Source: Cyanobacteria bacterium M_surface_10_m1_298 (GTDB lineage: Bacteria > Cyanobacteriota > Cyanobacteriia > PCC-6307 > Cyanobiaceae). From it: a stretch of 64,000 nt of DNA. The notes under the pieces are model-generated. The model had not been told where the DNA came from. It ran no database searches and worked only from the letters and a program-made list of their open reading frames with translations. The DNA lies in the NCBI GenBank assembly GCA_016882485.1, contig VGPT01000001.1:28022-92021 (forward strand). Direction: 5' to 3'. The translations under genes were made by a program, and so were the position numbers. This document shows, piece after piece, positions 1-64,000 of the stretch (the first letter of the stretch is position 1; each line of letters opens with the position of its first letter).

Positions 1-1154
1 TCGACGGCGATGCCGATCGAAAGAATGAAACCAGCAATGCCAGGCAGGGTCAGGGTGACCGGGATCAGGGCATAAAGCGCCAGGTTGAACAGGGAATAGA
101 GGGCCAAAGCCACCACGGCCACCGCACCGGGAAGGCGGTAGACCACCACCATGAACACCGCCACCAGTGCAAGACCGAACAGGGCGGCCTGAAGGCTGCG
201 CTGCACGTTCTCGGTACCCAGCGTGGCGCCGATGGTGCGCTGCTCAATCACTTGAACCGGCAGAGGCAGGGAGCCACCACGCAGTTGCACCTCCAGATCG
301 CGGGCTTCTTCCGCCGTGAAATTGCCCGTGATGCTGGCGGCGCCACCACTAATCCCCGCGGGCTTGAACTCGGGGCCCACGCTGGCTTCGCTGATGGAGC
401 GTCCATCCAGCACGATCCCCAACAGCTGAGGGGTGCCGGCAATGCTCTTGGTCAAGGCGGCGAACTTGCGGCCGCCCTCAGTACTGAAGCTCAGGGTGAC
501 ATCCCAGGCGTTGCCGGTGTCCTGTTGGCGCCGACCCGCCCCGGTGAGGTCCTTACCGGTGAGCTCAGCAGGTTCGTAGAGGGCGACGATCCTGGTGTTG
601 ACCTCGGCGAGCAGCGCCTCCAGTTGCTCGCTCTCACTGCTGCCGACCGGCACGGTGACACCGAGCTCCCGCAGCAGCTGGGCCAGTTCCTCGGCCTTCA
701 ACGAGGGCTCACCGGCCTTCTCGGTTCCAACCGCCTTCTGCCGATCGAGCACATCCTTGGCCTGCCGCTTGAGCTTCAACAGCCCAGACATCTCACGCTC
801 GGTGCCCGGCTTCTGGCCACGGAACTCCAGCAGCGCAGTGGTGCCGAGCACCTTGGCGGCGCGACTTGGATCCTGCTCACCCGGTAACTGGAGCAGCAAC
901 TGGTCGTCGCCGATGGTCTGCAGGGTGGACTCACTCACCCCGAGACCATTGATGCGGCGATCGAGCACATCCTTAACGGCTTCCAGCTGTTCGCTCTGAA
1001 CCCGTTTGATCGCACCGACCGGCATCACCTGCAGGGTGAGCTGGCTACCGCCGCGCAGATCAAGACCGAGCTGCAGCGGGAAGCTGGCCAGCACCGCAGC
1101 GGCGGCGAAGGCCAGGGCCAGAATCAGGGCAAGCCACCCTTGTTGACGCGCCAT
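1..1154 (-). CDS. secD: Protein translocase subunit SecD (partial, C-terminus off window)
   Basis: SecD is the inner/thylakoid-membrane accessory subunit that, with SecF, helps SecYEG complete protein export. The reading frame is open from ATG at 1154 to the window edge and starts [16 protein letters not shown], a first membrane segment, followed by the family hallmark GLDLRGGSQ near residue 30. A large extracytoplasmic domain follows, and the visible part ends in hydrophobic segments. The start overlaps the pdhB stop as TGATG, so it is probably translationally coupled to pdhB. It is absent from the ORF track only because the stop lies outside the window. secF would be expected just beyond the left edge. 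Confidence 0.95.
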   Translation of the reverse strand, partial: MARQQGWLALILALAFAAAAVLASFPLQLGLDLRGGSQLTLQVMPVGAIKRVQSEQLEAVKDVLDRRINGLGVSESTLQTIGDDQLLLQLPGEQDPSRAAKVLGTTALLEFRGQKPGTEREMSGLLKLKRQAKDVLDRQKAVGTEKAGEPSLKAEELAQLLRELGVTVPVGSSESEQLEALLAEVNTRIVALYEPAELTGKDLTGAGRRQQDTGNAWDVTLSFSTEGGRKFAALTKSIAGTPQLLGIVLDGRSISEASVGPEFKPAGISGGAASITGNFTAEEARDLEVQLRGGSLPLPVQVIEQRTIGATLGTENVQRSLQAALFGLALVAVFMVVVYRLPGAVAVVALALYSLFNLALYALIPVTLTLPGIAGFILSIGIAV

Positions 1155-2137
1155 CAGACCTGGCCAGCCTTGAGAGCCTTGGCGGCCTCAACGATTTGAT
1201 GGGGCTGAATGATCGTCAGGTTCTCGAGGGTGCCGTTGTAGGGCGTCGGAATGTCCTGGGAGGACAGACGCACCGGACGGCAGTCGAGATCGTCGAAACA
1301 CTGCTCGGTGATCAGGGCGATCAGCTCGGCGCCGATGCCTCCGGTCTTCATGCACTCCTCCACCACCAGCACCTTGTGGGTCTTGCGGATGGAACGGGAG
1401 ATCGTCTCCATATCGAAGGGCTTGAGGCTGATCAGATCGATCAACTCCACGCTCACGCCGTCTTTTTCCAGCTGCTCCACCGCCTTGAGGCAGTGGTGGC
1501 GCATGCGCGAATAGGTCAGGATCGTGACATCGCTGCCCTCCTGCACCAGATCCGCCTGATCGAGGGCACAGGTGTAGTCGCCGCTGGGGATCTCCTCGCT
1601 GAGGTTGTAGAGCAGTACATGCTCGAAGAAGAGCACCGGGTTGTTGTCACGGATGGCGGCCTTCATCAGGCCCTTGGCATTGGTGGGGGTGCTGACCGCC
1701 ACGATCTTGATGCCGGGCACGGCGTGGAAGTAGGCCTCGAGGCGCTGGCTGTGCTCGGCGCCGAGCTGACGGCCCACACCGCCGGGACCGCGCACCACAG
1801 CAGGGATGGTGAAGTTGCCGCCACTGGTGTAACGGAGCATCCCCATGTTGTTGGAGATCTGGTTGAAGGCCAGGAGCAGGAAGCCCATGTTCATGCCCTC
1901 GACGATCGGCCTCAGACCGGTCATCGCGGCGCCCACGGCCATGCCGGTGAAGGCGTTTTCGGCAATCGGGGTATCCAGCACCCGCAGCTCGCCGTACTTG
2001 TCGTAGAGGTCCTTGGTGACTTTGTAGGAACCGCCGTACTGGCCAACGTCCTCACCCATCACACAGACATGGGGGTCGCGAGCCATCTCTTCGTCGATGG
2101 CCTCTCGCAGGGCGTTGAAGAGAAGGGTCTCTGCCAC
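1154..2137 (-). CDS. pdhB: Pyruvate dehydrogenase E1 component, beta subunit
   Basis: Beta subunit of the alpha2beta2 E1 enzyme that decarboxylates pyruvate with thiamine diphosphate and feeds acetyl-CoA synthesis. The 327-aa protein begins [21 protein letters not shown] and carries the family blocks [10 protein letters not shown] (near 27) and [16 protein letters not shown] (near 115), plus the C-terminal transketolase domain ([12 protein letters not shown]). Length matches the family. The alpha subunit is not adjacent; cyanobacteria usually keep pdhA elsewhere. It shares a junction with secD (TGATG), an uncommon functional pairing that looks like simple operon packing. Confidence 0.96.
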
Positions 2138-2184
2138 GGTTGAAAAGCGGTTCCGGCACTGGACCGGGGTGGGGCCAACTTATC

Positions 2185-2280
2185 TCAGCCGCCCGCAGCA
2201 AAGGTCGCCAACAACAGCACCGACAACAGCATTCCTGGCGAAAGCAGCAGCACCAGCAGCTGCAGGTCGTGGCCCGTCAT
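2185..2280 (-). CDS. Possible 31-aa hydrophobic membrane peptide
   Basis: A 32-codon frame (ATG to TGA), too short for the ORF track, fills the gap between the DUF3082 gene and pdhB. It encodes MTGHDLQLLVLLLSPG and then a second hydrophobic half ending FAAGG, so almost the whole peptide could be one membrane helix with a polar N-terminus. I see no good Shine-Dalgarno sequence. Picocyanobacteria encode many real 30-40-aa single-helix proteins of photosynthetic and respiratory complexes, but I do not recognise this one. It could be chance in GC-rich, Leu-rich sequence. Confidence 0.35.
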   Translation of the reverse strand: MTGHDLQLLVLLLSPGMLLSVLLLATFAAGG

Positions 2281-2308
2281 GGCAGAGAAGTCAGCCCGTA
2301 TGCGCACG

Positions 2309-2665
2309 CTAGGGGGTTTCTTCGGCCTGGTTCCAACCCGGTAAGAGGCTGCGGATAAATGTCAGAAACAGACCCAAGCCCACGAAGGCGAAGGTGAACG
2401 TGGCCAAAAAGCTCATGCCCACGATCAGGGTCTTCATGAACACGGCAATGCTCTGGGCGAAGCGGGCGTCGTAGTGGGGCGGGTGCTCGGCGTAGTAGCC
2501 GACCACACGGCTGGAGAGCTGCAGCGCCAGCCAGCCCATCCCAAAGCTGGTGAGCGAACCGCTCAAAAAGCTCAACGGCCCCTTGCGCTGCCGCACCGGT
2601 TGCCCTGTCGCCTGCTCGGTTGTTGGAGATGGGCTGGAGTTCGGCTGCGAACTGGTTTCGCTCAC
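2309..2665 (-). CDS. DUF3082-type small membrane protein
   Basis: A 118-aa protein of unknown function resembling the cyanobacterial DUF3082 family. A polar, Ser/Pro/Gln-rich N-terminus of about 35 residues leads to two predicted membrane segments (around FGMGWLALQLSSRVV and FLATFTFAFVGLGLFLTFI), separated by a short loop containing YYAEHPPHYDAR. The ORF track extends upstream into ispE, but the GTG at 2665 (VSETSSQ) lies just after the ispE stop and gives the usual length for this family, so I chose it. It is in the minus-strand run rsmA-ispE-DUF3082-pdhB-secD. Confidence 0.75.
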   Translation of the reverse strand: MSETSSQPNSSPSPTTEQATGQPVRQRKGPLSFLSGSLTSFGMGWLALQLSSRVVGYYAEHPPHYDARFAQSIAVFMKTLIVGMSFLATFTFAFVGLGLFLTFIRSLLPGWNQAEETP

Positions 2666-2684
2666 GGCGCGCTGCTGAGGGCGT

Positions 2685-3617
2685 TCAGACCAGGGTCGCA
2701 CCGGAACCGGTGCAGCGGCAGACCCAGGCCTCAAAGCCAGCCTGCTGCAGCGATGAGGCCAGATCGGCGCGGGCCTGCTCCGCCAGGCTGCGATCGGGGA
2801 AGAGGGCAAACAGGCTCGGGCCCGATCCGCTCATCGCGACGGCCACGGCTCCCTGCGCCCGGCGCAGCAGCTCCAAACCGGCCCGCACGCTCTCCACCTC
2901 CGGCTCGACCACCTGCTGCAGGTCATTGCGGATGGCGGGAAGGCTGAGCTCGCCGCGCAGAGCCGCCAGCAACGGCCCCTGCCGCAGCAGCTGCCGGCGC
3001 TGTTCGAAGTCGCTCTCCTGCTCGAGGTAGAAGTCGCCCCGCTGCTCGCGGCAGCGCCCGTAGGCCCAAGGGGTCGACACGCTGGCCTCGGGGTGCTTGA
3101 TCAGCAGCACGGCCAAAGCCGGTGGCTGCTCGAGGGGCATCGGCTCCAGCTGCTCGCCCCGGCCAAAGCAAAGCTGGGTGCCTCCATCGATGCAGAAGGG
3201 CATATCGGAACCGAGCTCCGCCGCCATCGCCAACAGCTGATCACGGCTGAAGCCGCAACCCCACAGGGCATTAAGGCCCACCAGAGCCGCTGCTCCATTG
3301 CTGGAGCCGCCCGCCAGCCCCGCACCGATGGGGATGCGCTTGCTGAGCTCCATCGCCACCCCCAGCTCCGGCAGGCCCACCCGGGCCTTGAGGAGTTCCG
3401 CCGCCTTCACGATCAGGTTGCCGCCGTCGGTCGGCAGATCGGAGCGATCGCAGCGCAGGCTCACCGCTCCATCAGCCGTGGGCCTGAGGCGCAGCGTGTC
3501 CACCAGATCGAGGGTCTGCATGACCATCGCCAGCTCGTGGAAGCCATCGGAACGCAGGCCGAGCACCTCCAGGTGCAGGTTGATCTTGGCGGGGGCGCTG
3601 ACCAGCAGCTCAGCCAT
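2685..3617 (-). CDS. ispE: 4-diphosphocytidyl-2-C-methyl-D-erythritol kinase
   Basis: ATP-dependent kinase of the MEP isoprenoid pathway that phosphorylates CDP-methylerythritol, ahead of carotenoid, chlorophyll-tail and quinone-tail synthesis. The 310-aa protein starts [20 protein letters not shown] (GHMP N-terminal strand and PAKINL motif). It has the GHMP glycine-rich ATP loop [15 protein letters not shown] near residue 95 and a C-terminal motif [16 protein letters not shown] take ATG 3617 because it gives the canonical N-terminus and sits 14 bases after the rsmA stop; the longer ORF is an overlap with rsmA. The rsmA-ispE adjacency is widespread in bacteria. Confidence 0.95.
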
Positions 3618-3631
3618 GGGGGAGGAATTGC

Positions 3632-4444
3632 TCAAGCGTTGAGCTGATTCAAGCCCGCCGCCAAACGCACCCAATGGGCAGGCGAGACCTCCTGCGGTCT
3701 TTGCTGCAGGGCGACCTCCGCCGCCTCGACCCAAGCCTGAAGAGCCTCTGCTGGCAACAGACCTGAGAGGGTGTTGCGCAGCATCTTGCGGCGGGCCGCA
3801 AAACAGCGGCGCAGCAGCATCTCCACCGTTCTGGCCAGGGCCGGATCCAGTCGCTGATCGGCGGGCAGGGGATCGAGGGCCACCACTTCACTCATCACCT
3901 TCGGGGGCGGCTGAAAGCAGCGGGGCGGCACCGGGCACACCGTGCTGCAGCGGGCCAACAGCTGCATCCGCACACTCAACGCGGAAAAGGCGCTGCTGCC
4001 GGGACGGGCGCGAATGCGCTCCCCCACCTCCTGCTGCACCAGCAACACCAGGCGCCGATAGGGCCGCTCCACCGGCCGATCCAAGCGACCCACCAGGCGC
4101 TCCAGCAGTGGCCCTGTGATGTTGTACGGGATGTTCGCCACCACCGTGCTCGCCCCCGGCAACTCCACCGCCAGCACATCCCCCTCTGTGAGCTCAAAGC
4201 GCGAATCGGCGCCAAAGCGCTCCCGCAAACCCACCACCAGATCCCGATCCAGCTCCACCGCCCTCACCGCCGCCGCCGGGGAAGCCAACAACTGTTCAGT
4301 GAGGGCTCCACGCCCCGGCCCCACCTCCAGAACCGTGTCGTTGGCGTTGAGCTCCGCCGCCTCCAGGATCTGCCGCAAGACAGACTGATCCGTGAGCCAG
4401 TGCTGGCCAAAGCGTTTACGAGCGCGATGGGCCGCGAAGGACAT
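3632..4444 (-). CDS. rsmA: 16S rRNA (adenine1518/1519-N6) dimethyltransferase
   Basis: KsgA/RsmA dimethylates two adjacent adenosines in the 3' hairpin of 16S rRNA during 30S assembly. The 270-aa protein begins [17 protein letters not shown]. The SAM-binding motif I is [15 protein letters not shown] near residue 40, and the adenine-methyltransferase NIPYNI motif follows near residue 105. The C-terminal four-helix region with the Arg-rich [10 protein letters not shown] stretch is complete. ATG 4444 is preferred over the upstream ATG 4471 because it matches the family N-terminus. It lies immediately upstream of ispE in the same operon. Confidence 0.95.
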
Positions 4445-4525
4445 GAACCATGCAGGAGGGCCACCTCCCACATTGCTCCTTCAGCACGAGTCTGCTGAAA
4501 ACCAGCGCCCCTATCACCAGGCCGC

Positions 4526-4888
4526 TTAAACCCAAGGGATCCAACGCACCGGAGCACGGCTCGGCGGTAAGGGCACCAGGGCGCAGACCCATTCCCAGCG
4601 GCAGTGCCCGTAAGCCGGATGCTCACTGATCCAGAGATCAAGACTGTGGGCCAGACGCTGGCGCTTGGCGCCCCGCAAAGCGGCCGCCCCCCAGCCATCG
4701 GGTCCGCGGCGGCGGCGACCCTTGACCTCCACCAGCAGCAAACGCTGGGGCTTGTGGAGAAGCAAATCAATCTCACCCCAACGGCAAGCCCAGCGCTGTT
4801 CCAGCACTTGCCAACCGGCCTGGAGCAACAGGCGCAGGGCCCGTTGTTCAGCCCACTGCCCCGCGCGCTGCTGAGGGGTTCGTCGCAT
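4526..4888 (-). CDS. YraN/UPF0102 family endonuclease-like protein
   Basis: A 120-aa protein of the YraN (UPF0102) family, a small restriction-endonuclease-like fold whose role in bacteria is unsettled. The fold's key residues are visible: AEQRALRLLLQAGW, then the RWGEIDLL motif (Glu and Asp) and VEVKGRRR (the E-x-K). I chose ATG 4888 (MRRTPQQRAGQWAE), since the ORF-track start at 4903 is a TTG adding only five residues. It precedes rsmA on the same strand with an 80-base gap. Confidence 0.85.
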   Translation of the reverse strand: MRRTPQQRAGQWAEQRALRLLLQAGWQVLEQRWACRWGEIDLLLHKPQRLLLVEVKGRRRRGPDGWGAAALRGAKRQRLAHSLDLWISEHPAYGHCRWEWVCALVPLPPSRAPVRWIPWV

Positions 4889-4931
4889 GGCCGCAGGCCT
4901 CAATCCACCCCTTGAGGATTCCCGGCGGGGC

Positions 4932-5159
4932 TCAGCCTGGAAGTTGCCCGCGCAGGGCCCTGAGGCAGTACTTGCAGCCTCCGGTCGTGACCAGGTGGCG
5001 TTCTGGGGTGATCGAGATCAGGCGCACCGGATGTTCTTTGCAGCGGATCTTGATCGGCGTCTTGAAACTCTTGTAGAGGATCTCGCTGTAGTCGTAGCGC
5101 TCACCAAAGCGAGCCCGGGCACGGGCCAGAAAAGTCTCGCGATCGATCGGATTCGCCAT
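4932..5159 (-). CDS. Small zinc-ribbon protein with an RFGERYDYS motif (DUF723-like)
   Basis: A 75-aa protein starting MANPIDRETFLARARARFG. It shows the pattern known from DUF723/phage-associated zinc modules: a helix ending RFGERYDYSEILY, a strand, then CKEH and CKYC, which would supply the four ligands of one zinc site (C-x2-H and C-x2-C). Related modules occur fused to homing or very-short-patch-like endonucleases, but here the module stands alone with no nuclease domain. ATG 5159 is chosen because the upstream extension to 5252 is low-complexity and runs into the divergent promoter region. Function unknown; nucleic-acid binding is inference. Confidence 0.65.
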   Translation of the reverse strand: MANPIDRETFLARARARFGERYDYSEILYKSFKTPIKIRCKEHPVRLISITPERHLVTTGGCKYCLRALRGQLPG

Positions 5160-5262
5160 GACGCATGGTCGCGTTCGACGCTGGACAACGGAGGCACGAG
5201 CTCCGCGAGGGTAAAAGACCACCCTTCTCCAGGCGGTAGCAAGGCATGCCAAGAGCAGATGC

Positions 5263-5272
5263 TGCCTAGGGT
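5263..5272 (+). promoter_or_regulatory. Promoter motif TGCCTAGGGT upstream of the pentapeptide gene
   Basis: The hexamer TAGGGT fits the cyanobacterial TAnnnT -10 element and ends 25 bases before the ATG at 5297. The same ten-base string TGCCTAGGNT recurs at 23913, 26039 and 29159, at nearly the same distance from a start codon. No convincing -35 is visible. Confidence 0.5.
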
Positions 5273-5296
5273 TACCTCACCCCCTACGCCGCAACG

Positions 5297-5809
5297 ATGC
5301 GCCGCTCGATCTCACCCCTGGTGCGCTCCTTGAGCCGAGCCCTGTGCAGCGTGCTCGCCCTCCTGGCCCTCACGCTGCTGCTGCCGCTGCAGCCGGCCCA
5401 GGCGGCTATGGACTACGCCAAACAGGTGCTGATCGGCCATGACTTCGCTGGTGTCGACCTGCGGGGGGCCACCTTCAATCTCACCAACCTGCGGGAAGCC
5501 GATTTCCATGGTTCTGACCTACGGGGGGCCAGCCTGTTCGGCGCCAAGCTGCAGGACGCGGATCTCTCCGGGGCCGACCTCACCGACGCCACCCTCGACT
5601 CAGCGGTGCTCGACGGCACCGACCTGCGCAATGCGGTGCTGGAGAACGCCTTCGCCTTCAACACCCGCTTCAACAATGTGCTGATTGACGGGGCTGATTT
5701 CACCAACGTGCCCTTCCGCGGTGATGTGCTCAAGGCGCTCTGCGCCAGCGCCAGTGGCACCAATCCGGTGACCGGTCGCAGCACCAAGGACACGCTGGAG
5801 TGCAGCTGA
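5297..5809 (+). CDS. Secreted pentapeptide-repeat protein
   Basis: A 170-aa protein with a signal peptide (MRRSISPLVRSLSRAL, then a Leu-rich core ending QAAMD). The mature part is built from tandem pentapeptides of the A(D/N)LXX type: VDLRGATFNLTNLREADF and then GADLTDATLD and relatives. These should form a right-handed beta-helix of about four coils. The tail (CASASGTNPVTGRSTKDTLEC) holds two cysteines that could form a disulfide after export. Such proteins are abundant in cyanobacterial thylakoid lumen and periplasm; a specific role cannot be read from the sequence. Confidence 0.85.
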   Translation: MRRSISPLVRSLSRALCSVLALLALTLLLPLQPAQAAMDYAKQVLIGHDFAGVDLRGATFNLTNLREADFHGSDLRGASLFGAKLQDADLSGADLTDATLDSAVLDGTDLRNAVLENAFAFNTRFNNVLIDGADFTNVPFRGDVLKALCASASGTNPVTGRSTKDTLECS

Positions 5810-5822
5810 GGAGAACGCCACG

Positions 5823-6263
5823 ATGAGCTTTGACGCCCGCAGCCTCGAGCGACTGCAGCAGCTGGGCCGCACCCTGCCCAAACCGCTGCCCAAACCCGAA
5901 ACCCAAACGGATCCAGAGGGCCATCGAGGTGGAGCCAAACGCCACCGCGTTGAAACCGAAACGGACCCTCAGGCGCTGTTCGGCGAACTGATCAAGGCGA
6001 GTGAAGACGGCACGATCCCGCCTCACCTGCTGGATCGGCTACGCCAGGCCGAACGGGATCAGGAACGCAAGCGACAGAGCGCCCAACGCCAAGACCTGGA
6101 GACCCTGCAAACACAGGTCAATGCAGGGGCAGGCAGCAGCCCTGCACGTGCACGCCAGGAGGTGTTGCGACCGAATCAACAGCGCCGCAAACCGAGCAAC
6201 GACGAAGAGCAGGAGCTGTACGTGGCCTTTCAACAACTGCTGCTGGAAGGCGACGACGACTGA
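5823..6263 (+). CDS. Hypothetical charged protein
   Basis: A 146-aa protein I do not recognise, starting 13 bases after the pentapeptide gene stop. It is strongly hydrophilic: a Lys/Pro/Glu-rich stretch (TLPKPLPKPETQ), a central helix with alternating charge (LLDRLRQAERDQERKRQSAQRQ), and an acidic C-terminus EEQELYVAFQQLLLEGDDD. No cysteines, membrane segments or known motif are visible. Length, codon use and genomic order resemble small conserved picocyanobacterial proteins. It may share a transcript with its upstream neighbour. Confidence 0.65.
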   Translation: MSFDARSLERLQQLGRTLPKPLPKPETQTDPEGHRGGAKRHRVETETDPQALFGELIKASEDGTIPPHLLDRLRQAERDQERKRQSAQRQDLETLQTQVNAGAGSSPARARQEVLRPNQQRRKPSNDEEQELYVAFQQLLLEGDDD

Positions 6264-6277
6264 ACACAGGCAGGCTT

Positions 6278-6291
6278 AGTACAGATCTACT
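6278..6291 (+). promoter_or_regulatory. Probable LexA (SOS) box of umuDC
   Basis: AGTACAGATCTACT lies 11 bases before the umuD start. It matches the cyanobacterial LexA operator pattern AGTAC-N4-GTnCT with one mismatch in the second half-site. It overlaps a possible -10 (TACTCT, 6291-6296), which would put transcription initiation at or beside the ATG, so repression by occlusion is easy to picture. Confidence 0.6.
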
Positions 6292-6302
6292 ACTCTGGTG
6301 GC

Positions 6303-6752
6303 ATGAACTGGCCGGCCGAGTCACGCCCTTGTCCCCTGCGCGCCCCGCGCCTCCCGCTGCCACTGCCCCTCGCCAGTGACACGGTGGCCGCTGGCTTTCC
6401 CAGTCCGGCTGACGACTACATCGATGTGGGGATCGACCTCAATGAGGTTCTGATTCGCCACCCCAGCAGCACCTTCTTTCTTCGGGTCAGCGGAGACTCG
6501 ATGACCGGAGCCGGCATTCACCACGGTGATCTGCTGGTGGTGGACCGCAGCCTCGAAGCCCGGCCCGGCCAGATCGTGGTGGCCGTGCTCGACGGCGCCT
6601 TCACCCTGAAACAACTGGTCCGCCATCAGGGCCGGCTGCGGCTGGAGGCTGCCAACAGCGCCTATCCAGCCTTAGAGCTGCATCAATGCGGTGATGTGCA
6701 GATCTGGGGTGTCGCCATTCATGTGATCCACCCGCTCGGGCGCCATGGCTGA
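6303..6752 (+). CDS. umuD: UmuD-like self-cleaving S24 peptidase
   Basis: SOS-induced accessory factor that is autocleaved on RecA filaments and then partners UmuC as DNA polymerase V. The 149-aa protein has the cleavage-site context AAGFPSPADDYID near residue 34, the Ser nucleophile in VSGDSMTGAGI near residue 71, and the Lys base in FTLKQL near residue 108. The catalytic dyad is therefore intact. ATG 6303 may be used from a nearly leaderless transcript, because a -10-like element ends only six bases upstream. The gene overlaps umuC by eight bases. Upstream of it sits a LexA box. Confidence 0.93.
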   Translation: MNWPAESRPCPLRAPRLPLPLPLASDTVAAGFPSPADDYIDVGIDLNEVLIRHPSSTFFLRVSGDSMTGAGIHHGDLLVVDRSLEARPGQIVVAVLDGAFTLKQLVRHQGRLRLEAANSAYPALELHQCGDVQIWGVAIHVIHPLGRHG

Positions 6753-8025
6753 GGCCCTCGCCCTGATCGATGCCAACAACTTCTACGCCAGTTGTGAGCA
6801 GGCCCTGGATCCAGCGTTGCTGGGCAAACCCGTGGTGGTGCTCTCCAACAACGACGGCTGCGTGGTGTCGCGCAGCAGCGAAGCGCGGCAGCTGGGCATT
6901 GGCATGGGCAAGCCCTACTTCCAGATCGCCGAGCAACTGGAACGACACGGCGTGGTAGTGCGCAGTTCCAACTACGCCCTCTACGGCGACATGAGTCAAC
7001 GGCTGATGAGCAGTCTCGAGCCCTTCGTCTCCGAATTGGAGGTGTATTCAATCGACGAGGCCTTCGTGCGGTTGCCGAGAACAGGCCATGGCGACCTGAG
7101 TGACTGGGCCAGCGAGCTGCGCAGCCGCATTCGCCACAACCTCGGCCTTCCGATTGCCATTGGGCTCGCCAGCAGCAAGGTGCTGGCCAAGCTGGCGAAC
7201 CACACTGCGAAAGGCGATCACCGCCATGCCGGAGTCTTCGACCTGACGCGCTACAGCAACCACGATCCCTGGCTCGAACGCACCCCCGTTGAGGAGGTGT
7301 GGGGCGTGGGTCGACGTCTGAGCCGCTGGTGCCACATGCGGGGCATCCGCAACGCACTCCAGCTGCGGGACATGGCCAGTGGAGAACTGAAAGCCAAGGC
7401 CGGGGTGGTGGGGCTGCGCCTGCAGCTGGAACTGCAGGGCGTGAGCTGCCTACCCCTCGACGACAGTCCAAGCGCCAAACAGGAAACCTGTGTGAGCCGG
7501 AGCTTCAGCCGAGCGGTCTGCAGCGAACAGGAGCTGCGCGAGGCGGTGGCGAGCTACGTGAGCCGGGCCGCTGAAAAACTGAGGCGGCAACGGCAACGGG
7601 CCGGACGCCTCACGGTGTTTGCCCGCACCAGTCCCTTCAGTGCGGGGTTTTACAGCCAAGCCGCCAGCAGCACCCTCACCCTCGCCAGCAACGACACCGC
7701 CGTGTTGCTGCAGGCCGCCCTGCGGTTGGTACCGCGGATCTACCGGCCCCACAAACGCTTTGCCAAGGCCGGCGTGCTGCTGCAGGAGCTGCAGCCGGAA
7801 AACCAACTGCAGTGGCACCTGCTCAGCCAGCTCAGCAGTGAAGACCTGCAGCGCCGGGAGGCCTTGATGCAGAGCATCGACCGCCTGAACCACCGCTATG
7901 GCCGAGGCACTGTGCAGTGGGCCGCCTGCGGGCTGCAGCCCGCATGGATGATGCGCCGCGAACAGCTCTCCCACGCAGCGACCACACGCCTGAGCGACCT
8001 TCCCCTGGTCTGGGCCAAGGGCTGA
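6745..8025 (+). CDS. umuC: DNA polymerase V catalytic subunit UmuC
   Basis: Y-family translesion polymerase, the partner of UmuD'. The 426-aa protein opens with the catalytic motif ALIDANNFYASCEQ (first Asp), followed by a palm motif VYSIDEAFVRL near residue 100 (Asp-Glu). Next come the helix-hairpin-helix thumb (TPVEEVWGVGRRLSRW) and the little-finger domain, where SFSRAVCSEQEL is typical of UmuC. Length is as expected for the family (about 420). It overlaps umuD and so is co-regulated with it. Confidence 0.95.
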   Translation: MAEALALIDANNFYASCEQALDPALLGKPVVVLSNNDGCVVSRSSEARQLGIGMGKPYFQIAEQLERHGVVVRSSNYALYGDMSQRLMSSLEPFVSELEVYSIDEAFVRLPRTGHGDLSDWASELRSRIRHNLGLPIAIGLASSKVLAKLANHTAKGDHRHAGVFDLTRYSNHDPWLERTPVEEVWGVGRRLSRWCHMRGIRNALQLRDMASGELKAKAGVVGLRLQLELQGVSCLPLDDSPSAKQETCVSRSFSRAVCSEQELREAVASYVSRAAEKLRRQRQRAGRLTVFARTSPFSAGFYSQAASSTLTLASNDTAVLLQAALRLVPRIYRPHKRFAKAGVLLQELQPENQLQWHLLSQLSSEDLQRREALMQSIDRLNHRYGRGTVQWAACGLQPAWMMRREQLSHAATTRLSDLPLVWAKG

Positions 8026-8052
8026 AACAGGCTGGGTGAACGCTGATGGCGC

Positions 8053-8334
8053 TCAGATCTGGCCGTATTTCTGCACGCTCTGGGCCGTGCAGAACTGCTT
8101 GGCCTGCTCAATCGAATGACGCAGGTTGATGCGATCCACCACACAACCGCAGGTGTCCTGCACCATGCCCTCCGGAGGAGTTTTATTGGCCTTCTGAAAA
8201 TCAGCCTTCATCGCCTTGGCGCAGCTGCTGAAAACGATCTGATCCACCATGTTCTGGGCCTGAACCGGCCGCGGCGACGCACACAGAAATGCCGCAGGAG
8301 CGGCCATGGCTAGGGCGAAAAGGACAAGCCGCAT
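8053..8334 (-). CDS. Small secreted cysteine-containing protein
   Basis: A 93-aa protein of unknown function. The start at ATG 8334 gives a clear signal peptide (MRLVLFALAMAAPAAFL, cleavage probably after VQAQ). The mature part of about 66 residues has four cysteines (SSCAKAMK, DTCGCVVDR, QFCTAQS), suggesting two disulfides in an exported helical protein. The ORF track starts further upstream in sequence without coding character. It stands alone between convergent umuC and the 3' end of dnaG. Confidence 0.7.
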   Translation of the reverse strand: MRLVLFALAMAAPAAFLCASPRPVQAQNMVDQIVFSSCAKAMKADFQKANKTPPEGMVQDTCGCVVDRINLRHSIEQAKQFCTAQSVQKYGQI

Positions 8335-8460
8335 CAGACGGGAAGCGAGGCAAGCCACAACGAGATGGAACCGTCCTAACAGCGCCGGGGGGGAAGTGGG
8401 CAAAGCAACAAGTTCTGAGACATCCACGTCGCAACGGCGCAGGCAACGCTTCCTGAGGGG

Positions 8461-10551
8461 CTACGCGGAGAGACTTTCTTCGCTGAGGGTCTCCTCATAA
8501 CTGGCACGGCGTTGTGAATCAAGATGCGCAATGTGCTTACGTTCGTTGTAGTAGAGGTCTTGAAAACGCAGCGCATCGCGGTTGAGATCAGCAAACATGC
8601 TGTCAATGCGACTCTCCATGTCAATTCCAGAATCCCCCGATGCCGCAGCGGCCGGGCTCTGGCTGTCATCGAGCAGGCGGGCAATGCAGCGCTCCAAGGT
8701 CTCCAGGCGCTGAGAGCTCCAGGCGTTCAACAGGTGACGGCAGCGCTTCACGCTGCGCTGACGCTCCAGGGCTGCGGTGGCGCCGCGCAACTGCAGGGAG
8801 GGATTCTGCAGGGAGAGTCGCTGCACATCACTGGGCTCCAGCAGCGGAGTCAGGCGGGCCAGGAGCTCCGAGGGAGCTTCGGAATCCACCAACAGCAGCT
8901 GGTCACTGAGCAGACGGGGTAAATCGAGATCCGCCAGATCAGAGCCGGGATCAACACCACGGTTGATCGCTTCCAGGCGACCGACACCGAGGTTGTCCTC
9001 CTCCAGAGCACTGATGGAGGCCCAGAGCTGACGGTGATGGGAGATGGCGAAATCGTCGAGTTCCCGGCGCCGCAATTCAGCCCGGATCAAACCGCGATGG
9101 CCCGGGCAATGGAGATAGAGCCGCAGCAGTTCCGCCTCAGCTCGCTCACGAAGGCCGGCCTCTTCCGGCTGCTCCCAGCGACGGGAGCGGCCATGCCAGC
9201 GCTGCCCCTTGACCTGCTGACGCAGGTCGTCCTCGAGCTGTAGGGCCAGCCGGGCCTGTCCGCCGCTGAGACGCTCCGCCACCTGCTGCAGGTAACGGGA
9301 GCGGACCGCACTGGCCGGCAACTTGCCCAGAAGAGCCACCAGATCGGTGACCGCCTTCTGAAACTGATCGGCCTTCGAGAGATCGCAGCCCTCGAGCACC
9401 TGCTCGATCTGCCAATCGAGCCAGAGGGGTGCCTGATCAAGAAGGGAGCGGTAATCAGCGCGGCCGTGATCTTTGAGGAATTCATCGGGATCCTTGCCAC
9501 TGGGGAGGTGGAGCACCCGCAGCTCAAGCTGCCCCTGCAGGGCGAGCTGTTCCACCTCCCCAATCGCGCGCTGGGCCGCACGGACACCGGCCCCATCGGC
9601 ATCAAAATTGAGGATCAAACGCTTGCCATCGCAGCAGCGGCAGAGCTGGGTGATCTGCTGACTGCTGAGGGCCGTGCCAAGGGCCGCCACCGCATTGGTG
9701 ATGCCGGCGGCGTGCAGAGCAATCACGTCGAAGTAGCCCTCCACCACCACCGCGCGATCGTCTTTGCGAATGGCGTTGGCCGCTTTGTCGAGGCCAAAGA
9801 GATGCTTGCCCTTTTCAAAGACCTCCGTTTCCGGGGAGTTGAGGTATTTGGGTTCTCCACCATCAAGACTGCGGCCACCGAAGCCGATGATCCGGCCCTG
9901 GCGATCGGCAATCGGCACCATCACCCGATGGCGAAAACGGTCGTAGAAGCCATCGCCTCCTCGGCGCGGCACCACCAGCCCGGCAGCCTCCAACAGCTCG
10001 GGGGCGAGCCCCTCCACTTGCTGCAGGTGGCTCAGTAAGCCATCCCAACGTTCCGGGGCATAGCCGAGGCCAAAGCTCTCGAGGGTGGATTCCTGCAGAC
10101 CTCGACTGTCCTTGAGGTAGCGCAAGGCCGCGGATCCCTCGGGGCTTCGCAACTGGCTTCGGAACCAACCGGCCGCAAGGGCGAGGGCCTTGTGCAGCTG
10201 ATCGCGGCGGGAGAGCTGCTGCCGCAGGCGCTCCTGCTGGGGACCCTCCAGGGTCTCCACGGGCAATTGATATTTCCGCGCCAGCTCCAGCACCACATCG
10301 CTGAAGCTCTGGCGCTGAAGCTCCATCAGGAACTTGATCGAATTGCCACCAGCGCCACAGGAGAAGCAGTAGTAGAACTGCTTGGCCGGAGACACCGTCA
10401 TCGACGGAGACTTGTCGTCGTGGAAGGGGCAAATCCCGACGAATTCCCGACCTTTCTTCTTGAGCACCACGTGCTCACCCACCACATCGACGATGTCAGC
10501 GCGTTCCTTAACGGCCTCGATCGTGCGGGGATGGAGGCGGGGGACTGACAC
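8461..10551 (-). CDS. dnaG: DNA primase DnaG
   Basis: Synthesises RNA primers at the replication fork together with DnaB. The 696-aa protein begins (GTG start) SVPRLHPRTIEAVKERADIVDVV. It has the N-terminal CHC2 zinc ribbon (CPFHDDKSPS and CFSCGAGG), the RNA-polymerase core with FGGRSLDGGEPKYLNSPET, and a Toprim domain with EGYFDVIALH near residue 270 and a NFDADGAG motif. A C-terminal helicase-binding domain follows, with a short low-complexity DDSQSPAAAASGDSG segment and a charged tail. The tail beyond residue 650 is a lineage-specific extension. The start lies 13 bases from a divergent transporter gene. Confidence 0.96.
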   Translation of the reverse strand: MSVPRLHPRTIEAVKERADIVDVVGEHVVLKKKGREFVGICPFHDDKSPSMTVSPAKQFYYCFSCGAGGNSIKFLMELQRQSFSDVVLELARKYQLPVETLEGPQQERLRQQLSRRDQLHKALALAAGWFRSQLRSPEGSAALRYLKDSRGLQESTLESFGLGYAPERWDGLLSHLQQVEGLAPELLEAAGLVVPRRGGDGFYDRFRHRVMVPIADRQGRIIGFGGRSLDGGEPKYLNSPETEVFEKGKHLFGLDKAANAIRKDDRAVVVEGYFDVIALHAAGITNAVAALGTALSSQQITQLCRCCDGKRLILNFDADGAGVRAAQRAIGEVEQLALQGQLELRVLHLPSGKDPDEFLKDHGRADYRSLLDQAPLWLDWQIEQVLEGCDLSKADQFQKAVTDLVALLGKLPASAVRSRYLQQVAERLSGGQARLALQLEDDLRQQVKGQRWHGRSRRWEQPEEAGLRERAEAELLRLYLHCPGHRGLIRAELRRRELDDFAISHHRQLWASISALEEDNLGVGRLEAINRGVDPGSDLADLDLPRLLSDQLLLVDSEAPSELLARLTPLLEPSDVQRLSLQNPSLQLRGATAALERQRSVKRCRHLLNAWSSQRLETLERCIARLLDDSQSPAAAASGDSGIDMESRIDSMFADLNRDALRFQDLYYNERKHIAHLDSQRRASYEETLSEESLSA

Positions 10552-10564
10552 GCTCCGGTCTCAG

Positions 10565-11482
10565 GTGACGCTCCAGGATGGCAGGGCTGCCCTGTGGATG
10601 CTGTCCAGCACGCTGAGCTTCAGCCTGATGGGGGTTTGCGTCAAGGCCCTCGGCGGGCGACTGCCGGTGGCCGAAGTGGTGATGGCTCGCTCCGCGGTGA
10701 GCCTGGTGTTGAGCGTGGTGATGCTGCGGCAGGCGGGTTTGAACCCCTGGGGCACACGCAAAGGCTTACTCGTGTTGCGCGGGGTGATCGGCACGGGCGC
10801 CCTGTTCTGCGTGTTCGCCGCCCTGGCGGAGCTGCCCCTCGCGCCAGCGACCGTCTTGCAGTATTTGCAGCCCACGTTCACCGCGGTTCTGGCCTGGCTG
10901 CTGCTGGGGGAGAAGGTGGGAGCTGCGGTCATGGGGGCCGCGGTTCTCGGATGGCTGGCGGTGGTGGTGCTCAGCAATCCCGCAGAGTTGACTGCCCTAT
11001 TGGGGCCCCTCGGCAGCGCGCTCCTGGGGCAGCAGGGCAGCGCGCTGCCCTTGAGCGGTGTGCTGCTGGCCCTAGCCGGTGCCCTGCTGTCGGCCTGTGC
11101 CTATGTGAGCGTGCGAGCCCTCGGGCGCAGTGAACATCCCCTGGTGATCGTGTTCTATTTCCCCCTGGTGGGCCTGGTGCTCACGCTGCCCTTGGTGATC
11201 GCCAATCCGATCTGGCCCACGGGCTGGGAAGCCCTGGCCCTGGTGGGAGTGGGGTTGTTCACCCAGTTGGGACAGATCGGCATCACCAACGGCTTGTTGG
11301 GGATGCCGGCGGCAAGGGCCACGGCCATGAGCTATGTGCAGGTGCCCCTCGCCGCCCTGTGGGGTTGGCTGTGGTTCCAGGAGCCCCTCGATCCCGACAC
11401 CGCCACCGCAGCAACCCTGGTGTTGCTGGCGACCCTGCTGAGCCTCAGACGGTCTCGCCCTTCAGCGGCAGAGGGTCAATGA
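10565..11482 (+). CDS. EamA/DMT-family transporter
   Basis: A 305-aa membrane protein of the drug/metabolite transporter superfamily with two EamA repeats of about five helices each (first repeat from LSSTLSFSLMGVCVKALGG, second from GVLLALAGALLSACAYVSVRAL). The motif FAALAELPLAPATVLQYLQP at the end of helix 3-4 is family typical. Substrate cannot be inferred. The ORF track begins inside dnaG; GTG 10565 or ATG 10598 are realistic starts, and I use GTG because it completes the first helix. It is divergent from dnaG and convergent with the lipoprotein gene, overlapping it by about 38 bases. Confidence 0.85.
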   Translation: MTLQDGRAALWMLSSTLSFSLMGVCVKALGGRLPVAEVVMARSAVSLVLSVVMLRQAGLNPWGTRKGLLVLRGVIGTGALFCVFAALAELPLAPATVLQYLQPTFTAVLAWLLLGEKVGAAVMGAAVLGWLAVVVLSNPAELTALLGPLGSALLGQQGSALPLSGVLLALAGALLSACAYVSVRALGRSEHPLVIVFYFPLVGLVLTLPLVIANPIWPTGWEALALVGVGLFTQLGQIGITNGLLGMPAARATAMSYVQVPLAALWGWLWFQEPLDPDTATAATLVLLATLLSLRRSRPSAAEGQ

Positions 11483-11921
11483 GCCAGTCCTGACTGGTGC
11501 CGTCGCCACTGCCACTGGGCCTGGCCAGACGCCAGCTCTGACCGCGTTCACCCCGCTGCAGATAGAGATCGAAGGCGCTGTCCACCCGGATCGGATCACC
11601 GGCCAGGCGCCAATCGAAACGGCCACGGAGGTGGAGCCCCTTGCTGGAGCCAATCGTCATGGCCTCCTGCGACTCCACGCGAACGCGGCTGACCTGGGGA
11701 GGGCCCGCCGCCTCCAGGGTGAGGGCATCGGCAATCGAACGCTGAGTCAGATCGATCTGGAGCGCCAGGGCTGAGAGCAGTACCTTCTGGGAGGGCTGAG
11801 CAGTACCGCAGGCACTGAGGCTGAAGGCCAGAACCACTGGAAGCAACAGGGCCAAGCCCCGCTGCACCAGCCTGAGGAGCGGTTGAACAACAACGGCCAG
11901 GGTTGTCAGACCGGGCAGCAT
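11445..11921 (-). CDS. Putative lipoprotein
   Basis: A protein of about 158 aa of unknown family. The N-terminus has a long hydrophobic segment ending in a lipobox-like LSAC (VVLAFSLSACGTAQ), so it is probably lipidated and membrane-anchored. The mature domain contains SQKVLLSALALQIDLTQRSIADAL and a beta-rich half (GLHLRGRFDWRLAGDPIRVDSAFDLYLQRG), suggestive of a small lipid- or ligand-binding fold; that is inference. ATG 11921 (MLPGLTTLAV) is chosen. ATG 11945 is possible but would overlap the divergent ruvA start. Its 3' end overlaps the transporter gene on the other strand. Confidence 0.65.
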   Translation of the reverse strand: MLPGLTTLAVVVQPLLRLVQRGLALLLPVVLAFSLSACGTAQPSQKVLLSALALQIDLTQRSIADALTLEAAGPPQVSRVRVESQEAMTIGSSKGLHLRGRFDWRLAGDPIRVDSAFDLYLQRGERGQSWRLARPSGSGDGTSQDWLIDPLPLKGETV

Positions 11922-11943
11922 GAGCGGCAGATAGCGTCTCCCC

Positions 11944-12609
11944 ATGATCGGCTGGCTGCAAGGGGAACTCAGCGATCGCTGGCAACAGAACAACCGTTGC
12001 GGCCTGCTGCTCGTGTGCGCAGGGGTGGGCTATGAGGTGCAAATCCCGCGTCGCCACTGGGATCAGCTCGGCAGCCTGGGGGAAACCACAACGTTGCATG
12101 TGCATCAGCTGATCCGTGAGGACAGCTGGACGCTCTACGGCTTTCAGGCCCGTCATGAACGGGATCTGTTCCGCGAATTGGTGGCGGTTAGCGGGGTGGG
12201 CCCGCAAATGGCCCTCGGGCTCTTGGGGCAATTGAGCGGTGAAGAGCTCGTGCGGGCCATCGTTCAGGCCGACCTGCGGCTGCTCTGCCAGGCCCCTGGC
12301 GTGGGCAAACGCACAGCAGAACGCCTGTCGGTGGAGCTGCGCACCCGCCTGCAGGAGCGATACGGCGAGAGCCTGGCCCTCCTGGCGTCTGACGACCTGA
12401 ACACAGCGGAGTTGGAGTCAGCCAGCGGCCAGGCCCTCGCTCAGGGAGTGCGCGAGGAGGTGCAACTCACCCTGGCGGCCCTGGGTTACGAGGCCCTGGA
12501 AATCAACCGCGCCCTCAGGGCCGTTGCCATTCAGGGGGCAGAACTGGGGGGTGATGGGGAAGCCTGGCTGCGCGAAAGCCTGCGCTGGCTGTCGAGAGAG
12601 GTGGCGTGA
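11944..12609 (+). CDS. ruvA: Holliday junction branch migration protein RuvA
   Basis: Tetrameric junction-binding subunit that loads RuvB helicase on Holliday junctions. The 221-aa protein has the N-terminal OB-fold (MIGWLQGELSDRW and VCAGVGYEVQIP), the acidic-pin region, and two helix-hairpin-helix motifs (AVSGVGPQMALGLLG and APGVGKRTAERLSVELR). A flexible linker and the C-terminal RuvB-binding helices (VREEVQLTLAALGYEALEINRALRAV) follow. Length is slightly above the usual 200 because of the linker. rpsO follows after about 60 bases. Confidence 0.95.
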   Translation: MIGWLQGELSDRWQQNNRCGLLLVCAGVGYEVQIPRRHWDQLGSLGETTTLHVHQLIREDSWTLYGFQARHERDLFRELVAVSGVGPQMALGLLGQLSGEELVRAIVQADLRLLCQAPGVGKRTAERLSVELRTRLQERYGESLALLASDDLNTAELESASGQALAQGVREEVQLTLAALGYEALEINRALRAVAIQGAELGGDGEAWLRESLRWLSREVA

Positions 12610-12670
12610 GGGCCCGGTGCACACGGGGCAGTAAGTTGGTTGTTTGCACCGTCAGGGCCAGACGCCGCGC

Positions 12671-12940
12671 ATGTCGCTCGACACAACCAAGAAGCAGGAA
12701 TTGATCAACGCTCACCAAACCCACGGCACCGATACCGGTTCTGTGGAAGTGCAGGTGGCGATGCTGAGCGAGCGCATCAGCAAGCTGAGTGGTCACCTGC
12801 AAGGCAACATCCACGACTTCTCCTCCCGTCAGGGCCTGCTGAAAATGATCGGCCGCCGCAAGCGTCTGCTCAGCTACCTGCGCAGCAACAGCGAGAAGCG
12901 CTACACCGATCTGATCCAGAAACTCGGCATCCGCGGCTGA
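12671..12940 (+). CDS. rpsO: 30S ribosomal protein S15
   Basis: Primary 16S-binding protein of the central domain of the 30S subunit. The 89-aa protein has the full S15 signature: [39 protein letters not shown] and [20 protein letters not shown] 12671 gives exactly the family length; the upstream ATG at 12644 adds nine residues and is rejected. A TAAGTT hexamer at 12632 could be its -10. Stop and the next start are almost contiguous. Confidence 0.98.
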
Positions 12941-12941
12941 A

Positions 12942-13373
12942 ATGGCAGGGCAGGGGAAGAAGCGCGCACGTCCGTCCGGCAGCGGCGGAGGCATTGCTCC
13001 CAGTATTCCCCCCAGCCCCGGCAAGCCCAGCGGCAGTCGTTCCAAACCTCCCAACCCTCAGGCCATTCCCCCTGCTGTGGCCAACCGCATGGCTCGCAGG
13101 GTGGCGATCGCCACGGGTATTCCCACGGTGTTGGGAATGGCCAGTTTCATTGTCAGCTATCTGGTGGTCAGCCGCGGGCTGATGGACATTCCCCCCGCCG
13201 CCACCCTGGTGACGTCAGGGGGCTTTTTTCTGTTGGGGCTCCTGGGCCTCAGCTATGGCGTGCTCTCCGCCAGCTGGGAGGAGCAACCGGGCAGCCTGCT
13301 GGGTGCTGAGCAGATCGGCGTGAACATTGGTCGACTGCGCAGCTCCTTCAAGCGGCCACCAGCTTCGAGCTGA
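12942..13373 (+). CDS. PAM68-like photosystem II assembly protein (DUF3464)
   Basis: PAM68 homologues assist early photosystem II assembly and D1/CP47 module maturation in thylakoids. The 143-aa protein has a Gly/Ser/Pro/Lys-rich disordered N-terminus, the family motif [20 protein letters not shown] near residue 43, two transmembrane helices ([13 protein letters not shown] and [16 protein letters not shown]), and the conserved [13 protein letters not shown] segment. The start lies one base after the rpsO stop. Its last 26 bases overlap the 3' end of dnaE on the opposite strand. Confidence 0.88.
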
Positions 13374-16300
13374 GGCGGGCACGAAAAGCCTGGGATTCCA
13401 GACTGCTGAGGGCCGCATGGCTATCGCGCACGCAGAACTGATGGCCAAGGCGCACATAGCGGATCTGGCTGTTGTGGCTGACCATCGCGACCACTGGAAC
13501 ACGCACACCGGCCTCATCCTTCTCGGTGCGGTGCTGGTTCAGGCATTCCCGCAATTTGTGTTGCACCGCGATGTCACTGGCCTCCTGTCCATCGAGCTCC
13601 ACAAGTAGAACCTGCAGCTCATCAATCACCCGGCAGTCATCCACGATCAGCTGCACCTGCTCATCGCGGCGGTCGACAGAGGCCCAGATCAACAGACGGG
13701 CATCCACCATCAAGTGATCGGCCAGGCGTGCATAGGTCTTCGAGAAGACCACCGCTTCACAGCTCCCACCGAGATCTTCCAGCTGCAGCACGGCCATGCG
13801 ATCACCCTTGCGAGTCGTCACAGGGCGCAGAGCCGCCACCAGAGCGACAACGCTGACCCGAGCCTTGTCCGCCTGGTCGTCCAGACTTCCCAGACCAATC
13901 GGGGATAACAGCTGCACCGGTTTGGTCAGTTGCTTGAGGGGATGGTCAGAGAGATAAAAACCAACCAACTCCTTCTCCAATCTGAGCTTTTCTGTTGGGG
14001 GGTAATCATTCACCGCCGCCGCCCGCGGTGCTGTGCTGAGGTCGGAGCCGGAAGCATCCGGATCGGAAGCAGCGGCCCCGGCGAGCAGATCAAACAGATT
14101 GCCCTGACCACTGGCGCGATCACGGGCACGGGAAGCGGCCCAATCGGCCACCAACTCCAAGTCAGCCATCAGCTGTGCCCGGTTGGCCTGCGGCTCAAGA
14201 GCATCGAGGGCACCGCAATGAATCAACGCCTCAATCGAGCGGCGGTTCAACGTGCTGCCGGGAATCCGATCACAGAGATCGGCGAGGGATTGGAAGGGGC
14301 CATCACTGCTGCGGGCCTCGAGCAGCACGCGTATCGCTCCCTCACCGAGATTGCGCACCGCCGATAATCCAAAGAGAATGCGATCGCCGACCGGCGTGAA
14401 ATCAATTCCCGAGGCATTCACATCCGGAGGCATCACCTCAATGCCCATGGCGTTGCAATTGGAGATATAACGCTGCACCTTGTCGGTGCTGCCCGCGTTG
14501 ACGGTGAGCAGAGCGGCCATGTAGGCCACGGGATAGTGGGCCTTGAGGTAGGCGGTTTGGTAGGTCACCGCGCCATAGGCGGTGGAATGGCTCTTGTTGA
14601 AGCAGTATTCGGCGAACAGCACCATCTGCTCAAACAGTGACTCAGCCACCTTCGGATCCACACCACGTTCCGTGGCCCCGCTGACGAAGAGGCTTTGGTG
14701 TTTTTCCATCTCACTCTTCTTCTTCTTACCCATCGCCCGCCGCAGCAGATCGGCCTCCCCAAGGGAATACCCCGCCAGATCCTGCGCGATGCGCATGATC
14801 TGCTCCTGGTACACCATGATCCCGTAGGTCTCCTGAAGGATCGGCTCCAGTTTGGTGTGGGCGAAATCAATCGCCTCACGCCCATGTTTGCGGTTGATGA
14901 ACTTGGGAATCAATCCGGCATCGAGAGGCCCCGGCCGGTAGAGCGCCAGGATCGAAGAGATGTCTTCCAGAGAGGAGGGTTTGAGGTCACGCACGATCTG
15001 GCGCATGCCGCTGGATTCCAGCTGGAAAATGCCTTCGAGATCACCACGGGCTAGGAGGCCGTAGGTGCCTGGATCATCGAGGGGCAGGGCATCGGGATCG
15101 ACCTTCTCGCCGGTGCTCTGCTCTACCAGATCGATCGTTTTGTCGATCATGGTGAGGTTTTTGAGACCCAGGAAGTCCATCTTCAGGAGACCCATCGACT
15201 CCACATCTTCCATGAAGTATTGGGTGATCACCTGGCCGTCGTTGTTGCGCTGAAGCGGAACCACTTCATCGAGGGGATCGGCGGCAATCACAACCCCGGC
15301 GGCATGCACACCAAAGGTCTTGTTGGTGCCTTCGATCCGCATCGCCATGTCAACCCAACGCTTGACCAGCGGATCGTTCTGATATTTCTCGCGAAACTCC
15401 GGCGCTGGAGACTCGTCGCCGATCATCTCCTTGAGTTTGGCCGGCTTGCCACGCACCACGGGGATCAACTTCGCCAGACGATCGGCATCGCCATAGGGGA
15501 TGTCGAGCACACGAGCCACATCCTTCAAAACCGCCTTGGAGGTCATGCGGTTAAAGGTGATGATCTGGGCCACCTTGTCTTCGCCATAGCGTTGGGTGAC
15601 GTAGTCGATCACCTCACCACGGCGCTCAATGCAGAAGTCGGTGTCGATATCAGGCATCGACTTGCGCTCGGGATTGAGGAAGCGCTCAAACAGCAATCCG
15701 TTAGTGACCGGATCGATATTGGTGATTCCAAGGGCGTAGGCCACAAGGGATCCAGCAGCCGAACCGCGACCAGGCCCCACAGGGATACCGTTCTCACGGG
15801 CAAAGCGGATGTAATCCCACACCACCAGGAAATAGGTGGGAAAGCCCATCTGCTCCATCACCTGGAGCTCGAAGGCAAGCCGCTCTCCATAGAGCGCATC
15901 GAAGGCAGCTCCATCCGGCAAGCCGAGCCGATGACGCAATCCCTGCTCACTCACCTCCCGCAGGTAGCTGACGGGCGTGTGTCCGTCGGGAATCGGGAAG
16001 CGGGGCATCTGATAGCGCCCGAGAATGTCGTAGTCCTCAACCTTCTCCGCCACTAGGGCCGTATTGGCGACCGCCTGAGCCACCACGTCGGGCTCGAGGT
16101 GATCGGCAAACAGGGCGAGCATCTCCTGCTCGCCTTTGATGAATTCGGTGCCGGTGTAGCGGAGACGTTTCTCGTCGCTCACCAACTTGCCGGTGAGCAC
16201 GCAGAGCAGGGCGTCGTGGGCCTCGGCATCGTTGCTGGTGAGGTAGTGGGCGTCATTGGTGGCCACCAGCGGGATCCCCAGCTCCTGGGAAATGCGCACC

Positions 16301-16878
16301 ATCTCCACATTGACGATCCGATCTTCAGGTGACCCGTGGTCCTGAATTTCGAGATAGAAGTCATCCCCGAAGACGCCCTGATACCAGCGGGCCACATCCC
16401 TCGCCACATCAGGGCGGTTGCGCAGGATCGCCTGGGGAATCTCTCCACCCAGGCAGGCGGTGGCAATGATCAAGCCCTCGCGATGGGCCTGAAGGGTGGG
16501 TTTGTCGATACAGGCCCGTGAAAAGATGCCGCGACCGCGCATGCCGCGCAGGTGGCTGATGCTCGTGAGCTTGACCAGGTTGCGGTAGCCGACTGCGTTC
16601 TTGGCCAGCACCACCAGGTGATAACGACGCTCCTTCTTGGGTGGGTTCGGGTCATCAAGGGAGCCATTGATGACATACATCTCGTTGCCGATGATCGGCT
16701 TGACCGAGGTGCCTTTGCAGAGCTTGAGCAGCTCAATGGCGCCATACATCACCCCGTGGTCCGTCAGGGCGATGGCAGGCATGCCGAGCTCTTCGGCCCG
16801 CTTCACCATGTCCGGCAGCTGACTGGCCCCATCCAGGAGGCTGTAGTCGCTGTGGTTATGGAGGGGAACGAAGGGCAA
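13348..16878 (-). CDS. dnaE: DNA polymerase III alpha subunit, intein-free
   Basis: Replicative DNA polymerase. The 1176-aa protein has the PHP domain at the N-terminus ([19 protein letters not shown]), the C-family catalytic core with the MPDIDTDFC aspartates near residue 407, tandem HhH motifs and a C-terminal OB-fold. The start is TTG; no ATG or GTG exists between the upstream in-frame TAG (16915-16917) and residue 1, so TTG 16878 is the first usable codon. Unlike the split dnaE of many cyanobacteria, the intein insertion point [10 protein letters not shown] is uninterrupted. The 3' end overlaps the PAM68 gene. Confidence 0.96.
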
Positions 16879-16914
16879 CGGCTGGAGCGCATCAAGCGCA
16901 GAGATGCTGCCAGG

Positions 16915-16986
16915 CTAAGCGGGAGACCCCATATTCAGGGCAACCGCAGCCTGAACCGGGGAGAACAGCACCACCAGTGGAGCCAT
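16915..16986 (-). CDS. Possible 23-aa upstream ORF in the dnaE leader
   Basis: Between gatA and dnaE an ATG preceded by AGGAGGG (plus strand 16989-16995, only about three bases from the ATG) opens a 23-codon hydrophobic frame MAPLVVLFSPVQAAVA that ends in TAG. The TAG is in the same frame as dnaE and 36 bases before its TTG start. It may be a leader peptide affecting dnaE translation by reinitiation, a remnant N-terminal extension, or chance. The tight Shine-Dalgarno spacing argues for caution. Confidence 0.25.
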   Translation of the reverse strand: MAPLVVLFSPVQAAVALNMGSPA

Positions 16987-17002
16987 CGCCCTCCTGATCC
17001 GT

Positions 17003-18463
17003 TCAGGGCACGAGAGCAGCCTGCGGCCGCGTCTCCATCACCCGTGCTGCCTGTTCGTAGTGGTACGCCACCTGCAGCAACCGCTCCTCCTCGAGAACAC
17101 CGGTGATCAGCTGAACACCGATCGGCAAGCCGGACCCATCGAAGCCGCAAGGGAGACTGATGGCCGGCAGGCCAGCCATGTTGGCGGGAATGGTGAGCAG
17201 GTCAGCCAGATACATCGCCAACGGGTCCTCGCTGTGGGCACCAAAGCCGAAGGCGGTGGTGGGCGAGGTGGGGGTCAGCAGCACATCCACGGAGCCGAAG
17301 GCGCGATCAAAGTCGCGCCGAATCAGCGTGCGAACCTGCTGCGCTTTCTTGTAATACGCATCGACATAACCCGCGGAGAGGGCGTAGGTGCCGATCAGGA
17401 TGCGGCGCTTGACCTCATCGCCAAAACCTTCGGCTCGGCTGCGGGCGGTCATCTCCGCAAGGCTGTTGGCCTCATCGGCACGGAAGCCATATTTGACGCC
17501 GTCGTAGCGGGCAAGATTGGCGGATGCCTCCGATGGGGCAATCACGTAATAGGTGGCGATGCCGTCGTTAAAACGGGGGCAGCTGACATCCACCAGCTCA
17601 CAGCCAAGGGCCTGAAGCTGATGGGCCGCTGCCATCACTGAGGCTTTCACCTCAGGCGACAACCCTTCCGCCTCAAAGCACTCCCGCACAAGACCCACCC
17701 GCAAACCCGCCACCGGCTGAGTCAGGGCGGCGCGGTAGTCAGGAACAGGAGCCCTGAGGCAGGTGGAATCGCGGGGATCCTCTCCGGCGATCACCTGCAG
17801 CAGCTCGGCGGCATCGGCGACGCTGGTGGTGAAGGGGCCCACTTGATCCAGGGAGCTAGCAAAGGCCACCAAGCCGTAGCGGCTGACCCGTCCATAGGTG
17901 GGCTTGAGCCCAACCACTCCACAGAAGGCAGCAGGCTGCCGGATCGAACCACCTGTGTCGGAGCCGAGGGAGGCCATGCACTCCCCAGCGGCGACAGCGG
18001 CGGCACTTCCACCGGAACTGCCTCCGGGAACCTTCTCGGTATTCCAGGGGTTGCGGCTGGGTCCGAAGGCCGAGGTTTCTGTGGAGCTGCCCATGGCGAA
18101 CTCATCGAGGTTGGTCTTGCCCAGCAAGACCGCCCCCGACTGCCAGAGCCGATCGGTGACCGTGGATTCGTAGGGAGGAACGAAATTCTCCAGCATCCGG
18201 CTGGAGCAGGTGGTGCGGATGCCCCGGGTGCAGAGGTTGTCTTTGATCGCCAGTGGCACCCCCGCCAAGGGAGGCAACGCCGCACCGGAGGCTCTCAGAG
18301 CGTCAATGCGATCGGCATCGGCACGGGCGCGCTCGACCGTGATCTCGGTGAAGGCATGAACGCCGGGTTCGACCGCCTCGATGCGACTGAGGTGATGGTC
18401 CGTGAGCTCCCGGGCGGACACGTCGCCGCTGTTGAGCTGCTCACGCCACTCGGCGATGCCCAT
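17003..18463 (-). CDS. gatA: Glu-tRNA(Gln) amidotransferase subunit A
   Basis: Catalytic amidase of GatCAB, which converts Glu-tRNA(Gln) to Gln-tRNA(Gln) in organisms lacking glutaminyl-tRNA synthetase. The 486-aa protein carries the amidase signature triad: Lys in [12 protein letters not shown] near residue 76, and the two serines in the [14 protein letters not shown] block near residue 150 with [14 protein letters not shown]. The C-terminal part with [13 protein letters not shown] is complete. ATG 18463 (MGIAEWREQ) is preferred over the TTG one codon upstream. gatB and gatC are not in the window. It lies directly upstream of dnaE. Confidence 0.96.
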
Positions 18464-18518
18464 CAAACCCAGACCACTAGCAAGGCTCGACGCTATCAGT
18501 CAGACCTGGCTGGGGGCG

Positions 18519-18764
18519 TCAGGATCCAGCCGTGATCGTCAGCGGCTCGCTGCGGCGAGCCCGGAGCACGGTGTGCTGAATCTCCGCTGCCCCCTCACTG
18601 CGTAAATCCGCGAGGAAGGGAAGCAGGGAGGCTTCGAGACTGCTGCGCCGCAGATAGGGCCCGAACCAGTAGGTCACATCCGGTTGCCGCGTTTCAACGC
18701 GAGCCCACCAGGCCAAACCAAACCCATTGGCAATGCTGCGCAGAGGCCGGATCAGGGGGGTCAT
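18519..18764 (-). CDS. DUF1816 domain protein
   Basis: An 81-aa protein that fits the cyanobacterial DUF1816 family: AWWARVETRQPDVTYWFGPYLRRSSLEASLLPFLADLRSEGA. The YWFGP(Y/F) motif followed by a helix ending DLRSEGA is diagnostic. The family is restricted largely to phycobilisome-containing cyanobacteria; its function is unknown. ATG 18764 is chosen as the first Met with a sensible leader. It sits between gatA and the RlmB-type methyltransferase gene on the same strand. Confidence 0.8.
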   Translation of the reverse strand: MTPLIRPLRSIANGFGLAWWARVETRQPDVTYWFGPYLRRSSLEASLLPFLADLRSEGAAEIQHTVLRARRSEPLTITAGS

Positions 18765-18817
18765 TCGGGCTGGATGGGATGCGCCCATTGTGGCTGCGAA
18801 TGCATCGTTCGCGGCAC

Positions 18818-20401
18818 TCAGAGCTGGATGTCCGCAGAGAACGTCGTGCGGGGCTCGCTGGAAAGCCCCAGGGTGAGGGAGCTGTCTTCAGTGCTCTCCA
18901 CGACGTTGTCGCTCAGCTCTGCGGCCTGCTGGGAGCCGAGCTCAGCGATCACATCGGCCACGATCTGCTCGGCCCGCTCCTGCTCATCAGCGCTAAAAGG
19001 CAGAACCGCAGCGTCGGCTGCTTCGTTCTCGAACTCGGGCAAACCGCTCTCCGCTGCCGCGTTCTCCGTGACGAGGTCAGGGGCAGGAGAGGCCTGAATC
19101 GCCGGAGGGGCGGGCATCTGAGGACGCACGATCCGCGGTGCCGGAGCCGTTCCACTGATCTGCTTCATCCAACCGCGGCGGGCCACCTCGTAGAGCACCA
19201 TCGCCGTGGCCACCGAAGCATTCAGGCTCGGGGTGGCACCGCGAAGGGGAATGCGCACCAGCTGATCGCAGTGCTTGCGGGTCAGCATCGAGAGACCGGA
19301 GCCCTCCGAGCCGGTGACGATCACCAGCGGACCATCGAGATCGGCATCGCTGAGGGACACGCTGCCTTCACCGGCCAAACCGATCACCCGATACCCCTCC
19401 TGCTTGAGGGTGTCGAGCGCCCGGTTGAGGTTGACCACCCGCGCCACGGGAAGGTGCTCCAGAGCACCAGCCGCCACCTTGGCGACGGAGCCGGTGAGAC
19501 CTGCGCTGCGGCGCTGCGGCAGCACCAGACCATGGGCGCCCAGGGCCTCGGCACTGCGCACAATCGCCCCGAGGTTGTGGGGATCGGTGATGCCGTCGAG
19601 GGCCATCAGCAAGGGGGGTTCGCCCAGAGCCTTGCAACCGTCAACCAGGGTGCCGAGATCGAGGGTGTCGGCGGCAGCCGCCTGCAAGACGATGCCCTGG
19701 TGCACCGCACCATCGGTCAGTTGACCGAGCCTGGCCCAGGTGACTTCCTCGACCAAAACGCCACCAGCCTTGGCCTCGCGCAGCAACTGCAGGAAACGCG
19801 GTTGAAAGCGCATCTCCGGAGTGCACCAGATGCGGTGAATCGGACGATCACTCTCCAGGGCCGCTTGGGCGGCATGGCGACCCCAGATCAGATCATCCGC
19901 TGGGGAGGCATTGAAACGCTCCGCCTCTCCGGCGGGAACTTCAACCGCGATGGGGCTACGACCCTGGGGGCGCTCGCGACGCTCATCCCGGCGATCATCA
20001 CGCCACTCGTCGCGGCGATCATCACGACGGTCATCGCGGCGCAGCTCACGGCCAGGGGCGCGGTAGGGACTGCGTCCGCCAGATGGGGCCTCGAAGCGAC
20101 GACCCTGGGGCCGCCCCTGGGGGCGGCCGGAGCGACGTTCAGGGCCGCTGGACCCTTCTGGCCGACGCTCAAAGCGCGGACGGCGCTCGCCTGCATCAGG
20201 ACGCTCGCGCCGCTCGCGGCGCTCCTCTCCCTCCGGATTCCATTCACCGCGGGGCCTGAACGGGCGCGCACCGGATCGGGGTGCGGGCCGGCCGCCAGCG
20301 CGGCCGGCAGGCCGGTCGGAGAAACGACCACCAGAGCGCGCTGGTTGGCCGGCACCGGAGCCCTGGCGTTGGTCCTTACGACGATCAAAACGGGGGCTCA
20401 T
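18818..20401 (-). CDS. rlmB: SpoU/TrmH-type 23S rRNA 2'-O-methyltransferase with long Arg-rich N-terminus
   Basis: The C-terminal half is an RlmB-like SPOUT enzyme: substrate-binding domain DDLIWGRHAAQAALESDRPIHR, then SPOUT motifs 1-3 (DPHNLGAIVRSAEALG near 275, VIVTGSEGSGLS near 355, RIPLRGATPSLNASVATAM near 375). RlmB methylates G2251 in the 23S P loop in E. coli. The first 155 residues are an unusual low-complexity extension of RG, RPQG and RRDDRR repeats, and the last 110 residues are an acidic tail; both should be disordered. Total length (527) is about twice a standard RlmB (about 245). The Arg-rich arm likely binds RNA, by inference. Confidence 0.88.
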   Translation of the reverse strand: MSPRFDRRKDQRQGSGAGQPARSGGRFSDRPAGRAGGRPAPRSGARPFRPRGEWNPEGEERRERRERPDAGERRPRFERRPEGSSGPERRSGRPQGRPQGRRFEAPSGGRSPYRAPGRELRRDDRRDDRRDEWRDDRRDERRERPQGRSPIAVEVPAGEAERFNASPADDLIWGRHAAQAALESDRPIHRIWCTPEMRFQPRFLQLLREAKAGGVLVEEVTWARLGQLTDGAVHQGIVLQAAAADTLDLGTLVDGCKALGEPPLLMALDGITDPHNLGAIVRSAEALGAHGLVLPQRRSAGLTGSVAKVAAGALEHLPVARVVNLNRALDTLKQEGYRVIGLAGEGSVSLSDADLDGPLVIVTGSEGSGLSMLTRKHCDQLVRIPLRGATPSLNASVATAMVLYEVARRGWMKQISGTAPAPRIVRPQMPAPPAIQASPAPDLVTENAAAESGLPEFENEAADAAVLPFSADEQERAEQIVADVIAELGSQQAAELSDNVVESTEDSSLTLGLSSEPRTTFSADIQL

Positions 20402-20421
20402 CGGTCTTCAGAAAAGGGTTA

Positions 20422-20886
20422 TCAGTCGGCGTCCTCGAGTTCTGCCAGCAGCTGGGCAAGGCGGCTGGGGTTCTGCAGAAAGAGCCAGCCCACCATTGTC
20501 TCAAATCCCGTCGCCCGCCCATACACACCAGCCTCTCCTCGGCGCGGTCCTCGGCCGGCGCGGTTGCGTCCACGCCGCACCAGCTCCAGCTCCTCTTCCC
20601 GCAGCAGACCACGCTGCTCGAGTCGCTCAAGGGCAGCCGCCTGGGCATCGGCCCTCACATCGGCAACGACCGCACGGTGCAGGTCTGCACTGCGGCCGGG
20701 TTGCCGGCAGCGCCGCAGCCGTTGATGCAGCTCCCAGACGGCATCTCCCAGCCAGGCCAACTGGAGCGGGCCCAGCTCCCCGGGCAATCCCGGGGGCTGA
20801 AGCTGGGCCAACCAGGCCCAAGCCTCAGGCGGCGATGGATCCGAGGGCGGTGTTGAGGTCAGGCTGGAGATGGAGGAACTCCTCAA
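20422..20886 (-). CDS. mrnC: Mini-ribonuclease III
   Basis: Mini-III is a dimeric RNase III catalytic domain without a dsRNA-binding domain; it matures 23S rRNA ends in Bacillus and many cyanobacteria. The 154-aa protein has the LAWLGDAVWELHQR motif near residue 43, an Arg-rich middle (LVRRGRNRAGRGPRR), and the family C-terminus YGRATGFETMVGWLFL. The start is TTG 20886, which overlaps the STAS gene by about 60 bases; no later ATG/GTG/TTG gives a complete first helix. It is next to a 23S rRNA methyltransferase gene, so both may act in large-subunit maturation. Confidence 0.85.
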   Translation of the reverse strand: MRSSSISSLTSTPPSDPSPPEAWAWLAQLQPPGLPGELGPLQLAWLGDAVWELHQRLRRCRQPGRSADLHRAVVADVRADAQAAALERLEQRGLLREEELELVRRGRNRAGRGPRRGEAGVYGRATGFETMVGWLFLQNPSRLAQLLAELEDAD

Positions 20887-21172
20887 GCCTTACCAGTTTC
20901 ACCGTCTGCACCACGCGGGCATTGCCCACCACCAGGAACTGGAGCTTCTGCTCGTTGCAGTGTTTGGCGAACTGCACGAGAGCCCCCAGACCGGAGGAGT
21001 CAATGAAATCGATCTTGCTGAGATCGATCACCAGAGGCTGGGGCGTACTGGTGAGGTGATCGTTGATGAAAGCGAGAAATTGCTTCTCGGAATAGGCGTC
21101 CAGCTGGCCGGTAAAGCTGAACAGCAGACAACCGTCTTGCTGTTCGAAGCCACCGCGCAGGGAGACGGTCAA
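20825..21172 (-). CDS. STAS-domain (anti-sigma-factor antagonist-like) protein
   Basis: A 115-aa single-domain STAS protein. The phosphorylatable-serine region is intact: VIDLSKIDFIDSSGLGALVQF, with DSSG near residue 58. Classical relatives (SpoIIAA, RsbV) bind anti-sigma kinases; in cyanobacteria STAS/PP2C systems also control pili and carbon signalling. No partner kinase or phosphatase lies nearby, so the pathway is unknown. The start is a TTG (MTVSLRGGFEQQDG). It overlaps the Mini-RNase III gene downstream. Confidence 0.88.
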   Translation of the reverse strand: MTVSLRGGFEQQDGCLLFSFTGQLDAYSEKQFLAFINDHLTSTPQPLVIDLSKIDFIDSSGLGALVQFAKHCNEQKLQFLVVGNARVVQTVKLVRLEEFLHLQPDLNTALGSIAA

Positions 21173-21284
21173 TCGCTGCAGATCAGTGATGGCTCCTGAC
21201 CTCTGACGTCACGGGCGATCGCAGTGTAGTGACGGTTTCGGCAATGGGCAGGACCGCAACAAAGTGCGATCGATCTCCTGCAGC

Positions 21285-22430
21285 TCAGACGCGGCGCTCG
21301 GCCATCAGAGCGGCGAAACGACCGAAATGGTGATCGGCATCGTGGGGGCCAGGACTGGCTTCCGGGTGGTACTGCACACCGAAGATCGGCCGCTGGCGAT
21401 GGGCGAACGCCGCCACGGTGCGGTCATTGAGATTGAGATGCGTGACCTCCATCTGATCGGCGGGAAGCGTGGTGGCGTCGAGGGCAAAGCCATGGTTCTG
21501 GCTGGTGATCTCCACCACGCCGGTGCTGCCGCAGGGATGGTTCAGGCCGCGATGGCCGTAGCCGAGCTTGAAGGTGCTGCCCCCCAAGGCCAGGCCGAGA
21601 ATCTGGTGACCGAGGCAAATGCCGAAGAGGGGCAGCTGCTCCTGATTGACCAGGCCCTTGGCCAGGGCAATCCCACTGCTGACCGCGGCTGGATCCCCGG
21701 GACCATTGGAGAGGAACACCCCCTCTGGATCGAGGGCCAGAACCTGCTCGAGCGTGGCATCGGCCGGGAGCACAGTGACGGCACAACCGTGGGCCACAAG
21801 CCGCTCAAGGATGGCGCGCTTGATGCCGAAATCGATCGCCACGACGCGATAGGGAGCGGATGGGTTGTTCTGAAGCCTCTGGTCGAAGCCGGCAGGGCAG
21901 AGCTTGTCCCAGGTGTAGGGGGTCTCAGTGCTAACGGTCTGGGCCAGGTTGAGCCCAGCCATCGAGGGCATGGCTCGCACCTGCTCCAGGAGCTGCTGGG
22001 GGGAGGTGCCATCGGTGCTGATCGCTCCGTTGATGGCCCCTCCGTCACGCAGGTGGCGAACCAACGAGCGGGTATCCACCCCAGAGATCCCCACCACGTT
22101 GTGGCTCTGGAGCCACGACTCCAGTGTGGCTTCCATGCGCCAATTGCTGGCAACGGGCGCCAGCTGCCGTGCAATCACCCCGCGCACGTGGGGAGCATCG
22201 GCCTCCTGATCGGCCGCGTTGATGCCGGTGTTGCCCAGTTCCGGATAAGTGAAGGTGACCAACTGCCCCGCGTAGCTGGGATCGGTCATCACCTCCTGAT
22301 AACCGGTCATGCCGGTGTTAAACACCACTTCACCCAGGGCGGTGCCCTTGGCGCCAAACGCTTCTCCCCGCAGCACAAGGCCATCGGCCAGCACCAGAAC
22401 TGCGGCGGTCGGGATGGAGGCAGTCGTCAT
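21285..22430 (-). CDS. carA: Carbamoyl-phosphate synthase small subunit
   Basis: Glutaminase subunit that passes ammonia to CarB for pyrimidine and arginine synthesis. The protein (381 aa from ATG 22430) has the N-terminal domain with [19 protein letters not shown] and a class I glutamine amidotransferase domain with the catalytic Cys in [17 protein letters not shown] and the His-Glu pair in [10 protein letters not shown]. An alternative ATG at 22442 adds MMAA. I prefer 22430 because a TAGGCA hexamer overlapping the trpD stop ends 24 bases before it, the same spacing seen at other promoters here. carB is not in the window. Confidence 0.95.
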
Positions 22431-22453
22431 GGCCGCCATCATCCCGTAAGGGG

Positions 22454-22459
22454 TGCCTA
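22454..22459 (-). promoter_or_regulatory. Possible internal -10 (TAGGCA) of carA in the trpD stop codon
   Basis: On the minus strand the trpD TAG stop is also the TAG of TAGGCA within the palindromic CCTAGG core. It ends 24 bases before carA ATG 22430, matching the spacing of the TGCCTAGGNT promoters elsewhere in the window. This could give carA a promoter independent of trpD. Confidence 0.3.
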
Positions 22460-23485
22460 GGGAAGGGCCGCGCGCAGGGTCTCCAGTCGCTCCCAGGCCG
22501 CTCCCGTCTCGAGCGCCTGCAGCGCCATCGGCAGGGCACTCTCCACCGAGTCACTCAGCCCTGCCGCCCAGATCACCAAAGCGGTGTTCAAGGCCACAAC
22601 ATCGCGCTGAGCGGCGGTGCCGCGACCCCGCAGTACTGCTTCAAGGATGCTGGCGTTGGTCTGGAGGTCACCCCCCACCAGGGCCTCCAGCGGGGCCAAC
22701 TCCAGCCCAAGGGCCGATGGCTCGAGCCGCTGGCGGCTCACCTCTCCATCGCAGATCAGGCGCAGTTCACTGGCGCCCGACAAAGAGGCCTCATCGAGAC
22801 CTCCATCCCCGAAGACCACCACCCCGCGGCGAAGACCCAGGCGACAGAGCGCCTCCCCCATGGGATCCAGCAGATCGGCCGCTCCCACCCCTAACACCTG
22901 GAAATCAGGCTGAAGCGGGTTGACCAGCGGACCCAACAAGTTGAACACCGTGCGAATCCCCAGGGACCGCCGCAGGGGCGCAAGCCCCACCAGGGCCGGA
23001 TGCCAGCCCGGTGCGAAGAGAAACGTGACTCCGGTCTGCGGCAGAACACCCACCACGGCAGCAGCGGGAGCCTGCAGGTTCAACCCCACGGCCTCCAACA
23101 CATCGGCGGATCCAACCTTGCCGCTGGCGCTGCGGTTGCCATGCTTCGCCACATGGGCTCCACAGGCGGCGGCGGTGAAGGCCACGGCCGTGGAGATGTT
23201 GAAGGTGTTGGCCCCATCACCTCCGGTGCCACAGGTATCCACCAGGGGCAGATCCGGCCTCGGGCAGGGCAGTGGAGCCGCAACCCGCAGCACCCCGGCC
23301 ATCGCCGCCAGCTCCTCACCATTGAGTCCCTTGGCACGCAGCGCTGCCAGCAGGGCTCCGGTAAGAACGGGCTCAATCTGCTCGGAGAGCCAACCCTCCA
23401 TCAGGGCTGTGGCCTGGGGGCCATCAAGGGAGTCTCCCCGCAGCAACTGCTCCAACAGGGAAGACCAGGGGGACGAGGCAGCCAT
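22457..23485 (-). CDS. trpD: Anthranilate phosphoribosyltransferase
   Basis: Transfers phosphoribose from PRPP to anthranilate in tryptophan synthesis. The 342-aa protein has the N-terminal helical domain ([16 protein letters not shown]), the PRPP loop [17 protein letters not shown] near residue 86, the [19 protein letters not shown] motif, and the acidic metal-binding motif GDGGLDEAS near residue 228. All expected motifs are present. It precedes carA on the same strand; trpD and carA have no pathway link beyond amino-acid and nucleotide supply. Confidence 0.96.
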
Positions 23486-23533
23486 GGAGAAGAAACAGTG
23501 CTGGGAAGGAACAGCTGATGGCGTAGAGGGAGA

Positions 23534-23848
23534 TCAGGGCGTGTCCTGATCGGCTGTATCGAAGCCCGAGCCCACGGCCTGATCAGCCACCTCAGCGCCG
23601 GGTCGGAAACCTGCGGACCAGATGCTGCGACAACGCTGGTTCAACTGGTCCTGGCTCAGACCCCAGAGACGCAGGGTCTTGCCTAGATCGTCCTGAAGAT
23701 CCATAGCACCCGGGAAGCCCGTGTAACGCATCAACAGGCGTCCAATCTCCACCAGATCCGCGTCGGTGGGCAGCTCAGTGGCCAGAAGCCGATCCACCAG
23801 TTCCCGATCGGTGGCGTAAAGGGGATGGACCTGCTGATCCTCAGCCAT
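23534..23848 (-). CDS. DUF3288 family protein
   Basis: A 104-aa cyanobacterial protein of unknown function. The pattern HPLYATDRELVDRLLATELPTDADLVEIGRLLMRYTGFPGAMDLQDDL matches DUF3288, a short all-helical family; the C-terminus is a Gly/Ala/Asp-rich tail. ATG 23848 (MAEDQQVHPLY) gives the normal family N-terminus; ATG 23860 is also possible, while the ORF-track start adds an unlikely Cys-rich leader. It is divergent from the ABC exporter, with a shared control region of about 95 bases. Confidence 0.75.
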   Translation of the reverse strand: MAEDQQVHPLYATDRELVDRLLATELPTDADLVEIGRLLMRYTGFPGAMDLQDDLGKTLRLWGLSQDQLNQRCRSIWSAGFRPGAEVADQAVGSGFDTADQDTP

Positions 23849-23912
23849 GGGAGCTGACATGCACTGGCAACAGGCTCCCATCTTCAAGGCAGAAACGGGG
23901 CATCGTGACCAC

Positions 23913-23922
23913 TGCCTAGGTT
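23913..23922 (+). promoter_or_regulatory. Promoter motif TGCCTAGGTT upstream of the ABC exporter
   Basis: TAGGTT is a TAnnnT-type -10 ending 22 bases before the exporter ATG at 23944. The preceding TGCC is identical to that of three other sites in the window. Confidence 0.5.
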
Positions 23923-23943
23923 GGCGAGACCTTGCATTGATTC

Positions 23944-25704
23944 ATGGCGGCCATCCGCTTCGGCCTGATCCAGCGCTACCTGCGTCCTTACCGCCGCACG
24001 GTGCTGCTTGGGATTGCCGCTCTGGTGGTCGTCAACCTGTTGAGCGTCACCATCCCCCTGATGGTTCGAGGGGTGATCGATGACCTCCAGGACGGCTTCA
24101 CCTATCAAGATGTGATCCGGCAGGCGGCCATCATCGTGGCCCTAGCCACGGCGATGGGAGCTGTGCGCCTGGTGTCACGGATGCTGGTCTTCGGGGTCGG
24201 CCGCCAGGTCGAGGCCAACCTCAAGCAGCAGATTTTTGACCAGATGCTCCGCCAGGAGCCTGGCTGGGTGCAGAGCACCGGCAGCGGAGAGGTGATCAGC
24301 CGAGCCACCAGCGACGTGGAGAACGTGCGAAGGCTGCTGGGATTCGCCGTCCTGAGCCTGACCAACACCGCTCTGGCCTATGCACTCACCCTGCCGGCGA
24401 TGCTGGCAATCGATCCTTTGCTGAGCCTCGCCGCCGTTGGCCTGTATCCGCTGATGCTGGTCACCGTGAGGCTGTTTGGCGGTCGGATGATGCGCCAGCA
24501 ACGTCGCCAACAGGAGGCCCTGGCCCAACTGAGCGATCTGATCCAGGAGGACCTCTCCGGCATCAGCGCCATCAAGATCTACGGGCAGGAACGCACGGAG
24601 CGCACTGCGTTCGAGAGCAGAAATCGGCGTTACCGCGATGACGCCCTGCAGCTGGCGCGAACCCGCAGCACGCTGTTCCCTCTGCTGGAGGGGATCTCCT
24701 CCATCAGCCTGCTGCTGTTGCTGGCCCTTGGCAGTGGTCAGCTGGCCAACGGGCGGCTTTCCATCGGGGATCTGGTGGCCCTGATCCTCTATGTGGAGCG
24801 CCTGGTGTTCCCCACCGCCCTGCTGGGCTTCACGTTGAACACCTTTCAGACCGGTCAGGTGAGTCTGGAGAGGGTGGAAGACCTCCTGCGCCGCCAGCCT
24901 CTGATCCAGTCACCCCCGCAGCCCCAATCGGTTCCAAAGCGCCAAGGAAGCCGCGCGGCCTCTGTGGAAGCCCGCAACCTCTGCCTGCGCTATCCCGACG
25001 CTGAACGCAACACCCTGGAGGGGGTGAGCTTCCAGCTCAAGCCGGGAGAACTGGTGGCCCTAGTGGGTCCTGTCGGCTGCGGCAAGACCAGCCTGGCCCG
25101 GGCCCTGGGACGGATGGTTCCGGTGCCTGAAGGGCAACTCTTCCTCGATGGCGTTGATGTCACCAAGCTGGAACTCTCCGATCTGCGGCAGCAGGTGGCT
25201 CTGGTGCCCCAGGAGGGTTACCTCTTCACCGCAACCCTGGCTGACAACCTCCGCTACGGCGAACCGGAGGCCAGTCAGGAGCGAGTCGAGAACGCCGCTC
25301 AGCAAGCGCGGTTGGCCAGTGACGTGCGGGGATTCCCCGATGGATACAGCACCCTGGTGGGAGAGCGGGGGATCACCCTGAGCGGCGGGCAGCGCCAGCG
25401 CACAGCCCTGGGTCGAGCCCTTCTGGTGGAGGCCCCCCTGCTGGTGCTCGACGATGCCCTAGCCAGCGTGGACAACAACACCGCCGCCGACATCCTCCGC
25501 TCGATCCGAGGTCAGCAGGACCGCACGATTTTGATGATCAGCCACCAACTCTCCGCCGCCGCCGCCTGCGACCGGATCCTGGTGCTCGATGAGGGCCGCC
25601 TGGTGCAGCAGGGCCATCACAGTGAACTGGTGCAACAGAGCGGCACCTACCGCAGGCTCTGGGAGCGGGAACAGGCGGAGGAGCAGCTGCGGCGGGCCGC
25701 CTGA
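23944..25704 (+). CDS. ABC exporter, fused permease and ATPase
   Basis: A 586-aa half-transporter that should dimerise: six membrane helices with the ABC_membrane type 1 fold in residues 1-310, then a nucleotide-binding domain. The ATPase has Walker A GPVGCGKTS near residue 377, the signature LSGGQRQR near 480 and Walker B LLVLDDALASVD near 500, in which the usual catalytic Glu is Asp (LDD). This substitution, with the LASVD D-loop, is typical of MdlA/MdlB-like and some heterodimeric exporters. No partner half-transporter is adjacent. Substrate (lipid, peptide or drug) cannot be told. Confidence 0.92.
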   Translation: MAAIRFGLIQRYLRPYRRTVLLGIAALVVVNLLSVTIPLMVRGVIDDLQDGFTYQDVIRQAAIIVALATAMGAVRLVSRMLVFGVGRQVEANLKQQIFDQMLRQEPGWVQSTGSGEVISRATSDVENVRRLLGFAVLSLTNTALAYALTLPAMLAIDPLLSLAAVGLYPLMLVTVRLFGGRMMRQQRRQQEALAQLSDLIQEDLSGISAIKIYGQERTERTAFESRNRRYRDDALQLARTRSTLFPLLEGISSISLLLLLALGSGQLANGRLSIGDLVALILYVERLVFPTALLGFTLNTFQTGQVSLERVEDLLRRQPLIQSPPQPQSVPKRQGSRAASVEARNLCLRYPDAERNTLEGVSFQLKPGELVALVGPVGCGKTSLARALGRMVPVPEGQLFLDGVDVTKLELSDLRQQVALVPQEGYLFTATLADNLRYGEPEASQERVENAAQQARLASDVRGFPDGYSTLVGERGITLSGGQRQRTALGRALLVEAPLLVLDDALASVDNNTAADILRSIRGQQDRTILMISHQLSAAAACDRILVLDEGRLVQQGHHSELVQQSGTYRRLWEREQAEEQLRRAA

Positions 25705-25781
25705 GGTCAACGTTCTGATAAGGAGCCAGACAACTCCGCCACCCGTGGCTTAGCTGACAGAACTGCTGCCCAGGGCCACCC

Positions 25782-26045
25782 ATGCTGAACGGCACGACCT
25801 ATCGCCTTCGCTGCACCCTCACCTTCGGTGACATCTATGGCCAGATCCTGATTTGGATGGCCGTGATTTTTGTCAGCCTGGCCGCAGGTCTGGCGCTGAT
25901 GGGCACCAGCAAACCACTGGTGGCACTGCTGGGGGTCGGCTTGATCCTGGTGCTCTCGCTGCCGTTTTTGCTCTTCGCCTTCACCACCACCCTCCTCAAT
26001 CACATTGCCCTGGATCCCTCCGCTGGACAGGGGCCCACTGCCTAG
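25782..26045 (+). CDS. Small two-helix membrane protein
   Basis: An 87-aa protein I do not recognise. After a polar N-terminus (LNGTTYRLRCTLTFGDIYG) come two long hydrophobic segments (ILIWMAVIFVSLAAGLALMG and LVALLGVGLILVLSLPFLLFAFTTTLL) and a short polar tail. It begins 77 bases after the ABC exporter on the same strand; a shared transcript is possible. Cyanobacterial genomes carry many such conserved small membrane proteins without assigned function. Confidence 0.65.
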   Translation: MLNGTTYRLRCTLTFGDIYGQILIWMAVIFVSLAAGLALMGTSKPLVALLGVGLILVLSLPFLLFAFTTTLLNHIALDPSAGQGPTA

Positions 26046-26048
26046 GCT
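26039..26048 (+). promoter_or_regulatory. Promoter motif TGCCTAGGCT upstream of msrA
   Basis: TAGGCT ends 22 bases before the GTG at 26070 and sits at the very end of the preceding gene (TAG is its stop codon). It supports the GTG as the real msrA start. Confidence 0.45.
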
Positions 26049-26069
26049 CCAGCGAGTTAAAGGCTTCTG

Positions 26070-26828
26070 GTGTTCGGACTGTTTCAGGGCATGACTGGCT
26101 CCAAATCCACCCTGGTGTCACCTGAGGCGGCTCTACCGGGGCGCTCCACACCGATCCGCACCGCAGAACGGCATGCGGTGCTCGGCACCGCCCTCAAAGC
26201 ACCGCTGAGCACCAGCCAGCAGGAAGCTCTCTTCGGCTGCGGCTGCTTCTGGGGTGCGGAGAAAGGATTCTGGAGACTCCCCGGGGTGATCACCACCGCC
26301 GTGGGCTACGCGGGCGGATTCACCCCGAACCCCAGTTATGAGGAAGTCTGCTCCGGCCGCACCGGCCACACCGAAGTGGTGCGGGTGGTCTGGGATCGCA
26401 ATGCCATCGATTTCAGCGACCTGCTGAAGCTCTTCTGGGAATGCCACAACCCCACCCAGGGCATGGCTCAAGGCAATGACACCGGCACCCAATACCGCTC
26501 CGCGATTTACGTCAATGACGCCGACCTGCTCGAGCGCGCCATCGCCTCAAGAGATCGCTACCAAACGCTGCTGAATGCTGCAGGTGGTGGAGCCATCACC
26601 ACGGAGATCGGCGATCGGCAGTCGTTCTTCTTCGCCGAGGACTACCACCAGCAATATCTGGCGCGGCCCGGGAGCCGCCCTTACTGCTCGGCACAACCCC
26701 AGGGCGTTCTGCTCGATGAGCAATGGGAAGGCTGTTCCTTCAAGCTTCCGAGCCATGTGTGGTCGCATTACGACTGGAGCATCAGCCACTGCGTGCTGCG
26801 CGGGGACAACAGTCCGATTGCCCTCTGA
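26070..26828 (+). CDS. msrA: Peptide-methionine (S)-S-oxide reductase MsrA
   Basis: Repairs methionine-S-sulfoxide in oxidised proteins. The 252-aa protein has the active-site motif ALFGCGCFWGAEKGFWRLPG near residue 55 (catalytic Cys within GCFW), then VGYAGGFTPNPSYEEVCSGRTGHTE and NPTQGMAQGNDTGTQYRS, all MsrA hallmarks. Recycling cysteines are present toward the C-terminus (CSAQPQG, GCSFKL). The GTG start at 26070 (MFGLFQGM) fits a promoter motif 22 bases upstream. About 45 N-terminal residues precede the core, as in other picocyanobacterial MsrA proteins. Confidence 0.93.
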   Translation: MFGLFQGMTGSKSTLVSPEAALPGRSTPIRTAERHAVLGTALKAPLSTSQQEALFGCGCFWGAEKGFWRLPGVITTAVGYAGGFTPNPSYEEVCSGRTGHTEVVRVVWDRNAIDFSDLLKLFWECHNPTQGMAQGNDTGTQYRSAIYVNDADLLERAIASRDRYQTLLNAAGGGAITTEIGDRQSFFFAEDYHQQYLARPGSRPYCSAQPQGVLLDEQWEGCSFKLPSHVWSHYDWSISHCVLRGDNSPIAL

Positions 26829-26866
26829 GGGTCGCGCTGTGAGCCGTCATCTGTGATCATCCCGTC

Positions 26867-27163
26867 GTGATCCACCTTCTTGCCCTGGTACTGGCGCAGG
26901 CGATGCAGTCACCCTGGTGGGAGGACTACGCCATCAAGGACAGATATCTCTGCAACGACAAGGGCACACTCCTGCTGGAGCGCAATCAGTCCCAGGCTTC
27001 CTTGATCACTGGTCGCTTCCGGCGCACGTTCTTCCGCCAGAACACCAGCGAGCCAGATCTTCGCTACTCCAGTGATGGCATGGATCTGATCCTCCGGGGT
27101 GATGAGCTCACCCTGGAGCAACTGCCAATGCGGATGCAATGTCAACGGGTTGATCAGGTCTGA
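26867..27163 (+). CDS. Small hypothetical protein, possibly exported
   Basis: A 98-aa protein starting at GTG (MIHLLALVLAQAMQS), a short hydrophobic N-terminus that could be a weak signal peptide or just a buried helix. The rest is a compact beta-rich sequence with two cysteines (YLCNDKGTLLLERN and MQCQRVDQV) that could pair. The pattern of a first-strand Cys, hydrophobic strands and a last-strand Cys loosely recalls MliC-type lysozyme inhibitors, but the similarity is too weak to call. Its stop overlaps the next start as TGATG. Confidence 0.6.
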   Translation: MIHLLALVLAQAMQSPWWEDYAIKDRYLCNDKGTLLLERNQSQASLITGRFRRTFFRQNTSEPDLRYSSDGMDLILRGDELTLEQLPMRMQCQRVDQV

Positions 27164-27354
27164 TGAATCCTCTTCCCGATCGCACGGTGATCGTTGGCAT
27201 CCTCGCCACCGTGGGCTTGGTCTTTGCTGTGGTGTTCTGGTTTGTGCGCCTGGCACCGTCTGTCGAGCCCCCGATGCTCTGGAAGGAGCAGCCAACCCTG
27301 GAGGCCCCTGGCAAGGCGCCAACGAGCCTCAGCAAACCTGGCTCTCTGATCTGA
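27163..27354 (+). CDS. Small single-pass membrane protein
   Basis: A 63-aa protein with one N-terminal membrane helix (RTVIVGILATVGLVFAVVFWFV) and a Pro/Glu-rich soluble tail. It starts on the last base of the preceding gene (TGATG), indicating translational coupling. Not recognised; size and form resemble small cyanobacterial proteins that accompany membrane complexes. Confidence 0.6.
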   Translation: MNPLPDRTVIVGILATVGLVFAVVFWFVRLAPSVEPPMLWKEQPTLEAPGKAPTSLSKPGSLI

Positions 27355-27366
27355 GGGGCAACATCG

Positions 27367-27783
27367 GTGAGGGGACCCCTTGGGAGCGAGCGCCAGGTGC
27401 GGAACAATGGCCAGGACCAGGCCGAACTCAGGAGCGCCATCGCCAACGAGGATCCCACTGAAACGCATCGCCAGCTCCATCCGCTGCCGCGCGGGCTGGT
27501 GGAGCTCTACGGACTGCTGGCGGTGCTGTTTGTGCTGGTGCCCGAATGGATGGCCGATGGAGCGCTGGCGGGCTTCCGCTCAGGTCGCCGTGGCAGTGAC
27601 TTGCCGATGACGACGATGGCCTGGCAGCGGGTCCCGGAACTGCGCCTGGCCTCGATGAATCTGCGGGAGCTTCGCTCCCTCGCGTCCGAGCTGCATCTGT
27701 GGGGATATGGCGGTCTGAACCGGGATCAACTGAGCCGCCGCCTGCTGCGCAGAATCAAGGCGAAACGGGGCAAAGCGCTGTGA
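27367..27783 (+). CDS. Hypothetical protein with Rho-N/SAP-like C-terminal helices
   Basis: A 138-aa frame starting at GTG. The first 35 residues are polar and may not all be translated; a central hydrophobic segment (LVELYGLLAVLFVLVPEWM) could be membrane-associated. The C-terminal 45 residues LASMNLRELRSLASELHLWGYGGLNRDQLSRRLLRRIK look like the helix-extended-loop-helix of Rho-N/SAP domains (ELR-LA-EL-GY-L-R-L), which bind nucleic acids. It is the last gene of a three-gene small-protein run and ends 15 bases before tRNA-Pro. Confidence 0.6.
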   Translation: MRGPLGSERQVRNNGQDQAELRSAIANEDPTETHRQLHPLPRGLVELYGLLAVLFVLVPEWMADGALAGFRSGRRGSDLPMTTMAWQRVPELRLASMNLRELRSLASELHLWGYGGLNRDQLSRRLLRRIKAKRGKAL

Positions 27784-27798
27784 TAGCTTCTATCTCGC

Positions 27799-27872
27799 CG
27801 GGGCGTAGCGCAGCTTGGTAGCGCACCACTTTGGGGTAGTGGGGGTCGTGGGTTCAAATCCCGCCGCTCCGA
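27799..27872 (+). tRNA. tRNA-Pro (anticodon GGG)
   Basis: A complete cloverleaf is readable: acceptor CGGGGCG pairs with CGCTCCG (one G-U), D-arm GCGC/GCGC, anticodon stem CCACT/AGTGG enclosing the loop TTGGGGT, giving anticodon GGG with G37. The variable region is GGGTC, and the T-arm GTGGG/CCCGC carries the TTCAAAT loop. The discriminator is A73 and the CCA end is not encoded. It reads CCC and CCU codons, useful in this Pro-rich genome. Confidence 0.93.
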
Positions 27873-27898
27873 TTTCTTGATCCGGCATCAACCCTTCC

Positions 27899-27922
27899 AC
27901 CACCCACCCGGGTGGTTTTTTT
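27899..27922 (+). terminator. Rho-independent terminator after tRNA-Pro
   Basis: ACCACCC-ACCC-GGGTGGT forms a 7-bp stem with a 4-base loop, followed immediately by a run of T residues. It lies 26 bases after the tRNA and would end its transcript ahead of the convergent gene. Confidence 0.85.
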
Positions 27923-27957
27923 ATGGCTGAAGCGAAGGGCTTCTCACTCCTCTGGGT

Positions 27958-28206
27958 TCACTCCAAGCGGGTGTGCACCCGGTAGCGCTCCAACCAGCGG
28001 TTCACCCGACCTCGCAGGGATGGAGGAACTTCTTCGAGGAGCTGAGACAACTCCAGGGCCGCCAGGCGCTTGAGATCTCTAACGTCCACATGCCAGAGGG
28101 CTTCCGCCTCCCGAATCAAACGCGCCCAGGTGCGGGTGTTCTGCCAGCGCTGCACTTTGCTGGTGGCGCAGGGCCGATACGGCCTGCCCCTCGCGTTCGG
28201 TGCCAT
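27958..28206 (-). CDS. Small hypothetical helical protein
   Basis: An 82-aa frame whose C-terminal 60 residues look genuinely coding: WQNTRTWARLIREAEALWHVDVRDLKRLAALELSQLLEEVPPSLRGRVNRWLERYRVHTRLE is strongly amphipathic and helical, with a conserved-looking Arg/Leu pattern. The first 18 residues are weaker, and a start at the internal GTG (VQRWQ) is possible. No known domain. It lies downstream of the DnaQ-like gene on the same strand with a gap of about 90 bases. Confidence 0.5.
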   Translation of the reverse strand: MAPNARGRPYRPCATSKVQRWQNTRTWARLIREAEALWHVDVRDLKRLAALELSQLLEEVPPSLRGRVNRWLERYRVHTRLE

Positions 28207-28294
28207 GACATGGGCCTGACGGCATCCTCACCATGGGAAAGCCGCTCAGACAATGGTGCAAATGGAAGGTTCCGCTTCCTGTTGCTGAAGCAAA

Positions 28295-29113
28295 TCAGGC
28301 GCTTCGGCGCTGGGAGCCCTCATCCACAGGAACCACAGGAAAGTCGAGCCGGTTGACCTCCCGCTCGGAGAGGCGGCGGCTCCAGGCCCCGCTGATGGGC
28401 TCATTCCAGCGGAAGCCTGCCTCCCGCGCTTTGTGGCGTTCCTCATAGGAGAGGCGGGCGCGATACAGGCGTCTGGGCTCAAGCCCTTCAACCAGCAGTT
28501 GTTCGAGATCCTCACAACGCTCGAACACCTGAGCCAGGTAGATGCAATCGGTGAGGGCACGGTGTGCAGCCCAGACCGGCACGCTGTAAGCCAGGGCCAA
28601 GTCGCGCACAGAGGGGTTGGCTCGCAGGCAACGATCCGCCGGCCAGCGGATGTCCTCCATCGTGCAGAGCCAGGGTTTGTGGATCGGAGGCAGCGGGGCA
28701 ATCCCAAACCACTGGCGATCAAAGGCAGCGTTGTGAGCCACCACCAGATCCGCGCTGCTCAGCAGGGCCTCAAACCACTCCAGACCCTGCTGCCAGGGTT
28801 GGGGTTGCTGGGTGAGCGCAGGGTCGATGCCATTCACGGCCTGAGCAGGGTTCTGCTCGCAGGGGAACAGCAGAGACAGCTGGCTGAGAACCGAGCGACG
28901 CGGGAGGTCAAACAAGATGGCCCCCAGCTCGATGCAGCGATCCTGTTGGGGATCGAGGCCTGTGGTCTCCGTATCCAGGATCAGCAGCCGTTGGGGCTGC
29001 CCACTGTTTTGCAGCGGAGCAGGCACGGCAGCCAGAGGGGCTGACGCTGGAGCCGCCATCAGACCCAGGAGGTCCGCCTGCTCCCAGGGTTGCGGAGGTT
29101 CAGCCGTGGCCAT
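28295..29113 (-). CDS. DnaQ-like 3'-5' exonuclease
   Basis: A DEDDh exonuclease of the DNA polymerase III epsilon superfamily. The 272-aa protein has the three Exo motifs: ILDTETTGLDPQQDRCIELGAI (D-x-E) near residue 50, HNAAFDRQWF near 130, and the HRALTDCIYLAQVF motif near 180 with the His/Asp pair. The N-terminal 40 residues are a Pro/Ala-rich linker, and a C-terminal extension of about 70 residues (KAREAGFRWNEPISGAWSRRL) follows. It may proofread DnaE or act in repair; the extension is unlike plain epsilon. Confidence 0.88.
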   Translation of the reverse strand: MATAEPPQPWEQADLLGLMAAPASAPLAAVPAPLQNSGQPQRLLILDTETTGLDPQQDRCIELGAILFDLPRRSVLSQLSLLFPCEQNPAQAVNGIDPALTQQPQPWQQGLEWFEALLSSADLVVAHNAAFDRQWFGIAPLPPIHKPWLCTMEDIRWPADRCLRANPSVRDLALAYSVPVWAAHRALTDCIYLAQVFERCEDLEQLLVEGLEPRRLYRARLSYEERHKAREAGFRWNEPISGAWSRRLSEREVNRLDFPVVPVDEGSQRRSA

Positions 29114-29158
29114 GGGGCGCTGCGGGTCGGCTTCATGATCCCAGGCCGTGCCAAGCCC

Positions 29159-29168
29159 TGCCTAGGGT
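29159..29168 (+). promoter_or_regulatory. Promoter motif TGCCTAGGGT upstream of the peroxiredoxin gene
   Basis: TAGGGT ends 24 bases before TTG 29192. It lies downstream of the ATG at 29135, which is why the TTG is preferred as translation start. Confidence 0.45.
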
Positions 29169-29191
29169 CTTGCCAAATTCTGCGATCAGTC

Positions 29192-29656
29192 TTGGCTCCA
29201 GCCCTCAACACCGGCGACTCCGCTCCCCTGATCGCCCTCAGCGACCAGAACGGCAACGAACGCCGCAGCGATCAACTCGCCGGCAAGGCCCTTGTGCTGT
29301 TCTTCTATCCCAAGGACGACACCCCCGGCTGCACGATGGAGGCCTGCGCCTTCCGTGACAGCTACGCCGATCTACAGGCGCTCGGCGCCGAGGTGTGGGG
29401 TGTGAGCGGCGATGACGCCTCCAGCCACCAGCGGTTCGCCCAGCGTCACAACCTGCCCTATCCATTGTTGGTGGACAAGGGGAATCAGCTGCGCAAGGCC
29501 TTCGGTGTGCCAAGCGTGCTGGGCCTGCTGCCCGGGCGAGTCACCTACGTGATCGATGGATCAGGCGTGATCCGGCACGTGTTCAACAACCTGCTCGATG
29601 GCCCGGCCCACCGCCGCGAAGCGATTGAGGCGCTGAGATCTCTGCAGAGCGCATGA
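29192..29656 (+). CDS. Peroxiredoxin (thioredoxin-dependent, PrxQ/BCP type)
   Basis: Reduces hydrogen and alkyl peroxides with thioredoxin. The core has the PrxQ/BCP motif FFYPKDDTPGCTMEACAFRDSY, with the peroxidatic Cys in PGCT and the resolving Cys five residues later, characteristic of atypical 2-Cys PrxQ. The TTG start at 29192 gives 154 aa (APALNTGDSAPLIALSDQNG), the usual family size, and fits the upstream promoter. ATG 29135 or 29090 would add an unconserved leader. Its stop overlaps the DUF1350 gene start (ATGA). Confidence 0.88.
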   Translation: MAPALNTGDSAPLIALSDQNGNERRSDQLAGKALVLFFYPKDDTPGCTMEACAFRDSYADLQALGAEVWGVSGDDASSHQRFAQRHNLPYPLLVDKGNQLRKAFGVPSVLGLLPGRVTYVIDGSGVIRHVFNNLLDGPAHRREAIEALRSLQSA

Positions 29657-30366
29657 GCTGGCGCCAGCGGGGCAGTCTCTGGTTGCTGGATCCCCCAGGT
29701 CGTGCAATCAGGGGCGTGATTCAGTTCATCGGGGGTAGCTATCTCGCTGCGACCCCTCAACTCAGCTACCGCCGCCTGCTCGAGGCCCTGGCCCGCCAGG
29801 GCCTGGCCATCCAAGCCTGGAGTTATGTGCCGGGTTTCGATCACCAGGCCCAGGCCAATGAAGCCTGGAGGCTGTTCCGAGGTGTTCGCCCCGACAATCT
29901 GCACTGCCTGCGCCTCGGCCACAGCCTCGGCTGCAAGCTGCATCTGCTGGCCCCCGACAACGGGCGTGGCTGCAGCGGGCTAGCCGCCCTGAGCTTCAAC
30001 AACTTCTCAGCGGAACGCAGCGTGCCACTGCTGGCAGAACTCGGCCCTCGTCTCGGGATCCAGAGCGAGTTCAGCCCCTCCCCCAGTGAAACCCTGCGGC
30101 TCGTGGCAGCTAATTACCGCCAACCGCGCAACCTGCTGGTGCGCTTCAACCGTGATCGCATCGACCAAAGCCGGCGTCTGGAGGCGGTGCTGCTCGCGCG
30201 TGAATCGGATCAGACCGAGCAGATCGAGCTATCAGGTGATCATCTCACCCCCGCCAGTGCCGGCCTGCGCCAGAACCTCTTGGGGGCATGGGCCGATGAC
30301 CCGAGCCGTCAGCGGCAGATCGACACCCTGGCGGAGACCATCGGGCGCTGGTGGCTCAGTCCCTGA
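29653..30366 (+). CDS. DUF1350 family (alpha/beta-hydrolase-like) protein
   Basis: A 237-aa protein of the DUF1350 family, found in cyanobacteria and plastids. The N-terminus RAIRGVIQFIGGSYLAATPQLSYRRLLEALARQG and the nucleophile-elbow-like LRLGHSLGCKLHLL (GHSLG around Ser) indicate an alpha/beta-hydrolase fold; whether it is catalytic is unknown. Start and peroxiredoxin stop overlap by four bases (ATGA). It is convergent with acs. Confidence 0.85.
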   Translation: MSWRQRGSLWLLDPPGRAIRGVIQFIGGSYLAATPQLSYRRLLEALARQGLAIQAWSYVPGFDHQAQANEAWRLFRGVRPDNLHCLRLGHSLGCKLHLLAPDNGRGCSGLAALSFNNFSAERSVPLLAELGPRLGIQSEFSPSPSETLRLVAANYRQPRNLLVRFNRDRIDQSRRLEAVLLARESDQTEQIELSGDHLTPASAGLRQNLLGAWADDPSRQRQIDTLAETIGRWWLSP

Positions 30367-30375
30367 GTCGATCGG

Positions 30376-32346
<1,971 letters not shown>

Positions 32347-32384
32347 GGGGCCGCAAGCAAGGCAATTCATCCATTCAAGCGAGG

Positions 32385-32423
32385 AAAAAGGCCCTGCAGC
32401 AGCGCTGTAACGCGGCTGCAGGG
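32385..32423 (-). terminator. Terminator-like hairpin in the acs leader
   Basis: CCCTGCAGC and GCTGCAGGG form a perfect 9-bp stem; the loop can pair further (GCG/CGC). On the minus strand the stem is followed by C and five T residues. It lies between the divergent HAD and acs genes, so for the minus strand it precedes acs rather than following a gene. It could be an attenuator or could block antisense transcription. Confidence 0.55.
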
Positions 32424-32449
32424 AAGGGCCTCTAGATCAGGATGGGGAC

Positions 32450-33127
32450 ATGGTCCGCCCCGCCGCCTGCCTGTTTGATCTCGACGGGCTCCTGCTCGAT
32501 ACCGAGCCTCTGCATGCGGAGGCCTGGCAACAGGCCTCCAGCCACTTCGGCCTCCGCTTGCAGAGCGATGAACTGATGGCCCTGCGCGGACGCCGGCGCC
32601 TCGACTGCGCCGATCAGGTGCGCCAGTGGATCGCGGCCGCTGGATACGACGCTCCCAGTCTCGAGGAGCTGCTGGCCGTCCGCCAGCCGATCGCTGAGGC
32701 CCTACTGGTGCAGGCCCAGCCAATGCCAGGTGCCAAGGCCCTGGTGGAACGCTGCCACGACCTTGGCGTGCCGATGGCCTTGGCCACCAGCAGCTCCCGT
32801 TCAGCGGTCGCCCTGAAAGCGGAACCCCACCCCTGGATTGCCTTGATCAAAGAGCGCGTCCATGGGGATGACCCGGATCTCAAGCGGGGTAAACCCGAGC
32901 CCGATGTGTTCGAACTGGCGGCAGAACGACTCGGGGTGCTCTGCCGAGACAGCTGGGCCTTCGAGGATTCCCCCGCAGGGGCAACGGCCGCCATCGCCGC
33001 AGGTTGCCGGGTGCTGGTGATGCCGCCGTCAGACCTCCAGCCCGCCGAGCGGATGCGGCGTTACCCCGAAGGCATCTGGCAATTCCTGAGTGACCTAACG
33101 GCGGTTCTGCCGCTCCTGGAGAAGTGA
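32450..33127 (+). CDS. HAD-superfamily hydrolase (beta-phosphoglucomutase-like)
   Basis: A 225-aa HAD phosphatase of subfamily IA. Motif I is ACLFDLDGLLLDTEPLHAEAW (nucleophile Asp and acid/base Asp), motif II Ser/Thr in MALATSSSRSAV, motif III Lys in KRGKPEPDVF, and motif IV acidic pair in FEDSPAGATAAIAAGC. A helical cap follows motif I. Substrate could be a sugar or nucleotide phosphate; 'GPP-like' or pseudouridine phosphatase are possible. It is divergent from acs and convergent with the prenyl synthase gene. Confidence 0.88.
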   Translation: MVRPAACLFDLDGLLLDTEPLHAEAWQQASSHFGLRLQSDELMALRGRRRLDCADQVRQWIAAAGYDAPSLEELLAVRQPIAEALLVQAQPMPGAKALVERCHDLGVPMALATSSSRSAVALKAEPHPWIALIKERVHGDDPDLKRGKPEPDVFELAAERLGVLCRDSWAFEDSPAGATAAIAAGCRVLVMPPSDLQPAERMRRYPEGIWQFLSDLTAVLPLLEK

Positions 33128-33133
33128 GCGGCC

Positions 33134-34105
33134 TCAGTACAGCCGGCTCAGCACAAAGTCAGGCAGGGCCAGCAGCGCACTGCGGCACTCCGACTGGGGG
33201 AGCCAATTGAGGGCGTCACGGGCTTCATTGGCAAAACTTTCAGCCAAGCTTCTGGAGCGCTGAATCGCCTGGCTACTGCGCACCAGATCAAGAGCCTGTT
33301 CCAGATCCCCAGCCTCACTGAACTCACGCTCGATCAGGCCGGCCAGAGCAGGACGCTCCTCCAAGGCATAAAGAGCCGGAGCGGTGAGATAGCCGCTGGC
33401 TAGATCGCTGGCAGCAGGTTTGCCGAGCTGTTGATCACTGCCGGTGAAATCGAGGATGTCATCCACCACCTGAAAAGCCAGACCCAGCTGTCGTCCAAAG
33501 CGATAAAGATCATCGAGCTGCTGTTCGGGCAGCTCACTGAGAACCCCCGCGGCGCGGGCACTGTTGGCAATCAACGAAGCCGTTTTGCAGTAGCTCTTCT
33601 CGAGGTAGGTCTCGAAGCTTTGACCTGTGTCGTAGCGGTAGAGCCCCTGCTTCACCTCTCCGTCCGCGAGATCCATGATCACGCGGGAGAGCAGCTTCAC
33701 CACCTCCAGGTTGTCGAGGTTGGCGAGGTGCCAGCTGGCCTGGGCGAACAAGAAGTCACCCGCCAGCACGGCGACGCGGTGATTGAAGCGGCTATGCACC
33801 GTGTCGACGCCTCGACGGGTCGAGGCCTCATCCACCACATCGTCATGAACCAGGGAGGCGGTGTGGATCATCTCGGTGATCTCCGCCAGACGACGATGAC
33901 GGGCGCTCAGATCTCCATCAGGCGAGAGCGCGCGGGACAACAGCAGCACAATTCCAGGCCGCAGCCGCTTGCCGCCGGCACTGAACAAATGTTCGGCAGC
34001 AGCCTGCAGGATCGGATGACCAGCACCGATCAGGCTGCGGAGATCACTCAGCAGAGCCTCGAGATCGGTCTCGACGGGCTGAAGCAGCTCTGCAACGGTG
34101 GCCAT
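33134..34105 (-). CDS. sds: Long-chain all-trans polyprenyl diphosphate synthase (solanesyl type)
   Basis: Extends farnesyl or geranylgeranyl diphosphate to the C45 tail of plastoquinone. The 323-aa protein has both Asp-rich motifs: first SLVHDDVVDEASTRRG near residue 80, second FQVVDDILDFTGSDQQLGKP near 205, plus GGKRLRPGIVLLLSRAL. A small residue pattern ahead of the first motif (EMIHTASL) agrees with a long-chain enzyme rather than FPP/GGPP synthase. ATG 34105 gives the expected length. It ends a minus-strand run nitrilase-amidase-murI-sds. Confidence 0.9.
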   Translation of the reverse strand: MATVAELLQPVETDLEALLSDLRSLIGAGHPILQAAAEHLFSAGGKRLRPGIVLLLSRALSPDGDLSARHRRLAEITEMIHTASLVHDDVVDEASTRRGVDTVHSRFNHRVAVLAGDFLFAQASWHLANLDNLEVVKLLSRVIMDLADGEVKQGLYRYDTGQSFETYLEKSYCKTASLIANSARAAGVLSELPEQQLDDLYRFGRQLGLAFQVVDDILDFTGSDQQLGKPAASDLASGYLTAPALYALEERPALAGLIEREFSEAGDLEQALDLVRSSQAIQRSRSLAESFANEARDALNWLPQSECRSALLALPDFVLSRLY

Positions 34106-34156
34106 GACCCCCTGCGGTGCGCCGATCCTAGAAGGCACGCGCCGCCGACCGCTGGC

Positions 34157-34990
34157 CTAAACGGGCGCGGATGCGAGGCGCAGCAGAGGCCCGGGCCGCC
34201 AGATCAGAGCTTCACTGCTGCACTGGGCTCCCACCAGCCGTGCCACCGCCCGATCAAAGGCCTCGGGATCCGCACTGGTGAAGAAGCGATGCTCGGCCAC
34301 GGCCGAACTTTTCGCCAGCAGAGCCCCCTGGCGCAACACATCCGCCAGATGCTTCGCCACCGCAGGGGCGGGATCCAGCACCGCCATCGATGGGCCGACC
34401 AGCCGCCGAATCGCCTCGATCACAAAGGGATAGTGCGTGCAGCCCAGCACGATGGTGTCGGCCCCAGCCGCCAGCATCGGCGCCAGAAAACGCTGGAGAG
34501 CAGCATCGCAATGGGGCCCCTCGAGATCCCCCTGCTCCACGAGATCGGCCAAACCGATGCACACCTGCTCCACCACTGTCACGGCACTGGCGGTGCGGCC
34601 CACGGTGGCCCGGTAAAGCTGGCCCTGAAAGGTAGCCGGTGTGGCCATCACACCCACGACTCCGCTGCGGGTCAGTTGCACGGCAGGCTTGACCGCCGGC
34701 TCTAGGCCAAGGATCGGCAGTTGGGGAAACCGCTGCCGGAGCGGCTCAAGCGCCACCGCTGAGGCGGTGTTGCAGGCCACCACAATCGCCTTGCACCCCT
34801 CCGAGACCAGGTGCTCAGCAATGGCGAGGCAGTACTCCTGAATCTCAACGGCGGAGCGGTTGCCGTAGGGCACATGGGCCTGATCGGCAACGTAGTGCGT
34901 GGATTCCGCAGGCAGGCAGTGGACGATCTGTCGCCAGACGCTCAAGCCACCGACGCCGGAATCGAAGATGCCGATGGGGGCCCCACTCAT
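34157..34990 (-). CDS. murI: Glutamate racemase
   Basis: Supplies D-glutamate for peptidoglycan. The 277-aa protein opens SGAPIGIFDSGVGGLSVWRQI, with the two catalytic cysteines in VVACNTASAVA near residue 77 and VLGCTHYPFVIEAIRR near 185. Family length is normal. The start overlaps the amidase stop as ATGA, so the two peptidoglycan genes are coupled. Confidence 0.96.
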   Translation of the reverse strand: MSGAPIGIFDSGVGGLSVWRQIVHCLPAESTHYVADQAHVPYGNRSAVEIQEYCLAIAEHLVSEGCKAIVVACNTASAVALEPLRQRFPQLPILGLEPAVKPAVQLTRSGVVGVMATPATFQGQLYRATVGRTASAVTVVEQVCIGLADLVEQGDLEGPHCDAALQRFLAPMLAAGADTIVLGCTHYPFVIEAIRRLVGPSMAVLDPAPAVAKHLADVLRQGALLAKSSAVAEHRFFTSADPEAFDRAVARLVGAQCSSEALIWRPGPLLRLASAPV

Positions 34991-36087
34991 GGGTATGCCG
35001 CCAGGTAGTTGAGGATGCCCCCAGCGATAGCTACGGCCATCCGCCGGCGGAAACCTGGATCAGCCAGCCGCGGAGAATCCAATTGGCCGGTCACGAAGCC
35101 CATCTCCGCCAGGGCGGCAGGCATCACGGTGCGGCGGATCACAAAGAAGCGCCCTGAACGGGCGCCGCGATCGGGGCTGCCTGGTGACACCGCCAGCATC
35201 TGAGCCTGGATGGCCTCGGCGAAGGCCTTCGAGCGGCCACCCTGAAAATAGAAGGTCTCAATGCCATTCACATCCGGGCGAGACAGGCTCAAGGCATTGG
35301 CGTGAATGCTCAAGAAGAGATCAGCGCCGCTGTTGTTGGCCAGGGCGACCCGGGGCGGCAGATCCACATCCACCTCCGAGGTGCGTGTGAGCAGCACCTG
35401 AACGCCCTTGGCTTGGAGGATCTGGGCCACCTGCAGGCTCACATCGAGCACAACATCGGTTTCGCGCAACCCGTTGATCCCGACCGCGCCGGGATCGGGG
35501 CCCCCATGCCCAGGATCTAGCACGACCTTGTAGCGGCCAGCGGGGACATCCGCCAGTCCGGCAAGGTTGGGGATCGGACCGGAGGGGATGCCCAGCGATG
35601 GCGGGGGCACGGCGCGCCAACTCGGGGTGGATGGTGCCTCGAGGCTGCCCTCACCGATGGCGGTGAGGCCGCGCACAGCAGGGCCGAACTCCATCGACCA
35701 GCGGTCCACCTGGGTCCCCACCAGGCGGATGGAACGGGGGTCCAGGCGCGTGCCCGGACGGAACTCGATCACCAGGCGGGTGGTGGTGTCGGATGGTCGG
35801 CCGACCCGCACTTCACGAATGGCCCCGCTCCCACGAATGGAGCGGGTGCGCTGGGGAGCACCGGGAAGATCGAGCCAGATGCGAGGGCCGATGGCACCTT
35901 GGCCTTCCTCGAAGAACGCCTCGACGCGCGTGGCCGGGGGCGTGCGCAACTCCAGAACGCCATCCGAGCTGATCCGCCAAGCGGAGAGCGCACTGATGGC
36001 AGCAGCCGGCAGCGCCCACAGCACGGTGGCCACCGCAGGCAGCAAGAGTAAGCGCCGGAGCAGGCCCCTAGGAGATGACGACCTCAC
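34987..36087 (-). CDS. N-acetylmuramoyl-L-alanine amidase (AmiC type) with AMIN domain
   Basis: Zinc amidase that cleaves the stem peptide from glycan during septum splitting. GTG 36087 gives a clear signal peptide (RSSSPRGLLRRLLLLPAVATVLWALPAAA), followed by an AMIN-like beta domain (residues 35-145), a linker, and the Amidase_3 domain with zinc ligands in VVLDPGHGGPDPGAVG near 180, the Glu in GLRETDVVLDVSLQ and LFLSIHANALS near 265. The 414-aa ORF in the track adds an implausible leader inside the nitrilase gene. It lies seven bases after the nitrilase stop and overlaps murI. Confidence 0.92.
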   Translation of the reverse strand: MRSSSPRGLLRRLLLLPAVATVLWALPAAAISALSAWRISSDGVLELRTPPATRVEAFFEEGQGAIGPRIWLDLPGAPQRTRSIRGSGAIREVRVGRPSDTTTRLVIEFRPGTRLDPRSIRLVGTQVDRWSMEFGPAVRGLTAIGEGSLEAPSTPSWRAVPPPSLGIPSGPIPNLAGLADVPAGRYKVVLDPGHGGPDPGAVGINGLRETDVVLDVSLQVAQILQAKGVQVLLTRTSEVDVDLPPRVALANNSGADLFLSIHANALSLSRPDVNGIETFYFQGGRSKAFAEAIQAQMLAVSPGSPDRGARSGRFFVIRRTVMPAALAEMGFVTGQLDSPRLADPGFRRRMAVAIAGGILNYLAAYP

Positions 36088-36094
36088 AGCCGAC

Positions 36095-36913
36095 TTAGAA
36101 CAGAGCTGGTCGGCGATGCTTGAGGCTCGGCATCTGCGCCTGAATGCGCTGGCGATGCCCCACATCCACTGGAGCCACAGCCTGCCCCGTGGATGTGCCG
36201 GCGTCGGAGAGCACGGTGCCCCAGGGGTCAATCACCAGGGCATGCCCATGGGTCTGTCGACGACCCCCGTGGCTGCCGGTTTGGGCCGGAGCCAGGACAT
36301 AAGCAGTGTTTTCAATGGCGCGGGCCTGCAACAGCACCTGCCAATGGTCTTTCCCGGTAAAGGCCGTAAAGGCCGCGGGAATGAACAACAGATCCGCTCC
36401 CGATCCAGCCAGATAGCGATACAGCTCCGGGAAGCGAACGTCGTAACAGATGGAGAGACCGACGCGACAGAGACCCGGCACATCCACCACCGGTGGCAAG
36501 GCCTGACCGGGCTGGACGGTGGCCGACTCCCGGTAGGTGTTGCCGTCGGGCAGATCGACATCGAAGAGATGGATCTTGTCGTAACGGGCAAGGATCTGAC
36601 CGTCCTTACCCACCAGCTCAGCGCGGTTACTGGTGAGCCCCGGGCCGGCCGGAACGGGGTAGCCCCCACCCAGCAGGGTCACCTGGTAGCGACGCGCCAT
36701 GGTCACCAGGAAGCGCTGGCTCTGCTCCGCAATCAAGGCGGCCAACTCCAAGCGCTGGGCATCGTCGCCCATGAAGGCGAAGTTTTCGGGCAGACCGACG
36801 AGCTCTGAGCCGCGCCGGGCGGCCAACTCGATCTGCTCCTCCGCCGACGCGAAATTGGCCTCGAGATCAGCGCCGCTGTTGAGCTGGATCGCTGCAGCCA
36901 GAAAGCTTGTCAA
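36095..36913 (-). CDS. Carbon-nitrogen hydrolase (nitrilase superfamily, Nit2/deaminated glutathione amidase-like)
   Basis: A 272-aa nitrilase-superfamily enzyme with the complete Glu-Lys-Cys triad: E in VGLPENFAFMG near residue 40, K in RYDKIHLFDVDLP near 110 and C in LSICYDVRFPELYR near 147. The DVRFPELYR block is typical of the Nit1/Nit2 group (deaminated glutathione or omega-amidase). The start is TTG 36913 (MTSFLAAAIQLNSG). First gene of the minus-strand run into the amidase. Confidence 0.9.
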   Translation of the reverse strand: MTSFLAAAIQLNSGADLEANFASAEEQIELAARRGSELVGLPENFAFMGDDAQRLELAALIAEQSQRFLVTMARRYQVTLLGGGYPVPAGPGLTSNRAELVGKDGQILARYDKIHLFDVDLPDGNTYRESATVQPGQALPPVVDVPGLCRVGLSICYDVRFPELYRYLAGSGADLLFIPAAFTAFTGKDHWQVLLQARAIENTAYVLAPAQTGSHGGRRQTHGHALVIDPWGTVLSDAGTSTGQAVAPVDVGHRQRIQAQMPSLKHRRPALF

Positions 36914-36961
36914 CGCTGGAGTTTTGCCACCAAGGGCACTGTAAGGGGGCCTGCAATGGCC

Positions 36962-37717
36962 TCAGGCCGCCTGCAGAACACCTGGGCTGGTCTGGGTCGG
37001 AACGATGGTGAGATCGTCGACGGAGGCGCAACAGGCGAAGTCGGCATCGTGGTTGCCGATGCCGCTCAGGCGCTGCCCATGGCTGGCGGCCCGCAGGCAG
37101 GTCTCAGTGTCGTGATGCCACTGCTGCCAGAGGGCTAAGGCCGCCAAGGCTTCGTCGTTGTCGCAGCGCACGCCCACATGCGGGGTCACCGCCAACTCCA
37201 GAGCGGCCGACACCACCGCACCGGCGGCCAGGCTGTCCTCCAGGGAGTAATCGCCTTCCCAGCCACTGCCGACGATCCAGACCCGCTGGGCTCCGGTCTC
37301 GAGCAGACGGCGCGCCACGGCGGTGCGGTTGGGCAAACAAGCCGTCACCAGCAGCGGCACAGCCCGCACCGCCTCCAAGGAGCGGGTGCCGTTGGTGGTG
37401 CTCATGAAGATGCGTTTGCCGCCCACCACCTCCGGTGTCACCGCCAAGGGGGAGTTACCCAGGTCGTATCCCTCCACGCGCTTGCCGCCGCGTTCACCTG
37501 CCCGCAGGCAGCGCTCCGACGGCCAGGTCGCCGCCGCCGCGTCCAGGGCCGGCAGATCAGCAAAGGCCTGAATCGCCTCGGCACCGTTCTGCAGCGACCA
37601 GGCAATGGTGGTGGTGGCCCGAAGCACGTCAATCACCACGGCGGCATCGGGGCCACCCTCGGCAACGGGCCGCACAGACGGCACACACTCAGAGGTGTGG
37701 AAGTAGGAGATCTGCAC
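36962..37717 (-). CDS. comB: 2-phosphosulfolactate phosphatase family protein (ComB)
   Basis: The 251-aa protein matches Com[67 protein letters not shown] and [14 protein letters not shown]. In methanogens the enzyme makes sulfolactate for coenzyme M; cyanobacteria carry the gene although they are not known to make coenzyme M, so the physiological substrate is uncertain. GTG 37717 gives the family N-terminus; the ORF-track extension to 38062 is antisense to the ubiD-like gene. Divergent from that gene. Confidence 0.88.
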
Positions 37718-37780
37718 GACCGCAATGGACCAACGGGTGCGCCACAGTAGGCAGAACCCGGTGAGATGTTGCAGACGGAG

Positions 37781-39361
37781 ATGGCAACAGCCCTGACCGC
37801 GAACCAAAACGGCCAGCCCGCGACCCGGGGATCGCAGCGAGATCTGAGGGGGTTTCTGAAGCTTCTGGAGCAGCGGGGGCAATTGCGTCGGATCACGGCG
37901 CCGGTGAATCCGGATCTCGAACTGGCAGCCATTTCCGACCGGGTGCTCAGCGCCGGCGGACCGGCCCTGCTGTTTGAAAACGTGATCGGCTCCTCGATCC
38001 CGGTGGCCGTCAACCTGCTGGGAACCCTGGAGCGGGTGCTCTGGAGTATGGGCATGGAGCATCCTGAGGAGCTCGAAGCCCTGGGAGAGCGGTTAGCTCT
38101 GCTGCAGCAACCGAGGCCCCCGAAAGGAGTGGGGGAAGCGATCCGCTTTGGATCCGTGCTGCTGGATGTGCTGCGGGCGAAACCGGATCTCGATCTGCTC
38201 CCCCCCTGCCACCAGGAGGTGTTCAAGGGCGACGCGGTCAACCTGGATGCGTTGCCCCTGCTGCGGCCCTGGCCTGGGGATGCGGGCCGGATCATCACCC
38301 TCGGCCTGGTGATCACCAAGGACCCCGAAACGGGTACTCCCAATGTGGGGGTGTATCGCCTGCAGCAGCAGTCGATCAACACGATGACCGTGCACTGGTT
38401 GAGCGTGCGCGGGGGAGCGCGGCATCTGCGCAAAGCCGCGGCCCTGGGCAAGCCTCTGGAAATCGCTGTAGCGATCGGCGTGCACCCTCTGCTGGTGATG
38501 GCCGCTGCCACACCGATCCCCGTTCAACTCAGCGAATGGCTTTTCGCAGGCCTCTATGGAGGAGAGGGGGTGCGCTTGGCGAAATGCAAAACGGTGAATT
38601 TGGAGGTGCCAAGCCACAGCGAGATCGTTCTGGAGGGCACGATCACGCCGGGCGAGGAGCTGGCTGACGGCCCCTTCGGGGATCACATGGGCTTCTACGG
38701 AGGCGTGGAGCCCTCTCCTTTGGTGCGCATCAGCTGCATCACCCAGCGGCGCCAGCCCACTTACTTCACCACCTTCAGCGGACGCCCTCCCAAGGAGGAC
38801 GCCATGTTGGCGATCGCCCTTAATCGGATCTACACCCCGATCCTGCGGCAGCAGATCCCCGAGATCGTGGATTTCTTCCTGCCCATGGAGGGCCTGAGCT
38901 ACAAGCTCGCCGTGATCGCGATCGACAAGGCCTATCCCGGGCAGGCCAAGCGGGCGGCGATGGCGTTCTGGAGTGCTCTTCCGCAGTTCACCTACACCAA
39001 GTTTGTGGTGGTGGTCGATCAGTCCATCAACATCCGCGACCCTCGCCAGGTGATCTGGGCGATCAGCGCCCTGGTGGATCCGCAACGGGATCTGTTCGTG
39101 CTCGAGAACACCCCCTTCGACACGCTGGATTTCGCCAGCGAGCAGCTCGGGCTTGGCGGACGCCTGGCGATTGACGCCACCACCAAGGTGGGGCCGGAAC
39201 GTCAGCACCCCTGGGGCGAACCGCTGCGCAGGCCTGCGGAGCTGGAGGCTCAGCTCGACGCTCGCTGGGACGAGCTCGGACTGTCGGATATCGGCCAAGA
39301 GGCACCGGATCCAGCCCTGTTCGGGTACCTGCTGGAAAACGTGCTCGAACGGTTGCGCTGA
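37781..39361 (+). CDS. UbiD-family decarboxylase
   Basis: A 526-aa prenylated-FMN-dependent decarboxylase. It has [19 protein letters not shown] at the N-terminus, [23 protein letters not shown], the metal/prFMN region [14 protein letters not shown], the active-site E-x-x-E-like segment [15 protein letters not shown], and the C-terminal [22 protein letters not shown]. In cyanobacteria a UbiD homologue is needed to decarboxylate the 4-hydroxybenzoate-derived head group of plastoquinone. ATG 37781 (MATALTANQ) is favoured over 37766 because a TAGGCA-type -10 ends 28 bases upstream. It precedes an Rrf2-like regulator gene. Confidence 0.88.
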
Positions 39362-39364
39362 GCG

Positions 39365-39832
39365 ATGCTGCGCCGCAGCGGACTACAGGCCCTGCAAGCC
39401 CTGCTGGAACTGGCTCGCCATGGGGAGGCCTGGTCGTCGGTGTCAGCGATCGCCGCCGCCCAGGAACTGCCCCCTCCGATGCTCGAGCAGCTGTTGATTC
39501 AGCTGCGAAGGGCCGGCCTGGTGCAGTCTCGGCGCGGGCGCCAGGGGGGGTATCGCCTCAGTCGTGCCCCCGCGGCGATTCCGGTGGCTGAGGTGCTCGA
39601 AGCGGTAGGAGCCCCAGTTCGGATCAGCGCGGATCGAAACGCGGATCAAAACGAGGAACCCAACAGCGGCCAGGCCCCACGGGCCGAAGCGGAGGTGCTC
39701 AGCAGCATGGGCAGGCGTTTGCAGAACGCCATCGAGCGGGAGCTCCGTCAACTCACCCTTCAGGAACTGCTGTTCGATCTGGAGAGCTGGCAGGAATACC
39801 TGAATAACGCCGGTGGGGTGATGCTCGGCTAA
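39365..39832 (+). CDS. Rrf2-family transcriptional regulator without Fe-S cysteines
   Basis: A 155-aa winged-helix regulator: LRRSGLQALQALLELA, recognition helix MLEQLLIQLRRAGLVQSRRGRQGGYRLSR and the linker-helix AAIPVAEVLEAVGAPV follow the Rrf2 (IscR/NsrR/CymR) plan. The three cysteines that hold a 2Fe-2S cluster in IscR/NsrR are absent; the whole protein has no cysteine. It is therefore a CymR-like, probably protein- or metabolite-sensing member. It starts three bases after the UbiD-like gene and is likely co-transcribed with it; its target is unknown. Confidence 0.88.
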   Translation: MLRRSGLQALQALLELARHGEAWSSVSAIAAAQELPPPMLEQLLIQLRRAGLVQSRRGRQGGYRLSRAPAAIPVAEVLEAVGAPVRISADRNADQNEEPNSGQAPRAEAEVLSSMGRRLQNAIERELRQLTLQELLFDLESWQEYLNNAGGVMLG

Positions 39833-40083
39833 GACGCCTGCAGCACCTCGCGCTGGAGGTAGACCCGGATCAACTTTTCATCCATCAGGCCGGACCGTGC
39901 CAGGGGAGCTTCGTTGCAGCGCTCAAACAGCTCGAGCAGCACCGCTGGGGTGAAACGGAAACCCTCCTCCGCAGCGATGGCCGCCACTTCGTCGGCCGTG
40001 CAGACCTCATTGAGCTTGGCGCGCAGGCCGGGGTCGCTCTGAATGTGACTGAGGAAGTCGAAAACCGCCTGGTTGTCTTGCAT
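39829..40083 (-). CDS. Nif11-like peptide, stand-alone
   Basis: An 84-aa protein beginning [42 protein letters not shown], the conserved pattern of the Nif11 domain (F-x2-x2-D-P-L-x-L then EVA-IA-E-GF). In many bacteria Nif11 forms the leader of lanthipeptides (prochlorosins) or other RiPPs, ending in GG before a core peptide. Here no GG site and no Cys-rich core follows; the tail is [22 protein letters not shown]. No lanthionine synthetase or C39 transporter lies nearby. Convergent with the Rrf2 gene by a four-base overlap. Confidence 0.75.
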
Positions 40084-40171
40084 CACACGGCACCGCTCAA
40101 GGCGTCACCAGTCTGGTGCGGGTTGGCCCGATGGGCCAGTTCCTACGCTCGCTGAAACCACGCCTCCCCCC

Positions 40172-41479
40172 ATGCCCCTCGCCCTGGGAACCACTGCCGG
40201 ACGCAGCCTCAAGGGTCGAGTGCAGGTTCCGGGCGACAAATCGATCTCTCACCGTTCCCTGCTGTTCGGTGCGATTGCCGACGGGATCACGCGCATCGAA
40301 GGGCTGCTGCCCGCGGAAGATCCCCTCAGCACCGCCGCCTGTCTGCGGGCGATGGGGGTGTCGGTGTCTCCGATTGAAGCGGGGCAGCCGGTGATCGTTG
40401 AAGGCGTGGGGCTCGACGGCTTCCGCGAACCGGAGAGCGTGCTCGATTGCGGCAATTCGGGAACGACGATGCGCTTGATGCTCGGGCTCCTGGCGGGCCG
40501 AGCCGGGCGCCACTTTGTGATGACGGGAGACGACTCGTTGCGGCGCCGTCCGATGAAGCGCGTGGGCGCCCCCCTCAGTGAGATGGGGGCCCGCATCGCT
40601 GGTCGAAGCGGAGGCAACCTCGCCCCGCTGGCCATCTCCGGACAAGAGCTCCAGGGGGTCACGATCCGCACCCCGGTGGCTTCTGCTCAGGTGAAGAGCG
40701 CGATCCTGCTTGCGGCCCTCACCGCGAATGGATCCACCACCGTGATTGAGCCGGTGCAGAGCCGTGACCACAGCGAGCGGATGCTGCGAGCCTTCGGAGC
40801 CGATCTCCAGGTGGGTGGAGCCGGGAACACCGAAGTGACGGTGACCCCCGGTCAACGGCTGCGCGGGCAGGAGGTGATCGTGCCCGGAGACATCAGCTCA
40901 GCCGCCTTCTGGCTCATCGCCGGTGCAATCACACCGGGGGCCGATCTGACGATCGAAAATGTCGGCCTGAATCCAAGCCGAACAGGGATCCTCGATGTGC
41001 TCGAGGCGATGGGCGCCCGCATCGAGGTTCTGAACCAGCGGGATGTCGCCGGTGAGCCGGTCGGGGATCTGCGGGTGACCCACGGACCCTTGCAGGCCTT
41101 TGAGATCAATGCCGAGCTCATCCCCCGTCTGGTGGATGAAATCCCCGTGCTGGCGGTGGCCGCCTGCTACGCCAGCGGGGTGAGCCGGGTCACGGGCGCC
41201 GAAGAGTTGCGCGTGAAGGAAACCGATCGCCTCGCGGTGATGGCGCGCCAACTGGGGGCGATGGGAGCGCGGATCGATGAATTCAGCGACGGCATGACCA
41301 TTCAGGGCGAAACCCAACTCCATGGGGCCGAGGTGGACAGCGAAACCGACCACCGAGTCGCCATGAGCCTGGCGGTGGCCGCCCAGATCGCGACCGGACC
41401 CACCACCCTGCACCGCCCCGAAGCAGCTGCGGTCTCCTACCCCAGTTTCTGGGATGACCTCGAACGTCTCCAGGCTTGA
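40172..41479 (+). CDS. aroA: 3-phosphoshikimate 1-carboxyvinyltransferase (EPSP synthase)
   Basis: Shikimate-pathway enzyme joining PEP to shikimate-3-phosphate. The 435-aa protein has [18 protein letters not shown] near residue 25, the [18 protein letters not shown] motif near 92, and [20 protein letters not shown] near 350. ATG 40172 is the natural start; the ORF track extends upstream into intergenic sequence. A TACGCT -10-like hexamer ends 23 bases upstream. Its 3' end overlaps the next gene by 26 bases. Confidence 0.96.
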
Positions 41480-42416
41480 GCCCCGCCGAACGGAGGATGG
41501 CAGCTTCAGCCTGTTCAGCCACCAGGTCGGAGAGGGCTTCCACAGCGGCAAAGGAGCCGTAGCGGAGGCTTGGAGCAAGTTCGTTGAGCCTGCGGATCTG
41601 GAGCGCTGGCCGCCAGGCAGCTGCCTGCGGGTGCTCGATATCTGCTTCGGCACAGGCAGCAACACAGCAGCACTGCTGGAGGCCGCCGAGCAACGGCAGC
41701 TCTCGCTGGAGTGGTGGGGGCTGGAGCTGGATCCGGATCCCCTCCGTCTCGCCCTGGCCGATGAGAGCTTCCGCCAGCAATGGCAGCCCACGGCCCTGGA
41801 GATCCTGCAGCAACTGCAGCAACCCGAGGCTGAACCCGGCATGGTCAGTGCTTGGCAGCACCCTGCGTTAGGCAGAGGCCAACTGTTCTGGGGCGATGCC
41901 CGTGCCTGTCTCCCCGCACTTCAAGCGAGCGCGACAGGGCGATTGGATCTGGTGCTGATGGATGCGTTCTCCCCGAGCCGCTGCCCGCAGCTCTGGACGG
42001 TGGAGTTTCTGGGGGCCCTGGCAGCCCTGCTGGCCCCCCAGGGCCGGCTGCTCACCTACTGCAGTGCGGCAGCGGTGCGTCAAGCACTCATGCTGGCCGA
42101 CCTACAGATCGCCAGCATCGCGGCCCCTTCGGGCCTGAGGCAGCAGAGCCACGACTGGAGCGGAGGAACCGCCGCCAGCCCGATGTCGCTGACGGATGCC
42201 CCTCTTCTGAGGCCCCTCAGTGCGATGGAGCAGGAGCATCTCGGCACCAATGCCGCCGAGCCTTACCGGGATCCGACCTTCAACGCGGAGCGGGCCGAGA
42301 TTTTGAGAGAGCGGCAGAGGGCTCAGCAGCTGGCCATGCAGCGGGGCGGGGTGGAGGCCACCAGCAGCTGGCGCCGGCGATGGGGGTTAGGCAAGGAGAT
42401 CAGCAACCACCAGTAG
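41454..42416 (+). CDS. MnmC-like SAM-dependent methyltransferase (stand-alone)
   Basis: A 320-aa methyltransferase of the MnmC methyltransferase (DUF752) type. It has [35 protein letters not shown] motif [21 protein letters not shown] near residue 62 and [23 protein letters not shown] near 165, all diagnostic. MnmC in E. coli also carries an oxidase domain that finishes mnm5s2U34 in tRNA; that domain is absent here, as in other stand-alone DUF752 proteins. The C-terminal residues ([18 protein letters not shown]) are helical. It overlaps aroA. Confidence 0.85.
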
Positions 42417-42444
42417 ATTCCGGCTCAGCTACTCGCCTCTGCCA

Positions 42445-43797
42445 ATGCTCGCCGTTGCCGTGTTGGCCGCCGGAAAGGGCACGCGCATGAAGAGCGATCT
42501 GCCCAAGGTGTTGCAACCCCTGGCAGGGGCGACCCTGGTGGAGCGGGTTCTCTCCAGTTGCCGCAGTCTCGATCCCCAGCGTCAGTTGCTGATCGTCGGA
42601 CACCAGGCCGAACGCGTCGAGCAATCGCTGAGCGCCCATTCCGGCCTGGAATTTGTGCTCCAGCAGCCCCAGAACGGCACTGGTCACGCCGTGCAGCAAC
42701 TGCTGCAACCCCTGGGCGACTTCGAGGGGGATCTGCTCGTGCTCAACGGCGATGTTCCCCTGCTACGGGAGCAAACGATTGCTGCCCTGCTGGAGCGCCA
42801 TCGCGCCAGCGGTGCCGCCGTGACCCTCCTCAGCGCTCGCCTCGACAATCCCACGGGCTACGGCCGGGTGTTCGCCGATGGGGAGGGCCATGTCTCCGCC
42901 ATCGTGGAGCACCGCGACTGCAGCGAAGCCCAGCGCACCAACAACCTCACAAACGCCGGCATCTACTGCTTCAACTGGCGGCAATTGGCCGCAGTGTTGC
43001 CCCAACTCCGCACCGACAACGACCAGGGGGAGCTGTATCTGACCGATACCGTGGCGATGCTGACGCCCGCGATGCACCTGGAGGTGGCCGATGCTGATGA
43101 GATCAACGGCATCAACGACCGCCAGCAACTCGCCCAGTGCGAGGCGGTGATTCAAGACAGGCTGCGCCGCCACTGGATGGACGAAGGGGTGACCTTTGTG
43201 GATCCAGCCAGCTGCACCCTCAGTGACGGCACACGCTTCGGGCGGGATGTGGTGGTGGAGCCCCAGTGTCACTTCCGTGGCAGCACCAGCGTTGGCGATG
43301 GCTGCAGAATCGGCCCTGGCAGCTTGTTGGAGAACGCCAGCGTTGGCGAGCAGGTCGAGATCATCTACTCGGTGGTGCGCGAGGCCACCGTGGCGAGCGG
43401 GTGCGCCATCGGCCCCTACGCCCAGCTCCGTCCCGGAGCCCAGCTGGCTGAGGATTGCCGCGTTGGCAATTTTGTCGAGATCAAAAAGAGTCGCCTCGGC
43501 CGGGGCAGCAAGGTCAACCATCTCAGCTACATCGGTGATGCCGAGCTGGGTGAGCATGTCAACGTCGGAGCCGGCACGATCACTGCTAACTACGACGGCT
43601 TCAACAAACACCGCACCGTGATCGGAGCAGGCAGCAAAACAGGAGCCAATTCGGTATTGGTGGCACCGATCACCCTTGGTGCGAATGTGACCGTCGGAGC
43701 TGGATCCACCTTGACCAAAGACGTCCCGGCAGGAGCTCTGGCCCTAGGCCGAGCCAAGCAACTGGTCAAGGAGAACTGGCAGCTGCCTCAGGCCTAA
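42445..43797 (+). CDS. glmU: Bifunctional UDP-N-acetylglucosamine pyrophosphorylase/glucosamine-1-phosphate N-acetyltransferase
   Basis: Makes UDP-GlcNAc for peptidoglycan and glycan synthesis. The 450-aa protein has the uridyltransferase domain ([41 protein letters not shown]), then the left-handed beta-helix acetyltransferase domain with hexapeptide repeats ([47 protein letters not shown]). A TAGATT -10-like hexamer (42414-42419) precedes the start by 26 bases. It converges on the coq4-like gene with a four-base overlap. Confidence 0.95.
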
Positions 43798-44447
43798 GCC
43801 GAGGTCAAATCCAGCTCCTGCTGCCACTGCAGCAAAGGTCGATCCCAACCCTCCTCGAGCTTTTGGCCAATCACACACTTGGCGCGGAGACCCAGCTCGA
43901 AGCCCCGGGCCAGGGCATGGAGCAAAGGCTCGAGCGGCTCGTCGTTCTGCAGGGTGCTGAGCATCCCGCCAAAGATCAGCATCACCGCCAGGGGGGAGCG
44001 GTTCTGCGCCAGGTTGAAGGCCTGAACCCCCAACTCACCGGGGCCGTCAACACCAAACCCCGTGAGCACATGCACGATGTCGTGGGTTTCGCGAAGGCGG
44101 TGGGTCACGTAATCCCGCTCTGAAGCAATCGGTGAAGGATCAATCAGGCTGTCGGGCGTCAGACCTTGGGCCTGCAGCTGACGGGCATAGACAGCACCGA
44201 GGCTCCCCTCCGGCAAATGAGACAAAGCCTGCAAATCAATCGCAGGCGGTCGCCATTGCTGATCGATCAGCGCGCGCAAGTCGGCATTCGCGAGCAGATG
44301 GCGGAACATCTGAGCCGACAGGGGACTGCCCTCGAGGCTGCTGGCTACGGAAAACACGCTCTCAAGAGAGTCGGGCTTTTTCAGGAAGGCGGCAAGACCC
44401 GCCACCATCTTCAGCGACTGGAGATGCGTCTTGAGGTTGAGCAGCAT
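43794..44447 (-). CDS. Coq4-family protein
   Basis: A 217-aa Coq4 homologue. The family's metal motif HDxxHx11E is complete: [21 protein letters not shown], with 11 residues between the second His and Glu. Further Coq4 features are the helical N-terminus and [14 protein letters not shown]. In eukaryotes COQ4 belongs to the coenzyme Q synthome and has been implicated in head-group decarboxylation and hydroxylation. Cyanobacteria make plastoquinone, so a role there is an attractive inference only. It lies downstream of murF and is convergent with glmU. Confidence 0.85.
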
Positions 44448-44484
44448 GAACCGATCGGGCGCGAGCCCTCACCTTGGCCCGCCT

Positions 44485-45855
44485 TCAACCCGCGGGCAAC
44501 AGCTCCGGCAGCAAGGGCAGCAGTCGCTCCAAGGCCACACCGCGGCTGGCCTTGAGCAGCAGCACATCCCCGGGGGAGAGCCACTCGCCGAGGGGTTGTG
44601 CGGCCTCTTCCGGGGCCTGGACCACCGCCAGCCTCGGCAAGGCTGCAGCTGCCTTGGCCATAGCCTCGGCCTCCGCCCCTGAGCTGACCACCACCAGGCC
44701 ATCGAGGCTATGGGTGGCGGCTCGCTCAGCCACCGCCCGGTGCAGGGCAACGCTCTGATCCCCTAACTCGAGCATCGTGCCGAGCACGGCAAAACGTCGA
44801 CCGGGCTGAGCCGCCAGCAAATCCAGGGCCGCCAGAACCGCTTCCGGAGAGGCGTTGTAGGTCTCATCGAGGATGGTCAGACCGCCCTGCTGCAGTCGAC
44901 GATTGCGGCCGCCTGGCACCGACACGGAGAGGCTCTGGAGCGCCTCAGAGGGAACCTTCAGCTCCCGGGCCACCGCCAAGGCCAGCAGAAGATTGCGGGC
45001 GTTGTGCCGACCCTCGAGCGGAAGGTTGTAGAGATCGGAACCCAGCTTCAATCGGCCGGTGTCGAGGTGGAGCTCAGCGCAGAAATCTGCAGCCGCTGCA
45101 CCCTCGTCATCGGCAAGGGCCACCCGGCAGATGCGCCCGGACCAGACCCGAGCCAGAGCTTGATCGAGCAGGGGATCACCGGCGGGAATCACCACCAGGC
45201 TGTCGGGCTTAAGACCAGTGGTGATTTCGCACTTCGCCTGGGCGATGGCCCCACGGCTGCCGAGGCGGCCGATGTGGGCCGTTCCGATGTTGGTGATGAC
45301 GGCGACATCGGGCTCAGCGGTGCGGCTCAGGCGATCAATCTCCCCGAGACCGCGCATGCCCATCTCCACCACCACAGCCGCCTGCTCGCGATGGGCTTTG
45401 AGCAGGGTCAGGGGAACACCCACATCATTGTTTTCATTGCCACGACTGGCCATCACCTCACCGAGGGGGGCCAGGGCCGCGCGGATCAATTCGCGGGTCG
45501 TGGTCTTGCCGGCCGAGCCGGTGACCGCAATCACAGGTTGCGGCAGCTGACGGCGATGGAGCAGAGCCAGCTGCTGGTAGGCCTCCAACGTGTCGTCGAC
45601 GAGCCAATGCAACAGGGTTGAAGGAGCGAGATGCGCTCGATCGCGCTGCACCAACGCCGCCTGCGCGCCGAGGCCTGCCGCTTGCTGAAGAAAGGCGTGC
45701 CCATCAAACCGCTCCCCCACCAGGGGGATGAACAGCTGTCCCGCCGCCAGTGAACGGCTATCGGTGCAGATGGGTCCCAGCGGCAGCGATGGCTCCAGTG
45801 GAGACAGAGCGCCTCTGGGCTGCCCCCAACAGGCAATCAAGTCGCCGAGCTGCAT
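44485..45855 (-). CDS. murF: UDP-N-acetylmuramoyl-tripeptide--D-alanyl-D-alanine ligase
   Basis: Last cytoplasmic amino-acid ligase of peptidoglycan synthesis. The protein (456 aa from ATG 45855, MQLGDLIACWGQPRG) has the N-terminal substrate domain (TDSRSLAAGQLFIPLVGERFDGHAF), the ATP loop VTGSAGKTTTRELI, EMGMRGLGEIDRLS, NIGTAHIGRLGS, and the C-terminal ligase domain with ILDETYNASPEAVLAALDLL. The upstream ATG at 45879 would overlap the preceding gene and adds eight unconserved residues. It follows the glgA and envelope-protein genes. Confidence 0.95.
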   Translation of the reverse strand: MQLGDLIACWGQPRGALSPLEPSLPLGPICTDSRSLAAGQLFIPLVGERFDGHAFLQQAAGLGAQAALVQRDRAHLAPSTLLHWLVDDTLEAYQQLALLHRRQLPQPVIAVTGSAGKTTTRELIRAALAPLGEVMASRGNENNDVGVPLTLLKAHREQAAVVVEMGMRGLGEIDRLSRTAEPDVAVITNIGTAHIGRLGSRGAIAQAKCEITTGLKPDSLVVIPAGDPLLDQALARVWSGRICRVALADDEGAAAADFCAELHLDTGRLKLGSDLYNLPLEGRHNARNLLLALAVARELKVPSEALQSLSVSVPGGRNRRLQQGGLTILDETYNASPEAVLAALDLLAAQPGRRFAVLGTMLELGDQSVALHRAVAERAATHSLDGLVVVSSGAEAEAMAKAAAALPRLAVVQAPEEAAQPLGEWLSPGDVLLLKASRGVALERLLPLLPELLPAG

Positions 45856-45865
45856 CGGTGAAGAC

Positions 45866-46636
45866 CTAGGAGCGATCACGGAGCACGATCATGCCCTCTC
45901 CCACCAGGACATCCCGGGCGACGAGGCCAGAGCGCGAATCGCGCAGCTCCAGGTGGTCATAGCCAAGATCCGCTGCCCAGCCCTGCCACTGCAGCGCTCG
46001 ACGTTGCTGCTCTGCCGGGGAAAGGGCGGGGAAGGCCGGGCGCAGCTGCAGCACCAGCAGGGATTGCTCCGGCACCGCGTCAGCAGCCAGCAACAAGCCG
46101 TCAGCCTCAGGCCGCTCGATGAACTCCACCAGGGGATCGACGAACGGTTCGCTGACCTCATCGAGCCGTTCCGCTTCAGCCGAGAACTCATCTGAGATCT
46201 GGGCTGAGATCTGCCTTTGCATCTCATTGGGGGGCTCATCTGGCAACTGCTCTGGGGGCTCGGCTTCAGCCGCGGGTTCTGGCGCAACGGGGAGCTCCGG
46301 GACCAGCGCCAGAGGCTGCTCTAAAGCAGTGGATGAAGGCGGCGGCACGCTGGGCTGCAGCCGAGGCGTCAACCAGAACAGAGCAGAGAGCAACAGCGCG
46401 AGGCCCGCCCCGAACAACAGAGGCCAGAACAGCGGAGAGAGATCAGATGGCCACCAGGCAGGGCTCCAGAGCTGCCCCTGGGCATTGCGGCGCCAGAGGG
46501 CCCAGCTGCGCAGGCGTGTATCGGCACCGATGGCACGCAGATCGTCGCCCAGCTGCCGCCAGGGATTGCGATAGGGCGCCGGCAGCTCACTGGAGGCGAG
46601 CTGCCGGGCGGGGTCGGTGGGGCGGGTGGAGCTCAG
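45866..46636 (-). CDS. Single-pass envelope protein with apparent CTG start
   Basis: An open frame of 257 codons lies between glgA and murF. The ORF track gives only a TTG-started part (183 aa) beginning inside the membrane helix. Upstream in the same frame the sequence remains plausibly coding (residues [31 protein letters not shown]) and contains no ATG, GTG or TTG back to the in-frame TAA. A CTG at 46636 overlaps the glgA stop as CTGA, mirroring ATGA coupling, so I take CTG as the start. One membrane helix near residue 75, a Pro/Glu-rich linker, and a C-terminal domain of about 70 residues follow. Function unknown. Confidence 0.6.
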
Positions 46637-48171
46637 CTGGCGTTACGGCGTCGCAGCAACGAAAGCGGATTTCTCGAGCGAGCGGAAGCCTCAACGCCAG
46701 GGGCATCGTTACCTAGATCGTCGCCGGCTCTGCGGCTGGGATCTGCCTGTTGCCCCTGAGACAACTGCTCCACCACCTGGGCATCGGGGGTGGGCTCCTT
46801 GACGCCCTTCACTTCCTTGTACATCAGGTCGTACTCCAGGGCTGAGCGTGTCCAACTGAAATCGCTCTGCATCGCCCGACGTTGCAGCTCAACCCAGCTG
46901 TCGCGATGGCGATAGGCCTCCCAGGAGCGCACGATCGAGGTGTAAAAGTCGAGGGGCTCGTAGCGATCAAAACCAAAGCCAGTGCCACTGTGATGGCTGG
47001 GGTCGTGGGGCGGAACCGTATCCACCAGACCACCAACGCGCCGGACCACGGGGATCGAGCCATAGCGCATGGCCAGGAGCTGACTGATCCCGCACGGCTC
47101 AAAGCGACTCGGCATCAGGAAGGAATCGGTGCCCGCGTAGATCAAGCGTGAAAGGGCATCGTCATAGGTGAGGAATACGGCAAAGCGGCCGGGATGGCGG
47201 GCGGCCATCTGCCAAAGGCCGGCCTCGATGTGGCGATCACCGGTCCCGAGAACAACGATCTGGCTATCGGAGTAGGCGAGCACACGATCGGCAACCTGCA
47301 GTAAGAGATCGATGCCCTTCTGATCCACGAGTCGGCTGACCACACCCATCAGATAGGTATCGGGGTTAACCGCCAAACCCATGCGCTCTTGCAGCAACTG
47401 CTTGCAACGGGCGCGGCCACTGAGGTCAGCGGCTGAGAAGTTGGCGGGCAGGGTGTTGTCGGTGGTGGGGTTCCAATCGTCCTGATCGATGCCGTTGAGG
47501 ATTCCCCGTAGCTTTCCGCTGACGTAGTTCAGCAAGCCATCGAGCTTCTCGCCGTATTCAGGGGTGCGAATTTCCTGGGCGTAGGTGGGAGACACCGCAT
47601 TCACACGATCCGCATAGAGGATCGCCGCCGCCATGGTGTGATCCCCCTGCATGTACCAGGGGCACCAGGTCATGCGATCGAGTTTCCACCGCCAGGGGCC
47701 CTGGTATTTGAGGTTGTGGATGGTGAACACCGTGCTGATGTCCGGGTCCTGATGCATCCAGACCGGGATCATGCCGGTGTGCCAGTCATGGCAATGGAGG
47801 ATGTCGGGCTTCCAGTGGTTCCAGGCGAATTCCGAAACCGCACTGGCAAAAAAGGTGAAGCGCCAGTCTTCGTCTTCACCGCCGTAGATCCGCTCCGGAT
47901 CAAAGACCGGATGACCCACCAGATAAAGGGTCAGGCCATTGCTGGGATGACGGGTTTCGTAAACCGCGAAGTCGGTTCCCATGGTGTGCCCCCGCCAGAT
48001 CGGCTCTGAGGGGATCGAGAGCAGGCTCCAGAGACGGCCATAGCCCGGCATGATCAGCCGTACGTCATGGCCCAGGGGCGTGAGGGCCGGTGGCAGGGAG
48101 CCCACCACGTCTCCCATGCCGCCAACCTTGACCATCGGGGCACATTCGGCCGCAGCAAACAGCACCCGCAT
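46633..48171 (-). CDS. glgA: Glycogen synthase (ADP-glucose type)
   Basis: Extends alpha-1,4-glucan from ADP-glucose, the main carbon store of cyanobacteria. The 512-aa GT5 enzyme has the ADP-glucose-binding [16 protein letters not shown] near residue 15, [10 protein letters not shown] and [11 protein letters not shown] in the first Rossmann domain, and the C-terminal [20 protein letters not shown] with the Glu-containing [18 protein letters not shown] near residue 375. A C-terminal tail of about 50 residues is poorly conserved and Arg/Ser-rich. It overlaps the envelope-protein gene. Confidence 0.96.
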
Positions 48172-48214
48172 GGTCTTGACCGGACTGAAGTGGGCGCAAC
48201 TCTACGGGCGGTCT

Positions 48215-48811
48215 TTAGGGCAGCACTGTCACCAGCGTTCCCACCTCCACCAGGTCAAAGACCTTCTGGACGTTCTCCTCAAACAGCCGCACGCAGCCAT
48301 GGGACACCGCCCGGCCCACGGTCCAGCGATGGGGGGTTCCGTGGAAGCCAGCCACGGTGCAGCCGTTGATGGTCAGATAGCGCTCCCCATCCCAGGCGTT
48401 CTGCTTGGGGGTGCAATCGCGATAGAAACCAATCCAGCGGGAACCGAGGGGGTTGGCGGGTCCAGGGCCCACATGGTTGCCATTGCCCGGATGCTGCCAC
48501 ACAGGCTGCGAGACCTTCTCCAGCACCTGATGGGTTCCGGCCGGCGTCTCCCAACCTTCAGTGCCCACCGCCGCCGGGAAGCGATGCTTCAGGTGGCCGC
48601 CATCGAACACCATCAGCTGCCGGGTCTGACGGTCGAGCACTAAATGCAACCCCTCCTGGGCGCGGAGGGTGCTGGGCACCCGCGCCAGGGCAACGGCGTC
48701 ACTGATCACCGGCGCCGGAGGTGGAACCGGATCGGGCTGGCGAGCTTGAGCACCCTGACTCAACAGACCCAGGGCAAAGAGAACAGAGAGGGAGGAGCGA
48801 AGGGCTGACAC
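48215..48811 (-). CDS. L,D-transpeptidase (YkuD), secreted
   Basis: Cross-links peptidoglycan or attaches proteins to it, using a Cys nucleophile. The 198-aa protein (GTG start) has a signal peptide (SALRSSLSVLFALGLLSQGAQA) and the YkuD catalytic motif GFHGTPHRWTVGRAVSHGCVRLFEENV near residue 155, with His and Cys in SHGCVR. The Trp/Gly-rich region between residues 95 and 130 (NHVGPGPANPLGSRWIGFY) forms the substrate loop of this family. It stands just upstream of glgA on the minus strand. Confidence 0.93.
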   Translation of the reverse strand: MSALRSSLSVLFALGLLSQGAQARQPDPVPPPAPVISDAVALARVPSTLRAQEGLHLVLDRQTRQLMVFDGGHLKHRFPAAVGTEGWETPAGTHQVLEKVSQPVWQHPGNGNHVGPGPANPLGSRWIGFYRDCTPKQNAWDGERYLTINGCTVAGFHGTPHRWTVGRAVSHGCVRLFEENVQKVFDLVEVGTLVTVLP

Positions 48812-48860
48812 TGTCCTAAAGGCGGTCTCACCTAGGACTAGCTACGAGATTGGAACTGTG

Positions 48861-49700
48861 CTACGGCAGCCAGGGTGCGTCAGAAAAATCTGGAGATCTT
48901 TTCTCCAGGAAGGCATTGCGCCCCTCTTGTCCTTCTTCCGTTCGGTAAAACAAATGGGTGGCCTGGCCTGCCAGCTCCTGGATTCCAGCCATGCCATCGG
49001 TTTCGGCATTGAAGGCGGCCTTGAGACAGCGGATCGCCGTGGGGCTGTGCTGCAGCACCTCCCGTGCCCAGCGCACACCCTCAACCTCAAGTGACTCCAG
49101 GGGGACCACCGCATTCACCAGCCCCATCTGCAGGGCCTCAGCGGCTCCGTATTGCCGGCAGAGAAACCAGATCTCTCTGGCTTTGCGCTGGCCCACCAGC
49201 CGAGCCAGGTAGCCAGCGCCGAAGCCCCCGTCGAAACTGCCGACCCGGGGTCCGGTCTGCCCAAAACGGGCATTCTCGGCGGCGAGGCTGAGGTCACAGA
49301 GCAGGTGGAGCACCTGGCCCCCACCAATGGCGTAGCCGGCGACCAGCGCAATCACCACCTTGGGAAGGCTGCGGATCAGGCGCTGCAGATCGAGCACATT
49401 GAGACGCGGCAAGCCGTCGTCACCGACATAGCCCCCATCACCGCGAACGCTTTGATCACCACCGGCGCAAAAGGCGTACACCCCATCAGCCGCCGGACCA
49501 GCACCGGTGAATAGCACCACCCCGATGCGCGGGTTATCGCGCACACGCGAAAAGGCATCGAACAGCTCCGTGACCGTTTTGGGCCGGAAGGCGTTGCGCT
49601 TCTCGGGCCGATTGATGCTGATGCGAGCGATGCCCTCCTCGCTCAGATCAAACAGGATGTCCTCATAGGACCCCTGGCGAATCCACTGCACAGCGGACAT
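48861..49700 (-). CDS. menB: 1,4-dihydroxy-2-naphthoyl-CoA synthase
   Basis: Ring-closing crotonase-family enzyme of phylloquinone synthesis, the cofactor of photosystem I. The 279-aa protein has [22 protein letters not shown] near residue 30, the oxyanion-hole region [30 protein letters not shown] near 80-105, and [40 protein letters not shown] near 125-160. The GDQS variant and SFDGG loop are MenB markers. It lies 11 bases after menD. Confidence 0.96.
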
Positions 49701-49711
49701 CGGAGAGCTGG

Positions 49712-51481
49712 TCAGGTCTCGACCATTGTGCGGCGCAGCCGATGCCGCAGCTCCGCATCGGACTGACGATCCGTGCGGGCCACCACCAGGGCGAGGGGGT
49801 GTTCAAAAGCCCAGTGCAGAAGCACATCCAGCTGCTTCAAATCCTGCAGATCGCGCCAGGGGATGCCATAGCCCTGGGCCCAGGACCCAAGGTCGATGCA
49901 CTGAGGCATGGCGAAGAGACGCTCAAAATCCAGGGCTGGACGGATGGGCAACTGCTCAAAGATGCCCCCTCCACGGTTATCGATCACCACCACCGTGAGC
50001 CGCTTGCCCCTGGCCCTCAACTGCTCGCGCCAGAGCCAACCGTTGGCGTCATGGAGCAGGGCCAGATCACCACTGATCAACACCAACTGATCGGAGGCGG
50101 CCGCCAACCCGGCCGCCACTGACAGCGTGCCGTCGATACCGGAGGCCCCACGAAACGAATACACGGGCCGATGGGGGGCCTCCGCTGCGGAAAAACTCTC
50201 CCAGTCGCGCACTGGACTGCTGTTGGCCAGCAGCACTGGCAACCCCGGCGGCAGTTGCAGGCTGAGGCGATGGGCCAATGCAGGCTCACTCAAGGCAGAG
50301 GCAGAACCAAAGACCTCCGACAACCGCTGTTGAAGGGCTTCTTCGCGCTCCAACCAACTCTCACTCCAGCTCAGGTTGGACGCCGAAGGGGGCTGATCCC
50401 AGGTGGCCAAGGGCCAGCGGGCCAACCAAGGCTCAAGGCCAGCGCCCTCCTGGCCGCTGCCGCAGCCCAGGGCATCGAAGTTCCGAGGATCCCGCTCCTG
50501 GATCAGCAGTTGGCTCGCTCCGCTGCTGCAGATCCAGTTCTGCAGGCGCCGACTGGCCGGCACAGGACCCAAACGCAGCAGTTGCGGAGCTGCGGGGAGC
50601 CCATGACCCTCTGCAAGCAGCAAGTCATAGCCACGCACCAGCCGTAGACCAGGCCAGCCGCGAAGCCCGGAGAGGGCATCAGCGAACACAGGCCAGCCAC
50701 TGCGCTGCTGCCAGCGGAGGACCGCCTCGGCAAAGGCCGGAAAGGCGGCCGCCCTGCCTCGCCACGGACCGACCACCACCACGCCGGGTTGGTCAGGATC
50801 AAGCAGCTCCGCCGCACGAGCGGCAGGGGCCTGCTGCTGAGACCTCTCAACTGCGCCTACGGGACGGGGAAGGGGCAGCAGCTCCCTCTGCAGCGCTTCG
50901 ATCAGTGAGGCCGAGGCATGCAGAGGCTCCTCAAAGGGAACGTTGAGATGCACTGGGCCCATGGGGGCGGCTTGGCAGTGTTCCCAGGCCGATTGCGCCA
51001 AGGCCGTGATCGCCTGGCTGTCCATCGTGGCCAACCCCCGGGGATCAGCCGCGAGCAGCGCGCGAGCCGCCGCGCTGAGAAAGGCTTCCTGATTCACGGT
51101 CTGGTTGGCGCCGCAACCCTTGAGGCGCTGGGGCCGATCCGCGGTCAGCAGCAAGAGAGGCACCGCGCCGTAGTCGGCTTCCACCGCCGCCGGCAGCAGA
51201 TTGGCCACCGCCGTTCCGGATGTGGTGACCACCGCGGCCGGCACCCCATCGTGACGACTGAGGCCAAGGGCCAGAAAAGCGGCCGAGCGCTCATCAATGC
51301 CGGTCCAGAGCTCAAGACCCTGCTCGGAGAGGAGACCGGCAGCCAAGGCCAGGGGGGCCGATCGGCTACCGGGGCAAAGCACCAAACGACGCAGCCCAAG
51401 CGCCTGCAATGCCTGCAACAGGGTCAGAGCAGCCCGAAGGTTGGCCTCAGTGGAGCAGAACGCGGCAGGTGGAAGAGGCAC
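49712..51481 (-). CDS. menD: SEPHCHC synthase MenD
   Basis: Thiamine-diphosphate enzyme that joins 2-oxoglutarate to isochorismate in phylloquinone synthesis. The 589-aa protein (GTG start) shows [15 protein letters not shown] near residue 37, [42 protein letters not shown] near 60-100 (the ThDP Glu in DERS), and the C-terminal ThDP/metal motif [15 protein letters not shown] near 475. It heads a menD-menB pair, followed by other minus-strand genes; it is divergent from lepB with about 50 bases between. Confidence 0.95.
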
Positions 51482-51533
51482 CGGGCTGGGCCGTTGTTCA
51501 GGATGTGGCGATCATGCCCACTGGTTCGCAGCC

Positions 51534-52124
51534 ATGGACACAGGATCACAAAACAAGTCGTCGCTACTGAGCGGCTGGCGATCCCTGCTCGCTTGGCTGG
51601 TGGTGGCTCTGGTGCTGCGCTGGGGCGTGATCGAACCGCGCTGGATTCCGTCCGGCTCGATGCTTCCCACCCTGCAACTGCAAGACCGGATCCTGGTGGA
51701 GAAGATCCGGCCCCGGCTGCATCGCCCTCTACCGAATGGGACGGTGGTGGTGTTCCACGCGCCCGAGGCCCTGGTGCAGGCGGGATATGACCCCAAAGCC
51801 GCCCTGATCAAACGGGTGGTGGCGCAGGAGGGTGAGGTGATCGAACTCCGGGACGGAGCGCTTTGGCGTAACGGTGTTCGCGTGCCAGAACCCTGGCGCC
51901 AGGAAGCGGTGGACTACAGCTTTGGGCCCATCACCGTGCCGAAGGGAACGCTGATGGTGCTGGGGGACAACCGCAACGCCAGCCTGGATTCCCATGTCTG
52001 GGGACCGCTTCCCCAGGAGGACGTGATCGGCACTGCGGTGTTGCGCTACTGGCCGCTGAACCGTCTCGGCGCCATTCGGTTCCCCGCCCCTTCAGATCTC
52101 GAAGCGAACAGTGAGCTGGGGTAG
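51534..52124 (+). CDS. lepB: Signal peptidase I
   Basis: Membrane serine protease that removes Sec and Tat signal peptides. The 196-aa protein has an N-terminal anchor (SLLAWLVVALVLRWGVIEPRW), the Ser nucleophile in IPSGSMLPTLQLQD near residue 40, the general-base Lys in ALIKRVVAQEG near 90, and the conserved LGDNRNASLDSHVWGPLP box near 150. ATG 51534 is chosen: the longer ORF in the track is antisense to menD. Divergent from menD. Confidence 0.94.
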   Translation: MDTGSQNKSSLLSGWRSLLAWLVVALVLRWGVIEPRWIPSGSMLPTLQLQDRILVEKIRPRLHRPLPNGTVVVFHAPEALVQAGYDPKAALIKRVVAQEGEVIELRDGALWRNGVRVPEPWRQEAVDYSFGPITVPKGTLMVLGDNRNASLDSHVWGPLPQEDVIGTAVLRYWPLNRLGAIRFPAPSDLEANSELG

Positions 52125-52127
52125 GGT
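52122..52127 (+). promoter_or_regulatory. Promoter -10 element TAGGGT upstream of the DUF760 gene
   Basis: TAGGGT overlaps the lepB stop (TAG) and ends 27 bases before the DUF760 ATG. Same hexamer as at other promoters in the window, here preceded by GGGG rather than TGCC. Confidence 0.4.
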
Positions 52128-52153
52128 GCAGGCGTGACGCGGAGCACACCGGA

Positions 52154-52501
52154 ATGTTCAACCCGGAGTTCCTGACTAGCGATAGCGAGCCGATCAGCAG
52201 CAACTCTCTGATCCAATACCTGCAGGAACAATCACCGGATGTGTTGCAGCGGGTTGCCCGCTCAGCCAGCGGCGACATTCAGGACATCATTCGCCACAAC
52301 GTTCAGGGGCTCCTGGGAATGCTCCCCGGTGAGCAGTTCGACGTGAAAATCACGGCGAGCCGTGATCACCTGGCCGGTCTTCTCGCCTCAGCGATGATGA
52401 CTGGATACTTCCTGCGCCAGATGGAGCAGCGCATGGAGCTGGAAGCCACGCTGTTTGAAGAGGGAGCCGCTGACGCCGATCCTGGCGAGCTACGGCTCTA
52501 G
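52154..52501 (+). CDS. DUF760 domain protein
   Basis: A 115-aa protein of the DUF760 family, found in cyanobacteria and chloroplasts. Recognisable segments are NSLIQYLQEQSPDVLQRVARSASGDIQDIIRHNVQGLLGMLP and DVKITASRDHLAGLLASAMMTGYFLRQMEQRMEL. It is helical, soluble and of unknown biochemical function; plant members have been linked to plastid protein turnover. A short acidic tail ends the protein. Convergent with the DUF4336 gene. Confidence 0.85.
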   Translation: MFNPEFLTSDSEPISSNSLIQYLQEQSPDVLQRVARSASGDIQDIIRHNVQGLLGMLPGEQFDVKITASRDHLAGLLASAMMTGYFLRQMEQRMELEATLFEEGAADADPGELRL

Positions 52502-52505
52502 CCCT

Positions 52506-53684
52506 CTAGTCGAGCGCGTCGCTCGGAACTACCCCTGAGCGCACCAACAACTGATCAAGATTGGCGAGATAGCCCCAGTTGCCCTGGTCCGGTGCCCAGG
52601 GGCGTTGTTCAAATGCGCTGGCCAAGCGCGAGAGCTGGGCGGCGGAATAGGGGATCGGTGCCTCATAGTGCGCCGGGACAATCCAACGCACCCCCTCCCA
52701 GCGGGAGAGCTCCTGCAACCAACGCACCACCACAGGCCTCGCCCTGGGGAAGACCAGGCGCTCAAGCACAGGGGCAACGAGGAGGCGGTCCACCGCCTGG
52801 GCCTGCAGCTGGGCAAAAGCATCCGTGGAACTCGAGCGCCACTGGAAGGGGTAGAGGCCGAAATAAGTGCGCGGGCTGCGGCACCCGGGGCGAAAGGCCC
52901 GAGAAAACAGGGCCGGAAGCGCCGGCACCTCGAGGGCCTCGGGCCTGAGGAAAGAGGCAAACAGAGCCAACCTCTCCCACCCCTTCTGACGACGATCAGG
53001 GCTATCGAGCAGGGGCTCATCGCCACGATCGCGGGCATGGAACAGCAACGGTGTGGGATCGAGGTTGAACAGGTCCGGGGGCTTCTGGTCGATCGCCACC
53101 AATGCATCGGTCAGCAGCAGGGCACCGCTGGCCAGATGCAGACAAGCAAACTCCTGAAAACGGCCAAGGCCCAGATCCAGCGGTCCAAGCGAGGCCCAGC
53201 GAAGATCATCAGCATGGGGGAAACCGTTGTCCCCCAAAACCTTCGTGCGCGTCATGGGGAATCCGAGCCAGGCCAGCGGCAACTGCAGTGGAAAACTCCA
53301 CTGACCGGGGGTCACCCATACCTGGGCGCCTGGGAAGGCCCGGGCCAGGGGAGGCACGGCCAACTTGTGCTCGAGCCCCGAGGCTGTCGGCAGCACAATT
53401 GTCTGCACCGGGCCGTAGCGCGCCTCCAGATCGCGAAGGGCGGCGCGAACTTCTCCAGTGGGCGCCACTGCGGCGTAGAGCATCAGGCCGCCCCGCACCC
53501 GGGCGACGGTCATCCGAATGGGAACAGCCACATAAAAAACGCCCTGGAGCTGCTCCACACTCCAGAGCTGATCTGGAATCAGCTCGCGCACCAGGGTGCG
53601 CTTACGGCCGTAGGGATAGAGCGGCAACAGCGGCCACCAGGGCCAACGCTGATCGGCGGAAGGGATCGCGCGCTTGGCCTCCAC
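52506..53684 (-). CDS. DUF4336 family protein (metallo-beta-lactamase-like fold)
   Basis: A 392-aa protein of the DUF4336 family, common in cyanobacteria and algae. N-terminal PWWPLLPLYPYGRKRTLVRELIPDQLWSVEQLQGVFYV leads into a region with metallo-beta-lactamase-like topology (TIVLPTASGLEHKLAVPPLARAFPGAQVWVTPGQWSFPL, LLLTDALVAI), but the canonical HxHxDH metal motif is not seen. The activity therefore may be lost or altered. The start is GTG (EAKRAIPS). Downstream of the ZIP transporter gene on the same strand with a gap of 14 bases. Confidence 0.82.
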   Translation of the reverse strand: MEAKRAIPSADQRWPWWPLLPLYPYGRKRTLVRELIPDQLWSVEQLQGVFYVAVPIRMTVARVRGGLMLYAAVAPTGEVRAALRDLEARYGPVQTIVLPTASGLEHKLAVPPLARAFPGAQVWVTPGQWSFPLQLPLAWLGFPMTRTKVLGDNGFPHADDLRWASLGPLDLGLGRFQEFACLHLASGALLLTDALVAIDQKPPDLFNLDPTPLLFHARDRGDEPLLDSPDRRQKGWERLALFASFLRPEALEVPALPALFSRAFRPGCRSPRTYFGLYPFQWRSSSTDAFAQLQAQAVDRLLVAPVLERLVFPRARPVVVRWLQELSRWEGVRWIVPAHYEAPIPYSAAQLSRLASAFEQRPWAPDQGNWGYLANLDQLLVRSGVVPSDALD

Positions 53685-53698
53685 GGCGGACTCCTGCC

Positions 53699-54496
53699 TC
53701 AGCTGAGCAGCACCAGGCTGATGCTCATCACCACCATGCCGGCTGTGATGCCAGCCATCATCAGGTGGTGATGGGCTCCGGTGCGCTGGGCAGCAGGCAA
53801 CAGCTCATCGAAGCAGATGTAGACCATGATTCCGGCGACGCTCGCAAACACCAGGCCAAGCACCAGATTGTTGAGCACTGAGCGCAGAAACACGTAGCCC
53901 ACCAGCGCACCGATCGGCTCGGCGAGACCGGAGGCGAAGGAAATCCAAAACGCTTTGCTGCGGCTGCCGGTGGCGTAGTACACGGGAGCAGCGACCGCCA
54001 GGCCCTCAGGGATGTTGTGGATCGCGATGGCAATGGCGATGCCGATTCCCAGCCGAGGCTCAGAAAGGGCGGCCACAAAGGTGGCCAGACCCTCCGGGAA
54101 GTTATGAATGCCAATGGCCAGGGCCGAGAACAAACCCGTGCGCATCAGCGCTGACGAATCCGCTCCCTCACGCAGGGGGAGCAGCGCCAGCTCATGGGAG
54201 GGCAGCATTCGGTCCATCAGTGCCAGCACCAACATCCCGGCAAAGAAGGCCAACACAGTGACCAGATAGGCCTGAACAGCGCCTAGCTCGGGAGTGAGGG
54301 CCTGCCTTGCTTTTGGGAAGATCTCCACGAAGGAGACAAAAATCATCACCCCGGCGGAAAAGCTGAGGGCCAGGGTGAGCAAGGAAGGGCTGAAGCGCCG
54401 CGTCAGGACGCCGAGCCAGCTGCCGATCCCCGTGGAGAGTCCGGCCCCCAAGGTAAGCAGAAAAGCAGGCAGCACCTGATGATCCAGCTCTGCCAA
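53699..54496 (-). CDS. ZIP-family metal transporter (ZupT-like)
   Basis: Imports divalent metals such as zinc or iron. The 265-aa protein has eight predicted helices, with the metal site in helix 4 (IHNFPEGLATFVAAL) and helix 5 (IHNIPEGLAVAAPVYY), the HN-PEG signatures of ZIP/ZupT proteins, followed by SFASGLAEPIGALVGY. The start is TTG (AELDHQVLP). It lies upstream of the DUF4336 gene and divergent from the short SepF-like gene. Confidence 0.92.
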   Translation of the reverse strand: MAELDHQVLPAFLLTLGAGLSTGIGSWLGVLTRRFSPSLLTLALSFSAGVMIFVSFVEIFPKARQALTPELGAVQAYLVTVLAFFAGMLVLALMDRMLPSHELALLPLREGADSSALMRTGLFSALAIGIHNFPEGLATFVAALSEPRLGIGIAIAIAIHNIPEGLAVAAPVYYATGSRSKAFWISFASGLAEPIGALVGYVFLRSVLNNLVLGLVFASVAGIMVYICFDELLPAAQRTGAHHHLMMAGITAGMVVMSISLVLLS

Positions 54497-54610
54497 ACCT
54501 CAGCTCCACCACTCAAACCAGCTCCGATAATCGCAGGCCGGGGGCTGCCAGCCCACTGGACAACACGAACTCCATGAGTCAGAACTCCAGCAGGAGGAGT
54601 GGCTCAACGC

Positions 54611-54877
54611 ATGCAGACGCCGTTTGGGATCTGGCTCCCTCAAGTCACGGTGTTGCGCTGCGAGCACTTCGAGAAGGCGGTGGATGCTGTGGATGCGATC
54701 CGGCAGCGCCAATGCGTGGTGCTGCAGCTGGATCACCTTGAAGCCGCTGAAGCGCAACGGGTGCTCGACTTCGTGGCGGGAGCAACCCACGCGCTGGATG
54801 GGCAGATGGAGCGAGTGGGGGATGACACCTATTTGTTTGCCCCCTCAGGGGTCGAGGTCAGCCGGCTGCTCTCTTGA
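54611..54877 (+). CDS. Short SepF-like domain protein
   Basis: An 88-aa protein that matches only the C-terminal FtsZ-binding domain of SepF: RQRQCVVLQLDHLEAAEAQRVLDFVAGATHALDGQMERVGDDTYLFAPSGVEV. Full SepF proteins (about 150-200 aa) have an N-terminal membrane-targeting helix and a linker; both are missing. A strong AGGAGG (54592-54597) lies 13 bases before ATG 54611; the GTG at 54599 is too close to it. It could be a paralogue modulating cell division or a diverged single-domain protein. Confidence 0.72.
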   Translation: MQTPFGIWLPQVTVLRCEHFEKAVDAVDAIRQRQCVVLQLDHLEAAEAQRVLDFVAGATHALDGQMERVGDDTYLFAPSGVEVSRLLS

Positions 54878-54882
54878 AGCGT

Positions 54883-54996
54883 TCAACGCTTGAGGGGGGC
54901 CAGATCACTTGGCCGACTGAGAACCACCAGCACAGCAACGGTGAGCACCGTGGCAATCAGGAAGAGGGCACCGATCGCCGCGCTGTAGTCCGTCAT
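54883..54996 (-). CDS. 37-aa single-helix membrane peptide
   Basis: A 38-codon frame too short for the ORF track, five bases from the SepF-like stop and downstream of psbA. It encodes MTDYSAAIGALFLIATVLTV and then a further hydrophobic stretch and a basic, polar C-terminus (SRPSDLAPLKR): an N-out/C-in type single membrane helix of the size of photosystem II or cytochrome b6f small subunits. A GGTGGGTG sequence precedes the ATG by one or two bases. I cannot match it with confidence to PsbX, PsbM, PetM or another named subunit. Confidence 0.5.
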   Translation of the reverse strand: MTDYSAAIGALFLIATVLTVAVLVVLSRPSDLAPLKR

Positions 54997-55054
54997 TCAC
55001 CCACCAACAAGATGAGATCAGCTTAACGGTTGTTTACATCGCTCTATGGACACC

Positions 55055-55080
55055 AAAAAGCCCCCGCGATCACGGGGGCT
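55055..55080 (-). terminator. Rho-independent terminator of psbA
   Basis: On the minus strand AGCCCCCG and CGGGGGCT form an 8-bp GC-rich stem with a 6-base loop followed by a run of five T residues. It lies about 35 bases downstream of the psbA stop. Confidence 0.9.
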
Positions 55081-55114
55081 TGGGGAGGCCTGCTGACAGG
55101 CTCAGGCTGTTGGA

Positions 55115-56191
55115 TCAGCCAATCGAAGGGGCCGTGAGGGCCACGGGAATCGACTGGGTTGCCGCCAGGTCGAGGGGGAAGTTGTGAGCATTGCGCTCGT
55201 GCATCACTTCCATACCCAGGTTGGCGCGGTTCAGCACGTCGGCCCAGGTGTTCAGCACACGACCCTGGGAATCCAGGATCGACTGGTTGAAGTTGAAGCC
55301 GTTCAGGTTGAACGCCATGGTGCTCACGCCCATGGAGGTGAACCAGATGCCGACCACGGGCCAGGCACCGAGGAAGAAGTGCAGGCTGCGGCTGTTGTTG
55401 AAGCTGGCGTATTGGAAGATCAGGCGACCGAAGTAACCGTGGGCAGCCACGATGTTGTAGGTCTCTTCCTCCTGGCCGAACTTGTAGCCGTAGTTCTGGC
55501 TTTCGGTTTCGGTGGTTTCGCGCACCAGGGAGCTGGTCACCAGCGAACCGTGCATGGCGGAGAACAGCGAACCACCGAAGACGCCAGCCACACCCAGCAT
55601 GTGGAAGGGGTGCATCAGGATGTTGTGCTCAGCCTGGAACACCAACATGAAGTTGAAGGTGCCGCTGATCCCCAGGGGCATGCCGTCAGAAAAGGAGCCC
55701 TGACCGAAGGGGTAGATCAGGAAGACCGCGAAGGCTGCCGACAACGGAGCGCTGTAAGCAACGCAGATCCAGGGGCGCATGCCCAGGCGGTAGGAGAGCT
55801 CCCACTGCCGCCCCATGTAGCAGGAAATGCCCAGCAGGAAGTGGAACACCACCAACTGATAGGGGCCTCCGTTGTAGAGCCACTCATCGAGGCTGGCGGC
55901 TTCCCAGATGGGGTAGAAGTGCAGACCGATGGCGTTGCTGCTGGGGATCACAGCGCCGGAAATGATGTTGTTGCCGTAGATGAATGAACCGGCAACAGGC
56001 TCACGGATGCCGTCGATGTCGACGGGGGGAGCCGCAATGAAGGCAACGATGAAGCAGATGGTGGCCGCCAGCAGGCAGGGAATCATCAGCACACCGAACC
56101 AACCCACATAAATGCGGTTATCGGTGCTGGTGACCCACTCACAGAATTGTGACCAGGAGCTGGAGCGGCCGCTGCGAAGAGCAGTGGTCAT
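55115..56191 (-). CDS. psbA: Photosystem II D1 protein, Gln130 form
   Basis: Reaction-centre core subunit that binds P680, pheophytin, QB and the Mn4CaO5 cluster. The 358-aa protein is complete. TyrZ is in [14 protein letters not shown]; Asp170 and Glu189/His190 context ([15 protein letters not shown]) and the C-terminal processing site after DLA|ATQSIP are present. In conventional numbering (one residue longer at the N-terminus) position 130 is Gln (YMGRQWEL), the mark of the low-light D1:1 isoform rather than D1:2 (Glu). Only one psbA lies in the window. It has its own terminator and an unusual upstream array. Confidence 0.98.
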
Positions 56192-56226
56192 GAAGACAGG
56201 CTCGCTTGAACCGAATCAGTACAGAT

Positions 56227-56239
56227 GCCACGTCGTGGC
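56227..56239. promoter_or_regulatory. 13-bp near-perfect palindrome in the psbA promoter or 5' UTR
   Basis: GCCACGTCGTGGC is symmetric around its central base. It lies 36-48 bases before the psbA ATG. With a TAGTCT -10 (56246-56251, minus strand) transcription would begin at its edge and the RNA would start with a GCCAC/GTGGC hairpin; with a TTGTCG/TACTGAT promoter it would sit in the spacer as an operator. Confidence 0.45.
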
Positions 56240-56309
56240 CCGACAAGACTATGGATCCTGTGAAAACTTTCTTGGGAGCAAAAATTAAATTCGCATTGCG
56301 ATCACTTTG

Positions 56310-56339
56310 TTCATGAAGAGTTCATGAACGCTTCATGAA
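56310..56339. promoter_or_regulatory. Three TTCATGAA palindromes at 11-bp period upstream of psbA
   Basis: TTCATGAA occurs at 56310-56317, 56321-56328 and 56332-56339, each start exactly 11 bases apart. Each unit is itself a perfect 8-bp palindrome. The array is 119-148 bases upstream of the psbA start. The geometry, 8-bp units with 3-bp spacers, resembles arrays bound by PhoB/OmpR-type response regulators on one DNA face. Confidence 0.65.
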
Positions 56340-56341
56340 GA

Positions 56342-57739
56342 TCACGCCTGCAAGGGACTTTGAACCTGAAGCCAATCGCGGGCGTTCTGCACAAAGGCGC
56401 TCCAGTCGAGTCGCTCCTCCTCGGCCGCGCGCGCCACCAGCAATGGAGCCTGACGCTGCAGCAGCGACTCCAAATCCTGCTCGGGCACGCCGGCGGCCAG
56501 GGCCATGTAGTCGGCCATAGCGCGACCCACCACACGAGTGAGGTAAGCGGCACTCAACGCCTGAAGAGCGCCTCCCACCAGCCAGGTGGCGCCATGCAGC
56601 TTGACCAGAGAGGCAAGGGCCTGACTGCTCCACTCCACCACCCCCAAGGTGAGGGCCGCCTTGCCCAGCTCAGACGCCGCAGCCTGCAGCTGATCAAGCG
56701 ACCAGGAACACTCCCAGAGCTGGGCCATCTCCTGGAGCATCAGCCCATTGGCCGCTGCCAGCACCAGCAGATCGAGGCTGGGCAGCGGAGCCACCACCAC
56801 CCCAGCCGCCACGGTCCACTGCGTTCGCAGCAGGAGCTTCTGCCAGTGCTCACGGCGGAGTCGCTCCAGCTCAACCTGCCAGCAACCGTGCATCTCCTCG
56901 AAGCAGCGCTGCGTGTTGCGCTCGCTGGCCTGGGCACCAAGCTGCGCAAGGGTTGTGACCACCGGCGCCAGATCAGAGCCCAGTTGCTGCGGAGCGAAGG
57001 GGCTCCAGGGCAGGCAATGGTTGCGCAGATGAGCGGGCAGCTGCTGCCGCAGTTGCTCCAGAGCAAGGTTGCACGCACCCTGCAGTGGCCGCTCCACCAG
57101 CACCCGCAGCGGTTGTTGCTGCGGAAGCGCTTCAAGCCAGCGCAGATCAACCGCCTTCAGGGGCAGCTCCAGGCGATAGAGCACCAGGTCGCAATGCCGA
57201 AAGGCATCGGGCCACTGCCACTGGTCTGGGCTCAGGGGCAGGGGGTGGCTGCGATGCACCCGAAGCGGTCGGAGAGAGGCGCAGTGCTGCAACAACAGCT
57301 CCTGGAGGGATTCGCTCCAGGGCTCCGTGCCGACCAAAGCCAGATTGAGGTGGGGATCGCTCTGCTGCCGCGTCAACTCGGCCAACTGCTCTCGCCGCCT
57401 CTGCTGGCCATCGGCCCATCGCTCTGGTGGGAGCTCGAGGCTGCTTTGCAAGCGCTCAAACGAGGCCAGCACCTGCTCGCAGCGGGCAATCCAACCGGCC
57501 GTGGTCGTTGGCTTTAGCGGAGTTGCAGGCTGGCGACGCCGGCCCAGCAACAGCAAACCGGCGCCGGCCGCCGACAGGCTGACCAGCGAAGAGAGCGGAC
57601 CGTGCACGTTCTCAATCAGCAGCCAGCCGCCACCGAGAGCGGCCAACCAGGGCCACTGACGCAGAAGCGTTGACCTCACCACGACTGAGACGGCCGGCCC
57701 GCCAGGGGGCTTCCACTGCTCGGCTGCCTCAGGTCGCAT
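56342..57739 (-). CDS. DUF697 (YcjF-like) membrane protein
   Basis: A 465-aa protein. After two N-terminal hydrophobic segments (WPWLAALGGGWLLI, SLSAAGAGLLLLG) comes a soluble region of about 270 residues with an inactive-looking GTPase-like arrangement (LNLALVGTEPWSESLQELLL, in place of a P-loop GxxxxGKS), then a DUF697-type C-terminal membrane domain (VVAPLPSLDLLVLAAANGLMLQEMAQLWE ... GGALQALSAAYLTRVVGRAMADY). DUF697 proteins often accompany or include dynamin-like or Era-like GTPases. ATG 57739 is chosen over the track's 58111, which runs antisense into the CDF gene. Its stop touches the psbA upstream array. Confidence 0.8.
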   Translation of the reverse strand: MRPEAAEQWKPPGGPAVSVVVRSTLLRQWPWLAALGGGWLLIENVHGPLSSLVSLSAAGAGLLLLGRRRQPATPLKPTTTAGWIARCEQVLASFERLQSSLELPPERWADGQQRRREQLAELTRQQSDPHLNLALVGTEPWSESLQELLLQHCASLRPLRVHRSHPLPLSPDQWQWPDAFRHCDLVLYRLELPLKAVDLRWLEALPQQQPLRVLVERPLQGACNLALEQLRQQLPAHLRNHCLPWSPFAPQQLGSDLAPVVTTLAQLGAQASERNTQRCFEEMHGCWQVELERLRREHWQKLLLRTQWTVAAGVVVAPLPSLDLLVLAAANGLMLQEMAQLWECSWSLDQLQAAASELGKAALTLGVVEWSSQALASLVKLHGATWLVGGALQALSAAYLTRVVGRAMADYMALAAGVPEQDLESLLQRQAPLLVARAAEEERLDWSAFVQNARDWLQVQSPLQA

Positions 57740-57841
57740 CAAGGGGCACTTGTGCTGGCGTCTGCGCCAACTCTTTAGCTCAGCTATTAACCCATGCCCA
57801 GACCCAATAGCTTGGGAAGAGATCAGGAACCACGAGCGGGG

Positions 57842-58792
57842 ATGGGTCGAGTCGGCCGCAACACCAGGGAGATGATCCAGCCGACGGCGCGCCAGGACAG
57901 CCGCGCCGAAGCCAAGCGGGTCTTGCTGGTGGCCTTGGGTGTGAATGTGGCGATGACCCTGCTCAAGCTGACGATCGGTCTCTTGAGTGGATCCCTGGCC
58001 TTGCTGGCCGATGCCATGCACAGCGCCACCGATGGCCTCTCCAGCTTGCTGGGATTGATCACCAACAACCTGTCGGATCCGAAGCCGGATCGCGATCATC
58101 CCTACGGGCACGACAAATACGAAGCGGTCGGCGCGGTGGCGATCGCGGGCTTCATCCTGTTCACGGCTTTTGAGATCGTGCGCACCGCCCTCGAGCGAAT
58201 CAGCTCAGGCCTTCAACCCCTGAAGCTCGATCCCCAAGAGCTGGTGATGCTGCTGATCGTGCTCGGCTGCAACCTGCTGCTGGCCGGTTATGAGAGAAGC
58301 GAAGGAAAACGCCTGGGAAATCAACTGCTGTTGGCGGATGCCCAGCACACCACCAGCGACATCTGGACGACAGTCGTCGTCCTGGTGGGGCTGACCGGTG
58401 TGGTGCTGTTCGACCTCAACTGGCTGGATGTGGCCATCGCCATTCCGCTCTGCCTGTTGCTGGTTCGCGTCTGCTGGCAGGTGATGCGCAGCAACCTGCC
58501 CTGGCTTGTGGATCAGATCGCCATCGCTCCGGAAGCCATTCATGAGGTCGCGATGGCGGTTCCTGGCGTGCTCAACGTGCACGACATCGCCAGTCGCGGG
58601 GTGCTGGGACAGCGGGTATTCATCGAGCTCCACATGGTGGTCGATGCCGACGATCTCCCCACGGCCCATCGCATCACGGAATTGGTGGAGGAACACCTGG
58701 AGGCCCGCTTCGGGCATGTGCGCTGCACGATTCACCTGGAGCCCAGGGAATACGCCATCCCCACCATCACCTTCCAGGGAACCCATGGCTGA
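57842..58792 (+). CDS. Cation diffusion facilitator (metal exporter)
   Basis: A 316-aa CDF antiporter exporting Zn, Mn or Fe. Six helices are recognisable; the transport-site motifs are ALLADAMHSATDGLSSLLG in helix 2 (ADAMHS-T-D) and LADAQHTTSDIWTTVVVL in helix 5 (DAQHTTSD), followed by the C-terminal cytoplasmic domain (VLNVHDIASRGVLGQRVFIELHMVVD). The N-terminal Asp/His pairing (D-x3-D and H-x3-D) does not decide metal choice by itself. Start ATG 57842 is favoured, with TAGCTT 29 bases upstream; 57872 and 57794 are alternatives. The stop overlaps the next gene. Confidence 0.9.
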   Translation: MGRVGRNTREMIQPTARQDSRAEAKRVLLVALGVNVAMTLLKLTIGLLSGSLALLADAMHSATDGLSSLLGLITNNLSDPKPDRDHPYGHDKYEAVGAVAIAGFILFTAFEIVRTALERISSGLQPLKLDPQELVMLLIVLGCNLLLAGYERSEGKRLGNQLLLADAQHTTSDIWTTVVVLVGLTGVVLFDLNWLDVAIAIPLCLLLVRVCWQVMRSNLPWLVDQIAIAPEAIHEVAMAVPGVLNVHDIASRGVLGQRVFIELHMVVDADDLPTAHRITELVEEHLEARFGHVRCTIHLEPREYAIPTITFQGTHG

Positions 58793-59297
58793 GCCAGCCC
58801 TGCTGCTCACCGACCGGCACCAAAGGCAATTGGAGCTGTTGCTGGAGAGCCAACAACAGCAGCGCCACTGGCATGGCCAACTGCCGGTGGTCCTGCTGGA
58901 CCGTTGCTGGCTCCGCCTCCAGGTGCTGCCGGTGGAGCAGCTCTGCAGCGTGCTTCCCCCAGACAGCAGTGGAGATGCTCCGGAACTGGTGCGCTTTCGC
59001 GAGCTGCTGCGCGAAGGGATGAGCAGCCTTGAAGCCCAGGAGCAGTGCTGGCAAGACTTTGGCCGCGAGCCCTGCTCCGAAGCCCTACGACGGTTCTGGG
59101 CTGCCCAGGAACGAGGAAACCGGGGCTGGACCCTGCAGGTGTATCTGGACTGGCTGCAGCGCTACCGGCTGGGGATCGAGGGCGAAGGGCCAAAACCACT
59201 GCCGCTGGTGGTGCTGGCAAGACCCGACGGCCGCGAGCCGCATCAACTGGTCTGGCACTGGCCTGTATCCCAGCCCATGCGGCACACTTGCCCCTGA
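58785..59297 (+). CDS. Hypothetical protein
   Basis: A 170-aa soluble protein without recognisable domain. It has a Gln-rich N-terminal helix (RQLELLLESQQQQRHWHGQLP), a middle helical part (VRFRELLREGMSSLEAQEQCWQDFGREP, SEALRRFWAAQERGNRGWTLQVYLDWLQRYR) and a Pro-rich, Trp/His-containing end (QLVWHWPVSQPMRHTCP). It overlaps the CDF gene by eight bases, so it is probably co-expressed with it; a link to metal handling is only an inference from context. Confidence 0.65.
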   Translation: MAEPALLLTDRHQRQLELLLESQQQQRHWHGQLPVVLLDRCWLRLQVLPVEQLCSVLPPDSSGDAPELVRFRELLREGMSSLEAQEQCWQDFGREPCSEALRRFWAAQERGNRGWTLQVYLDWLQRYRLGIEGEGPKPLPLVVLARPDGREPHQLVWHWPVSQPMRHTCP

Positions 59298-59315
59298 CTT
59301 TTCAGGTGTGCGGCC

Positions 59316-59768
59316 ATGGCCGACGGTGATTTCCAACGCAATTCCGGAGACCAGCCCCGCGATGGGCGAGGACCGCGTGAGGGTGGTGGCTTTCGCATTC
59401 GCCTGAGCGATAACGAAATGCGCTCGGCCCGCGCTGTGCAAGAGGCCTTTGGCGTGCGCTCCACCGTCGCCGCGCTTGGACTGTCCCTGCGTGCCGTAGC
59501 CCAGCTGCTCGAGGAGGGTCGCATCGACGACCTGGTGGCCCAGCACAAAGCGAGTGCAGGGTCCCGAGGCCCTGGCGAGCGCCGAGCTCCCAGCGAGCGC
59601 CGCGCGCCCGGCGGGCGTGGAGAGCGCTCCGATCGTCCCGCCTCCAACCGCCCCAACCCCTTTGCTCGTCCCGCCAAGCCGGCTGCGGCTCCGATCGAAG
59701 AGACCGCTGCCGAGCCCGCTGTAGAGGCCGAGCCGACCACCCCGGCCCCTGAAGTCGAGGAGGCCTGA
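59316..59768 (+). CDS. Hypothetical protein with disordered tail
   Basis: A 150-aa protein conserved in style with other picocyanobacterial proteins. A short folded core (GGFRIRLSDNEMRSARAVQEAFGVRSTVAALGLSLRAVAQLLEEG, ribbon-helix-helix-like) lies between a Gly/Arg-rich N-terminus and a long low-complexity tail rich in RAP, RGERS and PAAEPE units. The core could bind nucleic acid (R-R-L-D-N-E-R pattern), but this is inference. It precedes trpS by 37 bases. Confidence 0.65.
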   Translation: MADGDFQRNSGDQPRDGRGPREGGGFRIRLSDNEMRSARAVQEAFGVRSTVAALGLSLRAVAQLLEEGRIDDLVAQHKASAGSRGPGERRAPSERRAPGGRGERSDRPASNRPNPFARPAKPAAAPIEETAAEPAVEAEPTTPAPEVEEA

Positions 59769-59805
59769 GCCAAGGCAGAATCCGGCGATCTGCGAGCTGA
59801 TTCGG

Positions 59806-60828
59806 ATGCCACGCGCCAGGGTTCTTTCCGGGGTTCAACCCACTGGCGCGCTGCATCTGGGCAACTGGCTTGGCGCCATCCGCAACTGGGTCGAGCTGCA
59901 GGACAGCCACGACACTTTCTTCTGCGTGGTGGATCTCCATGCCATCACCGTTCCCCACAACCCCGCCCAGCTGGCGGACGACACCCGCAGCACAGCAGCG
60001 CTGTATCTGGCCTGCGGCATCGACCCGACCAAGGCCACCGTGTTCGTCCAGAGCCAGGTTCCAGCCCACAGCGAACTGTGCTGGCTGCTGAACTGCGTCA
60101 CACCGCTCAATTGGCTCGAGCGGATGATCCAGTTCAAGGAAAAGGCGGTGAAGCAGGGCGACCAGGTGTCGGTGGGCCTGCTCGACTACCCGGTGCTGAT
60201 GGCCGCCGACATCCTTCTCTACGACGCCGACTTAGTGCCGGTGGGAGAAGACCAGAAGCAACACCTGGAGCTGGCCCGCGACATTGCTCAGCAGCGCATC
60301 AACGCCCGCTTCGCCCCCAAGGATGCTGAAGGCGAGCCGATCCCAGTGCTGAAGGTTCCCGAGCCCCTGATCCTCAAGGAGGGAGCCCGGGTGATGAGCC
60401 TCACCGATGGGCGCAGCAAAATGAGCAAAAGCGATCCCAACGAGGGTTCGCGCATCAACCTCCTGGATCCGCCCGAGCTGATCACCAAGAAGGTGAAACG
60501 GGCCAAGACCGACCCGGTGATGGGCCTGGAATTCGGCAACCCCGAGCGGCCTGAAACCGACAACCTGCTGGGGCTGTATGCCCTGCTCAGCGGCAAGGGC
60601 CGCGATGCCGCTGCTAGCGAATGTGCCGACATGGGCTGGGGCACCTTCAAACCCCTGCTGGCGGAAACGCTGGTGGAGGCCCTGCGCCCGATCCAGGAGC
60701 GCTACAACGACTTCAACGCTGATCCAGGGGAGCTGGATCGCGTGCTCAAGGACGGCCGAGAGCGCGCCAACGCCGTGGCCCAGGCGACCCTGAATCGCAC
60801 GCGAGCGGCCCTGGGCTTCCTTCCCTGA
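59806..60828 (+). CDS. trpS: Tryptophanyl-tRNA synthetase
   Basis: Class Ic aminoacyl-tRNA synthetase charging tRNA-Trp. The 340-aa protein has the HIGH-type motif GALHLGNWLGAIRNW near residue 17, the substrate-binding PVGEDQKQHLELARDIAQ near residue 145 and the KMSKS loop RSKMSKSDPNEGSRINLLD near 205. Length is normal. Downstream lies a set of alternative hairpins that may act in termination or regulation. Confidence 0.96.
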   Translation: MPRARVLSGVQPTGALHLGNWLGAIRNWVELQDSHDTFFCVVDLHAITVPHNPAQLADDTRSTAALYLACGIDPTKATVFVQSQVPAHSELCWLLNCVTPLNWLERMIQFKEKAVKQGDQVSVGLLDYPVLMAADILLYDADLVPVGEDQKQHLELARDIAQQRINARFAPKDAEGEPIPVLKVPEPLILKEGARVMSLTDGRSKMSKSDPNEGSRINLLDPPELITKKVKRAKTDPVMGLEFGNPERPETDNLLGLYALLSGKGRDAAASECADMGWGTFKPLLAETLVEALRPIQERYNDFNADPGELDRVLKDGRERANAVAQATLNRTRAALGFLP

Positions 60829-60887
60829 GCCACAGCCCCTTTATCTAAACCTGAAGGAAAGATAAAGGTGGCTGATCATTAAGCCAC
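60828..60887 (+). promoter_or_regulatory. Mutually exclusive hairpins after trpS
   Basis: CCTTTATCT (60838-60846) pairs perfectly with AGATAAAGG (60860-60868). The adjoining GTGGCT (60868-60873) can pair with AGCCAC either upstream (60828-60833, overlapping the trpS stop, extending the first stem) or downstream (60882-60887, a separate hairpin). The two folds exclude each other. No U-run follows, so it is not a standard terminator. Confidence 0.45.
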
Positions 60888-61016
60888 TCGCCTCCCGAGC
60901 GACAAGCCGCATCCCGCCAGTCTCAGAGGGGACGACTCTCGATGTCGCCGCTAAGCACATGACCCCTGACCTTGTCCAGTTCGGCAGGGAATTCTCGTAT
61001 TGAGACTCGGAACTCG

Positions 61017-61031
61017 TCCAGTCTCACTGGA
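61017..61031 (+). promoter_or_regulatory. Hairpin immediately before the muramidase start codon
   Basis: TCCAGT-CTC-ACTGGA forms a 6-bp stem with a 3-base loop and ends four bases before the ATG at 61035. It covers the place where a ribosome-binding site should be, and an alternative pairing (GAGACT 61002-61007 with AGTCTC 61020-61025) would open it. Confidence 0.35.
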
Positions 61032-61034
61032 CCC

Positions 61035-61685
61035 ATGTCACTGTGCCGCTTGCAAAGTCGTCCTTGCATCCATCGCGCCCGTGCTGCCACCAGCTCCTGT
61101 GTTCTCGGTCTGTTGCTCTTGGCCGTCGGCCCCCTGGTGAGCCCATCCCAGGGGAGCCAGTCCGCTGCAGGAAGCCTGATCGAATCGGGTGTTGGATCAG
61201 CTCGGGGCGATGGGTTCTATGAGATGACCCCTGAGCGGCAAGCCCTTCTGAACACGATTCGCTACGCGGAAGGCACCTGGAAGCAGGGATCCGCGGGCTA
61301 CCGCACCCTCTATGGCGGTGGTCGTTTTTCCAGTCTCGCCAAACACCCTGAAGTGGTGGTGGTGAAGCGCTACACCAGTGCTGCAGCTGGCGCCTACCAG
61401 TTTCTACCGAGAACCTGGCGTGAAGCGGCCGAGAAACTGAGCCTCAACAGCTTCAATCCCCGCAACCAGGACCAGGCGGCCCTCTATCTGGTGGATCGGC
61501 GCGGGGTTCTCGATCAGGTGGACAACCAGGGACTGACCCGCGAAGTGATGAGCGTGCTGTCGAAGGAATGGGCATCGTTCCCCAGCAGCACTGGCCAAAG
61601 CGCCTATGGACAGCCTGTGAAGAAGGCTGCGGATCTCGGTGCCTTCTATCGCGACAATCTGCGGGAACTACGTCTGCAGGCCTAA
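61035..61685 (+). CDS. Secreted lambda-type muramidase/lytic enzyme (GH24/GH104-like)
   Basis: A 216-aa protein with an N-terminal signal or anchor sequence (SCVLGLLLLAVGPLVSPSQG) and a phage lambda-like muramidase domain: LLNTIRYAEGTWKQGSAGYRTLYGGGRFSS with the catalytic Glu in YAEGT, then SAAAGAYQFLPRTWREAAEKL and a C-terminal helical part. It should cut peptidoglycan glycan strands. No holin or phage genes surround it, so it looks domesticated for wall remodelling. ATG 61035 is chosen; the track start at 60972 lies in sequence with hairpins. Confidence 0.85.
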   Translation: MSLCRLQSRPCIHRARAATSSCVLGLLLLAVGPLVSPSQGSQSAAGSLIESGVGSARGDGFYEMTPERQALLNTIRYAEGTWKQGSAGYRTLYGGGRFSSLAKHPEVVVVKRYTSAAAGAYQFLPRTWREAAEKLSLNSFNPRNQDQAALYLVDRRGVLDQVDNQGLTREVMSVLSKEWASFPSSTGQSAYGQPVKKAADLGAFYRDNLRELRLQA

Positions 61686-62071
61686 AGGCCTCCGGGGGGA
61701 CCCTGCCGTTCGGAATCGGGAACCGGAACACCAGCAACCCGCAGCATCGCCGAGAGATTCCACACCCGCATCATCAAGCGATGCCAGGGAGCCATGGCAT
61801 CCATATCCACAGCCATCGGGGTTGAGCAGGCTGCGCGCAGAGCCTCCGCCGCCGCAATCGCCTGCAAGGCCTCTTCGAGGGCCTGCCGCAGCCGGGTTTG
61901 CTCGGGCGGAGGCAGCAGCGATTCAGGGGTGCGATCGAGCAGCAGCAGCCCCCGCCTGAACCAAAAGCGGAAATCGTCGAACAGCGACGCGAGCAAATGG
62001 TCCAACAGCTCGGCTGATTCGGCTTGGGGATCAGCCCGGTCCATCGGGCCTGGGGCAGAGGAGTCCGTCAC
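61682..62071 (-). CDS. DUF2605 family protein
   Basis: A 129-aa cyanobacterial protein of unknown function, GTG start. The core LLDHLLASLFDDFRFWFRRGLLLLDRTPESLLPPPEQTRLRQALEEALQAIAAAEALRAA and the end MDAMAPWHRLMMRVWNLSAMLR match DUF2605. It is helical with aromatic-rich faces. A TAGGGT -10 element ends seven bases from the GTG, so the transcript may be leaderless. It is divergent from thrS and convergent with the muramidase gene (four-base overlap). Confidence 0.8.
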   Translation of the reverse strand: MTDSSAPGPMDRADPQAESAELLDHLLASLFDDFRFWFRRGLLLLDRTPESLLPPPEQTRLRQALEEALQAIAAAEALRAACSTPMAVDMDAMAPWHRLMMRVWNLSAMLRVAGVPVPDSERQGPPGGL

Positions 62072-62077
62072 GTCAAC

Positions 62078-62083
62078 ACCCTA
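62078..62083 (-). promoter_or_regulatory. TAGGGT -10 of the DUF2605 gene
   Basis: On the minus strand TAGGGT ends seven bases before the first base of the GTG start. Initiation at the normal distance would fall on or next to the start codon, implying a leaderless transcript. Confidence 0.4.
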
Positions 62084-62106
62084 GTGATGGTCTGATTTCA
62101 GCTGCG

Positions 62107-62112
62107 TAGGAT
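62107..62112 (+). promoter_or_regulatory. TAGGAT -10 of thrS
   Basis: TAGGAT ends 22 bases before the thrS GTG, the same spacing as at the other TAGGNT promoters, and supports GTG 62134 as the start. Confidence 0.45.
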
Positions 62113-62133
62113 CAGGGTTGCTAAGCCTCTGCC

Positions 62134-63957
62134 GTGACCGCGACCCGCACTGCCAACCCTGCAGCTGAAGCGGGTCAGGACGTGGCCAGCGTGCAACTCC
62201 CAAAAACGAGCGAAAGCGAGCTGCTGCTGCGCATCCGCCACTCGATGAGCCATGTGATGGCGATGGCGGTGCAGAAGCTCTTTCCGAAGGCCCAGGTCAC
62301 CATCGGCCCCTGGACTGAGAACGGCTTCTATTACGACTTCGACAACCCTGATCCCTTCAGCGAGGCCGACCTCAAGGCGATCAAGAAGGAGATGATCAAG
62401 ATCATCAATCAGAAGCTCCCGCTCGAGCGCATCGAGGTGAGCCGGGGCGAAGCCGAGCGCAGGATCCAGGCTCAGAACGAGCCCTACAAACTCGAGATCC
62501 TGGGCGGAATCCAGGAGCCGATCACGCTCTACACCGTCGGTGAGGAGTGGTGGGACCTCTGCGCCGGCCCGCACGTGGCCAACACGAGCGAGCTCAACGC
62601 CAAGGCCTTCGAGCTCGAGAGCGTGGCCGGTGCCTACTGGCGCGGCGATGAGAACAACGCCCAGCTGCAGCGCATCTATGGCACCGCCTGGGAAACCGCC
62701 GAACAACTCACGGAATACAAACGGCGCCAGGAGGAAGCCAAACGCCGCGATCACCGCCGGATCGGCACCGATCTCGATCTCTTCTCCATTGAGGATGAAG
62801 CCGGTGCCGGCCTGGTGTTTTGGCACCCCCGCGGCGCCCGCATGCGCCTGCTGATCGAAAACCTCTGGCGCGAATTGCACTTCGAAGCGGGCTACGAGCT
62901 GCTCTACACGCCGCACGTGGCCGACATCAGCCTGTGGAAAACCTCCGGCCACCTCGACTTTTACGCCGAAAGCATGTTCGGCCCGATGCAGGTGGACGAG
63001 AGGGAGTACCAGCTCAAGCCGATGAACTGCCCGTTCCACGTGCTCACCTACGCCAGCACCCTGCGGAGCTACCGCGAGCTGCCGATCCGCTGGGCCGAGC
63101 TCGGCACCGTGTATCGCTACGAGCGTCCGGGTGTGATGCACGGCCTGATGCGGGTGCGCGGCTTCACCCAGGACGACGCCCACGTGTTTTGCCTGCCGGA
63201 TCAGATCAGCGATGAGATCCTGGCGATCCTCGATCTCACCGAGCAGATCCTCTCCACCTTCGATTTCAGGAACTACGAGATCAACCTCTCCACACGGCCG
63301 GAGAAATCGATCGGCGAAGACGCCGTATGGGACTTGGCCACCAAGGGCCTGATCGAAGCCCTGGATCGCAAGGGCTGGGCTTACAAAATCGATGAGGGCG
63401 GCGGCGCGTTCTACGGCCCCAAGATCGATCTGAAGATCGAGGACGCCATTGGGCGGATGTGGCAGTGCTCCACCATCCAGCTCGATTTCAACCTGCCCGA
63501 GCGCTTCGATCTGGAGTACGTGGCCGCCGATGGCTCCAGGCAGCGGCCGATCATGATCCACCGCGCCATCTTCGGCTCGCTGGAACGGTTCTTCGGGATC
63601 ATGACCGAGAACTACGCCGGCGATTTCCCCTTCTGGCTGGCTCCCGAGCAGGTGCGTCTGCTGCCGGTCACCGATGAAGTGCGCCCTTACGCCGAGCAAG
63701 TGCTCAGCCAGCTCAAGGCCGCCGGCGTGCGCGCCAGCATCGATCACTCCGGCGATCGCCTCGGCAAGCTGATCCGCAATGGCGAGCAGATGAAGATTCC
63801 CGTTCTCGGGGTGATCGGCGCCAAAGAAGCTGAAAGCCAGCAGATCAGCCTGCGCAGCCGCCGAGAGGGTGACCTGGGCAGCGTGGCGCTGGCTGATCTT
63901 GTGGCCGCGGCGAGCCGCGCCAATCAGGATCGGAGTGCAGGTCTGCCCCTGGGCTGA
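62134..63957 (+). CDS. thrS: Threonyl-tRNA synthetase without TGS domain
   Basis: Charges tRNA-Thr. The 607-aa protein begins directly with the editing domain: zinc-like motif IRHSMSHVMAMAVQKLFP (H-x3-H) near residue 35 and WDLCAGPHVANT (C-x3-H) near 145, so Ser-tRNA editing is intact. The class II catalytic core has PMNCPFHVLTYASTLRSYRELPIRW, MRVRGFTQDDAHVF and the C-terminal anticodon-binding domain. The N-terminal TGS domain of about 60 residues found in standard ThrRS is absent; only a 25-residue polar leader precedes editing. The start is GTG. The stop overlaps the glucokinase start (TGATG). Confidence 0.95.
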   Translation: MTATRTANPAAEAGQDVASVQLPKTSESELLLRIRHSMSHVMAMAVQKLFPKAQVTIGPWTENGFYYDFDNPDPFSEADLKAIKKEMIKIINQKLPLERIEVSRGEAERRIQAQNEPYKLEILGGIQEPITLYTVGEEWWDLCAGPHVANTSELNAKAFELESVAGAYWRGDENNAQLQRIYGTAWETAEQLTEYKRRQEEAKRRDHRRIGTDLDLFSIEDEAGAGLVFWHPRGARMRLLIENLWRELHFEAGYELLYTPHVADISLWKTSGHLDFYAESMFGPMQVDEREYQLKPMNCPFHVLTYASTLRSYRELPIRWAELGTVYRYERPGVMHGLMRVRGFTQDDAHVFCLPDQISDEILAILDLTEQILSTFDFRNYEINLSTRPEKSIGEDAVWDLATKGLIEALDRKGWAYKIDEGGGAFYGPKIDLKIEDAIGRMWQCSTIQLDFNLPERFDLEYVAADGSRQRPIMIHRAIFGSLERFFGIMTENYAGDFPFWLAPEQVRLLPVTDEVRPYAEQVLSQLKAAGVRASIDHSGDRLGKLIRNGEQMKIPVLGVIGAKEAESQQISLRSRREGDLGSVALADLVAAASRANQDRSAGLPLG

Positions 63958-64000
63958 TGGCCACCCTTCTAGCCGGCGACATCGGCGGCACCAAAACCCT
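63957..64000 (+). CDS. glk: Glucokinase (partial, C-terminus off window)
   Basis: The first 14 codons, beginning on the last base of the thrS stop (TGATG), read MATLLAGDIGGTKT. The LAGDIGGTKT phosphate-1 motif is the N-terminus of bacterial glucokinases (ROK-unrelated Glk family), which phosphorylate glucose with ATP. Only 44 bases are visible, so the rest of the gene and its integrity cannot be judged. Confidence 0.8.
   Translation, partial: MATLLAGDIGGTKT

Follow-up and report, generated by a model that had tools for sequence, protein, structure and literature searches.

Upstream of the psbA1 gene of Cyanobacteria bacterium M_surface_10_m1_298, three identical copies of the 8-bp palindrome TTCATGAA follow one another at steps of about one helical turn. 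The question raised by this locus is whether these units form a control element of psbA1 and, if so, of what kind. We addressed it in the window, that is, the whole 64,000-nucleotide stretch of DNA that was analysed, and in the corresponding regions of related genomes. As judged from these comparisons, it is almost certain that the three units genuinely serve to control the gene for the low-light D1 isoform.

Layout of the array in the window

The array was found between psbA and the stop codon of a DUF697 gene (Table 1), and the starts given for its units in the first-pass annotation (56310, 56321 and 56332) proved exact on re-checking. In total, the window contained five copies of TTCATGAA against 0.57 expected; the two copies outside the array, at 2433 and 31223, were both single. 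Across the whole genome, a second TTCATGAA-N3-TTCATGAA pair was absent even when up to 2 mismatches were allowed. The distance from the array to TAGTCT was exactly 58 bp, and a -35 hexamer was not found in this gap. Additionally, the predicted psbA1 leader contained an inverted repeat, GCCACG-T-CGTGGC (56227-56239), and relatives carried similar repeats at this place, e.g. GTGCCACATCTGTGGCAC.

Table 1. Coordinates of the array and of the neighbouring features in the window
Feature	Position	Strand	Remarks
Unit 1, farthest from psbA, TTCATGAA	56332..56339	-	predicted about -93 to -100
Unit 2, TTCATGAA	56321..56328	-	
Unit 3, nearest psbA, TTCATGAA	56310..56317	-	predicted about -71 to -78
Gap between array and -10, 58 bp	56252..56309	-	between genera, length constant, sequence not (34% identity)
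-10-like hexamer TAGTCT	56246..56251	-	relatives have TANNNT at the matching place
psbA1, D1 protein of Q130 (D1:1) type, 358 aa, PF00124	55115..56191	-	ATG at 56191
DUF697 gene (PF05128), conserved upstream neighbour of psbA1	56342..57739	-	stop codon 2 bp from unit 1

Occurrence among relatives and on the D1 isoform genes

The TTCATGAA-N3/4-TTCATGAA pair was present in 51 of 400 genomes of the family, while the reversed-pattern control was present in none of the 400. Nearly all located matches lay 115-155 bp upstream of psbA or adjoined DUF697 at a contig end, and those near psbA occurred in either contig orientation; three located matches (L020, L024 and L025) had neither psbA nor DUF697 as a neighbour. 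Occurrence upstream of psbA in close relatives had been set beforehand as a refutation test of the first-pass annotation, and the array was present there. The triplet was also not scattered at random genome positions. When GTDB was searched for all three units, 22 stretches were returned, among which those near psbA belonged to Synechococcus or Vulcanococcus-type records. Triples away from psbA came from Methanosarcina, Kastovskya, Anoxybacillus and others, and several of them were plain 11- or 12-mer tandem repeats; viral contigs yielded one triple.

The array-bearing relatives included freshwater and marine Synechococcus, and the pattern conserved on their psbA1 copies was TTCATGAA-N3-TTCATGAA-N3/4-TTCATGAA. 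Most relatives showed steps of 11 and 12 bp towards psbA, and the 11+11 form was the minority form. The spacing of exactly 11 bp in the first-pass annotation thus holds for this genome and most of genus g57 and gives way to 11+12 in most relatives; as a 12-bp step from unit 2 to unit 3 occurs commonly, strict 11-bp phasing is no rule. Many related genera possess a D1:1 gene without the array. On a tree of DUF697, array-bearing genomes were scattered, so that six changes were needed, at least four of which were forced by well-supported branches. This scattered occurrence suggests an old element that was lost several times, with repeated gain as a possible alternative.

Cyanobacterial D1 proteins with Q130 are of the D1:1 type, and those with E130 are of the D1:2 type. 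The three-unit pattern was scored in 100 psbA upstream regions and in the window, and the array was found on 26 of 53 Q130 copies and on 1 of 48 E130 copies (raw Fisher p 3.5e-8, which ignores kinship among the genomes). The arrays scored 20-24, and the best of 2020 shuffles reached 17 out of 24. Every sampled psbA1 copy carried the array in genera g1 (8 copies), g5 (7), g57 (7) and g58 (4), as did one of the three sampled in a fifth genus, g71. In the 19 genomes in which both isoforms were sampled, the array was on the D1:1 copy only and the D1:2 copies were always below the threshold. The lone E130 carrier, G028, is the sole psbA copy found in its assembly and has DUF697 upstream; we therefore regard it as a psbA1 locus. 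The array is accordingly specific to one isoform gene. In marine Synechococcus, a single gene encodes D1:1 and several encode D1:2; expression of the D1.1 gene of WH7803 peaks at the light-dark transition and is repressed at noon, and the D1.2 genes behave in the opposite manner (PMC3441193).

Other repeated motifs were observed at psbA promoters. Several D1:2 promoters (L274, L281, L276, L279 and others, in g5 and g57) contained a degenerate pair at 11-bp spacing, e.g. TTCACAAT-N3-TTCATGAA. The distance from this pair to the -10 was exactly 28 bp, so that it lies nearer than the psbA1 array by about three helical turns; possibly, it is a site of the same factor in another position. Upstream of psbA1 in an array-less genome (L211, genus g46), a 13-bp repeat occurred four times (CAGTGCACNANCG, with one copy reading CAGCGCAC...), and an array-less genus (g67, L243) had the 15-bp repeats TTTACTTAACGGGTC there.

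Fixed distance to the promoter and alternative readings

The distance from the array end to TANNNT was exactly 58 bp in 22 of 27 regions from five genera and 59 bp in one further region (g71); the remaining four, all from g57, had a non-canonical TCATCT at the matching offset. The 58-bp distance also held in further species. By contrast, the distance to the psbA start codon varied from 93 to 162 bp, and that from the DUF697 stop codon to the array from -7 to +82 bp. Between genera, identity was 90% in the units, 34% in the 58-bp gap, 42% in the spacers and 32% in the 40 bp upstream. In g1, g5, g57 and g58, all sampled psbA1 copies were retained, so filtering does not account for the high identity of the units in these genera. 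Since the units are conserved and their distance is fixed but the gap sequence is not, selection holds the unit sequence and the distance rather than what lies between. Within g1, a block in the gap, TTAATTTTTGCT (56278-56292 in the window), was strongly conserved in most species and absent from other genera. The regulatory element of psbA suggested in the first-pass annotation is thus borne out by its conservation in relatives, and it can be narrowed to the D1:1 gene and to a position locked 58 bp from the -10.

Our preferred reading is that the array is a putative transcription-factor operator at about -71 to -101, probably that of a class-I-type activator of psbA1. A sequence-specific factor would occupy all three units next to each other, approximately on the same face of the helix, and would contact RNA polymerase from this upstream position. 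It would support D1:1 synthesis in low light and would be released or inactivated in high light. Protein binding, a positive sign and a response to light are inferred here from sequence. The constant distance to the -10 and the failure to find a -35 hexamer favour an activator; an upstream-bound repressor or a role in DNA architecture would give the same traces. That the array is instead a repressor operator or silencer shutting psbA1 off in high light seems unlikely to us, even though the D1.1 gene of WH7803 is repressed at noon (PMC3441193) and location alone leaves the sign of regulation undecided. In the RpaB system, steric repression needs overlap with -38 to +23 (PMC13421787), and activation accounts better than repression of this kind for a site at -71 to -101 that is fixed at 58 bp and has no -35 hexamer alongside it.

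An RNA hairpin, in which pairing of the units would terminate the DUF697 transcript or stabilise its 3' end, was also considered. The identical palindromes are able to pair, a fold of -18.3 kcal/mol (z -2.7) was obtained for the window strand, and the array begins just past, or over, the DUF697 stop codon. However, the GC-rich stem followed by a T-run that defines an intrinsic terminator was not present, there being no T-run and no terminator call; the fold of one relative was no better than its own shuffles, substitutions disrupted the pairing with hardly any compensatory change (14-19 broken cells versus 0-1 double changes), and a search of the array against Rfam gave no match. Each array-less region checked also had DUF697 ahead of psbA1. 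Because the array keeps its distance to the -10 and not to the psbA start or the DUF697 stop, it is an element of the psbA1 promoter rather than a DUF697 terminator. We consequently rejected the hairpin, given the absent terminator, the pair-breaking substitutions and the negative Rfam search, and rate it as very improbable. The role at the DUF697 3' end proposed in the first-pass annotation falls as well, because DUF697 lies upstream of psbA1 also where there is no array and the stop-to-array distance varies. A recent, functionless tandem duplication of an 11-mer has a negligible chance of being correct: such repeats account for several triples outside the group, whose spacers are equal or nearly so, but the spacers of this array are unlike one another and change between genera (42% identity), while its units remain 90% identical in five genera and lie in every case at this one promoter, and this conservation refutes it.

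DUF697 was upstream of psbA1 in 20 of 20 further regions, mostly from array-less genomes. This direct neighbourhood was seen in every genus examined and has long been conserved without an obvious reason.

Comparison with known systems and candidate factors

We compared the array with regulatory sites of known architecture. Its tandem units, about one helical turn apart (11 and 11/12 bp) and upstream of a promoter, agree with the general layout of OmpR/PhoB sites, and an OmpR-type factor would plausibly suit palindromic units at such steps, although the 12-bp step of most relatives departs from textbook PhoB geometry. The RpaB site HLR1 is KTTACAWW-N2-KTTACAWW, and an upstream HLR1 lets RpaB activate the low-light psbA1 of PCC 7942 and PCC 6803 (PMC13421787). 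HLR1 shares tandem 8-bp units with the array and has an OmpR-family regulator, and RpaB may be viewed as the closest analogue of the proposed factor. The differences are that HLR1 has two units at 10-bp spacing between -45 and -66, whereas the array has three at 11/12 bp between -71 and -101, with TTCATGAA units and N3/N4 spacers that do not follow the HLR1 sequence. HLR1 half-sites on the sense strand were found at 26 of 48 E130 (D1:2) copies and at 3 of 53 Q130 copies. The cyanobacterial Pho box, bound by SphR, consists of three tandem CTTAACCT with 3-bp linkers (PMC1906773); the window has the geometry 8-3-8-3-8 and most relatives 8-3-8-4-8. TTCATGAA is unrelated to the CTTAACCT consensus, and the Pho box controls phosphate genes, whereas the array is on psbA1. 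The E. coli PhoB box is likewise built of 8-bp direct repeats with a 3-bp linker (PMC1906773), but it has another sequence and lies 10 bp from the -10 instead of 58 bp. In sequence, TTCATGAA fits neither CTTAACCT of the Pho box nor the KTTACAWW consensus of HLR1, as the first-pass annotation had stated. A dedicated factor upstream of psbA has a precedent in the LysR-type CmpR, which acts on the psbA enhancers of S. elongatus at the high-light genes psbAII/III and is not known to act at the D1:1 gene; the LysR-type layout is T-N11-A.

The binder can only be guessed at; our guess is a response regulator of the OmpR/PhoB family, for example RpaA, RpaB or the paralogue of these two. With up to 2 mismatches, a second conserved intergenic target was not found in 16 genomes, and most of the matches inspected overlapped long open frames. 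At psbD, only G005 (L313) has TTCGTGTA-N4-TTCATGAA, just before the start codon and in the leader. A single conserved target would be unusual for a global regulator, which counts against our preferred reading. G134, which has a perfect array, encodes only 6 PF00486 proteins, including an RpaB-like regulator and its conserved paralogue, both near-universal among the genomes compared. No OmpR-family regulator tracking the presence or absence of the array was identified among orthologue calls that were in part incomplete.

In the literature searched, which left most subscription journals outside its scope, TTCATGAA was not mentioned in connection with cyanobacteria, and within the same scope nothing on psbA upstream elements or a mapped psbA1 start matched the array. 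As far as we found, cis-control of the low-light D1 isoform is apparently undescribed so far. It is possible, if doubtful, that the array serves as an essentially single-gene operator for switching between D1:1 and D1:2 across marine and freshwater picocyanobacteria, and that the protein using it is a regulator not yet described or a known one that binds in an undescribed way. The exchange of D1 isoforms is a main way in which marine Synechococcus copes with light. The target is exactly 31 bp long, its promoter phase is fixed, and relatives that naturally lack the array can serve for comparison; what switches D1:1 on and off thereby becomes directly testable by experiment.
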